From Phreatobacter sp. (GTDB taxonomy: Bacteria > Pseudomonadota > Alphaproteobacteria > Rhizobiales > Phreatobacteraceae), in contig NZ_JAUYFA010000072.1 in assembly GCF_030691135.1 (NCBI RefSeq), positions 1 to 64,000 of the forward strand: 64,000 nucleotides of DNA, given 5' to 3'. Positions 1 to 64,000 of this stretch are shown here, in pieces. Each line of letters opens with the position of its first letter. Position 1 is the first letter of the stretch. Below the pieces are notes generated by a model. The model was not told the DNA's origin. It worked only from the letters and a program-made list of their open reading frames with translations, and made no database searches. Made by a program: the position numbers and the translations under genes.

Positions 1-1
1 C

Positions 2-459
2 CAGATCGGCGAGTTCATCGAGACGCTGAAGACGGAACTGTCGCTCTCGGCGGACCAGAAGGAGCGGATCGACGCCATCGTCGCCGAGGTGCGCCCGCAG
101 TTCCGCAGCCTTTCGGACCCGTCGATGGACCGCGCCCAGCGCGTGACGCGCATGCGCGAGATCCGCGCCGACATGGCCCGCCGGATCGACGCCGCGCTGA
201 CGGCCGACCAGCGCAAGGCCTTCGCCGACATCCGCGCCCGTTACGACGGCGCCAGGAGCGCCGATGGCGGCATGCCCGGGCGCGTCTTCGTGGTCGGAGC
301 CGACGGCCAGCCGCAGGCGGTGGCGCTGCGCCTCGGTATTTCCGACGGCGCCATGACCGAGGTGCTGACCGGCGACCTGGAACCGGGACGCGAGCTGATC
401 ATCGGCACCGGCCAGGCGCCAGGGGCGGCGCCGGCGTCGCGCGGCTTCCGGATGTTCTG

Positions 460-460
<1 letters not shown>
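2..460 (+). CDS. C-terminal part of an efflux periplasmic adaptor subunit (MacA/HlyD-like), truncated by window start
   Basis: Frame open from position 2. The C-terminus ([43 protein letters not shown]) resembles the membrane-proximal domain of RND/MacA adaptors. Stop overlaps the next ATG. Confidence 0.7.
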
Positions 461-1191
<731 letters not shown>

Positions 1192-1289
1192 GGGGGTCAT
1201 CGCTCCTCACCAGGACGCCGTACCCTCCACCGTCATGCCCGGCCTCCACGAACGACTTTCCATCACCGGAGAGGGCCATGGTTCCTCAC

Positions 1290-1514
1290 GGCCCCACCCG
1301 CACCCTCCCCTTGTCGCTCCGCTCCAAGGAGAGGGGGACTACGACGTCGCGCCCTGCGGGCGCCGGCGGAGCCAGGCCCAGCCGATCCCGGCGGGAGGGC
1401 GTTCAGAGCGTCACCGGATGGGGTACCGGTAGGGCCAGGCCCAGCCGATCCAGGGGGAGCGGAACGTCATAGTCCCCTCTCCACGCGCAGCGTGGGGAGG
1501 GTGCGGGTGGGGCC
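1290..1514. repeat. Dispersed inverted-repeat element, copy A
   Basis: ggccccacccgcaccctcccc...gggggact at the left and agtcccctctcc...ggggagggtgcgggtggggcc at the right. Arms are inverted relative to each other. Internal gccaggcccagccgatcc occurs twice. Confidence 0.75.
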
Positions 1515-1570
1515 TTCTTCGGCGAAGGTTCAGCCATTCGCGTCATTCAGGCCCAGTTCACGAACCTCCA

Positions 1571-1664
1571 CCGTCATGCCCGGCCTCGTGCCGGGCATCC
1601 ACGAATTCCATCTCCATCGTCGTGTTCAAGTCGTGGATGCCCGGGGCAAGCCCGGCCATGACGG
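1571..1664. repeat. Palindromic intergenic repeat (CGTCATGCCCGGCC...CATCCACG type), inverted pair
   Basis: ccgtcatgcccggcctcgtgccgggcatccacga (1571-1604) faces tcgtggatgcccggggcaagcccggccatgacgg (1631-1664). Truncated units at 1226-1255 and 33730-33747. Confidence 0.75.
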
Positions 1665-1762
1665 AGAGGGCGGTGTCCCACCTCTCCCCGCCGGAGAGAG
1701 GTGGAGGCGGCGCCCCGCACGCGCCCGCCCCTCTCACCCTCCGTTCACCACCTCACTCCCAC

Positions 1763-1782
1763 ACATAAAGAAATCTTTATGT
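1763..1782. promoter_or_regulatory. Candidate operator upstream of ahcY (acataaaga-aa-tctttatgt)
   Basis: Perfect 9-bp inverted repeat with 2-nt spacer, AT-rich in GC-rich DNA, 87 bp upstream of the ahcY ATG. Confidence 0.7.
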
Positions 1783-1868
1783 CTTTATTGCCTCCCGCCG
1801 GTCCCCGTGCTACAGCCCCGCGCGACAAGCCGGTCATTCCGCCGGCCCTGCGCACTTCCGAGGAACCC

Positions 1869-3281
1869 ATGGCTCTCGACCAAGGCAACGACTTCATCGT
1901 CCAGGACATCTCGCTCGCTCCGTTCGGCCGCAAGGAGATCGACCTCGCCGAAACCGAAATGCCGGGCCTGATGGCGACGCGCGCCGAGTTCGGCGCCTCG
2001 CAGCCGCTGAAGGGCGCCCGCATCGCCGGCTCGCTGCACATGACCATCCAGACCGCGGTGCTGATCGAGACCCTGAAGGCTCTCGGCGCCGACATCCGCT
2101 GGGTGTCCTGCAACATCTACTCGACCCAGGACCATGCCGCCGCCGCCATCGCCGCCGCCGGCATCCCGGTCTTCGCCTACAAGGGCGAGACGCTGACCGA
2201 GTACTGGGACTACACCGCCAAGCTGTTCGACTGGCACGGCGGCGGTTTTCCGAACATGATCCTCGACGACGGCGGCGACGCCACCATGTTCGTCCATCTC
2301 GGCCTGCGCGCCGAGAACGGCGACACCGCCTTCCTCGACAAGCCGGAATCCGACGAGGAAGTGATCTTCTTCGCGCTCCTGAAGAAGAAGCTGGCCGAGA
2401 AGCCGAAGGGCTGGTTCGCCGAGCTCGCCAAGTCGATCAAGGGCGTGTCGGAAGAGACCACCACGGGCGTCAACCGCCTGTATCAGCTGGCCGCAGCCGG
2501 CAAGCTGCTGTTCCCGGCGATCAACGTCAACGACAGCGTCACCAAGTCGAAGTTCGACAATCTCTACGGCTGCCGTGAATCGCTGGTCGACGCGATCCGT
2601 CGCGGCACCGACGTCATGATGTCGGGCAAGGTCGCCTTCGTCGCCGGCTTCGGCGATGTCGGCAAGGGTTCGGCCGCCTCGCTCCGCCAGGCCGGCTGCC
2701 GCGTGCTCGTCTCCGAAGTCGATCCGATCTGCGCCCTGCAGGCGGCGATGGAAGGCTACGAGGTCGTCACCATCGAGGACGCCCTGCCGCGCGCCGACAT
2801 CTATGTCACCGCCACCGGCAACAAGGACATCATCACGGTCGACCACATGCGCGGCATGAAGGACCGGGCGATCGTCTGCAACATCGGCCACTTCGACAAC
2901 GAGATTCAGGTCGCCGGCCTGAAGAACTTCAAGTGGAACAACATCAAGCCGCAGGTCGACGAGATCGAGATGTCGTCCGGCAAGCGCATCATCCTCCTGT
3001 CGGAGGGTCGCCTGGTGAACCTCGGCAACGCCATGGGTCATCCGTCCTTCGTCATGTCGGCCTCGTTCACCAACCAGACGATCGCCCAGATCGAGCTGTG
3101 GACGAACCCCGGCAAGTACGAGAACAAGGTCTACACGCTGCCCAAGCACCTCGATGAGAAGGTGGCCATGCTGCATCTGGAAAAGATCGGCGTGAAGCTG
3201 ACCAAGCTGCGCCCCGACCAGGCCTCCTATATCGGCGTGCCGGAGACGGGCCCGTTCAAGTCCGACCACTACCGCTATTGA
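1869..3281 (+). CDS. ahcY: Adenosylhomocysteinase
   Basis: [35 protein letters not shown]...; NAD-binding [13 protein letters not shown]-terminal ...KSDHYRY. ATG at 1869 preferred over the longer ORF start at 1701. Confidence 0.97.
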
Positions 3282-3305
3282 TCGCAGGCTTCGGCTTTGC
3301 GACAG

Positions 3306-3337
3306 AAAGGCCCGGCCTCGCGCCGGGCCTTTTTTGT
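3306..3337 (+). terminator. Rho-independent terminator of ahcY
   Basis: aaaggcccggcctcgcgccgggccttttttg. Confidence 0.85.
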
Positions 3338-3362
3338 TTCGGGCGAGCTGCATCGGGGAATT

Positions 3363-3530
3363 GCGTCCTTCGAGGCTCGTTCGCTTCGCTCTCTCGCACC
3401 TCAGGATGTGGGATGGTGTGCATGGCATCGATGTCTGTTGAAGCGCGGCCGTTCCGGCTTGCTCAACCAGGGTGCCCTTCTTTCCCGTCCTCATCCTGAG
3501 GTGGGAGCGACAGCGGCCCTCGAAGGACGC
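3363..3530. repeat. Inverted pair of a second intergenic repeat type (GCGTCCTTCGAGG...CTCAGGATG)
   Basis: gcgtccttcgaggctcg...cacctcaggatg (3363-3408) faces catcctgaggtgggagcg...cctcgaaggacgc (3492-3530). Confidence 0.7.
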
Positions 3531-3565
3531 ACTGGACTGATGCAGCGCCATAGACAAGACCCGCC

Positions 3566-4729
3566 ATGCCCCTGACCCTCTCCACCCTCGCCGCCGGCAT
3601 CATCGCCCCCCTCGTCGGCTTCGCCGGCACGGTGGCGCTGGTCATCGCGGCGGCGCAGGCCGTCGGGGCGACGCCGGCGCAGACAATCTCCTGGCTTGCC
3701 GCCGTATCGCTCGCCAAGGCGCTCGGCGGCATGGCGCTGACCTGGCGCTACCGCATCCCGATCGTGCTCGCCTGGTCGACGCCGGGTGCGGCGCTGATCG
3801 GCGCCTCGTCCGGCATCGCCTTTCCCGAGGCGGTCGGCGCCTTCGTGCTGGCCGCCGGGCTCATCATCCTCACCGGCCTCGTCAAGCCGCTGGGCGACTG
3901 GGTGGCACGGCTGCCCGCCGCCATCGCCGCGGCCATGCTCGCCGGCATCCTCGTCAGGTTCGTCATGGACGTGGCGCTGGTCGCGCCCGGCGCCCCCTGG
4001 CTCGTCCTGCCGCTGGTGGCGATCTTCCTCGTCATGCGCCTCGCCCATCCGGCGAGCGCCATGCTGGTGGTCGTCGTGGCCGGCGTGGCCCTGACCTATG
4101 CGATGGGGCTCGCCGGGCCGCTGCCGACCGATCTCGGCCTCGCCCATCTGGAATGGACCAACCCGGTCTTCGCGCCGGCGGTGCTCATCGGCCTCGGCGT
4201 GCCGCTCTATCTCGTCACCATGGCGGGACAGAACCTGCCCGGCATCGCCGTGCTCAGGGCCAACGGCTATGACCCCAAGGTCGGGCCGATCATCGCCACG
4301 ACCGGGTTCGTCTCGCTGGTCTCGGCGCCCTTCGGCGCCCACCCCTCGAACCTCGCCGCCATCACCGCGGCCATCGCGGCGGGGCCAGATTCCCATCCCG
4401 ACCCGGCGAAGCGCTGGCCGGCCGGCATCGTCTACGGCCTCGCCTTCATCCTCTTCGCCGCCTTTGCCGGCCCCTTCGTGGCGCTGTTCGCCGCCATGCC
4501 CAAGGCGCTGATCACGACCATCGCCGGACTTGCCCTGAGCGGCGCGCTGATGGGCTCGCTGGCGGTCGCCATGGGCGAGGCGCGGACGCGCTTTCCGGCG
4601 CTGCTGACCTTCGCGGTGGCGGCCTCGGGGGTGACGGTCGCCGGCGTCGGCGCCGCCTTCTGGGGCCTCGCGATCGGGCTCCTGGCCTATGCGGTCGAGC
4701 GGGGCTGGCAGGCCATGTCGAAAGCGTGA
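3566..4729 (+). CDS. Benzoate/H+ symporter BenE family transporter
   Basis: Hydrophobic multi-TM protein with BenE-like features (PAQTISWLAAVSLAKALGG; FGAHPSNLAAITAAI). Confidence 0.85.
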   Translation: MPLTLSTLAAGIIAPLVGFAGTVALVIAAAQAVGATPAQTISWLAAVSLAKALGGMALTWRYRIPIVLAWSTPGAALIGASSGIAFPEAVGAFVLAAGLIILTGLVKPLGDWVARLPAAIAAAMLAGILVRFVMDVALVAPGAPWLVLPLVAIFLVMRLAHPASAMLVVVVAGVALTYAMGLAGPLPTDLGLAHLEWTNPVFAPAVLIGLGVPLYLVTMAGQNLPGIAVLRANGYDPKVGPIIATTGFVSLVSAPFGAHPSNLAAITAAIAAGPDSHPDPAKRWPAGIVYGLAFILFAAFAGPFVALFAAMPKALITTIAGLALSGALMGSLAVAMGEARTRFPALLTFAVAASGVTVAGVGAAFWGLAIGLLAYAVERGWQAMSKA

Positions 4730-4840
4730 GGCGCGTCACGAGGCGGTGAACATCCCATGCCCGCGCCTTGAACAGGGGGCGTCCGGCGCTTACCTTGACG
4801 GCAACGTTCCGATTCCTCCGGACCCACCAGGAGAACCACC

Positions 4841-5164
4841 ATGGGCGCTGTCGCCGCCACCACCGACGCATCCTTCGACGCCGACGTCATCCAGTCGGAC
4901 ACGCCGGTCGTTGTCGATTTCTGGGCCCCCTGGTGCGGCCCCTGCCGCATGATCGCTCCCGCCCTCGACGCCATCTCGGCCGAGATGGGCGACAAGGTGA
5001 AGATCGTGAAGGTCAATGTCGACGAGAACCCGAAGATCGCGTCGAACTACGGGATCATGTCGATCCCGACGCTGATGATCTTCAAGGGCGGCCAGATGGT
5101 CGACCGCAAGACCGGCGCCTCGCCGCAGGCGGCCTTGAAGCAGTGGATCTCCGGCCACGCCTGA
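4841..5164 (+). CDS. trxA: Thioredoxin
   Basis: [20 protein letters not shown] active site, [11 protein letters not shown]. Confidence 0.97.
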
Positions 5165-5189
5165 CCGGCCTCTGCCCTCCCCGTCTCGC

Positions 5190-5219
5190 GAAAGCCGCCG
5201 GTTTCCGGCGGCTTTTTCG
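5190..5219 (+). terminator. Rho-independent terminator of trxA
   Basis: gaaagccgccggtttccggcggctttttcg. Confidence 0.85.
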
Positions 5220-5278
5220 TATGCGGCCCCGGATTTCTCCGACTGCCGAAGGCCCCCGCGCCGTGACAGCCTGACGGG

Positions 5279-6067
5279 GTGACTGTCGAGAGCGACACGC
5301 TTCCCCCTCCCCCGATCCGCCGGCGCCTCGCGAACGGCGGGGCGCGGGTGCTTGACTGGCTGCTGCCGCCGCTCTGCATCGCCTGCCGCAATCCCGTCGG
5401 CAGCCACCACGCCCTCTGTCCCCATTGCTGGAAAGGCGTCGCCTTCATCACCGCCCCGGTCTGCGAGCGGCTCGGCACGCCGCTCGCCTTCGATCTCGGC
5501 CCCGGCGCGCTGTCGCCGGCCGCCATCGCCCAGCCGCCGGCCTTCGACCGGGCGCGGGCGGTGTTCCGCTTCGACGATGTCGGCCGGGCGCTGATCCATG
5601 CGCTGAAATATGGCGACCGGCTGGAAGTGGCGGTGGCACTGTCCGGCTGGATGGTGCGGGCCGGACGCGACCTGCTGATCGATGCCGATGCGCTGGTGCC
5701 GGTGCCGCTGCACTGGACGCGGCTCGTGGCCCGGCGGTTCAACCAGGCGGCCGAGCTCTCCCGCCACATGGCGGCGCAGACCGGCCTCGCCAATGAGGCG
5801 CTGCTGCTCAGGCGCGTCCGCCGCACCCGCCATCAGGTGGGGCTGACGCGGGCGCAGCGGCTGGACAATGTCACCGGCGCCTTCCGCATCGCCGAGGACC
5901 GCAAGGGCTGGGTGCGCGGCAAGCGGCTGGTGCTGGTGGACGACGTCCTGACCACGGGGGCGACCATCGAGGCCTGCTGCCGGGTGCTGAGACGGGCAGG
6001 TGCGGCCCGCATCGACGTGCTGACCGCGGCGAGGGTTGTGGAGGGGCCTTTCGCGGTCCATATCTGA
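5279..6067 (+). CDS. ComF family protein (zinc ribbon plus phosphoribosyltransferase)
   Basis: CIACRNPVG...CPHCW zinc ribbon; PRT motif VLVDDVLTTGATIEAC; GTG start. Confidence 0.92.
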   Translation: MTVESDTLPPPPIRRRLANGGARVLDWLLPPLCIACRNPVGSHHALCPHCWKGVAFITAPVCERLGTPLAFDLGPGALSPAAIAQPPAFDRARAVFRFDDVGRALIHALKYGDRLEVAVALSGWMVRAGRDLLIDADALVPVPLHWTRLVARRFNQAAELSRHMAAQTGLANEALLLRRVRRTRHQVGLTRAQRLDNVTGAFRIAEDRKGWVRGKRLVLVDDVLTTGATIEACCRVLRRAGAARIDVLTAARVVEGPFAVHI

Positions 6068-6097
6068 GGGCCTGCCACCACCGCCACGGAAGCCGCG

Positions 6098-6355
6098 ATG
6101 CCGGAAATCGTCGTCTACACCAAGGATTACTGCCCCTATTGCCACGCCGCCAAGGAGCTGCTGCGCAAGAAGGGCGCCGCCTTCACCGAGGTGGACATCC
6201 AGAAACATCCGGACCGGCGCGCCGAGATGATCCAGAAGGCCGGCGGCCGGACCACGGTGCCGCAGATCTTCATCGGCGGCAAACATGTGGGCGGCTGCGA
6301 CGACATCCATGCGCTGGACGGCGCCGGCAAGCTCGACCCGATGATCGCGGCCTGA
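6098..6355 (+). CDS. grxC: Glutaredoxin 3
   Basis: YTKDYCPYCHAAKELL, TVPQIFIGGKHVGGCDD. Confidence 0.96.
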   Translation: MPEIVVYTKDYCPYCHAAKELLRKKGAAFTEVDIQKHPDRRAEMIQKAGGRTTVPQIFIGGKHVGGCDDIHALDGAGKLDPMIAA

Positions 6356-6358
6356 ACC

Positions 6359-7207
6359 ATGGCCGAAGCGATGGGCGGATCCTTCACGGCGGCCTGCGTG
6401 CAGATGCGCGCGGACGTCGCGGTCAAGCCGAGCGTCGATCAGGCCATCGCCCTGATCCGCGAGGCGGCGCGGGCCGGGGCGGATTATGTCCAGACGCCGG
6501 AAATGACCAATATCCTGCAGCCGGACCGGCCGAAATTCTTTGAGGCGATCCGCTCCGAGGCGGAGGATCCGTCGATCCCGCTGTTCCAGGCCGAGGCCAT
6601 GGCGCTCGGCATCTGGCTGCATATCGGGTCGCTCGCCATCCGCATCGGCGAGAAACAGGCGGCGAACCGGGCCTATCTCATCTCGCCCGACGGCGAGGTG
6701 GTCGCCGCCTATGACAAGATCCACATGTTCGACGTCAACCTGCCCAACGGCCAGACCTACCGGGAATCGGCGGCCTATGCGCCCGGCGACGTGGCGGTGA
6801 CGGCGGACCTGCCGTGGATGCGGCTCGGCGTCACCATCTGCTACGACCTGCGCTTTCCCCATCTCTACCGGAAGCTCGCCGAGCAGGGCGCCGGGGTCAT
6901 GGCCATCCCCTCCTCCTTCACCGTGCCGACGGGGGAGGCGCACTGGCATGTGCTGATGCGCTCGCGCGCCATCGAGAACGGCGCCTTCGTGATCGCGGCG
7001 GCACAGGGCGGCCTGCATGCCTGCGGCCGGTCGACCTATGGCCACAGCCTGATCGTCGACCCCTGGGGCCGCATCCTGGCCGAGGCCGACCATGACGAGC
7101 CCGGCGTGATCCTCGCCGCCATCGACCCGTCCAGGGTCGGCGAGACCCGTGGCCGCATTCCCTCGCTGACGAATGGCCGGGTGTTCCGCGTGGCGGAGGC
7201 GCCATGA
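6359..7207 (+). CDS. Carbon-nitrogen hydrolase (nitrilase superfamily, Nit1/omega-amidase type)
   Basis: YDKIHMFDVNLPNG, VTICYDLRFPHLYR catalytic Lys/Cys motifs. Confidence 0.93.
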   Translation: MAEAMGGSFTAACVQMRADVAVKPSVDQAIALIREAARAGADYVQTPEMTNILQPDRPKFFEAIRSEAEDPSIPLFQAEAMALGIWLHIGSLAIRIGEKQAANRAYLISPDGEVVAAYDKIHMFDVNLPNGQTYRESAAYAPGDVAVTADLPWMRLGVTICYDLRFPHLYRKLAEQGAGVMAIPSSFTVPTGEAHWHVLMRSRAIENGAFVIAAAQGGLHACGRSTYGHSLIVDPWGRILAEADHDEPGVILAAIDPSRVGETRGRIPSLTNGRVFRVAEAP

Positions 7208-7665
7208 TCCGCTACGCGCTCCAATGCGAGAAGGCCCATGCGTTCGAGAGCTGGTTCCCCTCCTCCGACAGCTATGAGGCGCAGCGCAAGCAGGGCTTCG
7301 TCGCCTGCCCGGTCTGCGGCTCGACCCGCGTCGACAAGGCGCTGATGGCGCCGCAGGTGGCCCGCAAGGACCGCCGCGCCGCGGCGGAATCGACGCCGCC
7401 TGCCGCCGCGCCGCCCGCCCCCGTCGCCATGGTCTCGCCGGCCGAACAGGAGCTGCGCGCCAAGATCCGCGAGTTGCGTGAGCATCTGGTGCAGAACGCC
7501 GATCCGGTCGGCGAGCGCTTCGCCGAGGAGGCGCGCAAGATCCATTACGGCGAGACCGAACACCGGTCGATCTATGGCCGGGCGAGCCCCGACGAGGCCC
7601 GCGAGCTCGCCGAGGAAGGCATCGAGTTCCATGCCCTGCCGGTGCTGCCCGACGACCGCAACTGA
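7204..7665 (+). CDS. DUF1178 family protein
   Basis: MIRYALQCEKAHAFESWFPSSDSYEAQ...CPVCGS...KALMAP; overlaps the upstream stop (ATGA). Confidence 0.9.
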   Translation: MIRYALQCEKAHAFESWFPSSDSYEAQRKQGFVACPVCGSTRVDKALMAPQVARKDRRAAAESTPPAAAPPAPVAMVSPAEQELRAKIRELREHLVQNADPVGERFAEEARKIHYGETEHRSIYGRASPDEARELAEEGIEFHALPVLPDDRN

Positions 7666-7732
7666 TGCGGCACCGGGCGGGCTTTGCCGCGGCGGCGTGG
7701 CCTGCTAGGCGGTAGGCCCAAGGAGCTCTCCC

Positions 7733-8659
7733 ATGCATCGTCCCCTGCTCGCCGCCGCCTTCCTCGCCCTTGTCGCCAGCCCGGCCCTCGCCGCCCCCGC
7801 GAGTGTCCGCATCGCCAATGAGAGCGTGGCGACGCTCTGCGCCGAGGAGGACAATGTCGACCTCAGGCTGCACAGCCCGTCGGTGCGGCGCTTCCGGGTC
7901 GAGGCGACCCATCCGGCGGTGATCGGCACGATCGTGCAGGACATCACGGCGCCGGACTTCACCGACTGCACCATCACCGACAAGGCCGATTTCCGCTTCA
8001 CGCCGCGCACGGTGGTCATGCACGAGGACGACCGGCTCAAGGTCGTCGGCATCACCTTCGACAAGTTCTGGCGGCCCGAACAGGTGCCGGTGACGGTCGG
8101 TTCGCGCACCGAGAGCGGCTTCCACCTGTTCCAGCTCTTCCTCAAGGAGGGCACCGCGGCACCCTACGAGTTCCTGGTCATGTATCCGGTCGACGGCTAC
8201 TGGCGGCTGAAGCCGCGGCCGCCGGCGCATCTGCCGGACATCGTCTACGGCACCTCGGCGCTGATCGGCCCGATCGAGGTGATGCAGCGGCCGGTGGTGA
8301 ACCTCTCGGCCATCCGCTTCGACCCCGCGACGATGACCTTCCAGCTGAGCTTCCGGGCCGGTGGCAGCGCCACGGTCAAGGTGGCGGAGATCGACCGGGT
8401 GCGGGTCGCGCTCGACGTGACGCTGGAGCGGCCCGTGACCGGTGGCCCCTTCACCGGCCTGCGCTCCATGTATGTGACGGAGACCAATGCCGACGGTGCC
8501 CGCGTCGAATGGCGGGCGGCCGGCGCCAACCGCTGGCAGGAGGCCCCGGTCATGGATTTCCGCGGCGGCGAGGGCATCGAGATGAAGCTGACGCGGGCGG
8601 TGCCGAGCCGGCACAACACTTCGGCGCCGGACTATCGCTTCATCGGTTTCGCCGACTGA
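7733..8659 (+). CDS. Hypothetical secreted protein
   Basis: Signal peptide MHRPLLAAAFLALVASPALAA; no family recognised. Confidence 0.7.
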   Translation: MHRPLLAAAFLALVASPALAAPASVRIANESVATLCAEEDNVDLRLHSPSVRRFRVEATHPAVIGTIVQDITAPDFTDCTITDKADFRFTPRTVVMHEDDRLKVVGITFDKFWRPEQVPVTVGSRTESGFHLFQLFLKEGTAAPYEFLVMYPVDGYWRLKPRPPAHLPDIVYGTSALIGPIEVMQRPVVNLSAIRFDPATMTFQLSFRAGGSATVKVAEIDRVRVALDVTLERPVTGGPFTGLRSMYVTETNADGARVEWRAAGANRWQEAPVMDFRGGEGIEMKLTRAVPSRHNTSAPDYRFIGFAD

Positions 8660-8697
8660 GACACCAACGAGCGGCCGCGCCGCGGGGGAAGAACGCC

Positions 8698-9714
8698 ATG
8701 CACGCCATCGTCATCGAAGGGTTCGGCGATCCCGCCGCCACCATCCGCCTGAAGGAGATGCCCGAGCCGGCGCCGCCCGGCCCCGGCGAGGTGACGGTGG
8801 AGATGCTGGTGCTCAACATCAATCCCTCCGACCTCCTGCAGATCCAGGGTCTCTACGGCACGTCGCGGCCGCCGCTGCCCTTCATTCCCGGCGGCGAGGC
8901 GGTGGGCCGCATCGCGGCTGTGGGCGAGGGCGTCAGCGGCCTCGCCGTCGGCGACATCGTCTCGCCGATGATCCTCAATTGCTGGGTCGAGCGGGTGACG
9001 ATGAAGGCCGGGCTGGTGATGAAACTGCCCGTCGACATCGACCTCAGCCAAGCCGCCATGCTGAAGGGCAATCCGGCCACCGCCGAGGCGCTGCTGTCGG
9101 ATCAGGTGGCGCTAGCGCCCGGCGACTGGCTGATGCAGAACGCGGCGAATTCCGCCGTCGGCACCTTCCTGGTCAAGCTCGCGGCGCAGCGGGGGATCAA
9201 GACGCTGAACGTGGTGCGCCGCGACGGCGCGGTGGCGGGTGTGAGGGAGGCCGGCGGCACAGCCGTGCTCGCCGATGCGCTGGAGGACCCCCGCGCCTTC
9301 CGCAAGCGGGTGCAGGAGGCGACCGGCGGCGCGCCGGTGAAGCTCGCCATCGACGCGATCGGCGGGGCTGCGACCGGCGTCATGGCCGGGGCCCTCGCCG
9401 ACGGCGGCACCGTGGTCAACTACGGGCTGCTCTCCGGCGAGCAGTGCCGGATCGACGCCCAGCACCTGATCTTCCGCAAGATCACGCTGAAGGGCTTCTG
9501 GCTGATCCACTGGTTCCAGGATGCCGGCCGGGCGCGCATCGCCGAGACCTATGGCCGGATCGCCCGCGGCATGGCCGAGGGCACGCTGACGACGCCGGTG
9601 GCGGAGGTGGTGCCCATGGCGGAAGCGGCGCGGGCCATGGCGCTGGCAGGCGAAAGCGGCCGGACCGGCAAGGTGCTGATGGTGACGCCGGCGGGCGTCG
9701 CGGCGGGGGTGTGA
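8698..9714 (+). CDS. Zinc-dependent alcohol dehydrogenase family protein (MDR; 2-enoyl thioester reductase-like)
   Basis: MHAIVIEGFGDPAATIRLKEMPEPAPPGPGEV, NINPSDLLQIQGLYG, GGEAVGRI. Confidence 0.88.
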   Translation: MHAIVIEGFGDPAATIRLKEMPEPAPPGPGEVTVEMLVLNINPSDLLQIQGLYGTSRPPLPFIPGGEAVGRIAAVGEGVSGLAVGDIVSPMILNCWVERVTMKAGLVMKLPVDIDLSQAAMLKGNPATAEALLSDQVALAPGDWLMQNAANSAVGTFLVKLAAQRGIKTLNVVRRDGAVAGVREAGGTAVLADALEDPRAFRKRVQEATGGAPVKLAIDAIGGAATGVMAGALADGGTVVNYGLLSGEQCRIDAQHLIFRKITLKGFWLIHWFQDAGRARIAETYGRIARGMAEGTLTTPVAEVVPMAEAARAMALAGESGRTGKVLMVTPAGVAAGV

Positions 9715-9765
9715 CGGCAGGGAGCTGTTGCCTCATCGCCCCGTTCGGGAGCGCCGCTGTTCAGA

Positions 9766-9914
9766 GGCCCCACCCTGACCCTCCCCGCTGCGCGGGGAGG
9801 GGGACTTCCACGGCGGCCCATCCCGTCATCCCTGGCGCCAGGCGCGACCGGTAGAATGGAAGCGGGACGTCATAGTCCCCCTCCCCGCGCAGCGGGGAGG
9901 GTAAGGGTGGGGCC
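9766..9914. repeat. Dispersed inverted-repeat element, copy B
   Basis: ggccccaccctgaccctccccgctgcgcggggagggggact...agtccccctccccgcgcagcggggagggtaagggtggggcc. Confidence 0.85.
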
Positions 9915-9979
9915 TCGTTTCGATGTCCGCTCGTGCCGAGTCTTGCTCCGGACGGACACCCCACAGGGCGCCCGCCGCA

Positions 9980-11854
9980 TCACGCGTAGAGGCGCTTGAT
10001 GGCCTCGGCATATTTCGCCTCGATGGCCTTGCGGCGCACCTTCATCGTGGCGGTGACCTCGCCGTCGTCGTGGTCGAGTTCCTTGTCGAGGATCTCGAAG
10101 CGGCGGATGTTGGCGACCTGGGCGATGGTCTCATTGGCCTTGTCGACGGCCTGCTGGACGAGGTCAACGACCTCGGGCGCCTGCGACAGGTTCTTGTAGT
10201 TGGTGAAGGCGATGCCCTTCATCTCGGCCCATTTGCCGACCGTGTCCATGTCGATCTGGATCAGCGCCGCGACATATTTCTGGCGGTCGCCAAAGACGAT
10301 GCATTCCTTGATGAAGGGGCTGAGCTTCACCGCATGCTCGATCTCGGTGGGCGACAGGTTCTTGCCGCCGGCGGTGATCATGATGTCCTTCTTGCGGTCG
10401 ATGACCTTGAAGTGGCCGCCCTGCATCTCGGCGACGTCGCCGGTGCGCAGCCAGCCGTCGACGATGGTCTGACGGGTGGCCTCCTCGTTCTTGTAATAGC
10501 CCTCGAAGATGGTGGCGCCGCGCGCCATGATCTCGCCGTCCTCGGCGAGCTGGACCTGCGTGCCCTTCATCGGCTTGCCGACCGTGCCGACGACGACGTC
10601 GTCGAGCGTCTGGCCGAGGATACCGCCCGAGGTTTCGGTCATGCCGTAGATCTCGACCAGCGGCACGCCGATGGTGCGGAAGAAGCGGATGACCTCGGGC
10701 GAGATCGGCGCCGCGCCGGTGAAGGCGATGCGGCAGCGGGTCAGGCCGATGGCGTTCTTCAGGGCGCGGAACACCGTGACATAGGCGAGGGCATAGGTTG
10801 CCCGCTCGGCGAGCGTCCATTGCGACCGGGGCTTGTCGGCGAAGGGCGCGCAGCGGTCGAAGGCGGTCTTGTACAGCCATTTCTGGACCGGACGCGCCTC
10901 GTACATCTTCACGCGGATGCCCGAATGCATCTTCTCCCAGATGCGCGGCACGCCCAGGAAGCTGGTGGGACCCACCTCGCGCAGGTCCTCCTGGACCGTG
11001 CGCAGCGACTCGCCGAAATCGACCCTGCTGCCGGCATAGAGCGGCCCGAAGACCGTGGTCGCCTGTTCCGCCACGTGGCAGAGCGGCAGATAGGACAGCG
11101 CCGTCCAGCCCGTGCCGATGCCGTAGCGGTCGATAAGGCCGTTGGCGCCGGCGCGGATGTTGCTGAAGGAGAGCATGGCACCCTTCGGCTTGCCGGTTGA
11201 TCCAGAGGTATAGATCAATAGAGCAATGTCGGAGAGCCGATGGTCGCGCATCAGGTCGTCGATGATCGCGGGGTTCTTCTCGTACTCGGCGCGGCCCAGC
11301 GCCTCCACCGCATCGAAGGTCATGACCAGGCCCGGCTCGTAGCCGGCGAGGCCGCGGTCCTCGAGGGCGATGATCTTCCTGACCTTGGGCAGGTCGGCGC
11401 GCGCCTCCACCACCTTGTCGATCTGCTCCTGGTCCTCGCAGACGACGATGGTGCAGTCGGCATGGTCGAGCACATAGGCGACTTCGTTGGCCGGGCTGGT
11501 CGGATAGACGCCGACCGTGACGGCGCCGAGGACGCCGGCGCCCATCTGCGACAGCACCCATTCGATGCGGTTCTCGGAGATGATGCCGATATGGCCCCTG
11601 GGTTCGAGGCCGACGGCGCGGAAGCCGAGGGCGAGATGGCACGACCGCAGCCAGTAGTCGGCAAAGGTCGTCGGACGCCAGATGCCGAAGCGCTTCTGCC
11701 GGAGGGCGATCTCAGCCCCGCGCTCGACCGCGTGTTTCTTCAGCATCTGCACGACCGAGAGCGGCGGCAGGGCGGCTGCGGGATCGGCCGCCGCAGGGCT
11801 CGCCGCCTCGCGGGCCATGTCCAGCGGAAGGACGGTTGCGGTCATGACAGCCAC
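9980..11854 (-). CDS. AMP-dependent synthetase/ligase (long-chain acyl-CoA synthetase-like)
   Basis: LLIYTSGSTGKPKGAMLSF, GMTETSGG, GWLRTGDVAEM, KDIMITAGGKNLSPTEIE. Confidence 0.95.
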   Translation of the reverse strand: MAVMTATVLPLDMAREAASPAAADPAAALPPLSVVQMLKKHAVERGAEIALRQKRFGIWRPTTFADYWLRSCHLALGFRAVGLEPRGHIGIISENRIEWVLSQMGAGVLGAVTVGVYPTSPANEVAYVLDHADCTIVVCEDQEQIDKVVEARADLPKVRKIIALEDRGLAGYEPGLVMTFDAVEALGRAEYEKNPAIIDDLMRDHRLSDIALLIYTSGSTGKPKGAMLSFSNIRAGANGLIDRYGIGTGWTALSYLPLCHVAEQATTVFGPLYAGSRVDFGESLRTVQEDLREVGPTSFLGVPRIWEKMHSGIRVKMYEARPVQKWLYKTAFDRCAPFADKPRSQWTLAERATYALAYVTVFRALKNAIGLTRCRIAFTGAAPISPEVIRFFRTIGVPLVEIYGMTETSGGILGQTLDDVVVGTVGKPMKGTQVQLAEDGEIMARGATIFEGYYKNEEATRQTIVDGWLRTGDVAEMQGGHFKVIDRKKDIMITAGGKNLSPTEIEHAVKLSPFIKECIVFGDRQKYVAALIQIDMDTVGKWAEMKGIAFTNYKNLSQAPEVVDLVQQAVDKANETIAQVANIRRFEILDKELDHDDGEVTATMKVRRKAIEAKYAEAIKRLYA

Positions 11855-12660
11855 CTCTTGCGCCTCTTGTAGTGCTTGATGTCGCGATAGCTCTTGTGGG
11901 CGAGACCGAGATAGAATTCCTGCACGTCGCGATCCGCGATCAGCTTCTCGGTCGGCCCGTCGATGACGATGCGCCCGGTCTCCATGATGTAGCCATAGTG
12001 GGCGATGGAGAGGGCGACGGAGGCGTTCTGCTCGACGAGGAGCATGGAGACGCCCTCCTCGGCATTGATGCGGGCGATGATGCCGAAGATCTCCTCCACC
12101 AGCAGCGGCGCGAGGCCGAGCGAGGGCTCGTCGAGGAGGATGACGCGGGGCTTGGCGACCAGGGCGCGGCCGATGGCCAGCATCTGCTGTTCGCCACCCG
12201 ACAGATAGCCGGCAATAGACTTGCGCCGCTCGGCGAGGCGCGGGAAGTAGCGGTAGACGATGTCGAAGTCCGGCGTGACGCCGGAACGGCCGGTCAGGGC
12301 ATAGGTTGCGGCGGTGAGGTTCTCCTCGACCGTCAGGTCGCCGAAGATGCGCCGGCCTTCCATGACGTGGAACAGGCCGCGGCGGACCAGCTTGTGCGGC
12401 GCGCTCTGCTCGACGGTCTCGCCGTCGAACCTGATCCGCCCCTCGGTGACGAGGCCGTTCTCCATCGGAAGGAGCGCCGACACGGCCTTGAGCACGGTCG
12501 ACTTGCCGGCACCGTTGGAACCGAGGAGGGCGACGATCTTGCCCTTCGGCACGGCGAGCGACAGGCCGCGCAGGGCCTGGATCGCCTTGCTGTAGACCAC
12601 CTCGATGTTGTTCACCTCGAGAATGAGGTCGCCGGTCGTCGCCATGGGGCCCTCGGGCAC
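11842..12660 (-). CDS. ABC transporter ATP-binding protein, LivF-like
   Basis: LLGSNGAGKSTVLKA, YLSGGEQQMLAIGRAL, VILLDEPSLGLAP. Confidence 0.93.
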   Translation of the reverse strand: MPEGPMATTGDLILEVNNIEVVYSKAIQALRGLSLAVPKGKIVALLGSNGAGKSTVLKAVSALLPMENGLVTEGRIRFDGETVEQSAPHKLVRRGLFHVMEGRRIFGDLTVEENLTAATYALTGRSGVTPDFDIVYRYFPRLAERRKSIAGYLSGGEQQMLAIGRALVAKPRVILLDEPSLGLAPLLVEEIFGIIARINAEEGVSMLLVEQNASVALSIAHYGYIMETGRIVIDGPTEKLIADRDVQEFYLGLAHKSYRDIKHYKRRKRWLS

Positions 12661-12710
12661 TGGAGATGGGATGGCGGGGCGGCCGCGCGCGGCGACCGCC
12701 CCTGCCGGGA

Positions 12711-13892
12711 TCAGGCGCTGGCCGTGATGGTGATCCAGTCGGAGGCCGGCTTCAGCATCTTGTCGGCGGCGCTGTACTGGTAGACGCGGCCATGCGGGAA
12801 GGAGTTGTTCACCATCGAGACCGGCACGCCGAAGATGCCGCCGGTATCGTAGTTCTTCAGCGCGCGGGCGTGCTTCATCATGTTGACGACGTTCAGCTCC
12901 TCGTTGGCGCCGAGGGTGCGGCGCAGCACCTCGATGGCCAGCATGGCGTTGGTCCAGCCCTGGTAATAGGCGTGGGTGCGGGTCTTGCCGACATTGGCGG
13001 CCCGGATCGCCTCGACCTGGACGCCCTTGGCATCGGCGTCGAAGTTGTAGCAGGAGACGCCCATATAGCCGTCGGCGGCAGCGCCGGCGCGGTTCATCAG
13101 CACGGTGTCGGTGGAGTAGAACGTGCCCATGAACTTCGAGGTCATGCCGGCCTGGCGGGCCTGGGCCATGAATTCCGGGATCGGCTGCAGCACATAGCCG
13201 TGGAAGATGACGAAGTCGGGGTTGCGACGGCGGATCTTGAGGACATCGCCCGAGACGTCGACCGAACCCGGCTGCGTGACGATCTTCTCCACCACATTGA
13301 GCTCGAGGCGCTTGGCTTCGGCCTCGGCGGCAGCGATCGGGTCACGGCCGAACTCGGTGTCGGAATGGACGAAGACCACCGAGGCGCCCTTCTTCTGGGC
13401 GGCGATGTAGCGCAGCAGCACGCGCATCTGGTCCGAATAGTTGGGACCGGGGATCCACTGGTTCGGGAAGGCCTGCGCATTGTCGATCTCGGAGGCGAAG
13501 GAGGCGCCGCCCATGACGGTGGTGCCGCGGCGGTTCAGCTCCGGATTGATGGCCTTCTGGAAGCCGGTCGAATCACCGAAGAAGACCGGCGTCTGATGCT
13601 GCGAGGTGATGCGGGTGAAGATGGCGACGGCATTGTCGACGCGGTAGCCGGAATCCTCGTTGACATAGCGGATGCGGCGGCCGGCGACGCCGCCGGCGCG
13701 GTTGACGAACTCGAAATGGTCGCGGCCGCCCTCGAAGCCCTCGACGCCGGCGAAGGCGAAGACGCCGGACATCGGGTTGGCGGCGCCGATGACGATTTCG
13801 GGGGCCTGGGCAAAGGCGCGGCCGCTCGCGGTCGAGACGAGGGCGGCGCCGAGGCCGAGCTGGTGGAATGCACGGCGGGTCAGACGGGTCAT
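12711..13892 (-). CDS. ABC transporter substrate-binding protein (LivJ/K-like)
   Basis: Signal MTRLTRRAFHQLGLGAALVSTASGRAFAQ; periplasmic-binding fold with PMSGVFAFAGVEGFEG; position in Liv cluster. Confidence 0.9.
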   Translation of the reverse strand: MTRLTRRAFHQLGLGAALVSTASGRAFAQAPEIVIGAANPMSGVFAFAGVEGFEGGRDHFEFVNRAGGVAGRRIRYVNEDSGYRVDNAVAIFTRITSQHQTPVFFGDSTGFQKAINPELNRRGTTVMGGASFASEIDNAQAFPNQWIPGPNYSDQMRVLLRYIAAQKKGASVVFVHSDTEFGRDPIAAAEAEAKRLELNVVEKIVTQPGSVDVSGDVLKIRRRNPDFVIFHGYVLQPIPEFMAQARQAGMTSKFMGTFYSTDTVLMNRAGAAADGYMGVSCYNFDADAKGVQVEAIRAANVGKTRTHAYYQGWTNAMLAIEVLRRTLGANEELNVVNMMKHARALKNYDTGGIFGVPVSMVNNSFPHGRVYQYSAADKMLKPASDWITITASA

Positions 13893-13947
13893 GGTTGTCT
13901 CCTCTGGGGTTGGATCCCGCCTTGGCGGCGGTTCTTGTGTCTTGGGC

Positions 13948-14991
13948 TCACGTCCTGAACGGCCAGAGGGCGAAGTAGCGGCGCGTCCTGCGCCACATCT
14001 CCGCGAGCCCCATGGGTTCGAAGATGAGGAAGCCGATGATGAGCAGTCCGAAGATGATGTTGCGGACCGGGGCAAGATAGATGGATGCGTCGGGGAACCA
14101 GGGCACAAGGGCCGTGGCCGAGAGCTTCAGGAATTCCGGGATGAGCGTCATGAAGACGGCCCCGAAAATCCCGCCGACGATGGTGCCGGCCCCGCCGACG
14201 ATGACGGCGGCGAGGAAGAAGATGGAGGCGAGCGCCGGGAAGCTCTCCGGCGTGACGACGCGGAAGAGATAGGCCCAGAGGCCGCCGGCGACGCCCGCAT
14301 AGAAGGACGAGATGGCGAAGCTCATCAGCTTGTACTTGAGCAGCGAGATGCCGATGATCTCCGCCGAGATGTCGCGGTCGCGGATGGCGATGAAGGCGCG
14401 GCCGACGCGGCTGCGGAAGAGGTTCTTGGCCGCCAGCACCATGATCACGGTGATGGGCATGACCAGCCAGTAGAGCCGGTCCGGCGTCGCCAGCTCGATC
14501 CCGGCGATGGTGGCGGTGGGCACGTTGAGGCCGCGCAGGCCGCCGGTCACCGGCGTCCAGTTGAGGAAGACGAAGCCGAGGATGACGGCGGCGGCGAGCG
14601 TCGCGATGGCGAGGTAGAGACCCTTGATGCGCAGCGAGGGCAGGCCGACGAGATAGCCGATGCCGGCAGCGACGGCGCCGGCGAGGACGAGATTGAGCAG
14701 GACCGGCGTGTCGAAGCGGCCGTCGAAGAAGGCCACCGTATAGGCGCCGACCGCCATGAAGGCGGCATGGCCGAGGCTGACCTGGCCGGTATAGCCGGTG
14801 AGGATGTTGAGGCCGGTGGTGGAGATGACGTTGATCATCACCAGCACGGCGAGGAACATCCAGTAGTTCGAGCCGTTCAGCGGAAACAGGACGAGCCCTG
14901 CGAGCAGCAGGCCGAACCAGACCTTCTGGGTGTCGGTCTTGAACAGCCCCTCGTCGGCCGCGTAGCTCTCCTTGGCGGTACCGACGCGCAT
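13948..14991 (-). CDS. Branched-chain amino acid-type ABC transporter permease, LivM-like
   Basis: NILTGYTGQVSLGHAAFMAVGAY; IRDRDISAEIIGI; VGGAGTIVGGIFGA. Confidence 0.93.
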   Translation of the reverse strand: MRVGTAKESYAADEGLFKTDTQKVWFGLLLAGLVLFPLNGSNYWMFLAVLVMINVISTTGLNILTGYTGQVSLGHAAFMAVGAYTVAFFDGRFDTPVLLNLVLAGAVAAGIGYLVGLPSLRIKGLYLAIATLAAAVILGFVFLNWTPVTGGLRGLNVPTATIAGIELATPDRLYWLVMPITVIMVLAAKNLFRSRVGRAFIAIRDRDISAEIIGISLLKYKLMSFAISSFYAGVAGGLWAYLFRVVTPESFPALASIFFLAAVIVGGAGTIVGGIFGAVFMTLIPEFLKLSATALVPWFPDASIYLAPVRNIIFGLLIIGFLIFEPMGLAEMWRRTRRYFALWPFRT

Positions 14992-15875
14992 CAGAGCCTC
15001 TCGATCTCGTGGGTGCCGAACAGGCCGTAGGGCCTGACCACCAGCACGACGAGCAGGATGGTGAAGGTGGCGAGAAGCTTGAACTCGCCGCCCATGAAGC
15101 GGCCGACCATGGCTTCGAGCCAGCCGATGAAGAGGCCGGCGATGAGGGCGCCGAGGATCGAGTCGAGGCCGCCGACGATGACCACGACGAAGACCGACAG
15201 GCCGAACAGGCCCATCGCCGAGGAGATGCCGCCGACCGAGCCGACGAGGATGCCGGCCAGCGCCGCGACGACGGCGGCCAGCATCCAGGAGAAGGAGAAG
15301 ACCCCGGGCACGTCGATGCCGACGGAGGAGGCCGCCGCGCGGTCGGTGGCCGTGGCGCGCAGCGCGATGCCGCCGCGCCAGAACGAGAAGACCGTGATCA
15401 GCACCGCCATCGCCGCCGCGGCGATGACGAAGGAATAGGCCGTCTTCGAGGGAATGAAGACCTCGCCGAAGAGGACCGGCTGCGAGGGCAGGAATTCCGG
15501 CAGGCGGCGCGGCTCGGCCGACCAGACGAGCTCGACGACGCCGATCAGCACCGAGGTCAGGCCGATCGTCACCATGAAGACCGAGACCGGATTGTCCTTG
15601 AGGAGCGGGCGGATCATCGTCCGCTCGATCAGCCCGCCGATGACGGCGGCCACCGCCAGCGTCAGCGGCACCGAGGCCCAGATCGGCAGCGAGAGGCCCG
15701 CCGAAAAGCCGTAGAAGACGAAGGCGCCGATCATCAGCATCTCGCCGATGGCCAGATTGATGACCTTGGTGGCCTTGTAGATGATGACGAAGGCGACCCC
15801 GGTCAGCGCCATGAGCGAACCGGTGCCGATACCGGCGAGGCTGGTCTCGACGATGTCGATGAATTCCACGGCCAT
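14991..15875 (-). CDS. Branched-chain amino acid-type ABC transporter permease, LivH-like
   Basis: MAVEFIDIVETSLAGIGTGSLMALTGVAFVIIYKATKVINLAIGEMLMIGAF; start reassigned from the overlong ORF. Confidence 0.92.
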   Translation of the reverse strand: MAVEFIDIVETSLAGIGTGSLMALTGVAFVIIYKATKVINLAIGEMLMIGAFVFYGFSAGLSLPIWASVPLTLAVAAVIGGLIERTMIRPLLKDNPVSVFMVTIGLTSVLIGVVELVWSAEPRRLPEFLPSQPVLFGEVFIPSKTAYSFVIAAAAMAVLITVFSFWRGGIALRATATDRAAASSVGIDVPGVFSFSWMLAAVVAALAGILVGSVGGISSAMGLFGLSVFVVVIVGGLDSILGALIAGLFIGWLEAMVGRFMGGEFKLLATFTILLVVLVVRPYGLFGTHEIERL

Positions 15876-16735
15876 CACGCCACCTCGCCCATTGCGGCGC
15901 CGTCGAGAGCAGCCTTGCGCGGATCGCCGGAGCCGCCGAGATAGGCCTTGATCACGTCGGGGTTGTTGCGCACCTCGGTCGGCGAGCCGGCGGCGATGCG
16001 GCGGCCGAAGTTCAGCACGCAGACATGGTCGGAAATGTCCATGACCATGCCCATGTCGTGCTCGACGAGCAGCACGGTGACGCCCCATTCGTCGCGCACG
16101 TCGAGGATGGCGCGGGCCATGTCCTCGGTCTCCTCGCGGTTCATGCCGGCGACGGGCTCGTCGAGCATGAGGATGCGCGGGCGCATGGCCAGCGCCCGGG
16201 CGAGTTCGACCTTCTTCTGCAGGCCGTAGGGCAGGATCGCCACCGGCACGTTGCGGATATGGTCGAGCTCGAGGAAGTCGATGACGTCGCGCTCGATCTC
16301 GGCGCGCAGCTCCATCTCCTCGCGCCGGGTCTTGCCCCAATAGAGGAAGGCGCCGAAGACGCCGGAGGTCAGATGGGCGTGGCGGCCGAGCTTGATGTTG
16401 TCGAGCACGGTCATGCCGCGGAACAGCGCGATGTTCTGGAAGGTGCGGGCGAGGCCGAGCTTGGCGCGGTCACGGGCCGGGACCTGGGTGATGTCGACGC
16501 CGTCGAGCTTCACTGTCCCGGTCTTCGGCCGGTAGAAGCCGGAGATGGCGTTGAAGGCCGAGGTCTTGCCGGCCCCGTTCGGGCCGATCAGGGCCGTGAT
16601 GGAACCGGGCTCGACATGCAGGTCGATGCCGTCGAGCGCCTTCACCCCGCCGAACTGCAGCGACAGGTTCTCGACGTCGAGACGGGCGGCGGGCGGCCGC
16701 ACGGGCGCGGCCGAATGTGATGGCGACACCGCCAA
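15875..16735 (-). CDS. ABC transporter ATP-binding protein, LivG-like
   Basis: LIGPNGAGKTSAFNAISGFY, LMLDEPVAGMNREE. Confidence 0.94.
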   Translation of the reverse strand: MAVSPSHSAAPVRPPAARLDVENLSLQFGGVKALDGIDLHVEPGSITALIGPNGAGKTSAFNAISGFYRPKTGTVKLDGVDITQVPARDRAKLGLARTFQNIALFRGMTVLDNIKLGRHAHLTSGVFGAFLYWGKTRREEMELRAEIERDVIDFLELDHIRNVPVAILPYGLQKKVELARALAMRPRILMLDEPVAGMNREETEDMARAILDVRDEWGVTVLLVEHDMGMVMDISDHVCVLNFGRRIAAGSPTEVRNNPDVIKAYLGGSGDPRKAALDGAAMGEVA

Positions 16736-16953
16736 TTCCTCCCCTGGAAGTGCCGCGCGGCTTCAGCCGTCTTCGACACCGATGCGTTCCTGCGCGGGCC
16801 GCGAGACCCGTTCCTTGCTGGCAACCTACTCATGGGTACGGCGAGGTCAATGTGAGTTGCGCCGAATTCGATCCGATTCAGCCCTTCGGAGGATGGCGAG
16901 ACGTCGCATCCCATCAAAAATCAGCTTGGAACGTCCAGCCACGGAACCACTGC

Positions 16954-18144
16954 TCACCTAGTGGCCAGAATCTCCGACGCAGACGTGTTGCATAACCATT
17001 TTCGTATTAGCTTGATCTGTCCACTCGCCTGCCACGCATTGTAACTTTGCCAATACGTGAACGAACCATCTCTCAACGAATCTGGCTGCTCGTGCAATAT
17101 GACAAGCGATTTACTCTTCGAAGAGTCCAACCACCCCTCAAAAAATGTGTTAATTGTGAAATCCCCCCAGCCGTACCCAGACATTATTACGTGATCTACA
17201 TCCTTCAGATTTCTAGCAAAATGATAAAATACATCATTGTAAATGCCGTAATGGTACATAATTGCCTTTTCTCTTCCAGTGAGAAAAGAAGCCTGATGAC
17301 GCAAAGGAACTACTCTTCGTCCGTTTAAGTCAATTATATTTGCTATTTTGCCCCTGTCTGCCATCCCAATTTTTGTTATCCCATCCTTCCAGAACCGGAA
17401 CCAGTTTATTGCGCCATGAAGCTTAAAGATACGCACCCTTGAAGCCTTGTACGTCCCCTCATTAGCCCAACGAACATCCCCATCGGGCGGTCCGAAGCCA
17501 TCCGCGTAATCTATCCCCTCCGACTGCAAAAATTGCTCAATCAGAACGTCGTGATTCAGCGAGAATATTGAAATATTTTTAGCTTTTTTATATTTTATTA
17601 ATTCTAATAAAGACTCAAATCCATACTGATACTGTTTATCCAATGAATCGGATATTGTTTCCTCAATGTAGTCACATATCAGATTGCATTTGTCTGATAG
17701 GTATTGCATTTTTTCGTACTTTGATCCGCCGACTAGCTCATCTTTTATTCTATTGAGGCCGCTATGCATGAAGGAGGATGTAAATATGTTATCGCAACGC
17801 CCTTCTCCCCAAAACCCAATCTCACTACAAAGCGAAAACAAGTCCTCATAGTTTGGCTCGTTACTTCTAAATGCCGGCCCAGAAAACGAAAAACCAGAGC
17901 CTCTACGGAATATTCCTTGGCGTCTCATGTTTTTTTTAAATAACTTTGATAATACTTCTAGTATCCTCACATGCTCTTGATTGTTCAATAATGGATCTAA
18001 GGTGCGAATCTTTGTCGTCGCCTCCAGTGCCGTTGGCAGCTTAGAGGGAACAGAGACGCCAGCTCCAAAGAAAAACATTAGGTGCAATTTGAGCCCTCGC
18101 CCTATCGAACGCTGGGACATATTCTGTATGATTTTTTGCTTCAT
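16954..18144 (-). CDS. SIR2-like domain protein (candidate NADase / defence effector), 396 aa
   Basis: FFFGAGVSVPSKLP (Rossmann), SIFSLNHDVLIEQFL (TNYD-like), RIFKLHGAINWF (KLHG, catalytic His candidate), VIMSGYGWGDFTIN (GxSxxD-like). Lies in a markedly AT-rich segment. Confidence 0.8.
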   Translation of the reverse strand: MKQKIIQNMSQRSIGRGLKLHLMFFFGAGVSVPSKLPTALEATTKIRTLDPLLNNQEHVRILEVLSKLFKKNMRRQGIFRRGSGFSFSGPAFRSNEPNYEDLFSLCSEIGFWGEGRCDNIFTSSFMHSGLNRIKDELVGGSKYEKMQYLSDKCNLICDYIEETISDSLDKQYQYGFESLLELIKYKKAKNISIFSLNHDVLIEQFLQSEGIDYADGFGPPDGDVRWANEGTYKASRVRIFKLHGAINWFRFWKDGITKIGMADRGKIANIIDLNGRRVVPLRHQASFLTGREKAIMYHYGIYNDVFYHFARNLKDVDHVIMSGYGWGDFTINTFFEGWLDSSKSKSLVILHEQPDSLRDGSFTYWQSYNAWQASGQIKLIRKWLCNTSASEILATR

Positions 18145-18456
18145 ATTATTCGATTAAATACGTATACGTTCACTTTTAAATACGCGGATACATTACAATC
18201 AACACTTACAGATCTGCTTCGGCCGACCGCTTCCGTCGATCATCCATTCGGGCAGGGACGCCGAATGGCTGATGTCAATCGGCCAGGAAATTGGGGAGTG
18301 CTATTCGAAGGTCGGCTGGGCCATTTGCAGTGGCTCGACCGCCATCCCATGCCGGGTCTTGCCAGCGGCCCTGCCCTCGTCCCATGATCCCGCCCCACAA
18401 CGGACCGTCAGATGTCCGGATCGTCGAGAGAAACGCACACAGGAAGGAGGCGCACC

Positions 18457-19524
18457 ATGTCGGAGCGCAGGAAAGACTTCGCCGTCACGCGGCGCATCGC
18501 GGTTGCCGGCATCGGCGCCGCCGGCTTCGGCGCCGTCATGGCGCCCTGGGTCTCGAAGGCCCAGACGCTGAAGACCGAATACAAGCTCTCCGTCGTCGGC
18601 AACCGCCCGATCGCGCTGTCGGAAGGCGCGTTCCAGTGGGCGGAGATGGTGACGCAGCGCACCAACGGCCGCATCAACGTCAAAGTCTATCCGGGCTCGC
18701 AGCTGGTCGGCGGCGACCAGACCCGCGAACTCGTCGCCATGCGCCAGGGCATCATCGACTTCACGGTGTCCTCGACCATCAACATCTCGCCGCAGGTGCG
18801 CGAGATGAACATCTTCTCGCTGCCCTTCCTGATGCCGAACCACCGGGCCTTCGACGCCATCGTCAACGGCGAGGTCGGGCAGGCCCTGTTCAAGGTGATG
18901 GAGACACGCGACGTCGTGCCGCTCGCCTGGGGCGAGAACGGCTTCCGCGAACTGTCGAATTCCAAGCGGCCGATCCAGAAGCCGGAGGATCTGCGCGGCC
19001 TGAAGATCCGCTTCGCCGCCGGTGCCATCTTCGCCGACATCTACAATGGCCTCGGCGCCAATCCGGTGCAGATGTCCTTCGCCGACCTGCAGCCGGCGCT
19101 CTCCACCGGAGCGGTCGACGGCCAGGAGAATCCGGTCAACCTGTTCCTCGGGCTGAAGATGGACGCGCTCGCCCAGAAGCACATGACGATCTGGAACTAT
19201 TGCGTCGATGCCGGCCTCTTCCATGTCGCCAAGCCGGTCTGGGACACGTTCTCGGCCGCTGACAAGGAGATCGTCCGCGAGAGCGCCCGCGATGCCGCCA
19301 AGGTGCAGATCGGCGCGACCCGCAAGGGCCTCGGCGTGGTCGACCCCAACGACAAGTCCTCGCTCGAGGAACTCGCCCGGCGCGGCGTCGCCACGGTGAC
19401 GCTGACGGCCGAGGAGAAGCGCGTCTTCGCCCGCGCCACGCGCCCCGTCTTCGACAAGTGGGCGGCGCAGGTCGGTGCCGATCTCGTCAAGAAGGCCGAG
19501 GCGGCCGCCAACGCGGCGAGCTGA
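18457..19524 (+). CDS. TRAP transporter substrate-binding protein, DctP family
   Basis: Tat-like leader RRKDFAVTRRIAVAGIGAAGFGAVMAPWVSKAQ; YPGSQLVGGDQTRELVAMRQG; AGGAGG RBS before ATG 18457. Confidence 0.93.
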   Translation: MSERRKDFAVTRRIAVAGIGAAGFGAVMAPWVSKAQTLKTEYKLSVVGNRPIALSEGAFQWAEMVTQRTNGRINVKVYPGSQLVGGDQTRELVAMRQGIIDFTVSSTINISPQVREMNIFSLPFLMPNHRAFDAIVNGEVGQALFKVMETRDVVPLAWGENGFRELSNSKRPIQKPEDLRGLKIRFAAGAIFADIYNGLGANPVQMSFADLQPALSTGAVDGQENPVNLFLGLKMDALAQKHMTIWNYCVDAGLFHVAKPVWDTFSAADKEIVRESARDAAKVQIGATRKGLGVVDPNDKSSLEELARRGVATVTLTAEEKRVFARATRPVFDKWAAQVGADLVKKAEAAANAAS

Positions 19525-19636
19525 TCCTCGCCTCCTTCCGATCAAACCCGGTGCAGCCGGTCGGTCCGCCGGCCGGCTGTCATCGCCTGCAGACCTCGCC
19601 CGCCTGCCCGATTCCGCCGTCCGAAAGCGTCCCGCC

Positions 19637-20146
19637 TTGCCCGTCGACCGCGACCCTACGGCGATCCCGCCGGCCCCGAAGACCCGCGTGCCCCTGAAGC
19701 TCGAGGAAATGCTGATCGCCGCCGCCATGGCGGCGATGGCGCTGATCACCTTCGGCAACGTGGTGGTGCGCTATCTCACCAATGTCTCCTTCGCCTTCAC
19801 CGAGGAATATTCGGTGGTGCTGATGGTGGTGGTGACGATGGTCGGCTCGTCGCTGGCCATCGCCACCGGACGCCATATCCGCATCGGCGTGCTGATCGAC
19901 GGGATGACGCCTGCCCGCTGGCGCTGGTGCGAGATCGCCGCCCTCGCCCTCGTCATCGTCTGTTTCGGCCTTCTTCTCGTCCATGGCGGCCGTCTCGCCT
20001 GGGACGAATACCGCTTCGAGGTCCTCTCGCCGGGCCTCGGCAACCCGCAATGGATCTATTCCGGGATGCTGCCGCTGCTGTCGATCGCCGTGATCGCGCG
20101 GGCCGCCGGCCGGATCATGCGGCTCGCCCGCGGCGAGGACGCATGA
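19637..20146 (+). CDS. TRAP transporter small permease, DctQ family (start approximate)
   Basis: Four-TM protein FGNVVVRYLTNVSFAFTEEYSVVLMVVVTMVGSSLAI; sits between dctP and dctM; TTG start proposed. Confidence 0.85.
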   Translation: MPVDRDPTAIPPAPKTRVPLKLEEMLIAAAMAAMALITFGNVVVRYLTNVSFAFTEEYSVVLMVVVTMVGSSLAIATGRHIRIGVLIDGMTPARWRWCEIAALALVIVCFGLLLVHGGRLAWDEYRFEVLSPGLGNPQWIYSGMLPLLSIAVIARAAGRIMRLARGEDA

Positions 20147-21429
20147 CCGCCACCATCCTTTTCGTCGCCTTCGCGGCGATGCTGCTCGCCGCCGTCCCCG
20201 TCGGCGTCTCCCTCGGGCTCGCCGGTGCGCTGGCGATCTGGCTCGCCGGGCAGAGCATCATGGCCATGCCGACCAACGTCTATGCCGGCATCGCCAAATA
20301 CCCGCTCATCGCCATTCCGATGTTCGTGCTGGTCGGCGCCGTCTTCGACCGGACCGGCGTCGCGCTGCGCCTGGTGCGCTTCGCCACCGCCCTGGTCGGT
20401 GCCGGCCGCGGCGCGCTGGCGACCGTCTCGGTGCTCGTCGCCATGGTCATCGGCGGCATCTCGGGTTCCGGTCCGGCCACCTCCGCTGCGGTCGGCCAGG
20501 TGGTGACGGATTCGATGGTGAAGGATGGCTATCCGCGCGCCTTCATCGCCTCCACCGTCGGCGCCGCCGCCGCCACCGACATTCTCATTCCGCCGTCCAT
20601 CGCCTTCATCATCTATGCGGTGATGGTGCCGGGCGTCTCGGTTCCCGCCATCTTCGCGGCGGGCATGATCCCCGGCATTCTCGCCGGCCTCGCCATCATC
20701 GTGCCGATCCTCGTCATCTCCTGGCTGAAGGATTTCGGCGGCAAGTCGCGCGCCGAAGGCGATGCGCTGACCGTCTGGGGCACGTTCAAGGAGGCGATCT
20801 GGGGACTGATGGCGCCGATCATCATCCTCGGCGGCATGCGCATCGGCGCCTTCACGCCGACGGAAGCGGCCGTCATCGCCGTCGCCTACGGCCTGTTCAT
20901 CGGTTTCTTCATCTACCGGACCCTGACCCTGCGCGACGTCTACGAGATGCTGGTGGAGGCGGGCGAACTCTCCGCCGTGATCCTCATCGTCGTGGCGCTG
21001 GCTTCGGTCTTCGCCTGGTCGATCTCGACGCTCGGCATCGTCCAGCCGATCGCCGACGCCATCGTCGGGCTCGGTCTCGGCGGGGCCGGCACGCTGGCGC
21101 TGCTGGTGGTCCTGCTCATTATCGTCGGCATGTTCCTCGACGGAATATCGATCTACCTGATCCTGCTGCCGATCCTCATCCCCATCGCCAATTCCTTCTC
21201 CTGGGACCTGGTCTGGTTCGGCGTGATCCTCACCATGATGATCGCCATCGGCCAGTTCACGCCGCCCGTGGCGGTCAACCTGATGGTCTCCTGCAAGATC
21301 GCCCGGGTGCCGATGGAGGCGACGATCCCCTGGGTCATCTGGATGGTGCTGGCCATGACCATTGCCATGGCGATGGTAGCGGCGGTGCCGGATCTGGCGC
21401 TCTGGCTGCCGCGGGTGCTGGGGCTCTGA
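20143..21429 (+). CDS. TRAP transporter large permease, DctM family
   Basis: MTATILFVAFAAMLLAAVPVGVSLGLAG; GSGPATSAAVGQVV; IPPSIAFIIYAVM; overlaps dctQ stop. Confidence 0.95.
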   Translation: MTATILFVAFAAMLLAAVPVGVSLGLAGALAIWLAGQSIMAMPTNVYAGIAKYPLIAIPMFVLVGAVFDRTGVALRLVRFATALVGAGRGALATVSVLVAMVIGGISGSGPATSAAVGQVVTDSMVKDGYPRAFIASTVGAAAATDILIPPSIAFIIYAVMVPGVSVPAIFAAGMIPGILAGLAIIVPILVISWLKDFGGKSRAEGDALTVWGTFKEAIWGLMAPIIILGGMRIGAFTPTEAAVIAVAYGLFIGFFIYRTLTLRDVYEMLVEAGELSAVILIVVALASVFAWSISTLGIVQPIADAIVGLGLGGAGTLALLVVLLIIVGMFLDGISIYLILLPILIPIANSFSWDLVWFGVILTMMIAIGQFTPPVAVNLMVSCKIARVPMEATIPWVIWMVLAMTIAMAMVAAVPDLALWLPRVLGL

Positions 21430-21568
21430 GCGCGCCGCGCGGGCGCCCCGGCGTCCGGTTCATCCTTGATGCACCGCGGAAAATCCACCATTGTCCGCCG
21501 GTCGACTGCAACCGGACGGGCGCAGGTTCACCAGAGGCCGTCGAGGCCCGCTGAGAGGCGATTACGCG

Positions 21569-22276
21569 ATGAGTTCAAAGGTCTATTCCTCCGCCAGGGA
21601 GGCCCTTGCGGGCCAGATCAAGGACGGCATGACGATCATGTCGGGCGGGTTCGGTCTCTGCGGCATTCCCGACGTGCTGATCGAGGCGGTGCGCGATTCG
21701 GGCGCCAAGAACCTCACGGTCATCTCGAACAATGCCGGCGTCGACGGGGCCGGCCTCGGCATCCTCCTGGAGACCAAGCAGATCGCCAAGATGATCTCGT
21801 CCTATGTCGGCGAGAACAAGCTCTTCGCCCAGCAGTTCCTCTCCGGCGAGCTGCAGCTCGAGTTCAACCCGCAGGGCACGCTCGCCGAGCGCATCCGGGC
21901 GGGGGGCGCCGGCATCCCGGCCTTCTTCACCAAGACGGGCGTCGGGACGGTGATCGCCGACGGCAAGGAAGTCCGTGACTTCGACGGCGAGACCTTCGTG
22001 ATGGAGCGCGGCCTGTTCGCCGACATCTCCCTTGTCCACGCCTGGAAGGCCGACAAGGAGGGCAACCTTGTCTTCCGCAAGACCGCCCGCAACTTCAACC
22101 CGATGATGGCCACCGCCTCGCGCATGACCATCGTCCAGTGCGAACACCTGGTGGAAGCCGGCGAGATCGACGGCGACGCCATCCATACCGCCGGCATCTA
22201 TGTGAAGCGCATCGTCCACGTGCCGAACGCCGCCAAGCGCATCGAGCAGCGCACCACCCGCCCCAAGGCAGCCTGA
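21569..22276 (+). CDS. 3-oxoacid CoA-transferase subunit A
   Basis: [38 protein letters not shown]. Confidence 0.94.
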
Positions 22277-22290
22277 GAGGAACACTGACC

Positions 22291-22950
22291 ATGGCCTGGA
22301 CCCGTGACCAGATGGCCGCCCGCGCCGCCAAGGAACTGCGCGACGGCTTCTACGTGAATCTCGGCATCGGCATTCCGACGCTCGTCTCCAACCACATCCC
22401 CGCCGGCATGAACGTGCAGCTCCAGTCGGAGAACGGCATGCTCGGCATGGGCCCCTTCCCCTATGAGGGCGAGGAGGATCCCGACCTCATCAATGCCGGC
22501 AAGCAGACCATCACCGAACTGCCGACGACGAGCTATTTCTCCTCCTCGGACTCCTTCGCGATGATCCGCGGCGGCCACATCAACCTGTCGATCCTCGGCG
22601 CCATGCAGGTGGCGGAGAACGGCGATCTCGCCAACTGGATGATCCCGGGCAAGATGGTGAAGGGCATGGGCGGCGCGATGGATCTCGTCGCCGGCGTGCA
22701 GAAGGTCGTCGTCGTCATGGAGCACACGGCCAAGGACGGCCCCAAGCTCCTGAAGCGCTGCAACCTGCCGCTGACGGGCGCCGCGGTCGTCGATCTCGTC
22801 ATCACCGATCTCGGCGTCTTCGCCATCGACAAGAAGGGCGGCACCGGCATGACGCTGATCGAGCTCGCCGAGGGCGTCACCCTCGCCGAGATCGAGGCCA
22901 ACACCGAGGCGAGCTTCACCGTCGCGCCGGGCCTGGCGGCGGCGGCCTGA
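22291..22950 (+). CDS. 3-oxoacid CoA-transferase subunit B
   Basis: [27 protein letters not shown] catalytic Glu motif. Confidence 0.95.
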
Positions 22951-23165
22951 GCCCCGGGCGGGGCCTGCGCCCGGCACCGATCCGAGCCGGGAGGCCGCAT
23001 GGGCCTCCCATTGTCATTGCCGCGCCGCGTCATGCATGATGTCACGTCGGTTTGCGGCCATCGAAATGCCATGTCGCATCTCCATGGTTCCGGCTTCTTC
23101 AGGATTGTGACCTCAACGGTCCGCCCAATCGGGGGCGGCCCGGGCCGGGATCGGGACCGCTGCGC

Positions 23166-25133
23166 TTGAGCCTTGCTTCACCCATCCGCCGCTTGGTCAT
23201 CGTGGTCGGCGCGGTCACTCTGGCGCTGGCCGGCGTGCTGGCGCTGGTGCCGCTGCTGCTGCCCACCGAGACGGTGCGCCGCACGGTGGTGACCGAGCTC
23301 AGCGAGCGCCTGGGCATGCCGGTGTCCATCCGCGGCGACATCGCGGTCTCGGTGCTTCCGCAATTCTCCATCCGTCTCGCCGACGTCCGTTTCGGCGAGG
23401 GGGATGCGGCGACGGGCGAGCCGCCGGCGCGCGCCGATGCGGTGGTCGGCGCCCTGCGGCTGCTTCCGCTGCTGTTCGGCAACGTCGCGGTGTCCGACTA
23501 CACGCTGATCCGGCCGAGCATCTCCGTCCAGGTCGCCGCCGACGGCGCGTCCAACTGGGACAAGTCCTTCGAGCGGCTGCGCGAGAAGACCCGCCTCAGG
23601 CGCGGCGGGCTGACCGATTTCCGCATCGCCGACGGGTCGGCGACGGTAAACGACCTGAAGACCGGCCGGCACTTCGCGGTGACCGGCATCGAATTCGCGG
23701 TGTCCTGGCCGGGAGCCGACCGGCAGGCCAATGTCTCGGGCAAGCTGACCGTCAACGGCGAGCAGCTGGAGGTCAACGCCATCGTCGCGCGGCCGCAGGC
23801 GCTCTTCATCGCCGAGCCGACCGGCCTCAAGATGCGATTCGCCTCGGGGCCGGTGCGTGGTGGCTTCGACGGCTCGCTGACCAACGGCGACACCGTCACC
23901 GCCGTCGGCGCCCTGACGCTGGAAGGCGCTTCGATGCGCAACTTCCTGCGCTGGATCGGGCAGAACCCGGGTATCGGCCCCTCGCTCGGCAGCTTCGCGC
24001 TGAAGGGCCAGGTGGAGGTCCTGCCGAATTCCCTCGCCTTCACGAAGGTCAATGCGGAGCTCGACGGCAATGTCGCCGACGGGGCGCTGATGGTGAGCTT
24101 CGCGGGGGAGCGGCCGCAGATCCGCGGCACGCTGGATGCCGGACGCTTCGTGGCGACGACCTATTTCCGCGACCTCAACCTGACGCCGTACGCCGGACGG
24201 GGCTGGAGCCGGCGACCGATCGACCTCTCGGCCATCTCCAGCATCGACCTCGACCTCAGGGTCTCGGCCCGCGAGCTGATCGTCGGCCGTGCCCAGTTCG
24301 GCCGGTCCGCCGCCGCGCTGAACGCCCGCAACGGTCGTGTGAACGTCACGCTGGGTGAGGCTCTGGCCTATGGCGGCGTCCTCAGCGGGGCCCTGGTGGT
24401 TTCGCCGAGCGGCGAGAGCATGGATGTCAGGGCGTCGATGACCGTGCAGCGCGGGCAACTCGCCCTGGGGCTCGGCGAGTGGTTCGGGTTCCGTCGTCTC
24501 GACGGCACGGCCAATATCCAGCTCGGCCTCGAGGCGCGCGGCGGCAGCATGGCCGAACTCGCCCGCACCACCAGCGGACAGATCACGCTCAACGCCATCG
24601 AGGGTGCCGTCTACGGCTTCAATGCGGAGGCGATCCTGCGGCGCCTCGAGCGGCGGCCACTCTCGGTCGTCGGCGCCGATGCGCGGTCCGGGCGCACGCC
24701 TTACGAGCGGGTCGCCGCCACGGTGCGCATCGTCGGCGGCGTGGCGACCACCACCGACATGCTGCTCGAGGGGCAGATGGTGCGCGTCAGCGTCGAGGGC
24801 TCGGCCCAGCTTCCGACGCGCGAACTCGACATGCGCGGCATCGCCACGCTGAAGCGCACCGCCAGTGCGGCGCCGCGCCCGGGGGAGGGCGATTTCGAGC
24901 TTCCCTTCGTCGTGCAGGGGTCCTGGGACGATCCCTTCATCCTGCCCGATCCCCAGATCCTGATCCGCCGCTCCGGCGCCGCCGCGCCGCTGCGCGACAT
25001 CACCCGCGATCGCGACGCGCTGCGCGCGGTGCTGGACGCCATCAACCGGCAGGCCGGTTTCGACAGCGACCCCGCGCCACTGCCGCCGATTTCGTCCTAC
25101 ACCCCCTATCCGCCGATCCCGCCGCGGAACTGA
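23166..25133 (+). CDS. AsmA family protein (start uncertain)
   Basis: N-terminal TM then TELSERLGMPVSIRGDIAVSVLPQFSIRLADVRFG; C-terminal ...GIATLKR...FELPFVVQGSWDDPFILPDPQILIRRSGAA. Confidence 0.85.
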   Translation: MSLASPIRRLVIVVGAVTLALAGVLALVPLLLPTETVRRTVVTELSERLGMPVSIRGDIAVSVLPQFSIRLADVRFGEGDAATGEPPARADAVVGALRLLPLLFGNVAVSDYTLIRPSISVQVAADGASNWDKSFERLREKTRLRRGGLTDFRIADGSATVNDLKTGRHFAVTGIEFAVSWPGADRQANVSGKLTVNGEQLEVNAIVARPQALFIAEPTGLKMRFASGPVRGGFDGSLTNGDTVTAVGALTLEGASMRNFLRWIGQNPGIGPSLGSFALKGQVEVLPNSLAFTKVNAELDGNVADGALMVSFAGERPQIRGTLDAGRFVATTYFRDLNLTPYAGRGWSRRPIDLSAISSIDLDLRVSARELIVGRAQFGRSAAALNARNGRVNVTLGEALAYGGVLSGALVVSPSGESMDVRASMTVQRGQLALGLGEWFGFRRLDGTANIQLGLEARGGSMAELARTTSGQITLNAIEGAVYGFNAEAILRRLERRPLSVVGADARSGRTPYERVAATVRIVGGVATTTDMLLEGQMVRVSVEGSAQLPTRELDMRGIATLKRTASAAPRPGEGDFELPFVVQGSWDDPFILPDPQILIRRSGAAAPLRDITRDRDALRAVLDAINRQAGFDSDPAPLPPISSYTPYPPIPPRN

Positions 25134-25217
25134 CGCTTCGCCTCTCCTCCACGGGATGGCGGTGTGCGAGGGTTTCGGTATCACGGTGCCCGTCCCGATT
25201 CGCCTGCCAGAGCCGCC

Positions 25218-27791
25218 ATGCCCTTCCAACGAGACCTCTTCCCGCCCCCGTTCCGGGTCACCCGTCCCTGGCCCTCCGCGAGACGCCTCGTCGCCGCCGC
25301 GCTCGTGGCGATGATCGCGACGGCGGTCGCCTTCCCGACCCTCGCCCAGGTGGCCGCGCCGCCGGCCGCGTCGCAGCAGGTTCCGGCACCGACGCCTGCG
25401 ATCGCCGCCGCCCAGTCGGCGCTCGACACGGCGCGCGCGACCCTCGACCAGTCCGAAGCCATGCTGGAGCGCCATCTCTCCGAGGGTGAACTCGCCGGAT
25501 TGCGCAGCCGGCTCGACCCGGTGCGCCAGGCGCTGATCGAGGTGGTCGGCCAGATCGAACCGCGGCTGACCGATGCCCGCGACCGCCTCAACCAGCTCGG
25601 ACCGAAGCCGGCCGAAGATGCGCCGGCCGAATCGGCCGAGGCACGCCAGCAGCGCGACGAGCAGACGCGGGTCGTCGGCGAACTCGATGCCCGGGTGAAA
25701 GCGCTGAAGGTGCAGCAGGTGCGCGTCGACCAGATCGCCGAGCGCATCACCGACCGCCGGCGGCAGCTGTTCACGGCGCAGCTCCTCGAGCGCTCCGTTC
25801 CCATCGTCGATCCACGCTTCTGGCTGCAACTGTCCGAGGCCCTGCCACGGCTCGGAATCTCGGCCCGATTTCTCGCCGAGGACTGGTGGCATCACCTGAC
25901 GCAGGTGGCGGGCGTGAGCCGCATCGCCGCTGCGCTCGGTCTCGGCCTGATCGTGGCGCTGATGCTCTATTCGCTGTACCGCCAGGCCCGTCGCTACGGG
26001 CTCTACGCGAGCCCCGCGGACGTTCCGACCTCCGGCCTGGCGCGCATCAAGGCGGCGATCCGCACCGCCCTCGAACGCTCGCTCGTCCTGCCGATCCTCG
26101 CGGCGAGCCCGCTGCTCATCGTGCAGAACTTCGACCTCGTGCTGCCGCGCGCCCAGCCCATTCCCTGGGCGCTGTTCTTCGCCGTGCTGATCGTTTCCGT
26201 CACGCGCGGCGTGATGCAGGCCGTCATGGCGCCCGGCGCCCCGGCCTACCGGCTGGTGGCTCTGCCGGACGCTTTCGCCGAGGCGGTCTTCGTGTCGGTC
26301 AGGGCGGCCGCCTGGATCCTCGCTGTCGGCATCGTGGCGCTCGCCTTCGCCCGGGTGATGATCGCGCCTGTCGCCGTGACCGTGGTCGTCACCGGGCTGA
26401 CCGCCGCCGGCATCGCGGTGGTGATCTTCCTGTTTCTGCGCGGCACGACCCAGCGCCACTTCGACAGCGAGGACGGCGGTGTTCCAGAATCCGCCCATCA
26501 TGTCATGCCGCCGCCATGGGCATGGACACGCCCGGCGCTCTGGATCGCGCTCGCCCTCATCACGGTCGCCCTCGTCGCCGGCTATACGGCGCTGGCAGCC
26601 TTCATCGCCAGCCGCATCGCCGGCGCCGTCGTCATCGCCGCCATCACTGTGATGGTGCTGGCCTTTCTCCACGCCATCATCGCCGAATGGTTCGGCCCCT
26701 CGACGGTTCGCGGACGCTCGCTCTCCGCCGCCATCGGCATCCGCCCGGACCGGCTCGACCTCATCGGCACGCTGTTCGGCGGCGCCCTTCACGTCATGGT
26801 GCTGCTGGCTTCGGCCATGGCGGTCTTCGGCCCCTGGGGCTTCGGCGGCGCGGCGGCCTCGCTCGACGACGCCTTCTTCGGCATCCGCTTCGCCGAACTC
26901 TATTCCCTCGCCGTCACCCTTCTCGGTGCGGGCGTGATCCTCGCCATCGGCATCCTCGTGGTGCGCGCCGTGATGAGCTGGTTTCGCGACAAGGTCCTGC
27001 CGCGGACGGGCATGGATTCGGGCCTGCAGAACTCCATCGGCACCATCGTCGGCTATGCCGCCTTCGCGCTGGTGGGGAGCCTGGTGCTGCGCCAGATGGG
27101 TCTCGACCTGTCGAACATCACCATCATCGCCGGTGCCCTTTCAGTCGGCATCGGCTTCGGCCTGCAGTCCATCGTGCAGAACTTCGTCTCGGGCCTGATC
27201 CTGCTCGCCGAGCGGCCGATCCGGGTGGGCGATTCCATCGTCGTGAAGGGCGAGGAAGGCCATGTCCGCAAGATTTCCGTGCGCTCGACCGAGATCGAGA
27301 CCTTCGACCGCGCCACCGTCATCCTGCCGAACGCCGAACTCATCAGCGGCGTCGTCAAGAACTGGACGCTGTCGAACACGCTGAGCCGCATCACCATTCC
27401 GGTGCGCGTCGCCTATGATTCCGACCCCGACCTCGTCCGCGACCAGATGGTCGCCGCGGCCTGCGACAACCGCTTCATCGTGCAGGACCCGCCGCCACGG
27501 GTGCTGCTGATGAGGTTCGGCGATACGGGGCTCGAATTCGAGCTGCGCGGCGTCGTGACCAATGTCGAATATGCGCTGACGACGCGTTCGGACCTGCAAC
27601 TGGCGATCCTCAGCCGCTTCCGCCGCTACGGCATCATCATCGCGCCGCCAGTGCAGAATGTTCAGACGACGGCCGATCCGGCGCTGGAGGCGGCCGAGAC
27701 CGCAGTCGCGGAGGCCCCCGCCGAGACGCCCGCGAAGCCCAAGGCGGCTTCCCCGACGCCGGGCAAGCCCGGGCCGAAGCCCTCGCACTGA
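25218..27791 (+). CDS. DUF3772 domain-containing mechanosensitive ion channel protein (MscS superfamily)
   Basis: SVGIGFGLQSIVQNFVSGLILLAERPIRVGDSIVV MscS core; long periplasmic coiled-coil N-terminus. Confidence 0.92.
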   Translation: MPFQRDLFPPPFRVTRPWPSARRLVAAALVAMIATAVAFPTLAQVAAPPAASQQVPAPTPAIAAAQSALDTARATLDQSEAMLERHLSEGELAGLRSRLDPVRQALIEVVGQIEPRLTDARDRLNQLGPKPAEDAPAESAEARQQRDEQTRVVGELDARVKALKVQQVRVDQIAERITDRRRQLFTAQLLERSVPIVDPRFWLQLSEALPRLGISARFLAEDWWHHLTQVAGVSRIAAALGLGLIVALMLYSLYRQARRYGLYASPADVPTSGLARIKAAIRTALERSLVLPILAASPLLIVQNFDLVLPRAQPIPWALFFAVLIVSVTRGVMQAVMAPGAPAYRLVALPDAFAEAVFVSVRAAAWILAVGIVALAFARVMIAPVAVTVVVTGLTAAGIAVVIFLFLRGTTQRHFDSEDGGVPESAHHVMPPPWAWTRPALWIALALITVALVAGYTALAAFIASRIAGAVVIAAITVMVLAFLHAIIAEWFGPSTVRGRSLSAAIGIRPDRLDLIGTLFGGALHVMVLLASAMAVFGPWGFGGAAASLDDAFFGIRFAELYSLAVTLLGAGVILAIGILVVRAVMSWFRDKVLPRTGMDSGLQNSIGTIVGYAAFALVGSLVLRQMGLDLSNITIIAGALSVGIGFGLQSIVQNFVSGLILLAERPIRVGDSIVVKGEEGHVRKISVRSTEIETFDRATVILPNAELISGVVKNWTLSNTLSRITIPVRVAYDSDPDLVRDQMVAAACDNRFIVQDPPPRVLLMRFGDTGLEFELRGVVTNVEYALTTRSDLQLAILSRFRRYGIIIAPPVQNVQTTADPALEAAETAVAEAPAETPAKPKAASPTPGKPGPKPSH

Positions 27792-27834
27792 GGCGGATTC
27801 CGGCGGGGTCGTCCCCGATCCCGCTGGTGAATGT

Positions 27835-28557
27835 TCAGCCCCCGGCCCGGCCGATGGTCTCCGACAGCGGCGTCACCGCATCGCCGACCCAGGCGCGCAG
27901 GGCCATCAGCCCCGGCGGTGTCACGGTCAGGGCGCGGCCTTCGGTGGACGGGCGGACCCAGCGGCGTGCCACGGCGTGGTCGAGAATGGCGCGGCCGAGC
28001 GTGCCGCCGAGATGTGGCCGCCTTTCGCTCCAGTCGAGACAGGCGCGGCAGAGCGGCCGGCGGCCGGCCTCGAGGGCGGAGAGGTCGACGCCCTCGGCGC
28101 GGAAGAAGCTGCGGCCGGCTTCTGTCAGGCTGACCTGACCCTCCGCCGCGGTGAGGCGCCCGTCGGCGAGGAGGCCCTCGTAGAGGCGCACGGCCCATTC
28201 ACCGGCCATGTGGTCATAGCAGGTGCGGGCCTGGCGCAGGGCCGGGTCGCGCGGGCCGGGCCGCGTGCGCAGACGCCCGGTGCGGGCGGCGAGCCCCATC
28301 AGGCCCTCCAGCACATGGGCGACGTCGGGCCCGGAGAGACGGAAATAGCGGTGGCGGCCCTGCGCCTCGACGAGCACGAGGCCGGCCTCGCTGAGCCGCG
28401 CCAGATGGCCGCTCGCCGTGGGGGCCCTGACGCCGGCCTCGCGCGCGAGCTCGCCGGCGGTCAGCGCCCGGCCGGCCATCAGCGCGCCGAGCATGTTGGC
28501 GCGGGCGGGATCGCCGATCAGGGCGGCGATGGTGGCGATGGACGGACCTTCCTTCAT
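27835..28557 (-). CDS. ArsR family transcriptional regulator
   Basis: GDPARANMLGALMAGRALTAGELAREAGVRAPTASGHLARLSEAGLV wHTH; RRPLCRACLDWSERRPHLGG. Confidence 0.92.
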   Translation of the reverse strand: MKEGPSIATIAALIGDPARANMLGALMAGRALTAGELAREAGVRAPTASGHLARLSEAGLVLVEAQGRHRYFRLSGPDVAHVLEGLMGLAARTGRLRTRPGPRDPALRQARTCYDHMAGEWAVRLYEGLLADGRLTAAEGQVSLTEAGRSFFRAEGVDLSALEAGRRPLCRACLDWSERRPHLGGTLGRAILDHAVARRWVRPSTEGRALTVTPPGLMALRAWVGDAVTPLSETIGRAGG

Positions 28558-28702
28558 GTGACGCCTCCCCGGACGACGGGATGTCCCGCAACCTCGGACA
28601 GGCTACACCGGGCGGGGCACGATTGCTTCGTCCTCCGCCGAAACGTCGGGCCCCCGAACCGGTGGATTGTGCGGCTCTCGCCTTCGCAGTCAGGATCCCG
28701 CC

Positions 28703-29437
28703 ATGGCCATGCTCGCCCTCGCCGCCGCCGTCTTCGTCCTCGCCGGCCTCGTCAAGGGCGTTATCGGGCTCGGCCTGCCGACGATCGCGGTCGGCCTCCT
28801 CAGCCTGTTCATGGCGCCGGCCCAGGCGGCATCGTGGATGCTGGTGCCCTCGCTGCTGACCAATGTCTGGCAGGTGGCGGCGGGGCCGAATCTCTGGCCG
28901 CTGACCCGGCGGCTCGCCACCCTGCTCATAGGGCTCGTGGCGGGCACCTGGCTCGGCAGCGGCATCATCACCGGGGCCTCCGCCGGTCACGCCTCGGTGG
29001 CACTCGGGGTGGTGCTGATGGTCTATGCCGGGCTCGGCCTGTCGCCGCTACGGCCGCGCGTGCCGGCCCGCGCCGAGCCTTTCCTCTCGCCGCTGGTGGG
29101 GCTTATGACGGGGGTGGTCTCGGCGGGGACGGGCATCTTCGTCATGCCGTCGGTTCCCTATCTGCAGGCGCTGGGGCTCGAGAAGGACGACCTCGTCCAG
29201 GCCCTCGGCATCACCTTCCTCGTGGCGACCGTGGCGCTCGGGGTGGGCCTGTTCAGCGAGGGCGTGCTGGCGGGCGGCACCGCCCTCATATCGCTGTGGA
29301 TGCTGGCGCCCGCGCTGCTCGGCATGGCGCTGGGACAGGCGATCCGCGCCCGCATCAGCCCCGCCGCGTTCCGGACATGGTTCATGATCGGGCTGATGCT
29401 GCTCGGCGCGCATCTGGCGGTGAAGCCGCTGCTGTGA
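28703..29437 (+). CDS. Sulfite exporter TauE/SafE family protein
   Basis: LAGLVKGVIGLGLPTIAVGLLSL; GLMTGVVSAGTGIFVMPSVPYLQALG. Confidence 0.92.
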   Translation: MAMLALAAAVFVLAGLVKGVIGLGLPTIAVGLLSLFMAPAQAASWMLVPSLLTNVWQVAAGPNLWPLTRRLATLLIGLVAGTWLGSGIITGASAGHASVALGVVLMVYAGLGLSPLRPRVPARAEPFLSPLVGLMTGVVSAGTGIFVMPSVPYLQALGLEKDDLVQALGITFLVATVALGVGLFSEGVLAGGTALISLWMLAPALLGMALGQAIRARISPAAFRTWFMIGLMLLGAHLAVKPLL

Positions 29438-29456
29438 GGTGGATGCGAGAAGGATG

Positions 29457-29616
29457 ACCCACCCGCACCCTCCCCGCGCTGCGCGCAGGGAGGGGGACTT
29501 TGACGTCCCGCCTCTCCGTCGACGGCTGGGCCTGGCGCAGCCGATGCTAAGGGTTCGAGACGTCGTAGTCCCCCTCCCCTTGGAGCGGAGCGCAAAGGGG
29601 AGGGTGAGGGTGGGGC
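29457..29616. repeat. Dispersed inverted-repeat element, copy C
   Basis: cccacccgcaccctccccgcgctgcgcgcagggagggggactt...cgtcgtagtccccctccccttggagcggagcgcaaaggggagggtgagggtggggc. Confidence 0.8.
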
Positions 29617-29642
29617 ATTCGGCAGCGAGCGCGCCCCCCGCC

Positions 29643-31832
29643 CTACCCCGTCAGCCATTCCCGGAGCTTGGTCACCCGCGGCTTCATGCGGCCGCCGTCG
29701 ACGGCGATGCGCAGCGCGCGTATCTCGCCGACCATGACGACCAGCGACCGCCCACGCGTCACCGCGGTGTAGATGAGGTTGCGGGCGAGCATGGCGTAAT
29801 GCTGCGTCGTCACCGGGATGACCACCGCCGGATATTCCGAGCCCTGGCTCTTGTGGATCGTCGTGGCATAGGCCGGCATGAGGTTTTCGAGGTCGCCGAA
29901 CGAGTATGAGATCTGGCGGCCGTCGAAGAGCGCGACCAGCTCGCCCTCGTCCTGATCGATGCGCAGCACCTGGCCGAGATCGCCGTTGAAGACGTCGCGG
30001 TCATAGTCGTTGGCGGTCTGCATGATCCGGTCGCCGGCGGCATAGGTCCAGCCGTAGCGCTCGATGGAGCGGCCGGCCGGGGGATTGAGCACCTTCTGCA
30101 GCTCGACATTGAGGTTGCGGGCGCCGAGCACGCCCTTGTTCATCGGCGCCAGAACCTGGACGTCGCGCATAGGGTCGAGGCCGAAGCGGCGCGGGATGCG
30201 CTCCTTAACCATCTCGATGATCTTGGCGAGGCCGCTCTCGGGCGTCGTCGCCTCGACCCAGTAGAAGTCGCTCTCGGCGCCGGCCGGCACGGCTTCCGGC
30301 ATCTCGCCGCGGTTGATGCGGTGGGCGGTGGCGATGATGCGGCTCGCCTCGGCCTGGCGGAAGACTTCCGTGAGACGCGCGACCGGAACGAGGCCCGAGG
30401 CGATGATGTCGGCAAGCGCCTGACCGGGACCGACGGGGGGCAACTGGTCGACGTCGCCGACGAGCAGCAGGCCGGCATCGGCGGGCAGCGCCTCGACCAG
30501 GGCGAGCATGAGCGGGATATCGACCATGGAGGTCTCGTCGACCACCAAGAGGTCGCAGTCGATGAGGTTCTCGCGCCCGCGCGAGAAGGCGCCGAATTCC
30601 GGATCGATCTCCAGCAGGCGGTGGATGGTCTTCGCCTCGATGCCGGTCTGCTCGGTCATGCGCTTGGCGGCGCGGCCGGTCGGGGCGGCGAGCACCACGG
30701 AGATCTCCTGCCGGGTGAGGAGCTTGAGGATGGTGTCGAGCAGCGTCGTCTTGCCGACGCCGGGGCCGCCGGTGATGACGGAGACCTTGGCCGACAGGAT
30801 CGTCGCCAGGGCTTCCCGCTGCGAGGGGGCGAGCGGCTTGCCGGTGCGCGCCTCGACGCGCGGCACTTCCGTGGCGAGGTCGATCTTGCCCCAGGGCGGC
30901 GAGCCCCTGGCCAGATCGCGCAACCGCTCGGCGATGATCGTCTCGGCGCGGTGCAGGTCCTTCAGGAAGAGGTGCGGCTCGCCGCCGATCGTGTCGGCGA
31001 CGAGGTTGCGGGCGGCGATTTCGGCGGCTGCCGCGTCCTCGATGAGGGCGATGTCGCCGTCGAGCAGGCGGGCGGCGAGCGCCACCGCCTCGTCGCGCGG
31101 CAGGCCGGTATGGCCGTCGTCGCGCGCCTCCTGGAGGGCATAGGTGATGCCGGCACGCAGGCGCTCGGGCGCGTCGCGGGCAAGGCCCAGCGACACCGCC
31201 ACCTGGTCGGCGGTGAGGAAACCGATGCCTTTGACATCGCGGGCGAGGCGGTAGGGATCCTGGCGGATAAGGCCGATGGCGTCGGTGCCGAGCGCCCGGA
31301 AGACACGCGCCGCCTGGCCGAGGCCGAGGCCGTGCTCCTGCAGGAAGACGCCGAGATCGCGGACGATGCGATCCTCGGTCCAGCTCTCGGTGATGCGGCG
31401 GATGCGGGCCTCGGTGAGGCCGACGATCTCCTTGAGGCGGTGCGGCTCGTGGTCCAGCACCTCGAAGGTGCGCTTGCCGAAGGCCTGGACGATCTTGTGG
31501 GCGGTGGCGATGCCGATGCCCTTGATGGCGCCGGAGGCGAGATAGCGCTCGATGCCATCCTTGGAGGCGGGCGGCGCGGTGACGAGGCGGGTCGCCTTGA
31601 ACTGCAGGCCATGGGTGCGGTCGTTCACCCAGGAGCCCTCGGCCGTCATCATCTCGCCGGCCGCCACCGCCGAGGTCGTGCCGACGATCGAGACGGGCTG
31701 CGGCTTGCCGCGGACGCGCACCTTCAGCACCGCGAATCCCGTCGCGGGGGAGTGGAAGGTGACGCGCTCGATGGTGCCCGTCAGGGTCTCCAGCGGGCTG
31801 TCGGAGGACGAAGGCAGGGCGCTCGCGCGCAT
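29643..31832 (-). CDS. ATP-dependent RecD-like DNA helicase (RecD2)
   Basis: VITGGPGVGKTTLLDTIL, APTGRAAKRMTEQTG, VDETSMVDIPLM, TIHKSQGSEYPAVVIPV; start set at MRASALPSSS. Confidence 0.93.
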   Translation of the reverse strand: MRASALPSSSDSPLETLTGTIERVTFHSPATGFAVLKVRVRGKPQPVSIVGTTSAVAAGEMMTAEGSWVNDRTHGLQFKATRLVTAPPASKDGIERYLASGAIKGIGIATAHKIVQAFGKRTFEVLDHEPHRLKEIVGLTEARIRRITESWTEDRIVRDLGVFLQEHGLGLGQAARVFRALGTDAIGLIRQDPYRLARDVKGIGFLTADQVAVSLGLARDAPERLRAGITYALQEARDDGHTGLPRDEAVALAARLLDGDIALIEDAAAAEIAARNLVADTIGGEPHLFLKDLHRAETIIAERLRDLARGSPPWGKIDLATEVPRVEARTGKPLAPSQREALATILSAKVSVITGGPGVGKTTLLDTILKLLTRQEISVVLAAPTGRAAKRMTEQTGIEAKTIHRLLEIDPEFGAFSRGRENLIDCDLLVVDETSMVDIPLMLALVEALPADAGLLLVGDVDQLPPVGPGQALADIIASGLVPVARLTEVFRQAEASRIIATAHRINRGEMPEAVPAGAESDFYWVEATTPESGLAKIIEMVKERIPRRFGLDPMRDVQVLAPMNKGVLGARNLNVELQKVLNPPAGRSIERYGWTYAAGDRIMQTANDYDRDVFNGDLGQVLRIDQDEGELVALFDGRQISYSFGDLENLMPAYATTIHKSQGSEYPAVVIPVTTQHYAMLARNLIYTAVTRGRSLVVMVGEIRALRIAVDGGRMKPRVTKLREWLTG

Positions 31833-32284
31833 GGAGGCGAATCGCGTGGGGGTTGCGGTGAACGGAGCCGGAACCCTAGACCGGTGGGGATGGGTCGTCC
31901 ACGCACAAGCGCCCGCCCGGGCCCTGCCCCTTGCAATCGGCCGCCGCGTCCCCATCTGAAGTTCACTGGCCGACGCGGCCTGCCTCTCCGGCGATGCGCG
32001 CAACGTTTCCCTCGGGAACCTGTTGCAGCCCGCCACGTTCGAGACGGCATGGCGGTTCCCGCCGGACATCATGCCCTGCCGACCGGCAGAGCGATGCCCC
32101 GGCGAGTATCTCGGCCTGACGCGAGATCACCTCATCCAGTCGACCGCGGATGTAACGGCGGCAAGAGGGTGGTCCAGCGTCGACAAATTCTGTATGACGC
32201 GAACCCTGGCATCGAGCGGAAGACCCGCTTCGCCGGGGTTTTCTGCGCCGGGAACGCCGGCGCAACGACGGAGAAGCCGAGCTT

Positions 32285-32569
32285 ATGGCGAAGGAAGACG
32301 TCCTCAATTTCGAAGGCAAGGTGACGGAGGTCATGCCCGATGCCCGGTTCCGCGTGGAACTGGACAATGGTCACATGGTCGTCGTCTACACGGCCGGGAA
32401 GATGAAGAAGAACCGGATCAAGACGCTGGTCGGTGATCGCGTGACCGTGGAGATGACGCCCTACGATCTCGACAAGGGCCGCCTCGTCTTCCGTCACAAG
32501 GGCGATGCCCCGCCCCCCGGCCCGCGTCCCGGCGGTGCCCGTCCCGGCGGTCCGCAGCGCCGGCGCTGA
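32285..32569 (+). CDS. infA: Translation initiation factor IF-1 with Pro/Gly/Arg-rich C-terminal extension
   Basis: [73 protein letters not shown], then [19 protein letters not shown]. Confidence 0.9.
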
Positions 32570-32657
32570 GCCGACATCTCCCGGCGCGGATTCATCCGCG
32601 CCCGACGGTGCCCACCACGGCGACCTGACGGTCGCCGCTTGCCGTTATGGGCCTTCC

Positions 32658-33545
32658 ATGTCCGCCGGATCTTCACTTTCCCGCCCCGCCACCCTCGCCG
32701 GCTTCGGCGCCATCGGCCTCTGGGGCCTGCTGGCGCTGTTCACCGCGGCGTCGGGGACGGTGCCGCCGTTCCAGCTGACGGCCATGACCTTCGCCGTCGG
32801 CGGCGGCATCGGGCTGGCGGTGGTGGCGACGCGGCCGGGCGGCCTGTCCCTGCTGGTCCAGCCGCCGCGGGTCTGGCTGCACGGCGTCGCCGGGCTGTTC
32901 GGCTATCACGCGCTGTATTTCACCGCGCTGCGCTTCGCCCCGGCGGCGGAGGCCAATCTCCTCAACTATCTCTGGCCGCTGCTGATCGTCGTCTTCTCGG
33001 CGCTGCTGCCGGGCCAGCGGCTGAAGCCGCATCACGTGCTCGGCGCGCTTCTCGGCCTCGCCGGAACGGTGCTGCTCATCGCCGGCCGCGGCGATCTCGG
33101 GGCCGGCTTCTCGTCCGGCCATCTCCTCGGCTACGCCGCCGCCCTCGGCTGCGCCGTGGTCTGGTCGGTCTATTCGGTGACGGCGCGGCTCCTGCCCAAC
33201 GTCCCGACCGAGGCGGTCGCCGGCTTCTGCCTCGCCACGGCGGGCCTGGCGCTCGGCTGCCACCTGGTGCTGGAGACCACCGTCTGGCCAGCCTCCGCCG
33301 TCGAGTGGCTGGCGATCCTCGCCCTCGGCCTCGGTCCGGTGGGGGCGGCCTTCTATCTGTGGGACCGCGGCATGAAGCGCGGCGACATCCAGGTGCTGGG
33401 GGCGGCGAGCTATGCCGCGCCGGTGATCTCGACCCTGGCGCTGGTCGCCTTCGGCCATGCCCAGGCGAGTCTGATCCTGGGGGTGTCGGTGGCGCTCATC
33501 GTCGTGGGGTCCGTGGTCGCGGCGAAGGACATGCTCAGGCGGTAA
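32658..33545 (+). CDS. EamA/DMT family transporter (YddG-like exporter)
   Basis: Ten-TM DMT pattern; FAPAAEANLLNYLWPLLIVVFSALL; DRGMKRGDIQVLGAASYAAPVISTL. Confidence 0.88.
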   Translation: MSAGSSLSRPATLAGFGAIGLWGLLALFTAASGTVPPFQLTAMTFAVGGGIGLAVVATRPGGLSLLVQPPRVWLHGVAGLFGYHALYFTALRFAPAAEANLLNYLWPLLIVVFSALLPGQRLKPHHVLGALLGLAGTVLLIAGRGDLGAGFSSGHLLGYAAALGCAVVWSVYSVTARLLPNVPTEAVAGFCLATAGLALGCHLVLETTVWPASAVEWLAILALGLGPVGAAFYLWDRGMKRGDIQVLGAASYAAPVISTLALVAFGHAQASLILGVSVALIVVGSVVAAKDMLRR

Positions 33546-33555
33546 GGACTGAAAA

Positions 33556-33710
33556 GGCCCCACCCGCACCCTCCCCTCGCTCACGCGAGGAGAGGGGGAC
33601 TTCGGCGTGGCGTTCATGTCTCGCCGGTCGCGCCAGGCTCATCGCCGGTGATCTCACTCCAAGGTTGTAGTCCCCCCTCTCCGCGAAGCGGGGAGGGTGA
33701 GGGCGGGGCC
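33556..33710. repeat. Dispersed inverted-repeat element, copy D
   Basis: ggccccacccgcaccctcccctcgctcacgcgaggagagggggactt...gtagtcccccctctccgcgaagcggggagggtgagggcggggcc. Confidence 0.85.
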
Positions 33711-33779
33711 TTGCTGCCGTGGTCAAGTCATGGAGGCCAGGCATGACGCACTTGCCCCATGCAGGTCTGCCGACCCCCC

Positions 33780-34541
33780 TCAGCCCTGGGCCATCCGCCG
33801 GCAATGGTAGTCATAGCCCAGGGTGAAGCCGAGGCGCGTGTAGAGCGCATGGGCCTTCAGGTTGGTCTTGCGCACCTGGAGATAGGCGGTATGGGCGCCG
33901 TGCGAGCGGCCCCAGTGCAGCAGCGCGCCGATCATGCGCTGTCCGGCGCCCGAGCCGCGCGCGGCGGGCGTCACGGCGAGATCATAGAGGCCAACATAGC
34001 CGCGATCGGCGACGGCGAGGCCGAAGCCGACCGCCTGCTTGTCGATATAGACGGTGGCGAAGGCGGTCTCGACGCGGATGGCGCCGACGATGCGGGCGAG
34101 CATGTCGCGCTGCCAGTCGGCGAGCTCATAGGCCCCCGCCGCCCCGTCGATCCAGGCCTGCGAGGGCTCCTCGGACAGGACGACGGCGGCATCGGGCGCG
34201 CCCGTCATCTTCACCCGCTCGGCCAGCGAGGCGACCATGACATCGGTCTCGTCGTAGACGGTCCAGCCGGCGCTGGCGAGGGCGGCGTCGATCCCCTCCC
34301 CGGCCAGCGGCGTGATGCGGACCATCGGCTCGATGCCGGCCTTGCGGTAGAGCGTGCGGACGGTGCGGATCAGCTCCTCGCCGGAGATCGACGAGGGGTA
34401 GAAGGGGCTCGCCGCATTGGAGCGCTTGGTATGGCCGCCGGCCATGCGCAGGAGCCAGCCGTCGCAATAGACGGTCTGCAGCGCCGGCCAGGCATTGAAG
34501 AGGCGCTCCTCGAGGGTGCGGACGAGGGCGATGTCGGTCAT
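33780..34541 (-). CDS. GNAT family N-acetyltransferase
   Basis: LYDLAVTPAARGSGAGQRMIGALLHWGRSHGAHTAYLQVRKTNLKAHALYTRLGF. Confidence 0.92.
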   Translation of the reverse strand: MTDIALVRTLEERLFNAWPALQTVYCDGWLLRMAGGHTKRSNAASPFYPSSISGEELIRTVRTLYRKAGIEPMVRITPLAGEGIDAALASAGWTVYDETDVMVASLAERVKMTGAPDAAVVLSEEPSQAWIDGAAGAYELADWQRDMLARIVGAIRVETAFATVYIDKQAVGFGLAVADRGYVGLYDLAVTPAARGSGAGQRMIGALLHWGRSHGAHTAYLQVRKTNLKAHALYTRLGFTLGYDYHCRRMAQG

Positions 34542-34552
34542 GGGACTGCCTG

Positions 34553-34990
34553 TCAGGTGCCCGGCATCCAGCCGGGGGGCGCCAGCCGGAAGCCGGCAAA
34601 GTCGAAACCGGGGGCGACGGTGCAGCCGACCAGCGTCCAGTCGCCGAGGCTCTCGGCCGCCTGCCAGTGGTGCGGCGGCACGACGCCCTGCGGCCGCTCG
34701 CCGCCGGCGAGATCGGCGCCGAGGACGAGGTGGGTGACCGGCCCGGCATCGCTCGCCGCCAGCGACAGTCTCAGCGGCGCACCGGCGTGCCAGTGCCAGA
34801 TCTCGACGGCATCGACCGTGTGCCAGTGGGACCGCTCGCCGCGCCTGAGCAGGAAGTAGATCGCGGTGGAGGCGGCGCGCCCGTCCGCGCCCGGCGCATC
34901 GCGGAAGGTCTCGACGAAGAAGCCACCCTCGGGATGGGGTTTCATGCCGAGCAGGGCGATGATGGCGTCGGCGGTCATGGTCGTGGTCAT
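34553..34990 (-). CDS. Cupin domain-containing protein (DUF985)
   Basis: HPEGGFFVETFRD, STAIYFLLRRGERSHWHTVDAVEIWHWHAG. Confidence 0.93.
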   Translation of the reverse strand: MTTTMTADAIIALLGMKPHPEGGFFVETFRDAPGADGRAASTAIYFLLRRGERSHWHTVDAVEIWHWHAGAPLRLSLAASDAGPVTHLVLGADLAGGERPQGVVPPHHWQAAESLGDWTLVGCTVAPGFDFAGFRLAPPGWMPGT

Positions 34991-34998
34991 GCTGGCGG

Positions 34999-35934
34999 TC
35001 ACTTGCGGTTGCGCCCGAAATCCGGATCGGCGGTGTCCTGACGCTGGTCGATGATCGAACGGCGGATGGCACGCGTGCGGGTGAACAGGTCGAAGAGCTG
35101 GTCGCCCTGCCCCCAGCGGATGTTGCGCTGGAGGGCGATGAGATCCTCGGTGAAGCGGCCCAGCACCTCCAGCACCGCCTCCTTGTTGTGGAGGAAGACA
35201 TCGCGCCACATGGTCGGGTCGGAGGCGGCGATGCGGGTGAAGTCGCGGAAGCCGCCGGCCGAGAATTTGATGACCTCGCTCTCGGTGACGGTCTCGAGGT
35301 CCGAGGCGGTGCCGACGATGTTGTAGGCGATGAGATGCGGCACGTGGCTGGTGATGGCCAGAACCAGGTCGTGATGGTCGGGCGCCATGACCTCGGTCTT
35401 CGAGCCGAGGCCCTGCCAGAAGGCCGCGAGCCGCTCGACGGCGTCCGGGTCGGTGTCCGGTACCGGGGTGAGGATGCACCAGCGGCCGTGGAAGAGTTCC
35501 GGGAAACCCGAATCCGGTCCCGAATGCTCGGTGCCGGCCACTGGGTGGGCGGGGATGAGATGCACGCCGGCCGGCATGTGCGGCGCCATCTGCGCGACGA
35601 TGGAGCCCTTGGTGGAGCCGACATCGGAGACGATGGCGCCGGGTTTGAGATGCGGGCCGATGGCCTCGGCCACCGCGCCCATGGCGCCGACGGGCACGCA
35701 GGCGATGACCAGATCGGCACCGCGGACGGCAGCCGCCAGGTCGGTCGTCGTCTCGTCGGCGATGACGAGCTCGCGGACGCGCGCGATCACCGCCTCGGAA
35801 CGGTCCGCGGCGACCACGCTACCGGCGAGCGGCAGGGTGCGCAGGGCACGGGCGATCGACGAGCCGATGAGGCCCATGCCGATCAGCGCGACCTTGCCGA
35901 AGAGAGGGGGCTCGGGACGAGGCTCGCCGGTCAC
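34999..35934 (-). CDS. tyrC: Prephenate/arogenate (cyclohexadienyl) dehydrogenase
   Basis: [50 protein letters not shown] start overlapping the hisC stop. Confidence 0.92.
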
Positions 35935-37034
35935 CGCGTCATGAACTCGGCAAGGGTCGCGACGAAGTGGCGGTTGGCCTCTTCGTCGCCAATGGTGAGG
36001 CGCAGCGCATCGGGCAGGCCATAGGCGCCGACCCGGCGCAGGACGAGGCCCTTCGAGACCAGATAGGCGTCGGCATCGGCGGCGGTCTTGCCGGCATCCC
36101 TGGGGAAATGCAGCAGCAGGAAATTGCCGACGGAGGGAGTCACGGTCAGGCCGAGCTTCTCGATCTCGGCGGTCAGCCAGGGCAGCCAGGTGTCGTTGTG
36201 CTCGACCGCCTTCTGCAGGAAGGCCTGGTCGGCGATGGCGGCGGCACCGGCGGCGATCGCCGCGGCATTGACGTTGAAGGGCCCGCGGATGCGGTTCACC
36301 GCGTCGATGAGATGGGCCGGGCCGACCATCCAGCCGATGCGCAAAGCGGCGAGGCCATAGATCTTCGAGAAGGTGCGCGTCATCACGACATTCTCGTTGG
36401 TCGCCACCAGTTCGAGGCCGCTCTCGTAGTCGTTGCGGCGGACATATTCGGCATAGGCGGCGTCGAGGATCAGCAGCACCGATTTCGGCAGGCCGGCATG
36501 CAGCCGCTTGACCTCGTCGAAGGGGATGTAGGTGCCGGTCGGGTTGTTGGGGTTGGCGAGGTAGACGATCTTCGTCTTCGGCGTCACCGCCGCGAGAATG
36601 GCGTCGACATCGGCCGTGAGGTTCTTCTCCTTGACGATGACCGGGGTGCCGCCGGCCGCCAGGATGGCGATCTTGTAGACGAGGAAGCCGTGCTCGGTGA
36701 AGACACCCTCGTCGCCGGGCCCGAGATAGGCGTTGGTGAGCAGCGACAGCAGTTCGTCCGAGCCCGAACCGCAAAGGATGCGGTCGGCATCGAGGCCGTA
36801 GAGCGCGGCGATGGCCTGGCGCAGCTCGGCCGAGGTGCCCTCGGGATAGAGTTCGAGCTTGCCGGCGAGCTTGCTGTAGGCCGCGATGGCGTTCGGGCTG
36901 GCGCCGAGCGGCGTCTCGTTGGAGGAGAGCTTGTAGACCTTGGCGACGCCCGGCGCGCCGGACTTGCCGGGAACATAGGCATCGATCGCCATCACACCGG
37001 GACGGGGAACGGGACGCGTGGCTTCAAGGGTCAT
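35931..37034 (-). CDS. hisC: Histidinol-phosphate aminotransferase
   Basis: [43 protein letters not shown]. Confidence 0.95.
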
Positions 37035-37074
37035 GTCGGCACCGGATGAGGGGCGGGCCCGGCGGCAGGAACCG

Positions 37075-37872
37075 TCAGGCGGCTATCGGCTTTGCGGTGT
37101 AGCCGACCGTGCGGGCGGCTTCAACAGCCATGCCCGAGGCGACGTCCTGGGCGATCTCGGCCTCGGAGGCCTCGCGCGGGCCCCAGGCGAGGAGATGGTG
37201 GCGCCCACCCTCCTCGGCGCTGGCCAGAACCGCGTCGACATGAACCGGCGGCGCACCCTTCAGGGTCAGCGCGACGAGGCGCGTGTCGAGGCCGGCCGTG
37301 TCGATCGAGGGGTGGCCGATGACCAGGGCCTGGGGCGGCCGCGGGCTGGCGGCGCGGGCAATGGCGGGGGCGGTCGCCATGGCGATGGGCTGGTCCGGGC
37401 CGCCGAGCTTCTCCCACCAGGCGTCGCGGGCGGGACCGAGGCCGATGAGGCCGAGATCGCCGCGGTCGCGGGCAATGGCGGCGATGACCGAGCCGGGGCT
37501 GGAATGTTTGACCAGCGGCACGCCGAAGCCGAAATGGAAGCGGGCGAGTTCGCGGGCGTTCTCCTGCTCCGGCCCCATCACCACATGGACGGAGTGGGGC
37601 GACTGGACATAGGTGAAGGTCGAGATGATCTGCCGCCAGATCTGCACCACGAGTTCCACCGGCAGGCGGCCCTTGTGGTTGTCGACGAGGCGGCGGACGA
37701 CGTCGGCCTCGCGGGCAGGCCTGAAGGCGGAGCCGGTCTCGGCGGTCTTCTTCACCTCGATCAGCGTCTCGATGATCTGGCCGCGCTCCATGAGAAGGCC
37801 GTGCATGGCGGCATCGATGCGGTCGATCTCGCCGCGCAGGTCGGCAAGGCTCGGCAAGGTGGGATCGGTCAT
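37075..37872 (-). CDS. Chorismate mutase domain protein (AroQ type) with C-terminal extension
   Basis: [34 protein letters not shown]...[13 protein letters not shown]; linked to hisC/tyrC. Confidence 0.9.
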
Positions 37873-37895
37873 GGCAGGTCCGGCCGGTCGCGGCG

Positions 37896-38306
37896 TCAGG
37901 AGAAGAGGGTGTCGGTGGCGGTGCCCGGCAGGGCGGCTGTGACCTCGATCTCGACCTTCATCTCGGGCTTGAACAGGCCGGCGACGACGAGAAGGGTGGA
38001 GGCCGGGCGGATGTCGCCGAAGACCTCGCCGAAGATCGGGAACACCTTCTCGGCATCGGCCGCATCGGTGATGTAGTAGGTGGCGCGGACGACGTTGGCC
38101 ATCGAGGTGCCGGCCTCCTTCAGCGTCGCCGCGATGGTGCGGAAGCAGTTGCGCGTCTGCTCCTCGACGCCCTCGGGCAGCGTCATGGTGGCATAGTCGT
38201 AGCCGGTGGTGCCGGCGACGAAGACGAAGCCGCCCTGCACCACGGCGCGGGAATAGCCGGCGGTCTTCTCGAAGGGCGAGCCGGTGGAGATGAGGCGGCG
38301 TTCCAT
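37896..38306 (-). CDS. RidA family protein
   Basis: SRAVVQGGFVFVAGTTGYDY, NVVRATYYITDAADAEKVFPIFGEVF, PASTLLVV. Confidence 0.93.
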   Translation of the reverse strand: MERRLISTGSPFEKTAGYSRAVVQGGFVFVAGTTGYDYATMTLPEGVEEQTRNCFRTIAATLKEAGTSMANVVRATYYITDAADAEKVFPIFGEVFGDIRPASTLLVVAGLFKPEMKVEIEVTAALPGTATDTLFS

Positions 38307-38417
38307 GGCGGTGGTCCTGTCGTGGGGCGCGGGCCGAGAGGTTTACACAGTCGCGGCCGCCGGGAACAGATCGCGCAGCGCGGGGAAGGGGCTCGCTCCC
38401 GGCGCGGCGGGAACCGC

Positions 38418-39146
38418 TCAGTCGGCGGGCGTGCGGCCGGCGGCGGGATCGGCCTCCAGGCGATAGCCGAGGCCGCGCTGGGTATGGATCAGCGGCACCG
38501 CTCCGCTGTCGATCTTGTTGCGCAGCCGGCCGATATAGACGTCGACGATATTGGTGAGCGGGTCCTCGTTGACGCCCCAGACATTGGCGAGGATGCGCTC
38601 GCGGCTGAACAGCCGCCCCGGCGCGCTCATCAGCAGCTCGAGCAAGGCCAGTTCGCGCACCGTGAGGGCCACGACCTTGCCGGCGCGGGTCACCTTCATC
38701 GTGGTGCGGTCCAGTTCCAGGTCGGCGACCCGCAGGACGGTGGTGGCGGCCGCCTTGAGGCCGCGGCCGCGACGCCGCAGGGCCTCGATCCGCGCCAGCA
38801 GCTCCTCGAAGTCGAAGGGTTTGCACAGATAGTCGTCGGCCCCGAGGCGCAATCCGGCGACGCGGTCCTCGACGGTCGAGAGCGCGGTCAGGACGAGAAT
38901 GGGAAGCTCGACCTGGGCGGCGCGCAGGGTCTGGCAGACCTCCAGGCCGGTGATGTCGCCGAGCATGATGTCGAGGATGACCAGCGTCGTCTCGCCGCCG
39001 GCGGACTGCTCCTTCCAGGCCGCCCGGGCGAGGTCCAGCCCGTCGCGGCCGTTGCGGGCCACCTGCACGCGCATGCCCTCGGCGCGCAGGCCGCGCTGCA
39101 GGAAGTCGGCGATGCGGTGGTCGTCCTCGACGATCAGGATGTTCAT
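38418..39146 (-). CDS. Response regulator transcription factor, OmpR/PhoB family
   Basis: MNILIVEDDHRIADFL, VILDIMLGDITGLEV, GADDYLCKPFDFEELLARI, C-terminal wHTH LTVRELALLELLM. Confidence 0.96.
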   Translation of the reverse strand: MNILIVEDDHRIADFLQRGLRAEGMRVQVARNGRDGLDLARAAWKEQSAGGETTLVILDIMLGDITGLEVCQTLRAAQVELPILVLTALSTVEDRVAGLRLGADDYLCKPFDFEELLARIEALRRRGRGLKAAATTVLRVADLELDRTTMKVTRAGKVVALTVRELALLELLMSAPGRLFSRERILANVWGVNEDPLTNIVDVYIGRLRNKIDSGAVPLIHTQRGLGYRLEADPAAGRTPAD

Positions 39147-40783
39147 GCGGGAACCTTCGGCACCTGGACGGCGAGCGGCAATGTCACGGTCGCCGTCGTT
39201 CCGCGTTCGGGGGCGCTGGTGAGTGAAATCTCGCCGCCGTGACCGCGGACGAGGACCCTTGCGATGGGAAGGCCAAGCCCGCTGCCATCGGCCCGATGGC
39301 TGATCGCGTTGGGCGCCCGGTGGCTGCGGTCGAAGACCTTCGGCAGTTCCTCGGCGGCGATCCCGATCCCCTCGTCGTGGATCCGCACCTCGACCTTCGC
39401 CGGTTCACTCGCGATCCGCACGGCCTCCAGCCGGACCGCCTGGCCGGGGCGCGAATAGCGCACGGCATTGTCGACGAGCGCCAGCAGGAGCTGTCTGAGG
39501 CGGTCGGCATCGCCGCTCATCTCGAGCGCCGCGGGCCAGGGTTCGTGATGGAGCCGCACCCCGCTCGCCAGGGCCATGGCCTCGCCGTGGGAGAGCACGT
39601 CGTTCAGGACGTCGACGAGATCGACGGCAACCCTGCGCAGCGACAAGGCGTCGATGTCGCTGCGGGCCATCGTCAGGAGATCGTCGATGGCGAGGCCGAG
39701 CTGGCGCGAGGCGTCGTCGATCCGACGCAGCGAGCTCCGGTACTCGTCGACGGGCTTGAGGGAACCGCGCAGGGCGACCTGCGCCTCGCCGCGGATGGCG
39801 GTCGTCGGCGTGCGCAATTCGTGGCTGATGTCGGCGAAGAGCTGGCGTCGGCGCACCTCCGCCTCGCGCTGGGCCGCCAGCGCGGAGGTCAGTTCGTCGG
39901 TGCGGGCGGCGACCTGCTCCTCGAGAGCCTGGCGCGCCTCGGTCTCGATGCGCCGGCGCTCGGCCAGTTCGGCCGCCATCGCATCCATGCTGCGGGCGAC
40001 GGCGGCGAACTCGTCGGAACCGGACAGGGCGATGCGGTGCGACAGGCGGCCCGCCCGCAGCGCGGCGGCGCCCTCGGACAGGCTGCGCAGCGGACCACGC
40101 AGGGCGCGGGCGAAGAAGACGGCGAGCAGCAGCGCCGCCAGGGCGAGCGTCGTGGTCGATCCGACCCAGAGCCGTCTCAGCCAGGCCAGCGCATCGTTCG
40201 TGTCGGCCCGCTTCTCGCGCAGGGAGACATCCTCCCGGTCGATGCTTTCGGCGAGCAGCAGGCGCAGATCCTGCCCTTCCGCCCGGTCGAACAATTCGTT
40301 GGCGATCGACCAGGCGAGGTTGGTGTCCATGCCGACGGGTGGCGGGTTCAGGCTCGCGAGCCCCCGCTCCAGCTGCGCGATGCTCCCGTCGAGCACCACC
40401 AGCGCATCGCGGCGCTGGGCCTGCCGCTGGCGCGCGGCCGGGCCGTCATCGAGCACCACGGCCTGGTCGGCGAGCCTCTTGAGATCGGCGAGGATGATCC
40501 GCATCCGCTGCAGCAGCGCGTCGCGATGGCTGTCGCGCGCATCCGCCCCGAACTGCCGCTGGGCGAGCCAGGTGCGCAATTGCTGCTTCTCGGAGCGCAG
40601 CTCGGTGAAGCCCTGCCTGATGTCGGCGGCGACACGCCCGCGCAGCACGTGGCGCTCCGCCTCCCCCACGGCCCACAGCGCCACGGCGCCCTGGATCACG
40701 GCGATCGAGCCGAGGGCCGCCAGGGCCAGCGTCAGGCGCCGCCCGAAGACATTGGTCTGCTGCGTCGGCGGTGGGGTCGTCAT
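39143..40783 (-). CDS. Sensor histidine kinase with HAMP domain
   Basis: FADISHELRTPTTAIRGEAQVAL; LVDNAVRYSRPGQ; SGLGLPIARVLVRGHGGEI. Confidence 0.95.
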   Translation of the reverse strand: MTTPPPTQQTNVFGRRLTLALAALGSIAVIQGAVALWAVGEAERHVLRGRVAADIRQGFTELRSEKQQLRTWLAQRQFGADARDSHRDALLQRMRIILADLKRLADQAVVLDDGPAARQRQAQRRDALVVLDGSIAQLERGLASLNPPPVGMDTNLAWSIANELFDRAEGQDLRLLLAESIDREDVSLREKRADTNDALAWLRRLWVGSTTTLALAALLLAVFFARALRGPLRSLSEGAAALRAGRLSHRIALSGSDEFAAVARSMDAMAAELAERRRIETEARQALEEQVAARTDELTSALAAQREAEVRRRQLFADISHELRTPTTAIRGEAQVALRGSLKPVDEYRSSLRRIDDASRQLGLAIDDLLTMARSDIDALSLRRVAVDLVDVLNDVLSHGEAMALASGVRLHHEPWPAALEMSGDADRLRQLLLALVDNAVRYSRPGQAVRLEAVRIASEPAKVEVRIHDEGIGIAAEELPKVFDRSHRAPNAISHRADGSGLGLPIARVLVRGHGGEISLTSAPERGTTATVTLPLAVQVPKVPA

Positions 40784-40789
40784 CCGATG

Positions 40790-40844
40790 TTCATGAAGAA
40801 TTCAGTGCGCGCTCATGCCGGGTTCAAGTCGGCGTCAGCCGCGG
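40790..40844. promoter_or_regulatory. Five tandem 11-bp direct repeats (TTCATG-like), candidate OmpR-family regulator binding array
   Basis: ttcatgaagaa/ttcagtgcgcg/ctcatgccggg/ttcaagtcggc/gtcagccgcgg; TCA at 40791, 40802, 40813, 40824 and 40835. Confidence 0.65.
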
Positions 40845-40917
40845 TGCCTACAACGTCAGGGCGCGGTCGAAAACGCCCGCCCCGCCTGACGACGACAACG
40901 TAACCCTAGGAGAGCAC

Positions 40918-41484
40918 ATGTCCGCCCGAAACTCCATCATGACCGCCGCGCTTCTCGCTCTGGCCGTTCCGTTCGGCGCCGCCTCGGCCCAGACCACCGT
41001 GGTCAACCAGGCCGTGACCCAGACCGAGGTCCTCGCCGCCCAGCGCGCCTGGTGCGACGCCCTCGTGAGCATCAGCACCACCCATGCGTCCCAGGGGCAG
41101 GCTGCCGCCAAGGCCCTGGCCGAGCGGGTGATCGACGCCGCCTACGGCTACCAGATGGGCGCCGTCCTGTTCAAACCGACCCTGACCGTGGCGCCGCAGA
41201 CGTTCCGCACCACCCGCGCCGGCGCGCTGGCCTATTTCGTCGGCGGCGACACCGCCTTCCCGAACGACAAGGGCTTTGCCCTGAACGGCTGGACGAAGTG
41301 CGAGATCGCCAACAGCGCCATCTTCATCGCCGGCGACTCCGCCACGACCATGGGCAATGTCAGCATCACCGGCCCGAACGGCGCGGTAACGACGGTCGAC
41401 AAGACCTGGAAGTTCGTGAAGGACGATGCCGGCCGGCTGCGCATCGTCGTCCATCACTCGTCGCTGCCCTACCGTCCGAACTGA
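40918..41484 (+). CDS. Secreted protein of unknown function
   Basis: Signal peptide MSARNSIMTAALLALAVPFGAASAQ; AGGAGAGCAC RBS; SnoaL/NTF2-like look at the C-terminus (inference). Confidence 0.75.
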   Translation: MSARNSIMTAALLALAVPFGAASAQTTVVNQAVTQTEVLAAQRAWCDALVSISTTHASQGQAAAKALAERVIDAAYGYQMGAVLFKPTLTVAPQTFRTTRAGALAYFVGGDTAFPNDKGFALNGWTKCEIANSAIFIAGDSATTMGNVSITGPNGAVTTVDKTWKFVKDDAGRLRIVVHHSSLPYRPN

Positions 41485-41537
41485 GCCGGCGGGGCGGGCG
41501 GGTTGCGCCCGTTCCATCATCGACCCGTTCCCCCGGA

Positions 41538-41562
41538 TGACCCGGCGCCCCTCGCGCCGGGT
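41538..41562. terminator. Hairpin between convergent genes
   Basis: gacccggcgcccctcgcgccgggtc. Confidence 0.6.
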
Positions 41563-41569
41563 CGTTCCG

Positions 41570-42175
41570 TCAGAGCCAGGGACGCGCCGTCGAGACCGTC
41601 TTCTCGAAGCTGTCGATCGACTTTTCCTTGACCATGGTCAGGCCGATATCGTCGAGGCCGTTGAGGAGGCAGTGCTTGCGGAAGGGGTCGAGGTCGAACT
41701 TGATCGTGCCGCCGTCGGGGCCGCGGATCTCCTGCGCCTCGAGGTCGACGGTGAGCGTCGCGTTGGAGCCGCGGTCGGCATCCTCGAACAGCTTCTCGAG
41801 CTGCTCCGGGGTGACGGTGATCGGCAGGACGCCGTTCTTGAAGCAGTTGTTGTAGAAGATGTCGGCGAAGCTGGTGGAGATCACGCAGCGGATGCCGAAA
41901 TCGAGCAGCGCCCAGGGGGCATGCTCGCGCGACGAGCCGCAGCCGAAATTGTCGCCCGCGACCAGGATCTGGGCGTTGCGATAGGCCGGCTTGTTCAGCA
42001 CGAAATCCGGGTTTTCCGACCCGTCGTCCTTGAAGCGCGCCTCGGAGAACAGGCCCTTGCCGAGGCCGGTGCGCTTGATGGTCTTCAGATACTGCTTGGG
42101 GATGATCATGTCGGTGTCGACATTGATCGTGCGCATGGGCGCGGCGACGCCGGTGAGAACGGTGAATTTCTGCAT
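41570..42175 (-). CDS. leuD: 3-isopropylmalate dehydratase small subunit
   Basis: [56 protein letters not shown]. Confidence 0.97.
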
Positions 42176-42307
42176 GGGTTTTCCCCTCGATGCTCGTTGC
42201 CGCCCGTGTATCAGAGCCGTGACATGCCCTGCAAGCAGGCCGCCGGGACGGGCGGGGTTGCAGCGACGGTCCGGCCGGCCGATATGGCGGTGACGAGGGA
42301 GAATGCG

Positions 42308-42574
42308 ATGAGCCTGTCCGACACCATCACCGAGAAGCTGACAGCGGCCTTCGCCCCCGAGGCGCTGGAGGTCATCGACGAGAGCCACCAGCATCAGGGG
42401 CATGGCGGCTGGCGCGAGGGCGGCGAGACGCATTTCCGGGTGAAGCTCGTCTCGGCGGCCTTTGCCGGCAAGTCGCGGGTCGACCGCCACCGCATGGTCA
42501 ACCAGGTCCTCGATGCGGAACTGAAGGGCCGCGTCCATGCCCTGGCGATGCAGACCAAGGCGCCGGGGGAGTGA
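42308..42574 (+). CDS. BolA family protein
   Basis: [45 protein letters not shown]. Confidence 0.94.
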
Positions 42575-42603
42575 GGAGAGGGCCTCGCGGCCCCACCCAC
42601 CGA

Positions 42604-42999
42604 CTACAGCCCCGCCACCAGCCGGTCAGCGGTGGCGAGATTGCAGGCCATCGGCACATCGTAGACCACGGCGAGGCGGGTCAGCGCCTTGACGTCGACG
42701 TCGTGGGGGTGGGGCGACAGCGGATCGACGAGGAAGACCAGCAGGCCGATCCTGTCCTCGACGATCAGCGCGCCGATCTGCTGGTCGCCGCCGAGCGGCC
42801 CGCTCTTCATCAGGCGGATGTCGAGGTCCGGCATGTCGGCCTTCAGTAGCGCCCCTGTCGTGCCGGTCGCCACCAGCGGATAGCGGACGAGACGCCCGTG
42901 GTGGCGGCGCGCCCAGGCCAGCATGTCCGGCTTCTTCTTGTCATGGGCGATGAGGGCGATCAGCCCCCGCGTCGGGTCGGTTGCCGCGTCGTCGGCCAT
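42604..42999 (-). CDS. mgsA: Methylglyoxal synthase
   Basis: [55 protein letters not shown]. Confidence 0.95.
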
Positions 43000-43029
43000 C
43001 GGCTGTCCTTTCTGCCTGTCGTCCCGTGA

Positions 43030-44313
43030 TCAGTTGAGGCGGTCGAGCGGCGTGATCTTGAGGGCCGAGATGCGGTTGCGCTGGCGGCGCAGGACCTGGA
43101 AGCGGAAGCCGTGGAAGGTGAAGGTCTGGCCGCTCTCGGGGATGGAGCGCGCCTCGTGGATGACGAGGCCGGCAATGGTCGTTGCCTCCTCGTCCGGCAG
43201 GCGCCAGTCCATGGCGCGGTTGAGGTCGCGCACCGGCACCGAGCCGTCGACATTGACCGAACCGTCGGGCTGCGGGCGCACGCCGGTGACCTGCACATCG
43301 TGCTCGTCTTTGATGTCGCCGACGATCTCCTCGATGATGTCCTCGAGGGTGACGAGCCCCATGACCTCGCCATATTCGTCGACGACCAGGGCGAAATGGG
43401 TCTTGCGGCGCAGGAAGGCCTTGAGCTGGTCCTGCAGGCTCGTCGAGTCGGGCACGAACCAGGCCGGCAGGGCGAGCGCCGCGGGATCGATCTTGGTCAT
43501 GTCGCCGCCGGCAGCGGCGAGGGCGCGCAGCAGATCCTTGCCATGCAACACGCCGATGATGTTCTCCGGCGTGTCGCGCCACAGCGGAATGCGGGTATAG
43601 GGCGCGGCGAGAACGTCGCGCACGACCTTTTCCGGGGCATCGCCCGCATCGATCGTCACCATCTTGGTGCGGTGGACCATGACGTCCTCGACGGTGAGGT
43701 CCTTGAGGTCGAGAATGCCGCCGACCATGTCGCGGTCGAGCTTGCCGAAGGAGCCCTCCTTGTGCATCAGGTCGACCGTTCCGCGCAGTTCCTCCGCGCC
43801 GGTCAGCACGTTCTGATTGTCGCTGATCCGCATGCCGAACAGGCGCAGCACGCCGCGCACGATGGCCTCGACGGCGATCAGGATCGGCCCGAACAGGGCG
43901 ACGACAACAGCGACCGGTCGCGCCAGGGCAAGGGCGGTCTGTTCCGGCCGCGAGATGGCCACCGTCTTCGGCAACACCGCGGCGAAGACGATGATCAGCA
44001 CCGACATGATGACGGTCGCGTAGATCACGCCCTCGGCGCCGAAGAAGGCGACGAAGAGGGAGGTGGCGAAGGCCGACACGCCGACATTGACGATGTTGTT
44101 GCCCACCAGCATGGCGCCGATGAGGCGCTCGCGCGTGTCGAGCAGACGGCTGATGATACCGGCCCGTTTGTCACCGGCGCTCTCCAGCGCCAGCATCCGC
44201 GCCTTCGAGGCGGCGGACATGGCGGTCTCGGCGCTGGAAAAGAAGGCCGACAGCAGCAGGCAGACGACAATGAGTGTCACCGCCAGCCACGGGTTGATCG
44301 CAAGTTCGTCCAT
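43030..44313 (-). CDS. Hemolysin family protein (CNNM plus CBS plus CorC domains)
   Basis: FFSSAETAMSAASKARM; VEDVMVHRTKMVTIDA; VVDEYGEVMGLVTLEDIIEEIVGDI. Confidence 0.94.
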   Translation of the reverse strand: MDELAINPWLAVTLIVVCLLLSAFFSSAETAMSAASKARMLALESAGDKRAGIISRLLDTRERLIGAMLVGNNIVNVGVSAFATSLFVAFFGAEGVIYATVIMSVLIIVFAAVLPKTVAISRPEQTALALARPVAVVVALFGPILIAVEAIVRGVLRLFGMRISDNQNVLTGAEELRGTVDLMHKEGSFGKLDRDMVGGILDLKDLTVEDVMVHRTKMVTIDAGDAPEKVVRDVLAAPYTRIPLWRDTPENIIGVLHGKDLLRALAAAGGDMTKIDPAALALPAWFVPDSTSLQDQLKAFLRRKTHFALVVDEYGEVMGLVTLEDIIEEIVGDIKDEHDVQVTGVRPQPDGSVNVDGSVPVRDLNRAMDWRLPDEEATTIAGLVIHEARSIPESGQTFTFHGFRFQVLRRQRNRISALKITPLDRLN

Positions 44314-44437
44314 GATGCTCCCGGCCCAGACGGCCCGCCTCGTCACACGCGGGAAGAAAGACTTCCCCCGCCTAGACCTAACGCCTTCGCGACGCCCGGC
44401 AAAGGGTGCGGCCTGGCGCCATAGGCCCCGTCACGCC

Positions 44438-44932
44438 TCAGGGGGCTCGCTTCTTCGCCATCAGCTCCGCGTCGGACCAGTCGTCCTCGAAACCCATCCG
44501 CGTGTAATAGGCGAGCCCACCGGCGTTCTCGCGCCGGATGGTGGCGTCGATCATCTGAACGCCGGCGGCCCTCGCGGCGTTCCGCGTCGCGGCGAAGAGG
44601 CGACTGCCGATCCCGCTCTTCTGCGTGCCGATCGCGACGAATGTGGCGATGAAGGCCCAGCCGGGCGGCCGCGGGTTGGCGCCCTTCCAGTCGGGATCGC
44701 ACCAGGCCAGCGCCTGGAACCCGAGGACGACGCCGTCGACCTCCGCGACATGGCAGCAAATGCCACCCGGGACGTCGATGTGGTGGGCGATCATCCTCTC
44801 GGTGTCGAAGGGTGTGCGGTGGGCGGTCGTCCCGCCGCGGCGGATGATGGCGTTGAGGAGATCGGCCATGGCGGCAGCGTCGTGGATCGTCGCCGGGCGG
44901 ATGACGGGTTCTGCGGTCATGGCCGGGCTCAT
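44438..44932 (-). CDS. GNAT family N-acetyltransferase
   Basis: ATIHDAAAMADLLNAII; GWAFIATFVAIGTQKSGIGSRLFAATRNAARAAGV. Confidence 0.9.
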   Translation of the reverse strand: MSPAMTAEPVIRPATIHDAAAMADLLNAIIRRGGTTAHRTPFDTERMIAHHIDVPGGICCHVAEVDGVVLGFQALAWCDPDWKGANPRPPGWAFIATFVAIGTQKSGIGSRLFAATRNAARAAGVQMIDATIRRENAGGLAYYTRMGFEDDWSDAELMAKKRAP

Positions 44933-46074
44933 CCGCGCGCCAGTTCCGCGGCCAGGAAAGCGCGCACCGCAGCCGGATCGACATCCTTGGCGATGAAGCT
45001 CTCACCGATGCCACGGGCGAGGATGAAGGTGAGCTTGCCGCGGGCGACCTTCTTGTCCTGGCCGATGGCGGCCATCAGGCGGTCGACGTCGCCGACGCCG
45101 CCGGGGATCTCGGACAGTTCGGTGGGCAGGCCGACTTGCTTCAGGTGGTTCGCCATGCGCTCGGCCGCATCCGGCGGGCAAAGGCCGAGCTTCGCCGAGA
45201 AGCGGAAGGCCTGGCACATGCCGATGGCGACGCCCTCGCCGTGGACGAGGCGGGCGCCGTCATAGGCGGTGGCGGCCTCCAGGGCATGGCCGAAGGTGTG
45301 GCCGAGATTGAGCAGGGCGCGGTCGCCAGTCTCGGTCTCGTCGCGGGCGACGACGGCCGCCTTGGCGCGGCAGGAGGTGGCGATGGCGTGGACGCGGTCG
45401 CGGCCGCCCTGGAAGACGCCGCGCCAGTTGGCCTCCAGCCAGGCGAAGAAACCGGGATCGTCGATGAGGCCGTATTTCGCCACCTCGGCATAGCCGGCGC
45501 GGAACTCGCGGGTGGAGAGCGTATCGAGCACGTCGGTATCGGCCAGAACCAGGCCCGGCTGGTAGAAGGCGCCGATGAGGTTCTTGCCGTGGCGGGAATT
45601 GATGCCGGTCTTGCCGCCCACCGAGGAATCGACCTGGGCGAGCAGCGAGGTCGGCATCTGCACGAAGCCCATGCCGCGGCGGACGATGGCGGCGGCGAAA
45701 CCGGCGAGATCGCCGACAACCCCGCCGCCGAGGGCGAGGACGATGTCGCCGCGCTCCAGCCGGTGGCTCAGGATCTGGTCGACAACCTCTTCCAGCACGG
45801 CGAAACGCTTGGTCGCCTCGCCGGGGGTGACGGTGATGCGGTGATGGCGGATGCCGGCTGCGGTGAGGCTCGCCTCCAGCGCCGGTCCATGGAGATCGCC
45901 GACATGGGCATCGGTGACGATCGCCACGGCGCGGCCGGGAAAGCGGGCGGCGATGCGCGCCCCGGCGCCGGCGATGAGGCCGGCACCGATGAGGATGTCG
46001 TAGGAGCGATCGCCGAGCACGACGGGAACGCGCGTCGCCGCACCGGCTTCGTCGAGGTCGGAAAGCAGGGTCAC
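44929..46074 (-). CDS. aroB: 3-dehydroquinate synthase
   Basis: LALGGGVVGDLAGFAAAIVRRGMGFVQMPTSLLAQVDSSVGGKTGIN; NLGHTFGHALE. Confidence 0.97.
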   Translation of the reverse strand: MTLLSDLDEAGAATRVPVVLGDRSYDILIGAGLIAGAGARIAARFPGRAVAIVTDAHVGDLHGPALEASLTAAGIRHHRITVTPGEATKRFAVLEEVVDQILSHRLERGDIVLALGGGVVGDLAGFAAAIVRRGMGFVQMPTSLLAQVDSSVGGKTGINSRHGKNLIGAFYQPGLVLADTDVLDTLSTREFRAGYAEVAKYGLIDDPGFFAWLEANWRGVFQGGRDRVHAIATSCRAKAAVVARDETETGDRALLNLGHTFGHALEAATAYDGARLVHGEGVAIGMCQAFRFSAKLGLCPPDAAERMANHLKQVGLPTELSEIPGGVGDVDRLMAAIGQDKKVARGKLTFILARGIGESFIAKDVDPAAVRAFLAAELARG

Positions 46075-46667
46075 GGCAGCGCTCGTTCGGCGGGCGGGAG
46101 GATGTGGCAGGCGAGAGCCCGGATGACGTCGTCGGCGACGTCCTCGTGGGTCGCCTCGCGGGAGACGACGGTCAGCGCCGCCTCGGCATAGACGGGATAG
46201 CGCTCGTCCATCAGGCGCTTCAGCACCGCCTGCGGATCATCGGCCTTGAGCAGCGGCCGGTCGCCGCGCCGCTTGACGCGCTTCATCAGTACGTCGAGCT
46301 CGGCCTTGAGCCAGATGGAGATGCCGCGCTCGCGGATGCGATCGCGCGTGTCGGGGTTCATATAGGCGCCGCCGCCGGTCGCCAGCACCTGCGGACCGGT
46401 ATCGAGGATGCGGGCGACGACGCGGACCTCTCCCGAGCGGAAATAGGCCTCGCCGTGCTTGTCGAAGATTTCGGGGATGGTGAGGTCCGCCGCCTTCTCG
46501 ATCTCGGTGTCGGCATCGACGAAGGGCAGGCCGAGCCGGTGGGCGAGCCGCCGGCCGATGGAGGATTTGCCCGCGCCCATCAGCCCGACGAGCACGATGG
46601 AGCGCGCGCCGAGTGCCTCGCGCAGCCGCTTCACGTCGATGTCGGCCCCCGCCGCACTCATGACCAT
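46071..46667 (-). CDS. aroK: Shikimate kinase
   Basis: IVLVGLMGAGKSSIGRRLAHRLGLPFVDADTEIE; LATGGGAYM; overlaps aroB. Confidence 0.97.
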   Translation of the reverse strand: MVMSAAGADIDVKRLREALGARSIVLVGLMGAGKSSIGRRLAHRLGLPFVDADTEIEKAADLTIPEIFDKHGEAYFRSGEVRVVARILDTGPQVLATGGGAYMNPDTRDRIRERGISIWLKAELDVLMKRVKRRGDRPLLKADDPQAVLKRLMDERYPVYAEAALTVVSREATHEDVADDVIRALACHILPPAERALP

Positions 46668-46730
46668 ACCGCCATGCTCCCGTCTCTCACGAAAACGGCG
46701 GGAAGGGCAACCGGCAGGATCGGACGCGGG

Positions 46731-47618
46731 TCAGGCTTCGGCCGCCCGTGCCGCGATGGCGTCGGCGATGGCGACGAGCTTGCGGGCCATGTCGGCGTGC
46801 AGCCGCTCGACCATGCGGCCCTCGACCTGGATGGCGCCCCTGGCGGCGTTCTCGGGCAGGTCGAAGGCGGCGATGATGGTCCGCGCCCAGGCGACCTCCT
46901 TCTCGGCCGGCGAGAAGGCGGCGTTGCAGGGACCGATCTGGTTCGGATGGATCAGCGTCTTGCCGTCGAAACCCATGTCGCGGGCTTCGGCGCATTCGCG
47001 GGCGAAACCGGCCTCATCGGCGATCTCGTTCCAGACGCCGTCGAGGATGGCGAGGCCATGGGCGCGCGCGGCGGCGAGCGAGAGCATCAGCCAGGCGTTC
47101 ATCGGCGCCCGGCCGGGCACGATGCGCGCGCCGGTCTCCTTGGCGAGGTCGTTGGTACCCATGACGAAGCCGGAGAGCCGCGTCCGCCGGTCCGCCGCGG
47201 CGGCGGCGATGGCGGCGGCGTTCAGCATGGCGAGCGGCGTCTCCATCATCGCCCAGACGGCGGTGCGATCGGGCCCGCCGGCGCCGACGATGGCCTTGCC
47301 GGCGGCGACGAGATCCTCCGGGCGGCTGACCTTGGGGATGAGGATGACATCGGGGCCGGTCGGCGCCAGCGCCTTCAGATCGTCGGCGCCCCAGGCGGTG
47401 TCGAGGCCGTTGATGCGCACCACCACCTCGCGATGGCCGAAGCCGCCTGCGGTCACGGCGGCGGCGACCTGGCCGCGGGCAACCTCCTTGGCATCGGGCG
47501 CCACCGCATCCTCGAGGTCGAGGATGACGACGTCGGCGGCAAGCGTGCGGGCCTTGTCCAGCGCGCGGGCATTGGAGCCGGGCATGTAGAGGACGGAGCG
47601 GCGGGGACGGAGCGGCAT
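46731..47618 (-). CDS. CoA ester lyase (HpcH/HpaI aldolase / citrate lyase beta-like)
   Basis: RSVLYMPGSNARALDKARTLAADVVILDLEDAVAPDAKE; MGFDGKTLIHPNQI. Confidence 0.93.
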   Translation of the reverse strand: MPLRPRRSVLYMPGSNARALDKARTLAADVVILDLEDAVAPDAKEVARGQVAAAVTAGGFGHREVVVRINGLDTAWGADDLKALAPTGPDVILIPKVSRPEDLVAAGKAIVGAGGPDRTAVWAMMETPLAMLNAAAIAAAAADRRTRLSGFVMGTNDLAKETGARIVPGRAPMNAWLMLSLAAARAHGLAILDGVWNEIADEAGFARECAEARDMGFDGKTLIHPNQIGPCNAAFSPAEKEVAWARTIIAAFDLPENAARGAIQVEGRMVERLHADMARKLVAIADAIAARAAEA

Positions 47619-47672
47619 GGCTTTCGGGTCCGAAGGTGGGCTATGTGCGGGCAAGGCTAGCTGCATCGCAGC

Positions 47673-48899
47673 ATGCATGCCATCGTCCTTCCGAACGAGA
47701 CCGGCCCACCCCGAAAGAGACCGAGCGTGACACACGCTGATGTGCTGATCGTCGGCGGCGGAATCATGGGTTCCTGCACCGCCTATTTCCTCAAGAAGGA
47801 GCTCGGCTATGCCGGGACGGTGCGCGTCATCGAGCGCGATCCGACCTATGCACAGGCCTCCACGACGCTGTCGGCCGCTTCCATCCGGCAGCAGTTCTCG
47901 ACCCCTGAGAACATCCGCATGAGCCGCTTCGGCATCGACGTGATCCGCTCCCTCAAGGACCGGTTCGGCGCGGATGCCGATATCGGCTTCCGCGAGGGCG
48001 GCTATCTGATCCTCGCCTCGCCGGATGGGCAGGAGGTGCTGGAGGCCAACTGGCGGACTCAGGCCGCCGAGGGCGCCGACATCCTGCTCCTCGGCCCATC
48101 CGAGCTGCAGGCGCGCTTTCCCTGGCTCTCCACCGAGGACATCGCGCTCGGCGCCTTCGGCCGCAGCGGCGAGGGCTGGTTCGACGCGGCCATGCTGCTC
48201 GACCTGTTCCGCAAGGCGGCGCGGGAGGCCGGCGCGACCTACGAGAAGGGCGAGGTGGCCTCGCTGGTGCGCCAGGGCGACCGTGTCACCGGCGCGGTGA
48301 TGACGGATGGCTCTTCGCGGGCCTGCGGCACGCTGGTGCTGGCCGCCGGCGCCTGGGCGGGACGGCTGGCGGCGGGCATCCAGGTGCCGCTGCCGGTGGA
48401 ACCGCGGAAGCGCACGGTCTTCGTGGTGAAGTGCCCGGCGACCTTCCCGGACATGCCGCTGATCGTCGATCCCTCCGGGGTGTGGATGCGGCCCGAGCGC
48501 GATCTCGTCATCGGCGGCTGGGGGCCGGGCGCCGACGATCCCGACCCGGCAGCCTACGGCGACTTCGAGCCGAACCACGATGAGTTCGAATCCTACGTCT
48601 GGCCGGCCTGGGCAACGCGCATCCCGGCCATGGAACAGCTCCGCCAGATGCGCGCCTGGGCCGGGCATTACGATTTCAACACGCTCGACCACAACGCCAT
48701 CCTCGGCCCCCATCCGGATGTCGCCGGCCTGATGTTCATCAACGGCTTTTCCGGCCACGGCCTGCAGCAGGCCCCGGCCGCCGGACGGGCGCTGGCCGAG
48801 CTCATCGTCCATGGCGGCTATCGCAGCCTCGACCTCTCCGTCTTCGGTTTCGACCGCATCCTGCGGAACGAGCCGGTTCTCGAACTCAATGTGATCTGA
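47673..48899 (+). CDS. FAD-dependent oxidoreductase (DAO family)
   Basis: ADVLIVGGGIMGSCTAYFLKKELGY; GFSGHGLQQAPAAGRALAELI. Confidence 0.93.
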   Translation: MHAIVLPNETGPPRKRPSVTHADVLIVGGGIMGSCTAYFLKKELGYAGTVRVIERDPTYAQASTTLSAASIRQQFSTPENIRMSRFGIDVIRSLKDRFGADADIGFREGGYLILASPDGQEVLEANWRTQAAEGADILLLGPSELQARFPWLSTEDIALGAFGRSGEGWFDAAMLLDLFRKAAREAGATYEKGEVASLVRQGDRVTGAVMTDGSSRACGTLVLAAGAWAGRLAAGIQVPLPVEPRKRTVFVVKCPATFPDMPLIVDPSGVWMRPERDLVIGGWGPGADDPDPAAYGDFEPNHDEFESYVWPAWATRIPAMEQLRQMRAWAGHYDFNTLDHNAILGPHPDVAGLMFINGFSGHGLQQAPAAGRALAELIVHGGYRSLDLSVFGFDRILRNEPVLELNVI

Positions 48900-48915
48900 C
48901 CCCGGAGCCTCCCCC

Positions 48916-49905
48916 ATGAAGATCTGCATCTTTGGCGCCGGCGCGGTCGGCGGCAATGCCGCGGCACGGCTGATCGCGGCGGGTGACGCCGAGGTCTCCA
49001 TCGTGGCGCGCGGCGCCCATCTCGCCGCCATCCGCGAGAAGGGCCTCACGCTGCATACCGAGGGCCAGACGCTCGGCGGCAAGCCCCATGCGGCGACCGA
49101 CGATCCCGCCACCCTGCCGCCGCAGGACCTCGTCGTGGTGACACTGAAGGCCCATTCGCTGCCGGCCATCGCCGCGCCGCTGAAGGCGCTGCTGGCCCCC
49201 GGCGCGGCGGCGGTGTTCTTCACCAATGGCGTCCCGTGGTGGTGGAACCACGGCCTCAGCGAGGACGGTTCGCTGCCGCTGCTCGATCCGGAGGGCCGGC
49301 TGTGGCGCGACCTCGGGCCGGAGAGCGTGCTCGGCGGCGTGGTCTATTCCGCCAATGCGGTGACCGAGCCGGGCGTGATCGCCCATTCGGCCGGCAACCG
49401 CTGGATCATCGGCGAGCCGACGGGCGACGTCTCGACCCGCGCCGATGCCGCCGCCGCGATCTTCCAGAAGGCCGGCCTCAACGGCGAGGTCACCGGCGAC
49501 ATCCGCAAGGCCATGTGGGAGAAGCTCGTCCTCAACATCGCCGCCAATCCGCTCTGCGCCCTCTCCCGCCTGCCGCTCGGCCGCTGGCACGAGGTGCCGG
49601 GTCTCGGCGATCTCGGCGTGACGCTGATCCGCGAGCTCCTCGAGGTGGCGAAGGCGCTGGGCTGGGACCTGACCGCGACGGTCGATCCCGCCGCTTCGCT
49701 GCCGGCGCGGCCCGGCCGCCCCGGCGGCAAGCCCTCCATGCTGCAGGACGCGGAGGCCGGCCGTCCCATGGAGGTCGAGGCGATCGTCGGCCAGTTGCAG
49801 GCCTTCGGCCGCGAACAGGGGATCGCCACGCCGGCCATCGACGTGGTGCTGCCGCTGCTGCGCTCGCTCGACGCGGCGGTGAGCCGTCCGCCGGTGAAGG
49901 TGTGA
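48916..49905 (+). CDS. 2-dehydropantoate 2-reductase family protein (PanE/ApbA)
   Basis: MKICIFGAGAVGGNAAARL; VVTLKAHSLPAI; MWEKLVLNIAANPLCAL; PSMLQDAEAGRPMEVEAI. Confidence 0.93.
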   Translation: MKICIFGAGAVGGNAAARLIAAGDAEVSIVARGAHLAAIREKGLTLHTEGQTLGGKPHAATDDPATLPPQDLVVVTLKAHSLPAIAAPLKALLAPGAAAVFFTNGVPWWWNHGLSEDGSLPLLDPEGRLWRDLGPESVLGGVVYSANAVTEPGVIAHSAGNRWIIGEPTGDVSTRADAAAAIFQKAGLNGEVTGDIRKAMWEKLVLNIAANPLCALSRLPLGRWHEVPGLGDLGVTLIRELLEVAKALGWDLTATVDPAASLPARPGRPGGKPSMLQDAEAGRPMEVEAIVGQLQAFGREQGIATPAIDVVLPLLRSLDAAVSRPPVKV

Positions 49906-49951
49906 GGGGGTGAGGGTGTGAAGCGGTTTCGCCGATGAACCCGTGCATCGT

Positions 49952-50101
49952 GCCCCACCCGCACCCTCCCCTCGCTGCGCGAGGAGAGGCGGACTTCCAC
50001 CGCGCGTTTCGTTCCGACGGCGCGAGCCTGGCGCTACCGCCGCCATCTGGCTGGCGGTCGTAGTCCCCCTCTCCGCGCAGCGCGGAGGGTGAGGGTGGGG
50101 C
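49952..50101. repeat. Dispersed inverted-repeat element, copy E
   Basis: gccccacccgcaccctcccctcgctgcgcgaggag...tcgtagtccccctctccgcgcagcgcggagggtgagggtggggc. Confidence 0.85.
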
Positions 50102-50140
50102 GTTCCCGAACTGCCGCTCCGGCGCGCTCCGGATCACCCT

Positions 50141-51628
50141 TCACCGGTTCGACATCGGCCTCCGGCGCACGTCGGGACGCAGGTGGTGGAACGGGATGAC
50201 GCCGGTATCGTCGAGCGCGGCGCCCGGCGAGGCACCGACCACCACCGAATCGGCATAGGGCTGCCAGTCGCCGCGGAAATGCACCGAGCTCTTCAGCACG
50301 ACCACCTTGTAGGCGGTGATATCGACGCCGAGATGGGTGCAGACCGCGATGCAATGCGGCTGCTGGCGGACCGAGCCGACGACGAGGTCGATGCCGCCGA
50401 TCCTGAGCCAGGCCGAGAGACCCATATTGATCGGCTGGCCGCCGACCATCGGCCCGGTGCCGGTGAAGCGGCCGTCGGAGACGGCGACCACCTCCGCCTG
50501 CGTCGTCAGCGGCTCCTCGCCGGGGCCTGATCCCTTCGCGGCGAAGGTGACGGCGATGGTCGCGCCCTTGCCGGCGGCACGGGCGGCCGTGGCGATCTCC
50601 GGCTCGTGGAAGAGCGCCATCAGCGTCTCCTTGGCGCCGCGGTTGATCATGGCCTTGAGGAAACCGGTGGTGATGGAGGAGCCGCCGGCGCCGGGATTGT
50701 CCTGGGTATCGGCGATGATGACCGGCTTCGAGGCGAGCGCGGCGCGGGCAAAGGCGAGCGTCACCGCCTCGTCCTGCGGCTTGGCGAGATGTTCGAGGAA
50801 AGCGGCTTCCGATCTCAGCACCGCCTTGAACAGCCGGTCCACGGCCTCGTCCACCACGGCCTGTTCGGCGCCGTAGCCGATGACGGTGGCGCCCATGTCG
50901 AAGATGTCGGCGGAGGGAAAGCCCGGGCAGAGCGAGAGATGCACGCCGGTTTCCGCCTCGATCTCGCCGAGCAGGGCATAGAGCCCCTTCATCGGCTCGA
51001 TCATCGAGCAGCCCGAGGCGATGGGAATGAGGAAGGGCATCTGCCGGAAGGCGCGGGCGGGCCGCGGACCCCAGGACACCACCCGGTCGAACCATTCGGC
51101 GACGCGCTGGCCCGTCTGCAGCCAGTCGATATGGGGATAGGTGCGGTAGGCCGACATAAAGCTGGCGGCATCGACCATCTGCCGGGTCACGTTGGCGTGG
51201 AGGTCGAGGGAGGCGACGACCGGCACGGCGGGGCCGACGAGGCGGCGGACGCGGGCGAGCAGTTCGCCCTCGGCATCCTCGATGGTCTCGGTGGTCATGG
51301 CGCCGTGCAGTTCGAGGAAGACGGCATCGGGGGCGGCATCGGCGATGTCGGCGAGGATGTAGGCGACCGCGCGCTCGAAGACCGCGTCCTCGACCCGGCC
51401 CGAGGGCTGGGCGAAGGACCAGGAGAGCGGCACCATCTGATGCCCGGCCTTCTCGGCGACGCCCATGAAGCCGGAAACCGCGATGTTGAAGGGGCGGAAC
51501 TTGGTCAGGATCTCAGGCCCGCGGGTGAAGCCCGGCCAGGCGCCTTCCTGGTTGAACATCGCCCAGGGCGTCGGTGCGGGAACGAAGGTGTTGGTCTCGT
51601 GCATGAAACCGCCGACGGCGATGCGCAT
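50141..51628 (-). CDS. M81 family metallopeptidase (MlrC-like)
   Basis: MRIAVGGFMHETNTFVP; FLELHGAMTTETIEDAEGELLARVR; SLDLHANVTRQMVD; DTQDNPGAGGSS. Confidence 0.93.
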   Translation of the reverse strand: MRIAVGGFMHETNTFVPAPTPWAMFNQEGAWPGFTRGPEILTKFRPFNIAVSGFMGVAEKAGHQMVPLSWSFAQPSGRVEDAVFERAVAYILADIADAAPDAVFLELHGAMTTETIEDAEGELLARVRRLVGPAVPVVASLDLHANVTRQMVDAASFMSAYRTYPHIDWLQTGQRVAEWFDRVVSWGPRPARAFRQMPFLIPIASGCSMIEPMKGLYALLGEIEAETGVHLSLCPGFPSADIFDMGATVIGYGAEQAVVDEAVDRLFKAVLRSEAAFLEHLAKPQDEAVTLAFARAALASKPVIIADTQDNPGAGGSSITTGFLKAMINRGAKETLMALFHEPEIATAARAAGKGATIAVTFAAKGSGPGEEPLTTQAEVVAVSDGRFTGTGPMVGGQPINMGLSAWLRIGGIDLVVGSVRQQPHCIAVCTHLGVDITAYKVVVLKSSVHFRGDWQPYADSVVVGASPGAALDDTGVIPFHHLRPDVRRRPMSNR

Positions 51629-51723
51629 GGGAAGGGTCTTTCGGGCGTTGAATGGGGCACCATTGGTGGCGGATCAGCCTCCCAGCGTCACCCCTCGATG
51701 CGGCGTGGCAGGTGTGCGGCACG

Positions 51724-51755
51724 AAAAACGCCGCCGCGTTGACCGCGGCGGCGTC
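51724..51755 (-). terminator. Rho-independent terminator of the mmsA transcript
   Basis: On the minus strand: ggacgccgccgcggtcaacgcggcggcgtttttc. Confidence 0.8.
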
Positions 51756-51778
51756 CCACTCGGCAAGGTCCGAAACCG

Positions 51779-53275
51779 TCACCCCATGGTCGGGATGACG
51801 AAGCTGGCGCCGTCCTTGATGCCGGAGGGCCAGCGGGAGGTGACGGTCTTGGTCTTGGTGTAGAAGCGGAAAGCGTCCGGGCCGTGCTGGTTGAGGTCGC
51901 CGAAGGACGAGCGCTTCCAGCCGCCGAAGGTGTAGTAGGCCAGCGGCACCGGGATCGGCACGTTGATGCCGACCATGCCGACCTGCACCTTGGCGGCGAA
52001 GTCGCGGGCGGCATCGCCGTCGCGGGTGTAGATGGCGACGCCATTGCCGTATTCGTGGTCGTTGGCGAGGTCGAGGGCCTCATTGTAGGTCTTGGCGCGG
52101 ACAACGGAGAGGACGGGACCGAAGATCTCCTCCTTGTAGATTCGCATGTCCTTGGTGACGTTGTCGAACAGGCAGCCGCCCATGTAGTAGCCGTTCTCGT
52201 AGCCCTGCATCTTGAAGCCGCGGCCGTCGACGACGAGCCTGGCGCCTTCCTCGACACCGATATTGACGTAGCCCTTGACGCGCTCGAGCGCCTGGGCGGT
52301 GACGAGCGGGCCGAAATCGGCGTCGGCCGAGGTCGAGGGGCCGATCTTCAGGGCCTCGACGCGCGGCACGAGCTTGTCCATCAGGCGGTTGGCGGCTTCC
52401 TCACCGACCGGAACAGCGACTGAGATCGCCATGCAGCGCTCGCCGGCCGAGCCGTAGCCGGCGCCGATGAGTGCATCCGCTGCCTGGTCCATGTCGGCGT
52501 CGGGCATGATGATCATGTGGTTCTTGGCGCCGCCGAAGCACTGGACGCGCTTGCCGCTGGCACAGCCGCGGGCATAGACATATTCGGCGATGGAGGTGGA
52601 GCCGACAAAGCCGACGGCCTTGATGTCCGGGTCGTCCAGCACCGCGTCCACCGCTTCCTTGTCGCCGTTGACGACGTTGAAGATGCCCGGCGGCAGGCCG
52701 GCCTCGAGGAAGAGTTCGGCGAGCATGAGCGGCACGCCCGGATCGCGCTCGGAGGGCTTCAGCACGAAGGCATTGCCGGCGGCAATCGCCGGGCCGGCCT
52801 TCCACAGCGGGATCATGGCCGGGAAGTTGAACGGGGTGATGCCGGCGCAGACGCCGAGCGGCTGGCGCATCGAGTAGATGTCGATGCCGGGGCCGGCGCC
52901 CTCGGTATATTCGCCCTTCATCATCTGCGGGGCGCCGATGGCGAATTCGACCACTTCGAGGCCGCGCTGGATGTCGCCCTTGGCGTCGGGGATGGTCTTG
53001 CCGTGTTCGCGGGCGAGCAGCTCGGCCATCTTGTCGTTGTCGCGGGCACAGAGCTCGAGGAACTTCATGAGGACGCGGGCGCGACGCTGCGGATTGGTCG
53101 CGGCCCAGGCGGGCTGGGCGGCCGCGGCATTCTCCACCGCCGCGCGCACTTCCGCCCTGGAGGCGAGCGCCACCTTGCCGAAGACCGAACCGTCGAGCGG
53201 CTGGAACACGTCGGCGGTGCGGCCGGAGGTGCCGGCGACATGCTTGCCGCCGATGAAGTGACCATAGTTGCGCAT
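51779..53275 (-). CDS. mmsA: CoA-acylating methylmalonate-semialdehyde dehydrogenase
   Basis: [51 protein letters not shown]-like motif; [23 protein letters not shown]. Confidence 0.95.
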   Translation of the reverse strand: [498 protein letters not shown]

Positions 53276-53329
53276 GGGATCGTCTCCTCTGGGATGGTCA
53301 TCCCTAGAGCGAAGCCATGCGGCAACCAA

Positions 53330-53388
53330 GCGCCAAGTTGGCGCATGCGTTGTGCGCAAATTGGCGTAAGATGACGGGATGACGCCAA
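53330..53388. promoter_or_regulatory. LysR-type operator region between mmsA and lysR-type gene
   Basis: Perfect palindrome gcgccaa-g-ttggcgc (53330-53344) plus ttggcgt (53361-53367) and acgccaa (53382-53388). Confidence 0.65.
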
Positions 53389-54266
53389 ACTGGGATCATG
53401 TCCGGGTCTTCCTCGCCGTGGCGCGCGCCGGGCAGTTCCTCGCCGCGGCGCGGGCGCTGGCGCTCGACCATGCGACGGTGGCGCGGCGCATCACGCTGCT
53501 GGAGGACCAGCTCGGCACGCAGCTCGTGGCCCGGTCGACGGCCGGCATCGCCCTGACCATTGCCGGCGAAAAGTTCGTTGCCGCCGCCGAGTCCATGGAG
53601 ACCGCCTGGCTCGATGCCCAGGCCGATGTCTCGCAGGTCGACCGCGTCATTTCCGGGACGATCCGCATCGGCGCGCCGGAGGGGTTCGGCGCCCTGTTCC
53701 TGAGCGCCCGGCTCGGGCGGCTGGCCGAACGCCATCCGGACCTCACCATCCAGCTCGTGCCGTTGCAGCGGACCATGTCGCTGTCGAAGCGCGACGCCGA
53801 CCTCGCCGTGGTCATCGACCCGCCGACCGACGGGCGCCTGACCGTGCGCAAGCTGACCGATTACGGCCTCGGCATGTATGCGACAGCGCCCTATCTCGCC
53901 CGCCATGGCCGGCCGGAAACGCCGGAGGCGCTGCGCCGGCACCTGCTCGTCACCTCGGTGCAGGAACTGCATTATTCGCAGTCGCTGACCTATTATCCGC
54001 CCGCCTTCGATGCGGGACAGCGCCGCTTCGAATGCGCCAGCGTCCTCGCCCTGATGGAAGCGGTGAAGGCCGGCGTCGGCATCGGCGTGCTGCACGACTA
54101 CGCGGCCCGCGACGCCGGCGGGCTCATCCGCGTGCTGCCGGAGCTGGCGATCCGCCGCACCTATCACCTCGTCGCCCATGTCGATACCCGCCGCATCGCC
54201 CGGATCGACGAGGCCTACAGGTTCCTGGTGGAAGAGGTGGAGGCGGCCGCAGGCCTGTTCCTCTGA
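53379..54266 (+). CDS. LysR family transcriptional regulator
   Basis: NWDHVRVFLAVARAGQFLAAARALALDHATVARRITLLEDQLGTQLVAR. Confidence 0.95.
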   Translation: MTPNWDHVRVFLAVARAGQFLAAARALALDHATVARRITLLEDQLGTQLVARSTAGIALTIAGEKFVAAAESMETAWLDAQADVSQVDRVISGTIRIGAPEGFGALFLSARLGRLAERHPDLTIQLVPLQRTMSLSKRDADLAVVIDPPTDGRLTVRKLTDYGLGMYATAPYLARHGRPETPEALRRHLLVTSVQELHYSQSLTYYPPAFDAGQRRFECASVLALMEAVKAGVGIGVLHDYAARDAGGLIRVLPELAIRRTYHLVAHVDTRRIARIDEAYRFLVEEVEAAAGLFL

Positions 54267-54272
54267 CGGTGC

Positions 54273-55004
54273 TCAGGGCGGCGGACGATCGAGATCGAGC
54301 GCCTGCGCGACCCGCTCGCTCGCCGGACGGGCGAGGACTTCCGCCGGCGCCCCCACCTGGAGAATGTCGCCCCGGTCGATGACGGCGAGACGGTCGGCGA
54401 GGCCCGCCGCCTCGTCGAGGTCGTGGGTGACGAGGAGGATGGGCACCCGGATGGCCGTGCGGATCGCCGCCAGTTCAGCATGGAGCTCGCGGCGCACGCG
54501 CCTGTCGACCGCCGAGAAGGGTTCGTCGAGGAGAAGGACGGCGGGATCGCGGGCGAGAGCCCGGGCGAGCGCCACGCGCTGCTGCTGGCCGCCGGAGAGT
54601 TCGGCGGGATAGCGCCCTTCCAGCCCGGCGAGATGGACGAGGGCGAGCAGCCGGCCGGCCTCGGCGGCGCGCTCCGCCGCCGGCCGGTGGCCCATGGCCG
54701 CCGCGACATTGGCGAGTGCCGTCATGTGGGGGAAGAGCGCGTAGTGCTGGAAGACCAGGCCGGCCCGCCGCTCATGCGGCGGCAAGGCGATGCCGGCGGC
54801 GCTGTCGAGCCAGGTGGTGCCGCCGCACCGGACCCGGCCCTGGCGCGGCTGGTAGAGCCCGGCAATGGCCCTGAGCACGGTGGTCTTGCCGCTGCCGGAG
54901 GGTCCGACGAGAGCCAGCATCTCGCCGGCCGCGCAGGTCAGCGCGACGGCGAGGGGAATGGGTGACACCTGGTGCAGCTCGACGGTCAGGCCCACCTCAT
55001 CCAT
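54273..55004 (-). CDS. modC: Molybdate ABC transporter ATP-binding protein
   Basis: [37 protein letters not shown], downstream of modA/modB. Confidence 0.9.
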   Translation of the reverse strand: MDEVGLTVELHQVSPIPLAVALTCAAGEMLALVGPSGSGKTTVLRAIAGLYQPRQGRVRCGGTTWLDSAAGIALPPHERRAGLVFQHYALFPHMTALANVAAAMGHRPAAERAAEAGRLLALVHLAGLEGRYPAELSGGQQQRVALARALARDPAVLLLDEPFSAVDRRVRRELHAELAAIRTAIRVPILLVTHDLDEAAGLADRLAVIDRGDILQVGAPAEVLARPASERVAQALDLDRPPP

Positions 55005-55665
55005 GGCGGCGGACCATGCGGCCGGAGAGCAGCGAGGTCGCGGCGAGGGCCACGACCGAGACGACGACGAGCACCGCCGACATGGCATGGGCCGCCGCAT
55101 CGTCGAAGGCCTGGACGCGGTCGTAGATGGCGATGGAGAGGGTGCGCGTCTCGCCCGGCAGCGATCCGCCGACCATCAGCACGACGCCGAACTCGCCGAG
55201 CGTATGGGCGAAGGTCAGCACCATGCCGGTGACGATCCCCGGCCAGGCCAGCGGCAGGTCAATGCGGCGCATGACCGTCAGCGGCGCCATGCCGGAGACG
55301 GCGGCGGCCTCGCGCACCTCCTGCGGGATCGCCCGGAAGGCCTGGACCATCGGCTGGATGGCGAAGGGCAGGTTGGCGATAACCGAGGCGATGAGCAGCG
55401 CCTCGAAATGGAAGACGAGCTGGCGTCCGACGAGCGCCTGCCAGACCTGGCCGATGGGCGAGGCGGCGCCAAGGCCGACCAGCAGATAGTAGCCGAGGAC
55501 GGTCGGCGGCAGGACCAGCGGCAGGGCGATGAGCGCCTCGACCAGCCCCTGGCCGCGGAACGGATGGAAGGCGAGGCGGCGCGCCACGACGAAGCCGATG
55601 GGCAGCAGGATCAGGACGGTCGCCGCGCCCAGTTTCAGCGACAGGGAAAGCGCGACCCAATCCAT
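54997..55665 (-). CDS. modB: Molybdate ABC transporter permease
   Basis: LVEALIALPLVLPPTVLGYYLLVGLG; FAHTLGEFGVVLMVGGSLPGETRTLSIAIYD. Confidence 0.96.
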   Translation of the reverse strand: MDWVALSLSLKLGAATVLILLPIGFVVARRLAFHPFRGQGLVEALIALPLVLPPTVLGYYLLVGLGAASPIGQVWQALVGRQLVFHFEALLIASVIANLPFAIQPMVQAFRAIPQEVREAAAVSGMAPLTVMRRIDLPLAWPGIVTGMVLTFAHTLGEFGVVLMVGGSLPGETRTLSIAIYDRVQAFDDAAAHAMSAVLVVVSVVALAATSLLSGRMVRRHG

Positions 55666-55672
55666 CGCGATG

Positions 55673-56452
55673 TCAGGACTGTTCGCCGGCGATGAGGAAA
55701 CCGTGCCGGCGAAAGATCACCCGCGCCGCCGGACTGCCGAGATAGGCGTAGAAGTCGCGCGCCACCGGCCCAGCCGTCTTCAAGAGCGCCATGCGCTGGC
55801 GCAGCGGCAGATGCCATTCCGCCGGTACGAGGGCGAAGCTGCCGAGCGCCCGGACCTGCGGCGCCAGCACCAGGGACGAGGCGACGAGGCCGCCCTGCGC
55901 CGAGCCCGTGGTGGCGAAGCGGAGGGCCTGGGCGATGTCCTCGCCGATGGCGAGCCGGCCCTGCAGCGGCTCCCACAGGCCCTGCCCCTTCAGCACCTGT
56001 TCGGCGGCGCGGCCATAGGGCGCGTGTTCGGGGCTGGCGATGGCGAAGCGCGTGACGCGCCCGTCCCTGAGCCCGGCGCGCAGGTCCGCGAGGGCCGCGT
56101 CGGCCTTCAGCGATGAGCCGTTGGGGACGAAGAGGGCGAGCTGGCCTTCGGCATAGACGGCGCCGCGGTCGGCGGCGAGGCCGGCATCGGCGAGCTGGAA
56201 GATGAAGCCCTCGTCGGCGGAGAGGAAGAGCTGGAACGGCGCGCCCTGCCGGATCTGCCGGGTGAAATTGCCGGAGGCGCCATAGACCACCGAAACCTCC
56301 TGCCCGGTGGCCTGCCGGAAGGCGACGACGAGGTCGTCCATCGCCGTCTTGACGCTGGCGGCGACAGCGATCTGCGGCGCCTGGGCCAGGGCCGGCGCGA
56401 CGAGGGCGGCAACGATGCCGGCGGCGAGGAGGAGACGACGGACCATGGCCAT
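55673..56452 (-). CDS. modA: Molybdate ABC transporter substrate-binding protein
   Basis: IAVAASVKTAMDDLVVAFRQATGQEVSVVYGASGNFTRQI; signal peptide. Confidence 0.95.
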   Translation of the reverse strand: MAMVRRLLLAAGIVAALVAPALAQAPQIAVAASVKTAMDDLVVAFRQATGQEVSVVYGASGNFTRQIRQGAPFQLFLSADEGFIFQLADAGLAADRGAVYAEGQLALFVPNGSSLKADAALADLRAGLRDGRVTRFAIASPEHAPYGRAAEQVLKGQGLWEPLQGRLAIGEDIAQALRFATTGSAQGGLVASSLVLAPQVRALGSFALVPAEWHLPLRQRMALLKTAGPVARDFYAYLGSPAARVIFRRHGFLIAGEQS

Positions 56453-56458
56453 GCAGGC

Positions 56459-56492
56459 TCCAGCGATATTTCCGTTCGGCTATATCGCTGGA
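56459..56492. promoter_or_regulatory. Mo-box-like ModE operator upstream of modA
   Basis: Perfect 11-bp inverted repeat tccagcgatat-N12-atatcgctgga, directly upstream of the modA ATG. Confidence 0.8.
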
Positions 56493-56506
56493 CTGGACCC
56501 GGCCTG

Positions 56507-56863
56507 TCAATCGCCCGCCGGACGGAGGAGCCGCGACAGGGTGGCGATTTCACCGGCGGAGGAAGTCCTGAGCCTGTCCTCCATGATGCGGAAGGCCGCG
56601 AGGATGTCCTGCCCGGCCGCGGTCAGTTCGGCGCCGCCGCCGGCCCGCCCGCCCTTGGACGAGGTCACGAGCGGCTCGGCGAACATGGCGTTCATGGTCT
56701 CCACCAGCATCCAGGCGCGCTTGTAGCTCATGCCCATGCGCCGGCCGGCGGCGGCGATGGAGCCGGTGTCGCGGATACCCTCCAGCAGGTCGGCCTTGCC
56801 GGGCCCCAGCCTGACGCCGGGGGCGAAGTCGACCCGCAGGGTGACGAGGGGGGCGGAGGTCAA
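56507..56863 (-). CDS. ModE-type winged helix-turn-helix regulator (N-terminal domain only)
   Basis: LLEGIRDTGSIAAAGRRMGMSYKRAWMLVETMNAMFAEPLVTSSKGGRAGGGAELTAAG. Confidence 0.93.
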   Translation of the reverse strand: MTSAPLVTLRVDFAPGVRLGPGKADLLEGIRDTGSIAAAGRRMGMSYKRAWMLVETMNAMFAEPLVTSSKGGRAGGGAELTAAGQDILAAFRIMEDRLRTSSAGEIATLSRLLRPAGD

Positions 56864-56936
56864 GGCGATCGGTTTCCTCGGGCGGCTGCGCGCCGAGCCT
56901 AGCGGCGACGCGCCTCGCTGTCAGCCGGACAGGAAA

Positions 56937-56978
56937 GAGCCCGGCGTCCACGGGGGCGGACCCATGGATGCCGGGCTC
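56937..56978 (-). terminator. Hairpin, probable terminator of the RND operon
   Basis: gagcccggcgtcca...tggatgccgggctc (one mismatch); minus-strand read-out ends in tttcc. Confidence 0.5.
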
Positions 56979-57022
56979 CCGTGCCCTTCTGCACCCTTTC
57001 GGGCCACAGGAGGACGCGTTCG

Positions 57023-60000
57023 CTATTCCGCCGCGACGCGGATCGGCCGTGGTGCCTCGCCGGGGGGTGAGGCATCGGCCGGGAGAAGGAGCGGCGGCGC
57101 GCCGTGGCCGCCACGACCGGCCTCGTCGGCGCCCGGCTCGTCGGTGGGACCGACGAAACGGCCGAAGACCCAGCCGAAGAAGCGTCCGACATCATCCATC
57201 ACCGTGTAGAAGGACGGCACGAAGACGAGGCTGAGCACGGTCGAGACCAGCAGGCCGCCGATCACCGCGATGGCCATGGGCGCGCGGAACTCGCCGCCGT
57301 CGCCCGAGCCGAGCGCCGGCGGAATCATGCCCGCCCCCATGGCGAGGGTGGTCATGATGATCGGGCGGGCGCGCTTGCGGCCGGCATCGAGGATGGCCTC
57401 GCGGCGCGGCATGCCCTCGCGGGTCTTCTCGACGGCGAAGTCGACCAGCATGATGGCGTTCTTGGTGACGATGCCCATCAGCATCAGGATGCCGATGACC
57501 ACCGGCATGGAGATGGCATTGTTGGTCAGCAGCAGGGCGACGATGACGCCGCCGAGCGACAGCGGCAGCGACATCAGGATGGTCAGCGGCTGGAACACCG
57601 AGTGGAACAGCAGGACGAGGACGCCGAGCACCATCAGGATGCCGGTGCCCATCGCCACGGCGAAGCTCTGGAAGACCTCCTGCATGACCTCGGCATCGCC
57701 GCCGCGCTGGAACGAGACGCCGGCCGGCAGGTTCTGCGCCGCGGGAAGGGCGTAGACCTTCTCGAGGGCTGGACCGAGCTCGAGACCCCTGCCGAGATCG
57801 GTGCCGATGTTGACGCGGCGCACCCGGTTGTAGCGCTCGATGGACGAGGGCCCCTGGCCGAAGGTGACGTCGGCGACGGCGGTGAGCGGCACCTGCTGAC
57901 CCGCAGGCGTCGTCACGGTCAGGGCGGAGAGAATGTCGAGGCGCGTGCGGGCGTCGGTGTCGAGCTGGACGCGGATCGGCACCAGCCGGTCACCGGCATT
58001 GAACTTGGCGAGGTTGGCGGCGACGTCGCCGATGGTGGCGATGCGCACTGCTTCCGAAATCTGATCGGTGGTGATGCCGTAGCGCGCGGCCTCGTCGGTC
58101 TTCGGCACGACCCTGATCTCGGGACGGTCGAGACCGGCGGTCGCCGCGACGTTGACGAAACCGGGGAGCTGGCGCATCTCGGCTTCGAGCGCCGCCACCG
58201 CCTTCGACAGGTTTGCGGCATCGTTGCCGCGCACGATGATGGAGAGCTCGCGCTCGCCGCGGTCGTTGACGTACCAGGCCCGGATGTCCGGGATTTCGGT
58301 GAAGAGCGGCGATGTCGCCTGCTGGATCTGGCGCTGCTTGCGCTCGCGCTTGGTCTTGTGGACGAGGCGGACGATGACGGTGGCGCGGCGGATCTCCAGC
58401 GTGCCGACCGGGTTGGAGCCGCCGATGACGAGGACCGATTCCACTTCCGGCGTCTTCTCGCGGATCAGCTTGGCGAGCCTGTCGGACCGCTCGCGGGTGT
58501 CCTCCAGCGTCGAACCCGGCGGCAGTTCCATCGAAATGACGAATCGGGCCTCGTCGGGGAAGGGGATGAAGCCGGTCGGCAGGAACTTCACCGCCCAGAT
58601 GGAGAGGGCGAAGACGCCGATGCCGGCGAGGAGGGTGAGGTAGCGGAACCGAATGGTCACCGACAGGAAGCGCAGATAGCCGCGCATCAGCGCCCCGTCC
58701 TTGGGCTCCTTGTAGGCGTGTGGCCTGAGGAAATAGGCCGCCAGCATGGGCGTTATGAGCCGCGCCACCAGCAGTGAGAACAGTACCGCGATGGCGACGA
58801 CCAGGCCGAACTGCTTGAAATACTGGCCAGCGATGCCGCCCATGAAGGAGACGGGCGCGAAGACGGCGACGATGGTCAGTGAGATGGCGATGACGGCGAG
58901 ACCGATCTCGTCCGCCGCCTCCATCGAGGCGCGGTAGGGCGACTTGCCCATCTTCATATGTCTGACGATGTTCTCGATCTCGACGATGGCGTCGTCGACG
59001 AGAATGCCGGTGACGAGGATCACCGCCAGCAACGACACGAGATTCATCGAGAAGCCGAGCATGTCCATCACCCAGAAGGTCGGGATGATGGAAAGCGGCA
59101 GGGCGACCGCCGAGATGACGGTGGCGCGGAAATCGCGCAGGAACAGGAACACGACGATGACCGTGAGCCCGGCGCCCTCGAGCAGCATGGTCATGGCCGA
59201 GGTGTGGTTGCCGGCCGTGTAGTTCACCGAATTGTCGATCTCGTTGAAGGCGATGTCCGGGTTAGCGGCGCGCAGTTCGTCGATCTTGGCGCGGGCGAGC
59301 GCTGCAACGCGCACGTCGGAGGCTCCCTTCGAGCGGAATATCTGGAAGGCCACCGTCGGCGTCTCGCCGTTGAGGCGGGTGAAGCTGCGCGGTTCCTCGA
59401 AGAGGTCGGTGACGGTGCCGAGGTCGGAGAGGACCACAGCACGCCCGCCGGACAGCACGATGCGGGTGGCGGCGAGTTCCTCCACGCTCTCGGCGCCGGC
59501 CAGGGTGCGGATCGACTGCTGCTGGCCGCCGATATCCCCCTGGCCACCGGCGAGATCGACATTGGTGGCGCGCAGCTGGCGGTTGACTTCCCCCGCCGTG
59601 ATGCCGAGCGCCATCAGCCGGCTGGGGTCGAGGGCGACGCGGATCTCGCGCAGCACGCCGCCGTTGCGGCTGATGCGGCCGATGCCACGCAGGCCCTGGA
59701 GCTCGCGCTTGACGGTGTCGTCGACGAACCAGGACAGCTGTTCCAGCGTCTTGGCGGGAGCTGCGACCGCCACCGTCATGATCGCCTGGTTCTCGATGTC
59801 GAGCCGTTCGATGATCGGCTCGTCGATGTTGCGCGGCAGGTCGGCGCGGATCTTGGCGATGGCGTCCTTGACGTCGTTCAACGCCCGGTCGGCGTTCACC
59901 TCGAGGCGGAACTCGACCACCGTCGAGGACTGGCCGTCGGTCAGGTTGGAGATGACGTTCTTGACGCCGGTGATGTTAGCGACGGCGTCCTCGACCCGCT

Positions 60001-60202
60001 TGGAGATCTGGCTTTCCAGCTCGGCCGGAGCGGCGCCCGCCTGGGTCACCCGGATCTGCACCAGCGGCACGTCGATATTGGGAAACCGCGTGATCGGCAG
60101 GTTGTTGTAGCTCATCCATCCGAGGAAGCAGAGGACGATGAACAGCACGATCGAGGGGACCGGCTGGCGGATCGAATAGGCGGAGACGTTGAACGAGGAC
60201 AT
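57023..60202 (-). CDS. Efflux RND transporter permease subunit
   Basis: ISAYSIRQP-type N-terminus; ILVTGILVDDAIVEIENIVRHM; GIVTKNAIMLVDFA; 1059 aa. Confidence 0.96.
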   Translation of the reverse strand: MSSFNVSAYSIRQPVPSIVLFIVLCFLGWMSYNNLPITRFPNIDVPLVQIRVTQAGAAPAELESQISKRVEDAVANITGVKNVISNLTDGQSSTVVEFRLEVNADRALNDVKDAIAKIRADLPRNIDEPIIERLDIENQAIMTVAVAAPAKTLEQLSWFVDDTVKRELQGLRGIGRISRNGGVLREIRVALDPSRLMALGITAGEVNRQLRATNVDLAGGQGDIGGQQQSIRTLAGAESVEELAATRIVLSGGRAVVLSDLGTVTDLFEEPRSFTRLNGETPTVAFQIFRSKGASDVRVAALARAKIDELRAANPDIAFNEIDNSVNYTAGNHTSAMTMLLEGAGLTVIVVFLFLRDFRATVISAVALPLSIIPTFWVMDMLGFSMNLVSLLAVILVTGILVDDAIVEIENIVRHMKMGKSPYRASMEAADEIGLAVIAISLTIVAVFAPVSFMGGIAGQYFKQFGLVVAIAVLFSLLVARLITPMLAAYFLRPHAYKEPKDGALMRGYLRFLSVTIRFRYLTLLAGIGVFALSIWAVKFLPTGFIPFPDEARFVISMELPPGSTLEDTRERSDRLAKLIREKTPEVESVLVIGGSNPVGTLEIRRATVIVRLVHKTKRERKQRQIQQATSPLFTEIPDIRAWYVNDRGERELSIIVRGNDAANLSKAVAALEAEMRQLPGFVNVAATAGLDRPEIRVVPKTDEAARYGITTDQISEAVRIATIGDVAANLAKFNAGDRLVPIRVQLDTDARTRLDILSALTVTTPAGQQVPLTAVADVTFGQGPSSIERYNRVRRVNIGTDLGRGLELGPALEKVYALPAAQNLPAGVSFQRGGDAEVMQEVFQSFAVAMGTGILMVLGVLVLLFHSVFQPLTILMSLPLSLGGVIVALLLTNNAISMPVVIGILMLMGIVTKNAIMLVDFAVEKTREGMPRREAILDAGRKRARPIIMTTLAMGAGMIPPALGSGDGGEFRAPMAIAVIGGLLVSTVLSLVFVPSFYTVMDDVGRFFGWVFGRFVGPTDEPGADEAGRGGHGAPPLLLPADASPPGEAPRPIRVAAE

Positions 60203-60214
60203 GGCGCGGCCTCC

Positions 60215-61363
60215 TCAGCGCTGGACCGCGGCGACGGGCGTCACCCGGTCGCCGTTGCGAACGAAACTGCCGGAGACCGAGACGACCTGTTCGCCCTCGG
60301 CGATGCCCTCGCGGATCTCGACCCTGCCGGCGGCGCGCAGGCCGACGGCGACCGTGCGCGTCTGCACGATGCCGTCCTTGACCACCTGGACGGTGGTCGT
60401 CGGGCCGAACATCACGGCCGAGAGCGGGACGGTCAGGCCGGTGGCGCGCGCCACCTCGACGGTAGCGCGACCGAAGGCGCCGAGCGGCGGCCGCTCGGTG
60501 TCGGTCAGGGCGACACGGACCCGGCCGAGCCGGTTGGTGCGGTTCACCTCGGGCGCCACCAGGCGGACCTTGCCGGCGAAGGGGCGCGTGTAGCCGGCCG
60601 CCTCGATGGTCGCGGGCTGACCCGGCCGCATGCGCGCCAGCGTCGTCTCCGGCACGTCGGCCTCGAGCTCAACCTCCGATTCCGCGATGATGCGGAACAG
60701 CGGGTCGCCGGACGCGGCCGCCAGCGCGCCGAGGCGGGCCGTGCGGCGCGAAATCGTCCCGCCCACCTTCGCCTTGATCTCGGTGCGGGCGATGCGCAGC
60801 GTGATGTCGCGGCGCTGGGCGCCGGCGAGGACGAGATCGGCTTCGGCGAGGGCGAGGGCGTTGGTGACCGAATCCAGCCGGGCGGCGGTGCTGAGGGCGG
60901 CGCTGGTGCGCTGGTCGAGCGCATCGGCGGTGGCCGACCCGCTGCGCTGCAGCTGACGGGTGCGCTCCAGCTGCTGGTCGGCGAGGTTGCGGGCGGAAGT
61001 GGCCTCGGCGATGGCGGCGCGGGCCTGGGCGATAGCGGCTTCGGCACGCGCCAGCTGGGCGCTGTTCTGGGCGAGCTGCACGTCCAGCATCTCGCGGTTG
61101 AGGCGGGCGAGCACCTGGCCGGTGGTGACCTTGTCGCCCTCCTCGGCGAGGATTTCGGTGATCGTCAGACCGTCGACCTCGGGCGAGACCATGACCTCGT
61201 CGCGGGCGACGAAAGAGCCGGTGAGGATGACGGTCTCGCGCAGCTCGGACCGGGCGGCGGCGGCCACCGTGATGGAGGGCGCGACGCCCTGACCGGTCGC
61301 ACCACCGCCGAGGGCGGCGGTCAAGAAGGCGGCGAGAAGGGTGGTTCGGGCGACGGTCATCAT
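60215..61363 (-). CDS. Efflux RND transporter periplasmic adaptor subunit
   Basis: GSFVARDEVMVSPEVDGLTITEILAEEGDKVTTGQVLARLN; adjacent to the RND permease. Confidence 0.94.
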   Translation of the reverse strand: MMTVARTTLLAAFLTAALGGGATGQGVAPSITVAAAARSELRETVILTGSFVARDEVMVSPEVDGLTITEILAEEGDKVTTGQVLARLNREMLDVQLAQNSAQLARAEAAIAQARAAIAEATSARNLADQQLERTRQLQRSGSATADALDQRTSAALSTAARLDSVTNALALAEADLVLAGAQRRDITLRIARTEIKAKVGGTISRRTARLGALAAASGDPLFRIIAESEVELEADVPETTLARMRPGQPATIEAAGYTRPFAGKVRLVAPEVNRTNRLGRVRVALTDTERPPLGAFGRATVEVARATGLTVPLSAVMFGPTTTVQVVKDGIVQTRTVAVGLRAAGRVEIREGIAEGEQVVSVSGSFVRNGDRVTPVAAVQR

Positions 61364-61986
61364 GGTGTTTTCAGCCTAGCAGTGGCCGGCGTGGCGGGTG
61401 GCAGCAGCATCGAACGCAGGATCGAGAACATCAGGACGACATGCGGATCCGGATCGAAATTCACGTCGCGGGCGCGCCGGAGCATCAGGCCGTCGGCGTA
61501 GGTGATGAGGAACTGCACGGCTCGGTCGAGGTCGGCGCCCGGATCGGTCTGGCCGCGATCCCGCGCCGTTTCCAGCGCAAAGCGGATCTTGGCCTCGATG
61601 AACTGGTCGATCTTCCTACGAAGGATACCGATCTGCGGATTTCTCGCGACCTCCGACATGATCTCGACCCAGAGCTGGCAGCTCTCGCGGGGTTCCTCGA
61701 TCATGTGGAAACGCGCCAGCGCCTCGAAGGCCGTCCAGATGTCCGGCGCCTGCGCAAGGGCGGAGAAGCCCTCCCCGACCTCGGCGAAGTCGCGCTCGCA
61801 CAGGCCCTCGATCATCGCCTCCTTGGAGGGGAAGTAGCGGTAGAGGTTGCCGGGGCTCATGCCCGCCTCGCCGCAGATATCGCTCATCGAGGCGCCATGG
61901 AAGCCGGAACGCACGAAGCAGCGCTCGGCGGCATCGAGGATGGCCGTCTTCCGGTCTATGCGCTGGGCAGTGTCGATGCGCGGCAT
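61360..61986 (-). CDS. TetR/AcrR family transcriptional regulator
   Basis: ILDAAERCFVRSGFHGASMSDICGEAGMSPGNLYRYFPSKEAMI. Confidence 0.95.
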   Translation of the reverse strand: MPRIDTAQRIDRKTAILDAAERCFVRSGFHGASMSDICGEAGMSPGNLYRYFPSKEAMIEGLCERDFAEVGEGFSALAQAPDIWTAFEALARFHMIEEPRESCQLWVEIMSEVARNPQIGILRRKIDQFIEAKIRFALETARDRGQTDPGADLDRAVQFLITYADGLMLRRARDVNFDPDPHVVLMFSILRSMLLPPATPATARLKTP

Positions 61987-62052
61987 GGCGACGGCAGGTC
62001 CTCGGGGCAGAGCCTGATTAGGGCAGGCGGACAAAAGGCGCAACAAAAAAGA

Positions 62053-62066
62053 GAATGAACATTCAT
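62053..62066. promoter_or_regulatory. Candidate TetR-type operator upstream of the RND operon regulator
   Basis: gaatgaacattcatt: gaatg-aa-cattc inverted repeat. Confidence 0.5.
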
Positions 62067-62277
62067 TTTTATGAGACACCGCATGATGCATGCCCCATGG
62101 CTCCCGCGCTGATGCCGGTCCGCGGAACAGCCGTTCGGCTGGCGTTCATCGGCGGAACACAGTGGCAGCGAAAAGCCGTCTTGCATGCGCCATCAACCGA
62201 TGGTGACCTCGCGGGGTCGGCACGGGAGACGCAGTCTGGCGCCAAGCCCCGAACCCGACCCACGGAAGGACACGTCC

Positions 62278-62625
62278 ATGCTCAAGACCCTGATGCTCGC
62301 CGCCTCCCTCGCGCTCGCCGGGACCGCCGCCATGGCGCAGACCGCGACCCAGCCTGCGACCCGTCCCACTGCTCCGGCGACCACCCCGGCGCCCGCCGCG
62401 ACGACGACGCCCCCCGCAACGACGACGCCGGCCGCGGCGCTCATCGACATCAATTCGGCGACCGAGACGGAACTTCGGGTGCTGCCGGGCATCGGCGAGG
62501 CCCGGGCCCGGGCGATCATCGCCGGCCGGCCCTATCGCGGCAAGGACGAGCTGGTGCGCAAGAACATCGTCCCGCAGGGTGTCTATGACGGCATCCAGGC
62601 GCGGATCATCGCCCGCCAGCGCTGA
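62278..62625 (+). CDS. ComEA-like helix-hairpin-helix protein with signal peptide
   Basis: Signal MLKTLMLAASLALAGTAAMAQ; Ala/Thr/Pro linker; LIDINSATETELRVLPGIGEARARAIIAGRPYRGKDELV. Confidence 0.92.
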   Translation: MLKTLMLAASLALAGTAAMAQTATQPATRPTAPATTPAPAATTTPPATTTPAAALIDINSATETELRVLPGIGEARARAIIAGRPYRGKDELVRKNIVPQGVYDGIQARIIARQR

Positions 62626-62647
62626 TCTCCGATGCTGTTTCCCTCGC

Positions 62648-62681
62648 CCTTCCCGCTCCGGCGGGGAGGGTTGTTCTTTTG
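62648..62681 (+). terminator. Rho-independent terminator of the comEA-like gene
   Basis: cccttcccgctccggcggggagggttgttctttt. Confidence 0.75.
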
Positions 62682-62704
62682 AGCGACCAGGGCGCTTGTT
62701 CCAA

Positions 62705-62849
62705 GGCCCCACCCGCACCATCCCCTCCGGCGAGGGGAGGGAGACCACCGCGTCGTGTCAGGTGGGTTACGGCGGAGCCAGGCCCAACCGTCCCGATCAG
62801 GCGGGACGCCATCGTCCCCCTCCCTGCGCGGGGAGGGTGAGGGTGGGGC
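62705..62849. repeat. Dispersed inverted-repeat element, copy F
   Basis: ggccccacccgcaccatcccctccggcgaggggagggaga...atcgtccccctccctgcgcggggagggtgagggtggggc. Confidence 0.8.
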
Positions 62850-62877
62850 ATGATCAAGCGCGGGTTCGCAGCCGCCC

Positions 62878-64000
62878 TCAGGCGGAACACTCGCGAATCA
62901 GGCCGGCGAGGAAGGCGTCGCACTTGGCGAGTTCCGACACCTCGACCCATTCGTCGGGCTGGTGCGCCTGGGCGATGTCGCCGGGGCCGCAGATGACGGT
63001 GGAGATCCCGGCCGCCTGGAACAGGCCGGCCTCGGCGCCATAGGGCACGACCTGGATGCCGTTGTCGCCGGTGAGCCGGCGGGCCAGGCGCTCGGCCTCG
63101 CCGTCCTCCTCGCGCACCAGCGGCTCGCCGCCGACCCGCCAGGTGAGGTTGACGCCCGAATCGGGATGCACGGCCTTCATGGCCGGCTCGATCTCGCGGC
63201 GGACGAAATCCTCGTATTCGCGCACATAGCGCATGCCGTCGTCGCCGGGCACCACACGGATGCCGGTGACGAAATGGCAGTCGAGGGCGGTGATGTTGTG
63301 GGCGGTGCCGCCGGAGAGCGTGCCGACATGGATCATGGTCCAGTCGGGATCGAAATAGGGCGCGCCGCCATTCGCCTCGGCCTCGGCCTTGTTCTGGAGG
63401 TCGCGGTCCTCGAGCCAGGTCACCAGCCGCGCCGCGACGAAGATGGCGGAGACGCCGGCATAACGGTTGGAGGAATGGACCTCATGGCCGCGCACATGGG
63501 TGTCGATGCGCATATAGCCCTTGTGGCCGGTGACGACCTTCATGCGGCTCGGCTCGCCGACGATGCAGAGGGAGGGCCGCGTCCAGTCCTTGCCGAGACG
63601 GGCGATCAGGGCGCGGGCGCCGTCCATGCGGATTTCCTCGTCCGCCGTCAGGCAGATGTGGATGGGGCGCTTCAGGTCGGCGGCGACCATGGCCGGCACG
63701 GCGGCGAGCACGCAGGCATCGAAGCCCTTCATGTCGCAGGCGCCGCGGCCATAGAGGCGGTCACCCTTGGCGGTGAGGGTGAAGGGGTCGGTGGTCCAGG
63801 GCTGACCCTCCACCGGCACGACGTCGAGATGGCCGGAGAGCACGATGCCGCCATCCACATTCGGGCCGATCGTCGCCCAGATATTGGCATTGCGACCATC
63901 GGGCATCGGCACGATCTCGCAGCCGACACCATGGGCGGCGAGATAGTCGCGGATGAAGGCGACGAGGTCGAGGTTGCTGGCGTCGGAGACCGAGGGGAAG
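62878..64000 (-). CDS. Acetylornithine deacetylase / M20 family peptidase, truncated at window end
   Basis: VLSGHLDVVPVEGQPWTTDPF, GRGACDMKGFDACVLAAVP, LTADEEIRMDGAR; frame stays open to 64000. Confidence 0.93.
   Translation of the reverse strand, partial: FPSVSDASNLDLVAFIRDYLAAHGVGCEIVPMPDGRNANIWATIGPNVDGGIVLSGHLDVVPVEGQPWTTDPFTLTAKGDRLYGRGACDMKGFDACVLAAVPAMVAADLKRPIHICLTADEEIRMDGARALIARLGKDWTRPSLCIVGEPSRMKVVTGHKGYMRIDTHVRGHEVHSSNRYAGVSAIFVAARLVTWLEDRDLQNKAEAEANGGAPYFDPDWTMIHVGTLSGGTAHNITALDCHFVTGIRVVPGDDGMRYVREYEDFVRREIEPAMKAVHPDSGVNLTWRVGGEPLVREEDGEAERLARRLTGDNGIQVVPYGAEAGLFQAAGISTVICGPGDIAQAHQPDEWVEVSELAKCDAFLAGLIRECSA

Follow-up and report, generated by a model that had tools for sequence, protein, structure and literature searches.

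The window, a stretch of 64,000 nucleotides from a Phreatobacter sp. contig, carries a single gene of the SIR2_2 family between two transporter operons (Table 1). The 396-aa open reading frame (ORF), described in an earlier note on this DNA with its strand unstated, is intact and real and lies on the minus strand; the plus-strand reading of 16954-18144 is stop-ridden. The transporter neighbours named in that note were confirmed as host genes, one for a livG-type ABC ATPase and the other for a DctP/TRAP binding protein. As the note had also stated, no HerA, Argonaute or TIR gene is a neighbour: the inserted segment consists of one gene between the ABC and DctP genes, and neither the ORF listing nor a check of the spacer revealed a second ORF in it that is likely to be a gene. 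The true start of the SIR2_2 gene is perhaps about 20 codons further in than the ORF start. In the alignment, the proteins of relatives start at the first beta strand, around 20 residues into the 396-aa ORF, and residues 1-19 were modelled by AlphaFold with low confidence.

The GC content of the gene is 0.422 (0.46 at third positions) and that of the insert 0.436, compared with 0.691 for the remaining window. The foreign, AT-rich composition proposed earlier was thus borne out, and the hand count behind it (13 G/C of 60 at 17581-17640) proved exact. Searching Pfam revealed SIR2_2 (PF13289) with 31.9 bits at a curated cut-off of 24.5. Many SIR2 models of PADLOC matched the protein as well (best E 8e-16), those named Aga_SIR2 scoring best, but these scores are at cross-family level only; NCBIfam gave no match. 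Full-length homologues were found down to E 4e-68. The Phreatobacter sp. genome contains a single copy of the gene and no further SIR2_2 protein.

Table 1. Position and strand of the features at the SIR2_2 locus, in window coordinates.
Feature	Position	Strand	Basis or remark
livG-type branched-chain amino-acid ABC transporter ATPase	15875..16735	minus	Host gene, flank
Inserted foreign segment, about 1.44 kb, GC 0.44	16909..18350		Empty site in 8 congeners
SIR2_2-family gene, 396-aa ORF	16954..18144	minus	Pfam, PADLOC, homologues, alignment, AlphaFold
GYGWGD motif, residues 323-328; D328 predicted near NAD ribose	17161..17178	minus	Alignments
KLHG motif, residues 241-244; predicted catalytic H243	17413..17424	minus	Alignments
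N197-H198-D199 of LNHD motif; N predicted catalytic Asn	17548..17556	minus	Alignments
Helical region, residues 46-186; candidate control/sensing region	17587..18009	minus	AlphaFold, conservation
NYEDL motif, residues 98-102; clade-conserved	17839..17853	minus	Alignments
GAGVS motif, residues 27-31; NAD-binding loop	18052..18066	minus	Clade alignment
DctP-type TRAP solute-binding protein	18412..19524	plus	Host gene, flank

Single-gene insertion at the livG/dctP junction

Comparison of the livG-dctP interval in relatives, proposed in the earlier note, revealed that the gene is variably present: all eight congeneric genomes with the same junction are devoid of it, and their dctP regions are up to 95% identical to the window. 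The other three congeners gave no strong match to the window dctP gene. Homology between congeners and window stops at 16908-16912 and restarts at 18337-18358, and the edges of the insert are good to about 10-15 bases. The empty site is just 80-90 bp of non-conserved spacer in six of the eight congeners and a longer non-conserved spacer in L009 and L010. Because the gene is missing from the same junction in every one of the eight, the simplest reading is a recent gain of a single-gene segment of about 1.44 kb on this lineage.

A mobile element at the insert was rejected, as it contains no transposase ORF, tRNA or Rfam RNA family and no flanking direct repeats. An integron cassette was rejected as well, since the suspected integrases upstream of three homologues (L049, L050 and L054) are Fic proteins and the approximately 45 bp after the stop codon could not accommodate an attC site. 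The spacer upstream of the gene (18145-18350) is AT-rich and grades into GC-rich sequence. It gave only chance matches in 12 genomes of the genus, with neither a second copy nor a source among them.

Conserved motifs and predicted fold

The four SIR2 motifs claimed in the earlier note were found at the residues given there, namely G27-A28-G29, N197 and D199 in SLNHD, H243 in KLHG and D328 in GYGWGD. The alignment of the clade described below has no variation at N197, H243, K241, G27 and G29, and D328 is almost invariant; the catalytic-motif residues align with those of SIR2 proteins from HerA-linked loci. Almost all clade members in which the NAD-binding loop is present have G-[SA]-G-x-S there, and E100 of the NYEDL motif is invariant also in the other SIR2 proteins sampled (alignment A1). 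By analogy, NAD+ hydrolysis is the likely reaction of the window protein, because the equivalent Asn is needed for NAD loss in GbAgaS (N155A; PMC10620215) and the equivalent Asn and His in human FAM118B (N163A, H206A; PMC12700824).

The AlphaFold model of the window protein (pLDDT 83.7, pTM 0.84) has a SIR2 fold, composed of a Rossmann core and a helical region whose four longer helices lie within residues 56-169. This agrees with the fold expected in the earlier note, which had proposed a comparison with ThsA and DSR2; in the Foldseek comparison SIR2 of SIR2-HerA was the best match (E 1.8e-11), followed by DSR2 (E 5e-5) and ThsA (E 7e-4). Whole-chain TM-scores against the solved folds were only 0.5-0.6, which indicates that the domain packing differs from theirs. 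Beyond this single SIR2 fold, neither Pfam nor AlphaFold revealed a further domain. The helical region is moderately to poorly conserved and among the least conserved parts of the protein (mean majority 0.36-0.40 versus 0.55-0.63 around the motifs), as would be expected under changing selection. The earlier proposal that the trigger domain could lie in helical residues 50-190 stands in so far as this stretch remains a candidate; it is not obviously an added sensor, since SIR2 of SIR2-HerA is similar in size and also has a helical subdomain.

The LNHD clade and its neighbours

An alignment-based scan of GTDB species genomes yielded 22 relatives besides the window protein. The majority are full-length, and they belong to Acidobacteriota, Nitrospirota, Planctomycetota, Ignavibacteriota, Verrucomicrobiota, Balneolota and other phyla. 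Their identity to the window protein is 21-36% over the family alignment, and the SIR2_2 domain was recognised by Pfam in all 23. The best relative is L049 (E 4e-68), which is also the nearest clade member in the tree. The clade, comprising these 23 and one more, received 98% SH-aLRT support in a tree built from 105 SIR2 proteins. All 23 proteins carry LNHD, whereas 73 of the 82 other SIR2 proteins have NYD at that position; in these alignments, H198 in place of the usual Y is what marks the clade. Seven more LNHD proteins (L071, L073, L075, L089, L090, L101 and L134) branch on the side of the tree where the clade lies, and L089 is placed inside it. In the Bacteroidales MAG that holds the sister L073, a 1566-aa protein devoid of a Pfam match is encoded 12 bp after the SIR2 gene (L073:1563-6263). 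The NCBIfam model NF042942 weakly matches 19 of the 23 clade members.

Samples of the order, class and phylum of the window gave only distant, mostly partial SIR2 matches, and a profile search of 384 further genomes of its class revealed no other clade member. No close relative was found on plasmids or phages by protein search, nor on plasmids by DNA. Among viral contigs, the single-protein scan gave no match and the alignment scan only partial SIR2 matches of 20-29% identity. In all of the 22 cases compared, the clade gene has a higher AT content than its flanks, with a mean difference of 9 points versus 5 in the HerA-type set.

Among loci with a readable downstream gene, the gene directly after SIR2 encodes a HerA-like ATPase at 70 of the 80 loci outside the clade, compared with none of the 20 within it; four of these ATPases were confirmed by Pfam as DUF87/HerA. 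No HerA gene directly follows the LNHD outgroup proteins either. Some SIR2-HerA loci (L032, L077, L078 and L113) share a further gene upstream of SIR2, of about 1020-1050 aa in the last three, which suggests a three-gene version of SIR2-HerA. No neighbour is common to the whole clade, apart from Fic/DOC genes on the same strand upstream of SIR2 in three loci (L049:6739-7932, L050:332-1384 and L054:1464-2519); in L049, the closest relative of the window gene, the gap is 95 bp. No Argonaute was recognised among the clade neighbours tested. By tree, motif and neighbourhood, the window gene is placed in a distinct, partner-free LNHD clade of SIR2_2. The earlier description of an orphan devoid of a partner holds for the locus, where the gene is alone, but as a member of this clade it is not an isolated orphan, and since the whole clade is partner-free the lack of a partner seems to be an ancestral state and no accident of this copy.

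Known or candidate defence genes were found in or beside 7 of 22 clade loci. The SIR2 gene lies 21 bp before BrxA in a BREX locus (L050), 18 bp after a TIR gene (L057), 12 bp after the type ISP enzyme of a type ISP RM locus (L061), 1 bp after HsdS of a type I RM locus (L063) and 12 bp before Mod of a type III RM locus with a DrmD-like helicase (L065). It overlaps the HmaB start in an Hma locus (-4 bp; L066) and is accompanied by the candidate defence gene PDC-S11 in L064. In L066:2437-11686 the gene is located between HmaA and HmaB as if it were a member of the operon. The TIR gene of L057:6609-9125 (Fodinibius salsisoli) encodes 457 aa, is ThsB/PDC-S66-like and may form an unusual TIR+SIR2 pair. 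The clade genes outside these seven loci are alone in varied contexts, many of them ordinary metabolic ones. Type I RM loci also harbour two LNHD sister genes, L075 and L101.

The clade-neighbour proteins scanned for defence were chosen by hand. The controls, 60 proteins in 20 regions taken from the phylum of the window and not from those of the clade, matched five PADLOC models with one protein each, none of them RM, BREX or Hma. The difference between 7 of 22 clade loci and 0 of 20 controls (Fisher p approximately 0.009, controls not phylum-matched) is therefore only indicative of enrichment, and a stricter leave-own-locus-out phmmer comparison (3 of 23 versus 0 of 20) is too weak to decide alone. 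Taken together, the scattered defence neighbours and the AT-rich clade genes give the appearance of a defence gene that is mobile and often moves by itself.

Possible function and relation to known SIR2 systems

We consider it somewhat probable that the gene moves horizontally and encodes an abortive-infection effector that depletes NAD+, has no partner and is controlled from within the protein itself. We infer NAD+ cleavage, activation by phage and the location of the sensor as follows. At rest, the SIR2 fold would be kept inactive, probably through its oligomeric state and the helical region 46-186, and a phage product or an infection-induced change would set it free; sensing would be self-contained in this region and in the state of the oligomer. 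Such a small AT-rich unit, with no need of a fixed partner, could move horizontally and settle either alone between housekeeping operons, like the window copy, or inside other defence operons. Counting against this explanation, known SIR2 effectors of similar size need a partner (HerA, Ago), a separate sensor domain is absent from the protein and a defence gene is absent near the window copy.

The main rival of self-contained sensing is that the protein serves restriction-type systems as a backup "guard" effector, in the manner of PrrC for type I RM, and is kept off by the RM, BREX or Hma machinery or senses its inhibition. The small gaps or overlaps with which clade genes sit within or next to RM, BREX and Hma operons would fit such a role, as would the type I RM loci of the two LNHD sisters, but in about two thirds of the clade loci the flanks, as far as they could be read, contain neither an RM nor a BREX gene, and the widely differing partner types are ill-suited to specific contact. 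In Phreatobacter sp. the protein would have to act in trans with a system of the host or await one. The host genome does have one N6-adenine methyltransferase gene of type I RM style (L172, G000:C15:13402-14259), which could be a partner in trans; it is far from the SIR2_2 locus and unlinked to it. We regard this rival as unlikely, but to be taken seriously.

That the window gene is instead one half of a two-gene system such as SIR2-HerA, decayed or stranded and functionless here after loss of its partner, appears improbable: the nearest structures are indeed SIR2-HerA subunits and the window copy is partnerless, but its frame is intact to the C-terminus of the family, every motif residue is kept, and HerA is missing across the clade, so that any loss must be old. 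A role as NAD-using enzyme outside defence (deacylase, ADP-ribosyl transfer or stress enzyme) seems quite improbable; the sirtuin superfamily contains such enzymes and many clade loci have ordinary metabolic surroundings, but SIR2_2 proteins do not have the zinc module that canonical sirtuins require for deacetylation (PMC12700824), and the patchy distribution, the defence neighbours and the AT-rich genes suit defence better. Little credence is given to a selfish addiction toxin restrained by an antitoxin or RNA that is unlinked or has escaped recognition. The SIR2_2 effector GbAgaS can kill by itself, without its Ago (PMC10620215), but no small gene is conserved next to the clade members, the spacer contains no convincing antitoxin ORF, and no Rfam family is present.

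It is possible, if rather doubtful, that the LNHD clade represents an undescribed one-gene NAD+-depleting defence, in which a sirtuin of about 390 aa senses infection with neither an added sensor domain nor a partner and moves as a plug-in effector, either by itself or as part of BREX, Hma and restriction operons. Novelty at the level of the clade is provisional: no description of it was found in the literature, but it may be mentioned in the 2025 Science survey of SIR2 antiphage relatives cited in PMC12700824. SIR2 is absent from a 2026 survey of auxiliary effectors in BREX (PMC12839542). The clade has no specific model in PADLOC 2.0, Pfam or NCBIfam, and annotation pipelines would label its proteins just "SIR2-like", if at all. 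In known SIR2 defence effectors, switching depends on a partner (HerA, Argonaute or a TIR signal) or on a long sensor within the protein (DSR2). If the interpretation is true, a widespread clade that has neither of them would reveal the minimal size of a complete NAD+-depleting immune system and offer a simple protein for finding trigger and autoinhibition.

Comparison with these systems places the window protein outside each of them. Thoeris ThsA has a SIR2 NADase domain of matching fold, but the window protein is devoid of its SLOG-type sensor domain and the insert of a ThsB (TIR) gene. DSR1 and DSR2 are likewise single-gene SIR2 NADases; DSR2, however, is a protein of about 1000 aa whose long C-terminal part is a sensor binding the phage tail tube, and only its SIR2 part aligns with the 396 aa of the window protein. 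The SIR2 proteins associated with long-B pAgo (bAgaS, BPAS) and other Argonautes are also SIR2_2 effectors, but the window protein scores far below a true family match and its one-gene insert contains no fused or adjacent Argonaute (SPARSA, BPAS). The best match in structure and sequence is SIR2 of SIR2-HerA/Nezha (PDB 8suw, 8w9l, 8wld and 8j4u), which resembles the window protein in fold, size (about 390-420 aa) and the GAG, N..D, KLHG and GY..D motifs. The window gene differs from it by LNHD in place of NYD, by its separate clade (98% SH-aLRT) and by the lack of a HerA-like gene, both in the 64-kb window and beside 20 clade genes. Within the wider SIR2_2 superfamily (PF13289) the window protein has its place by its score above the cut-off, its catalytic Asn and His and its GxG loop.
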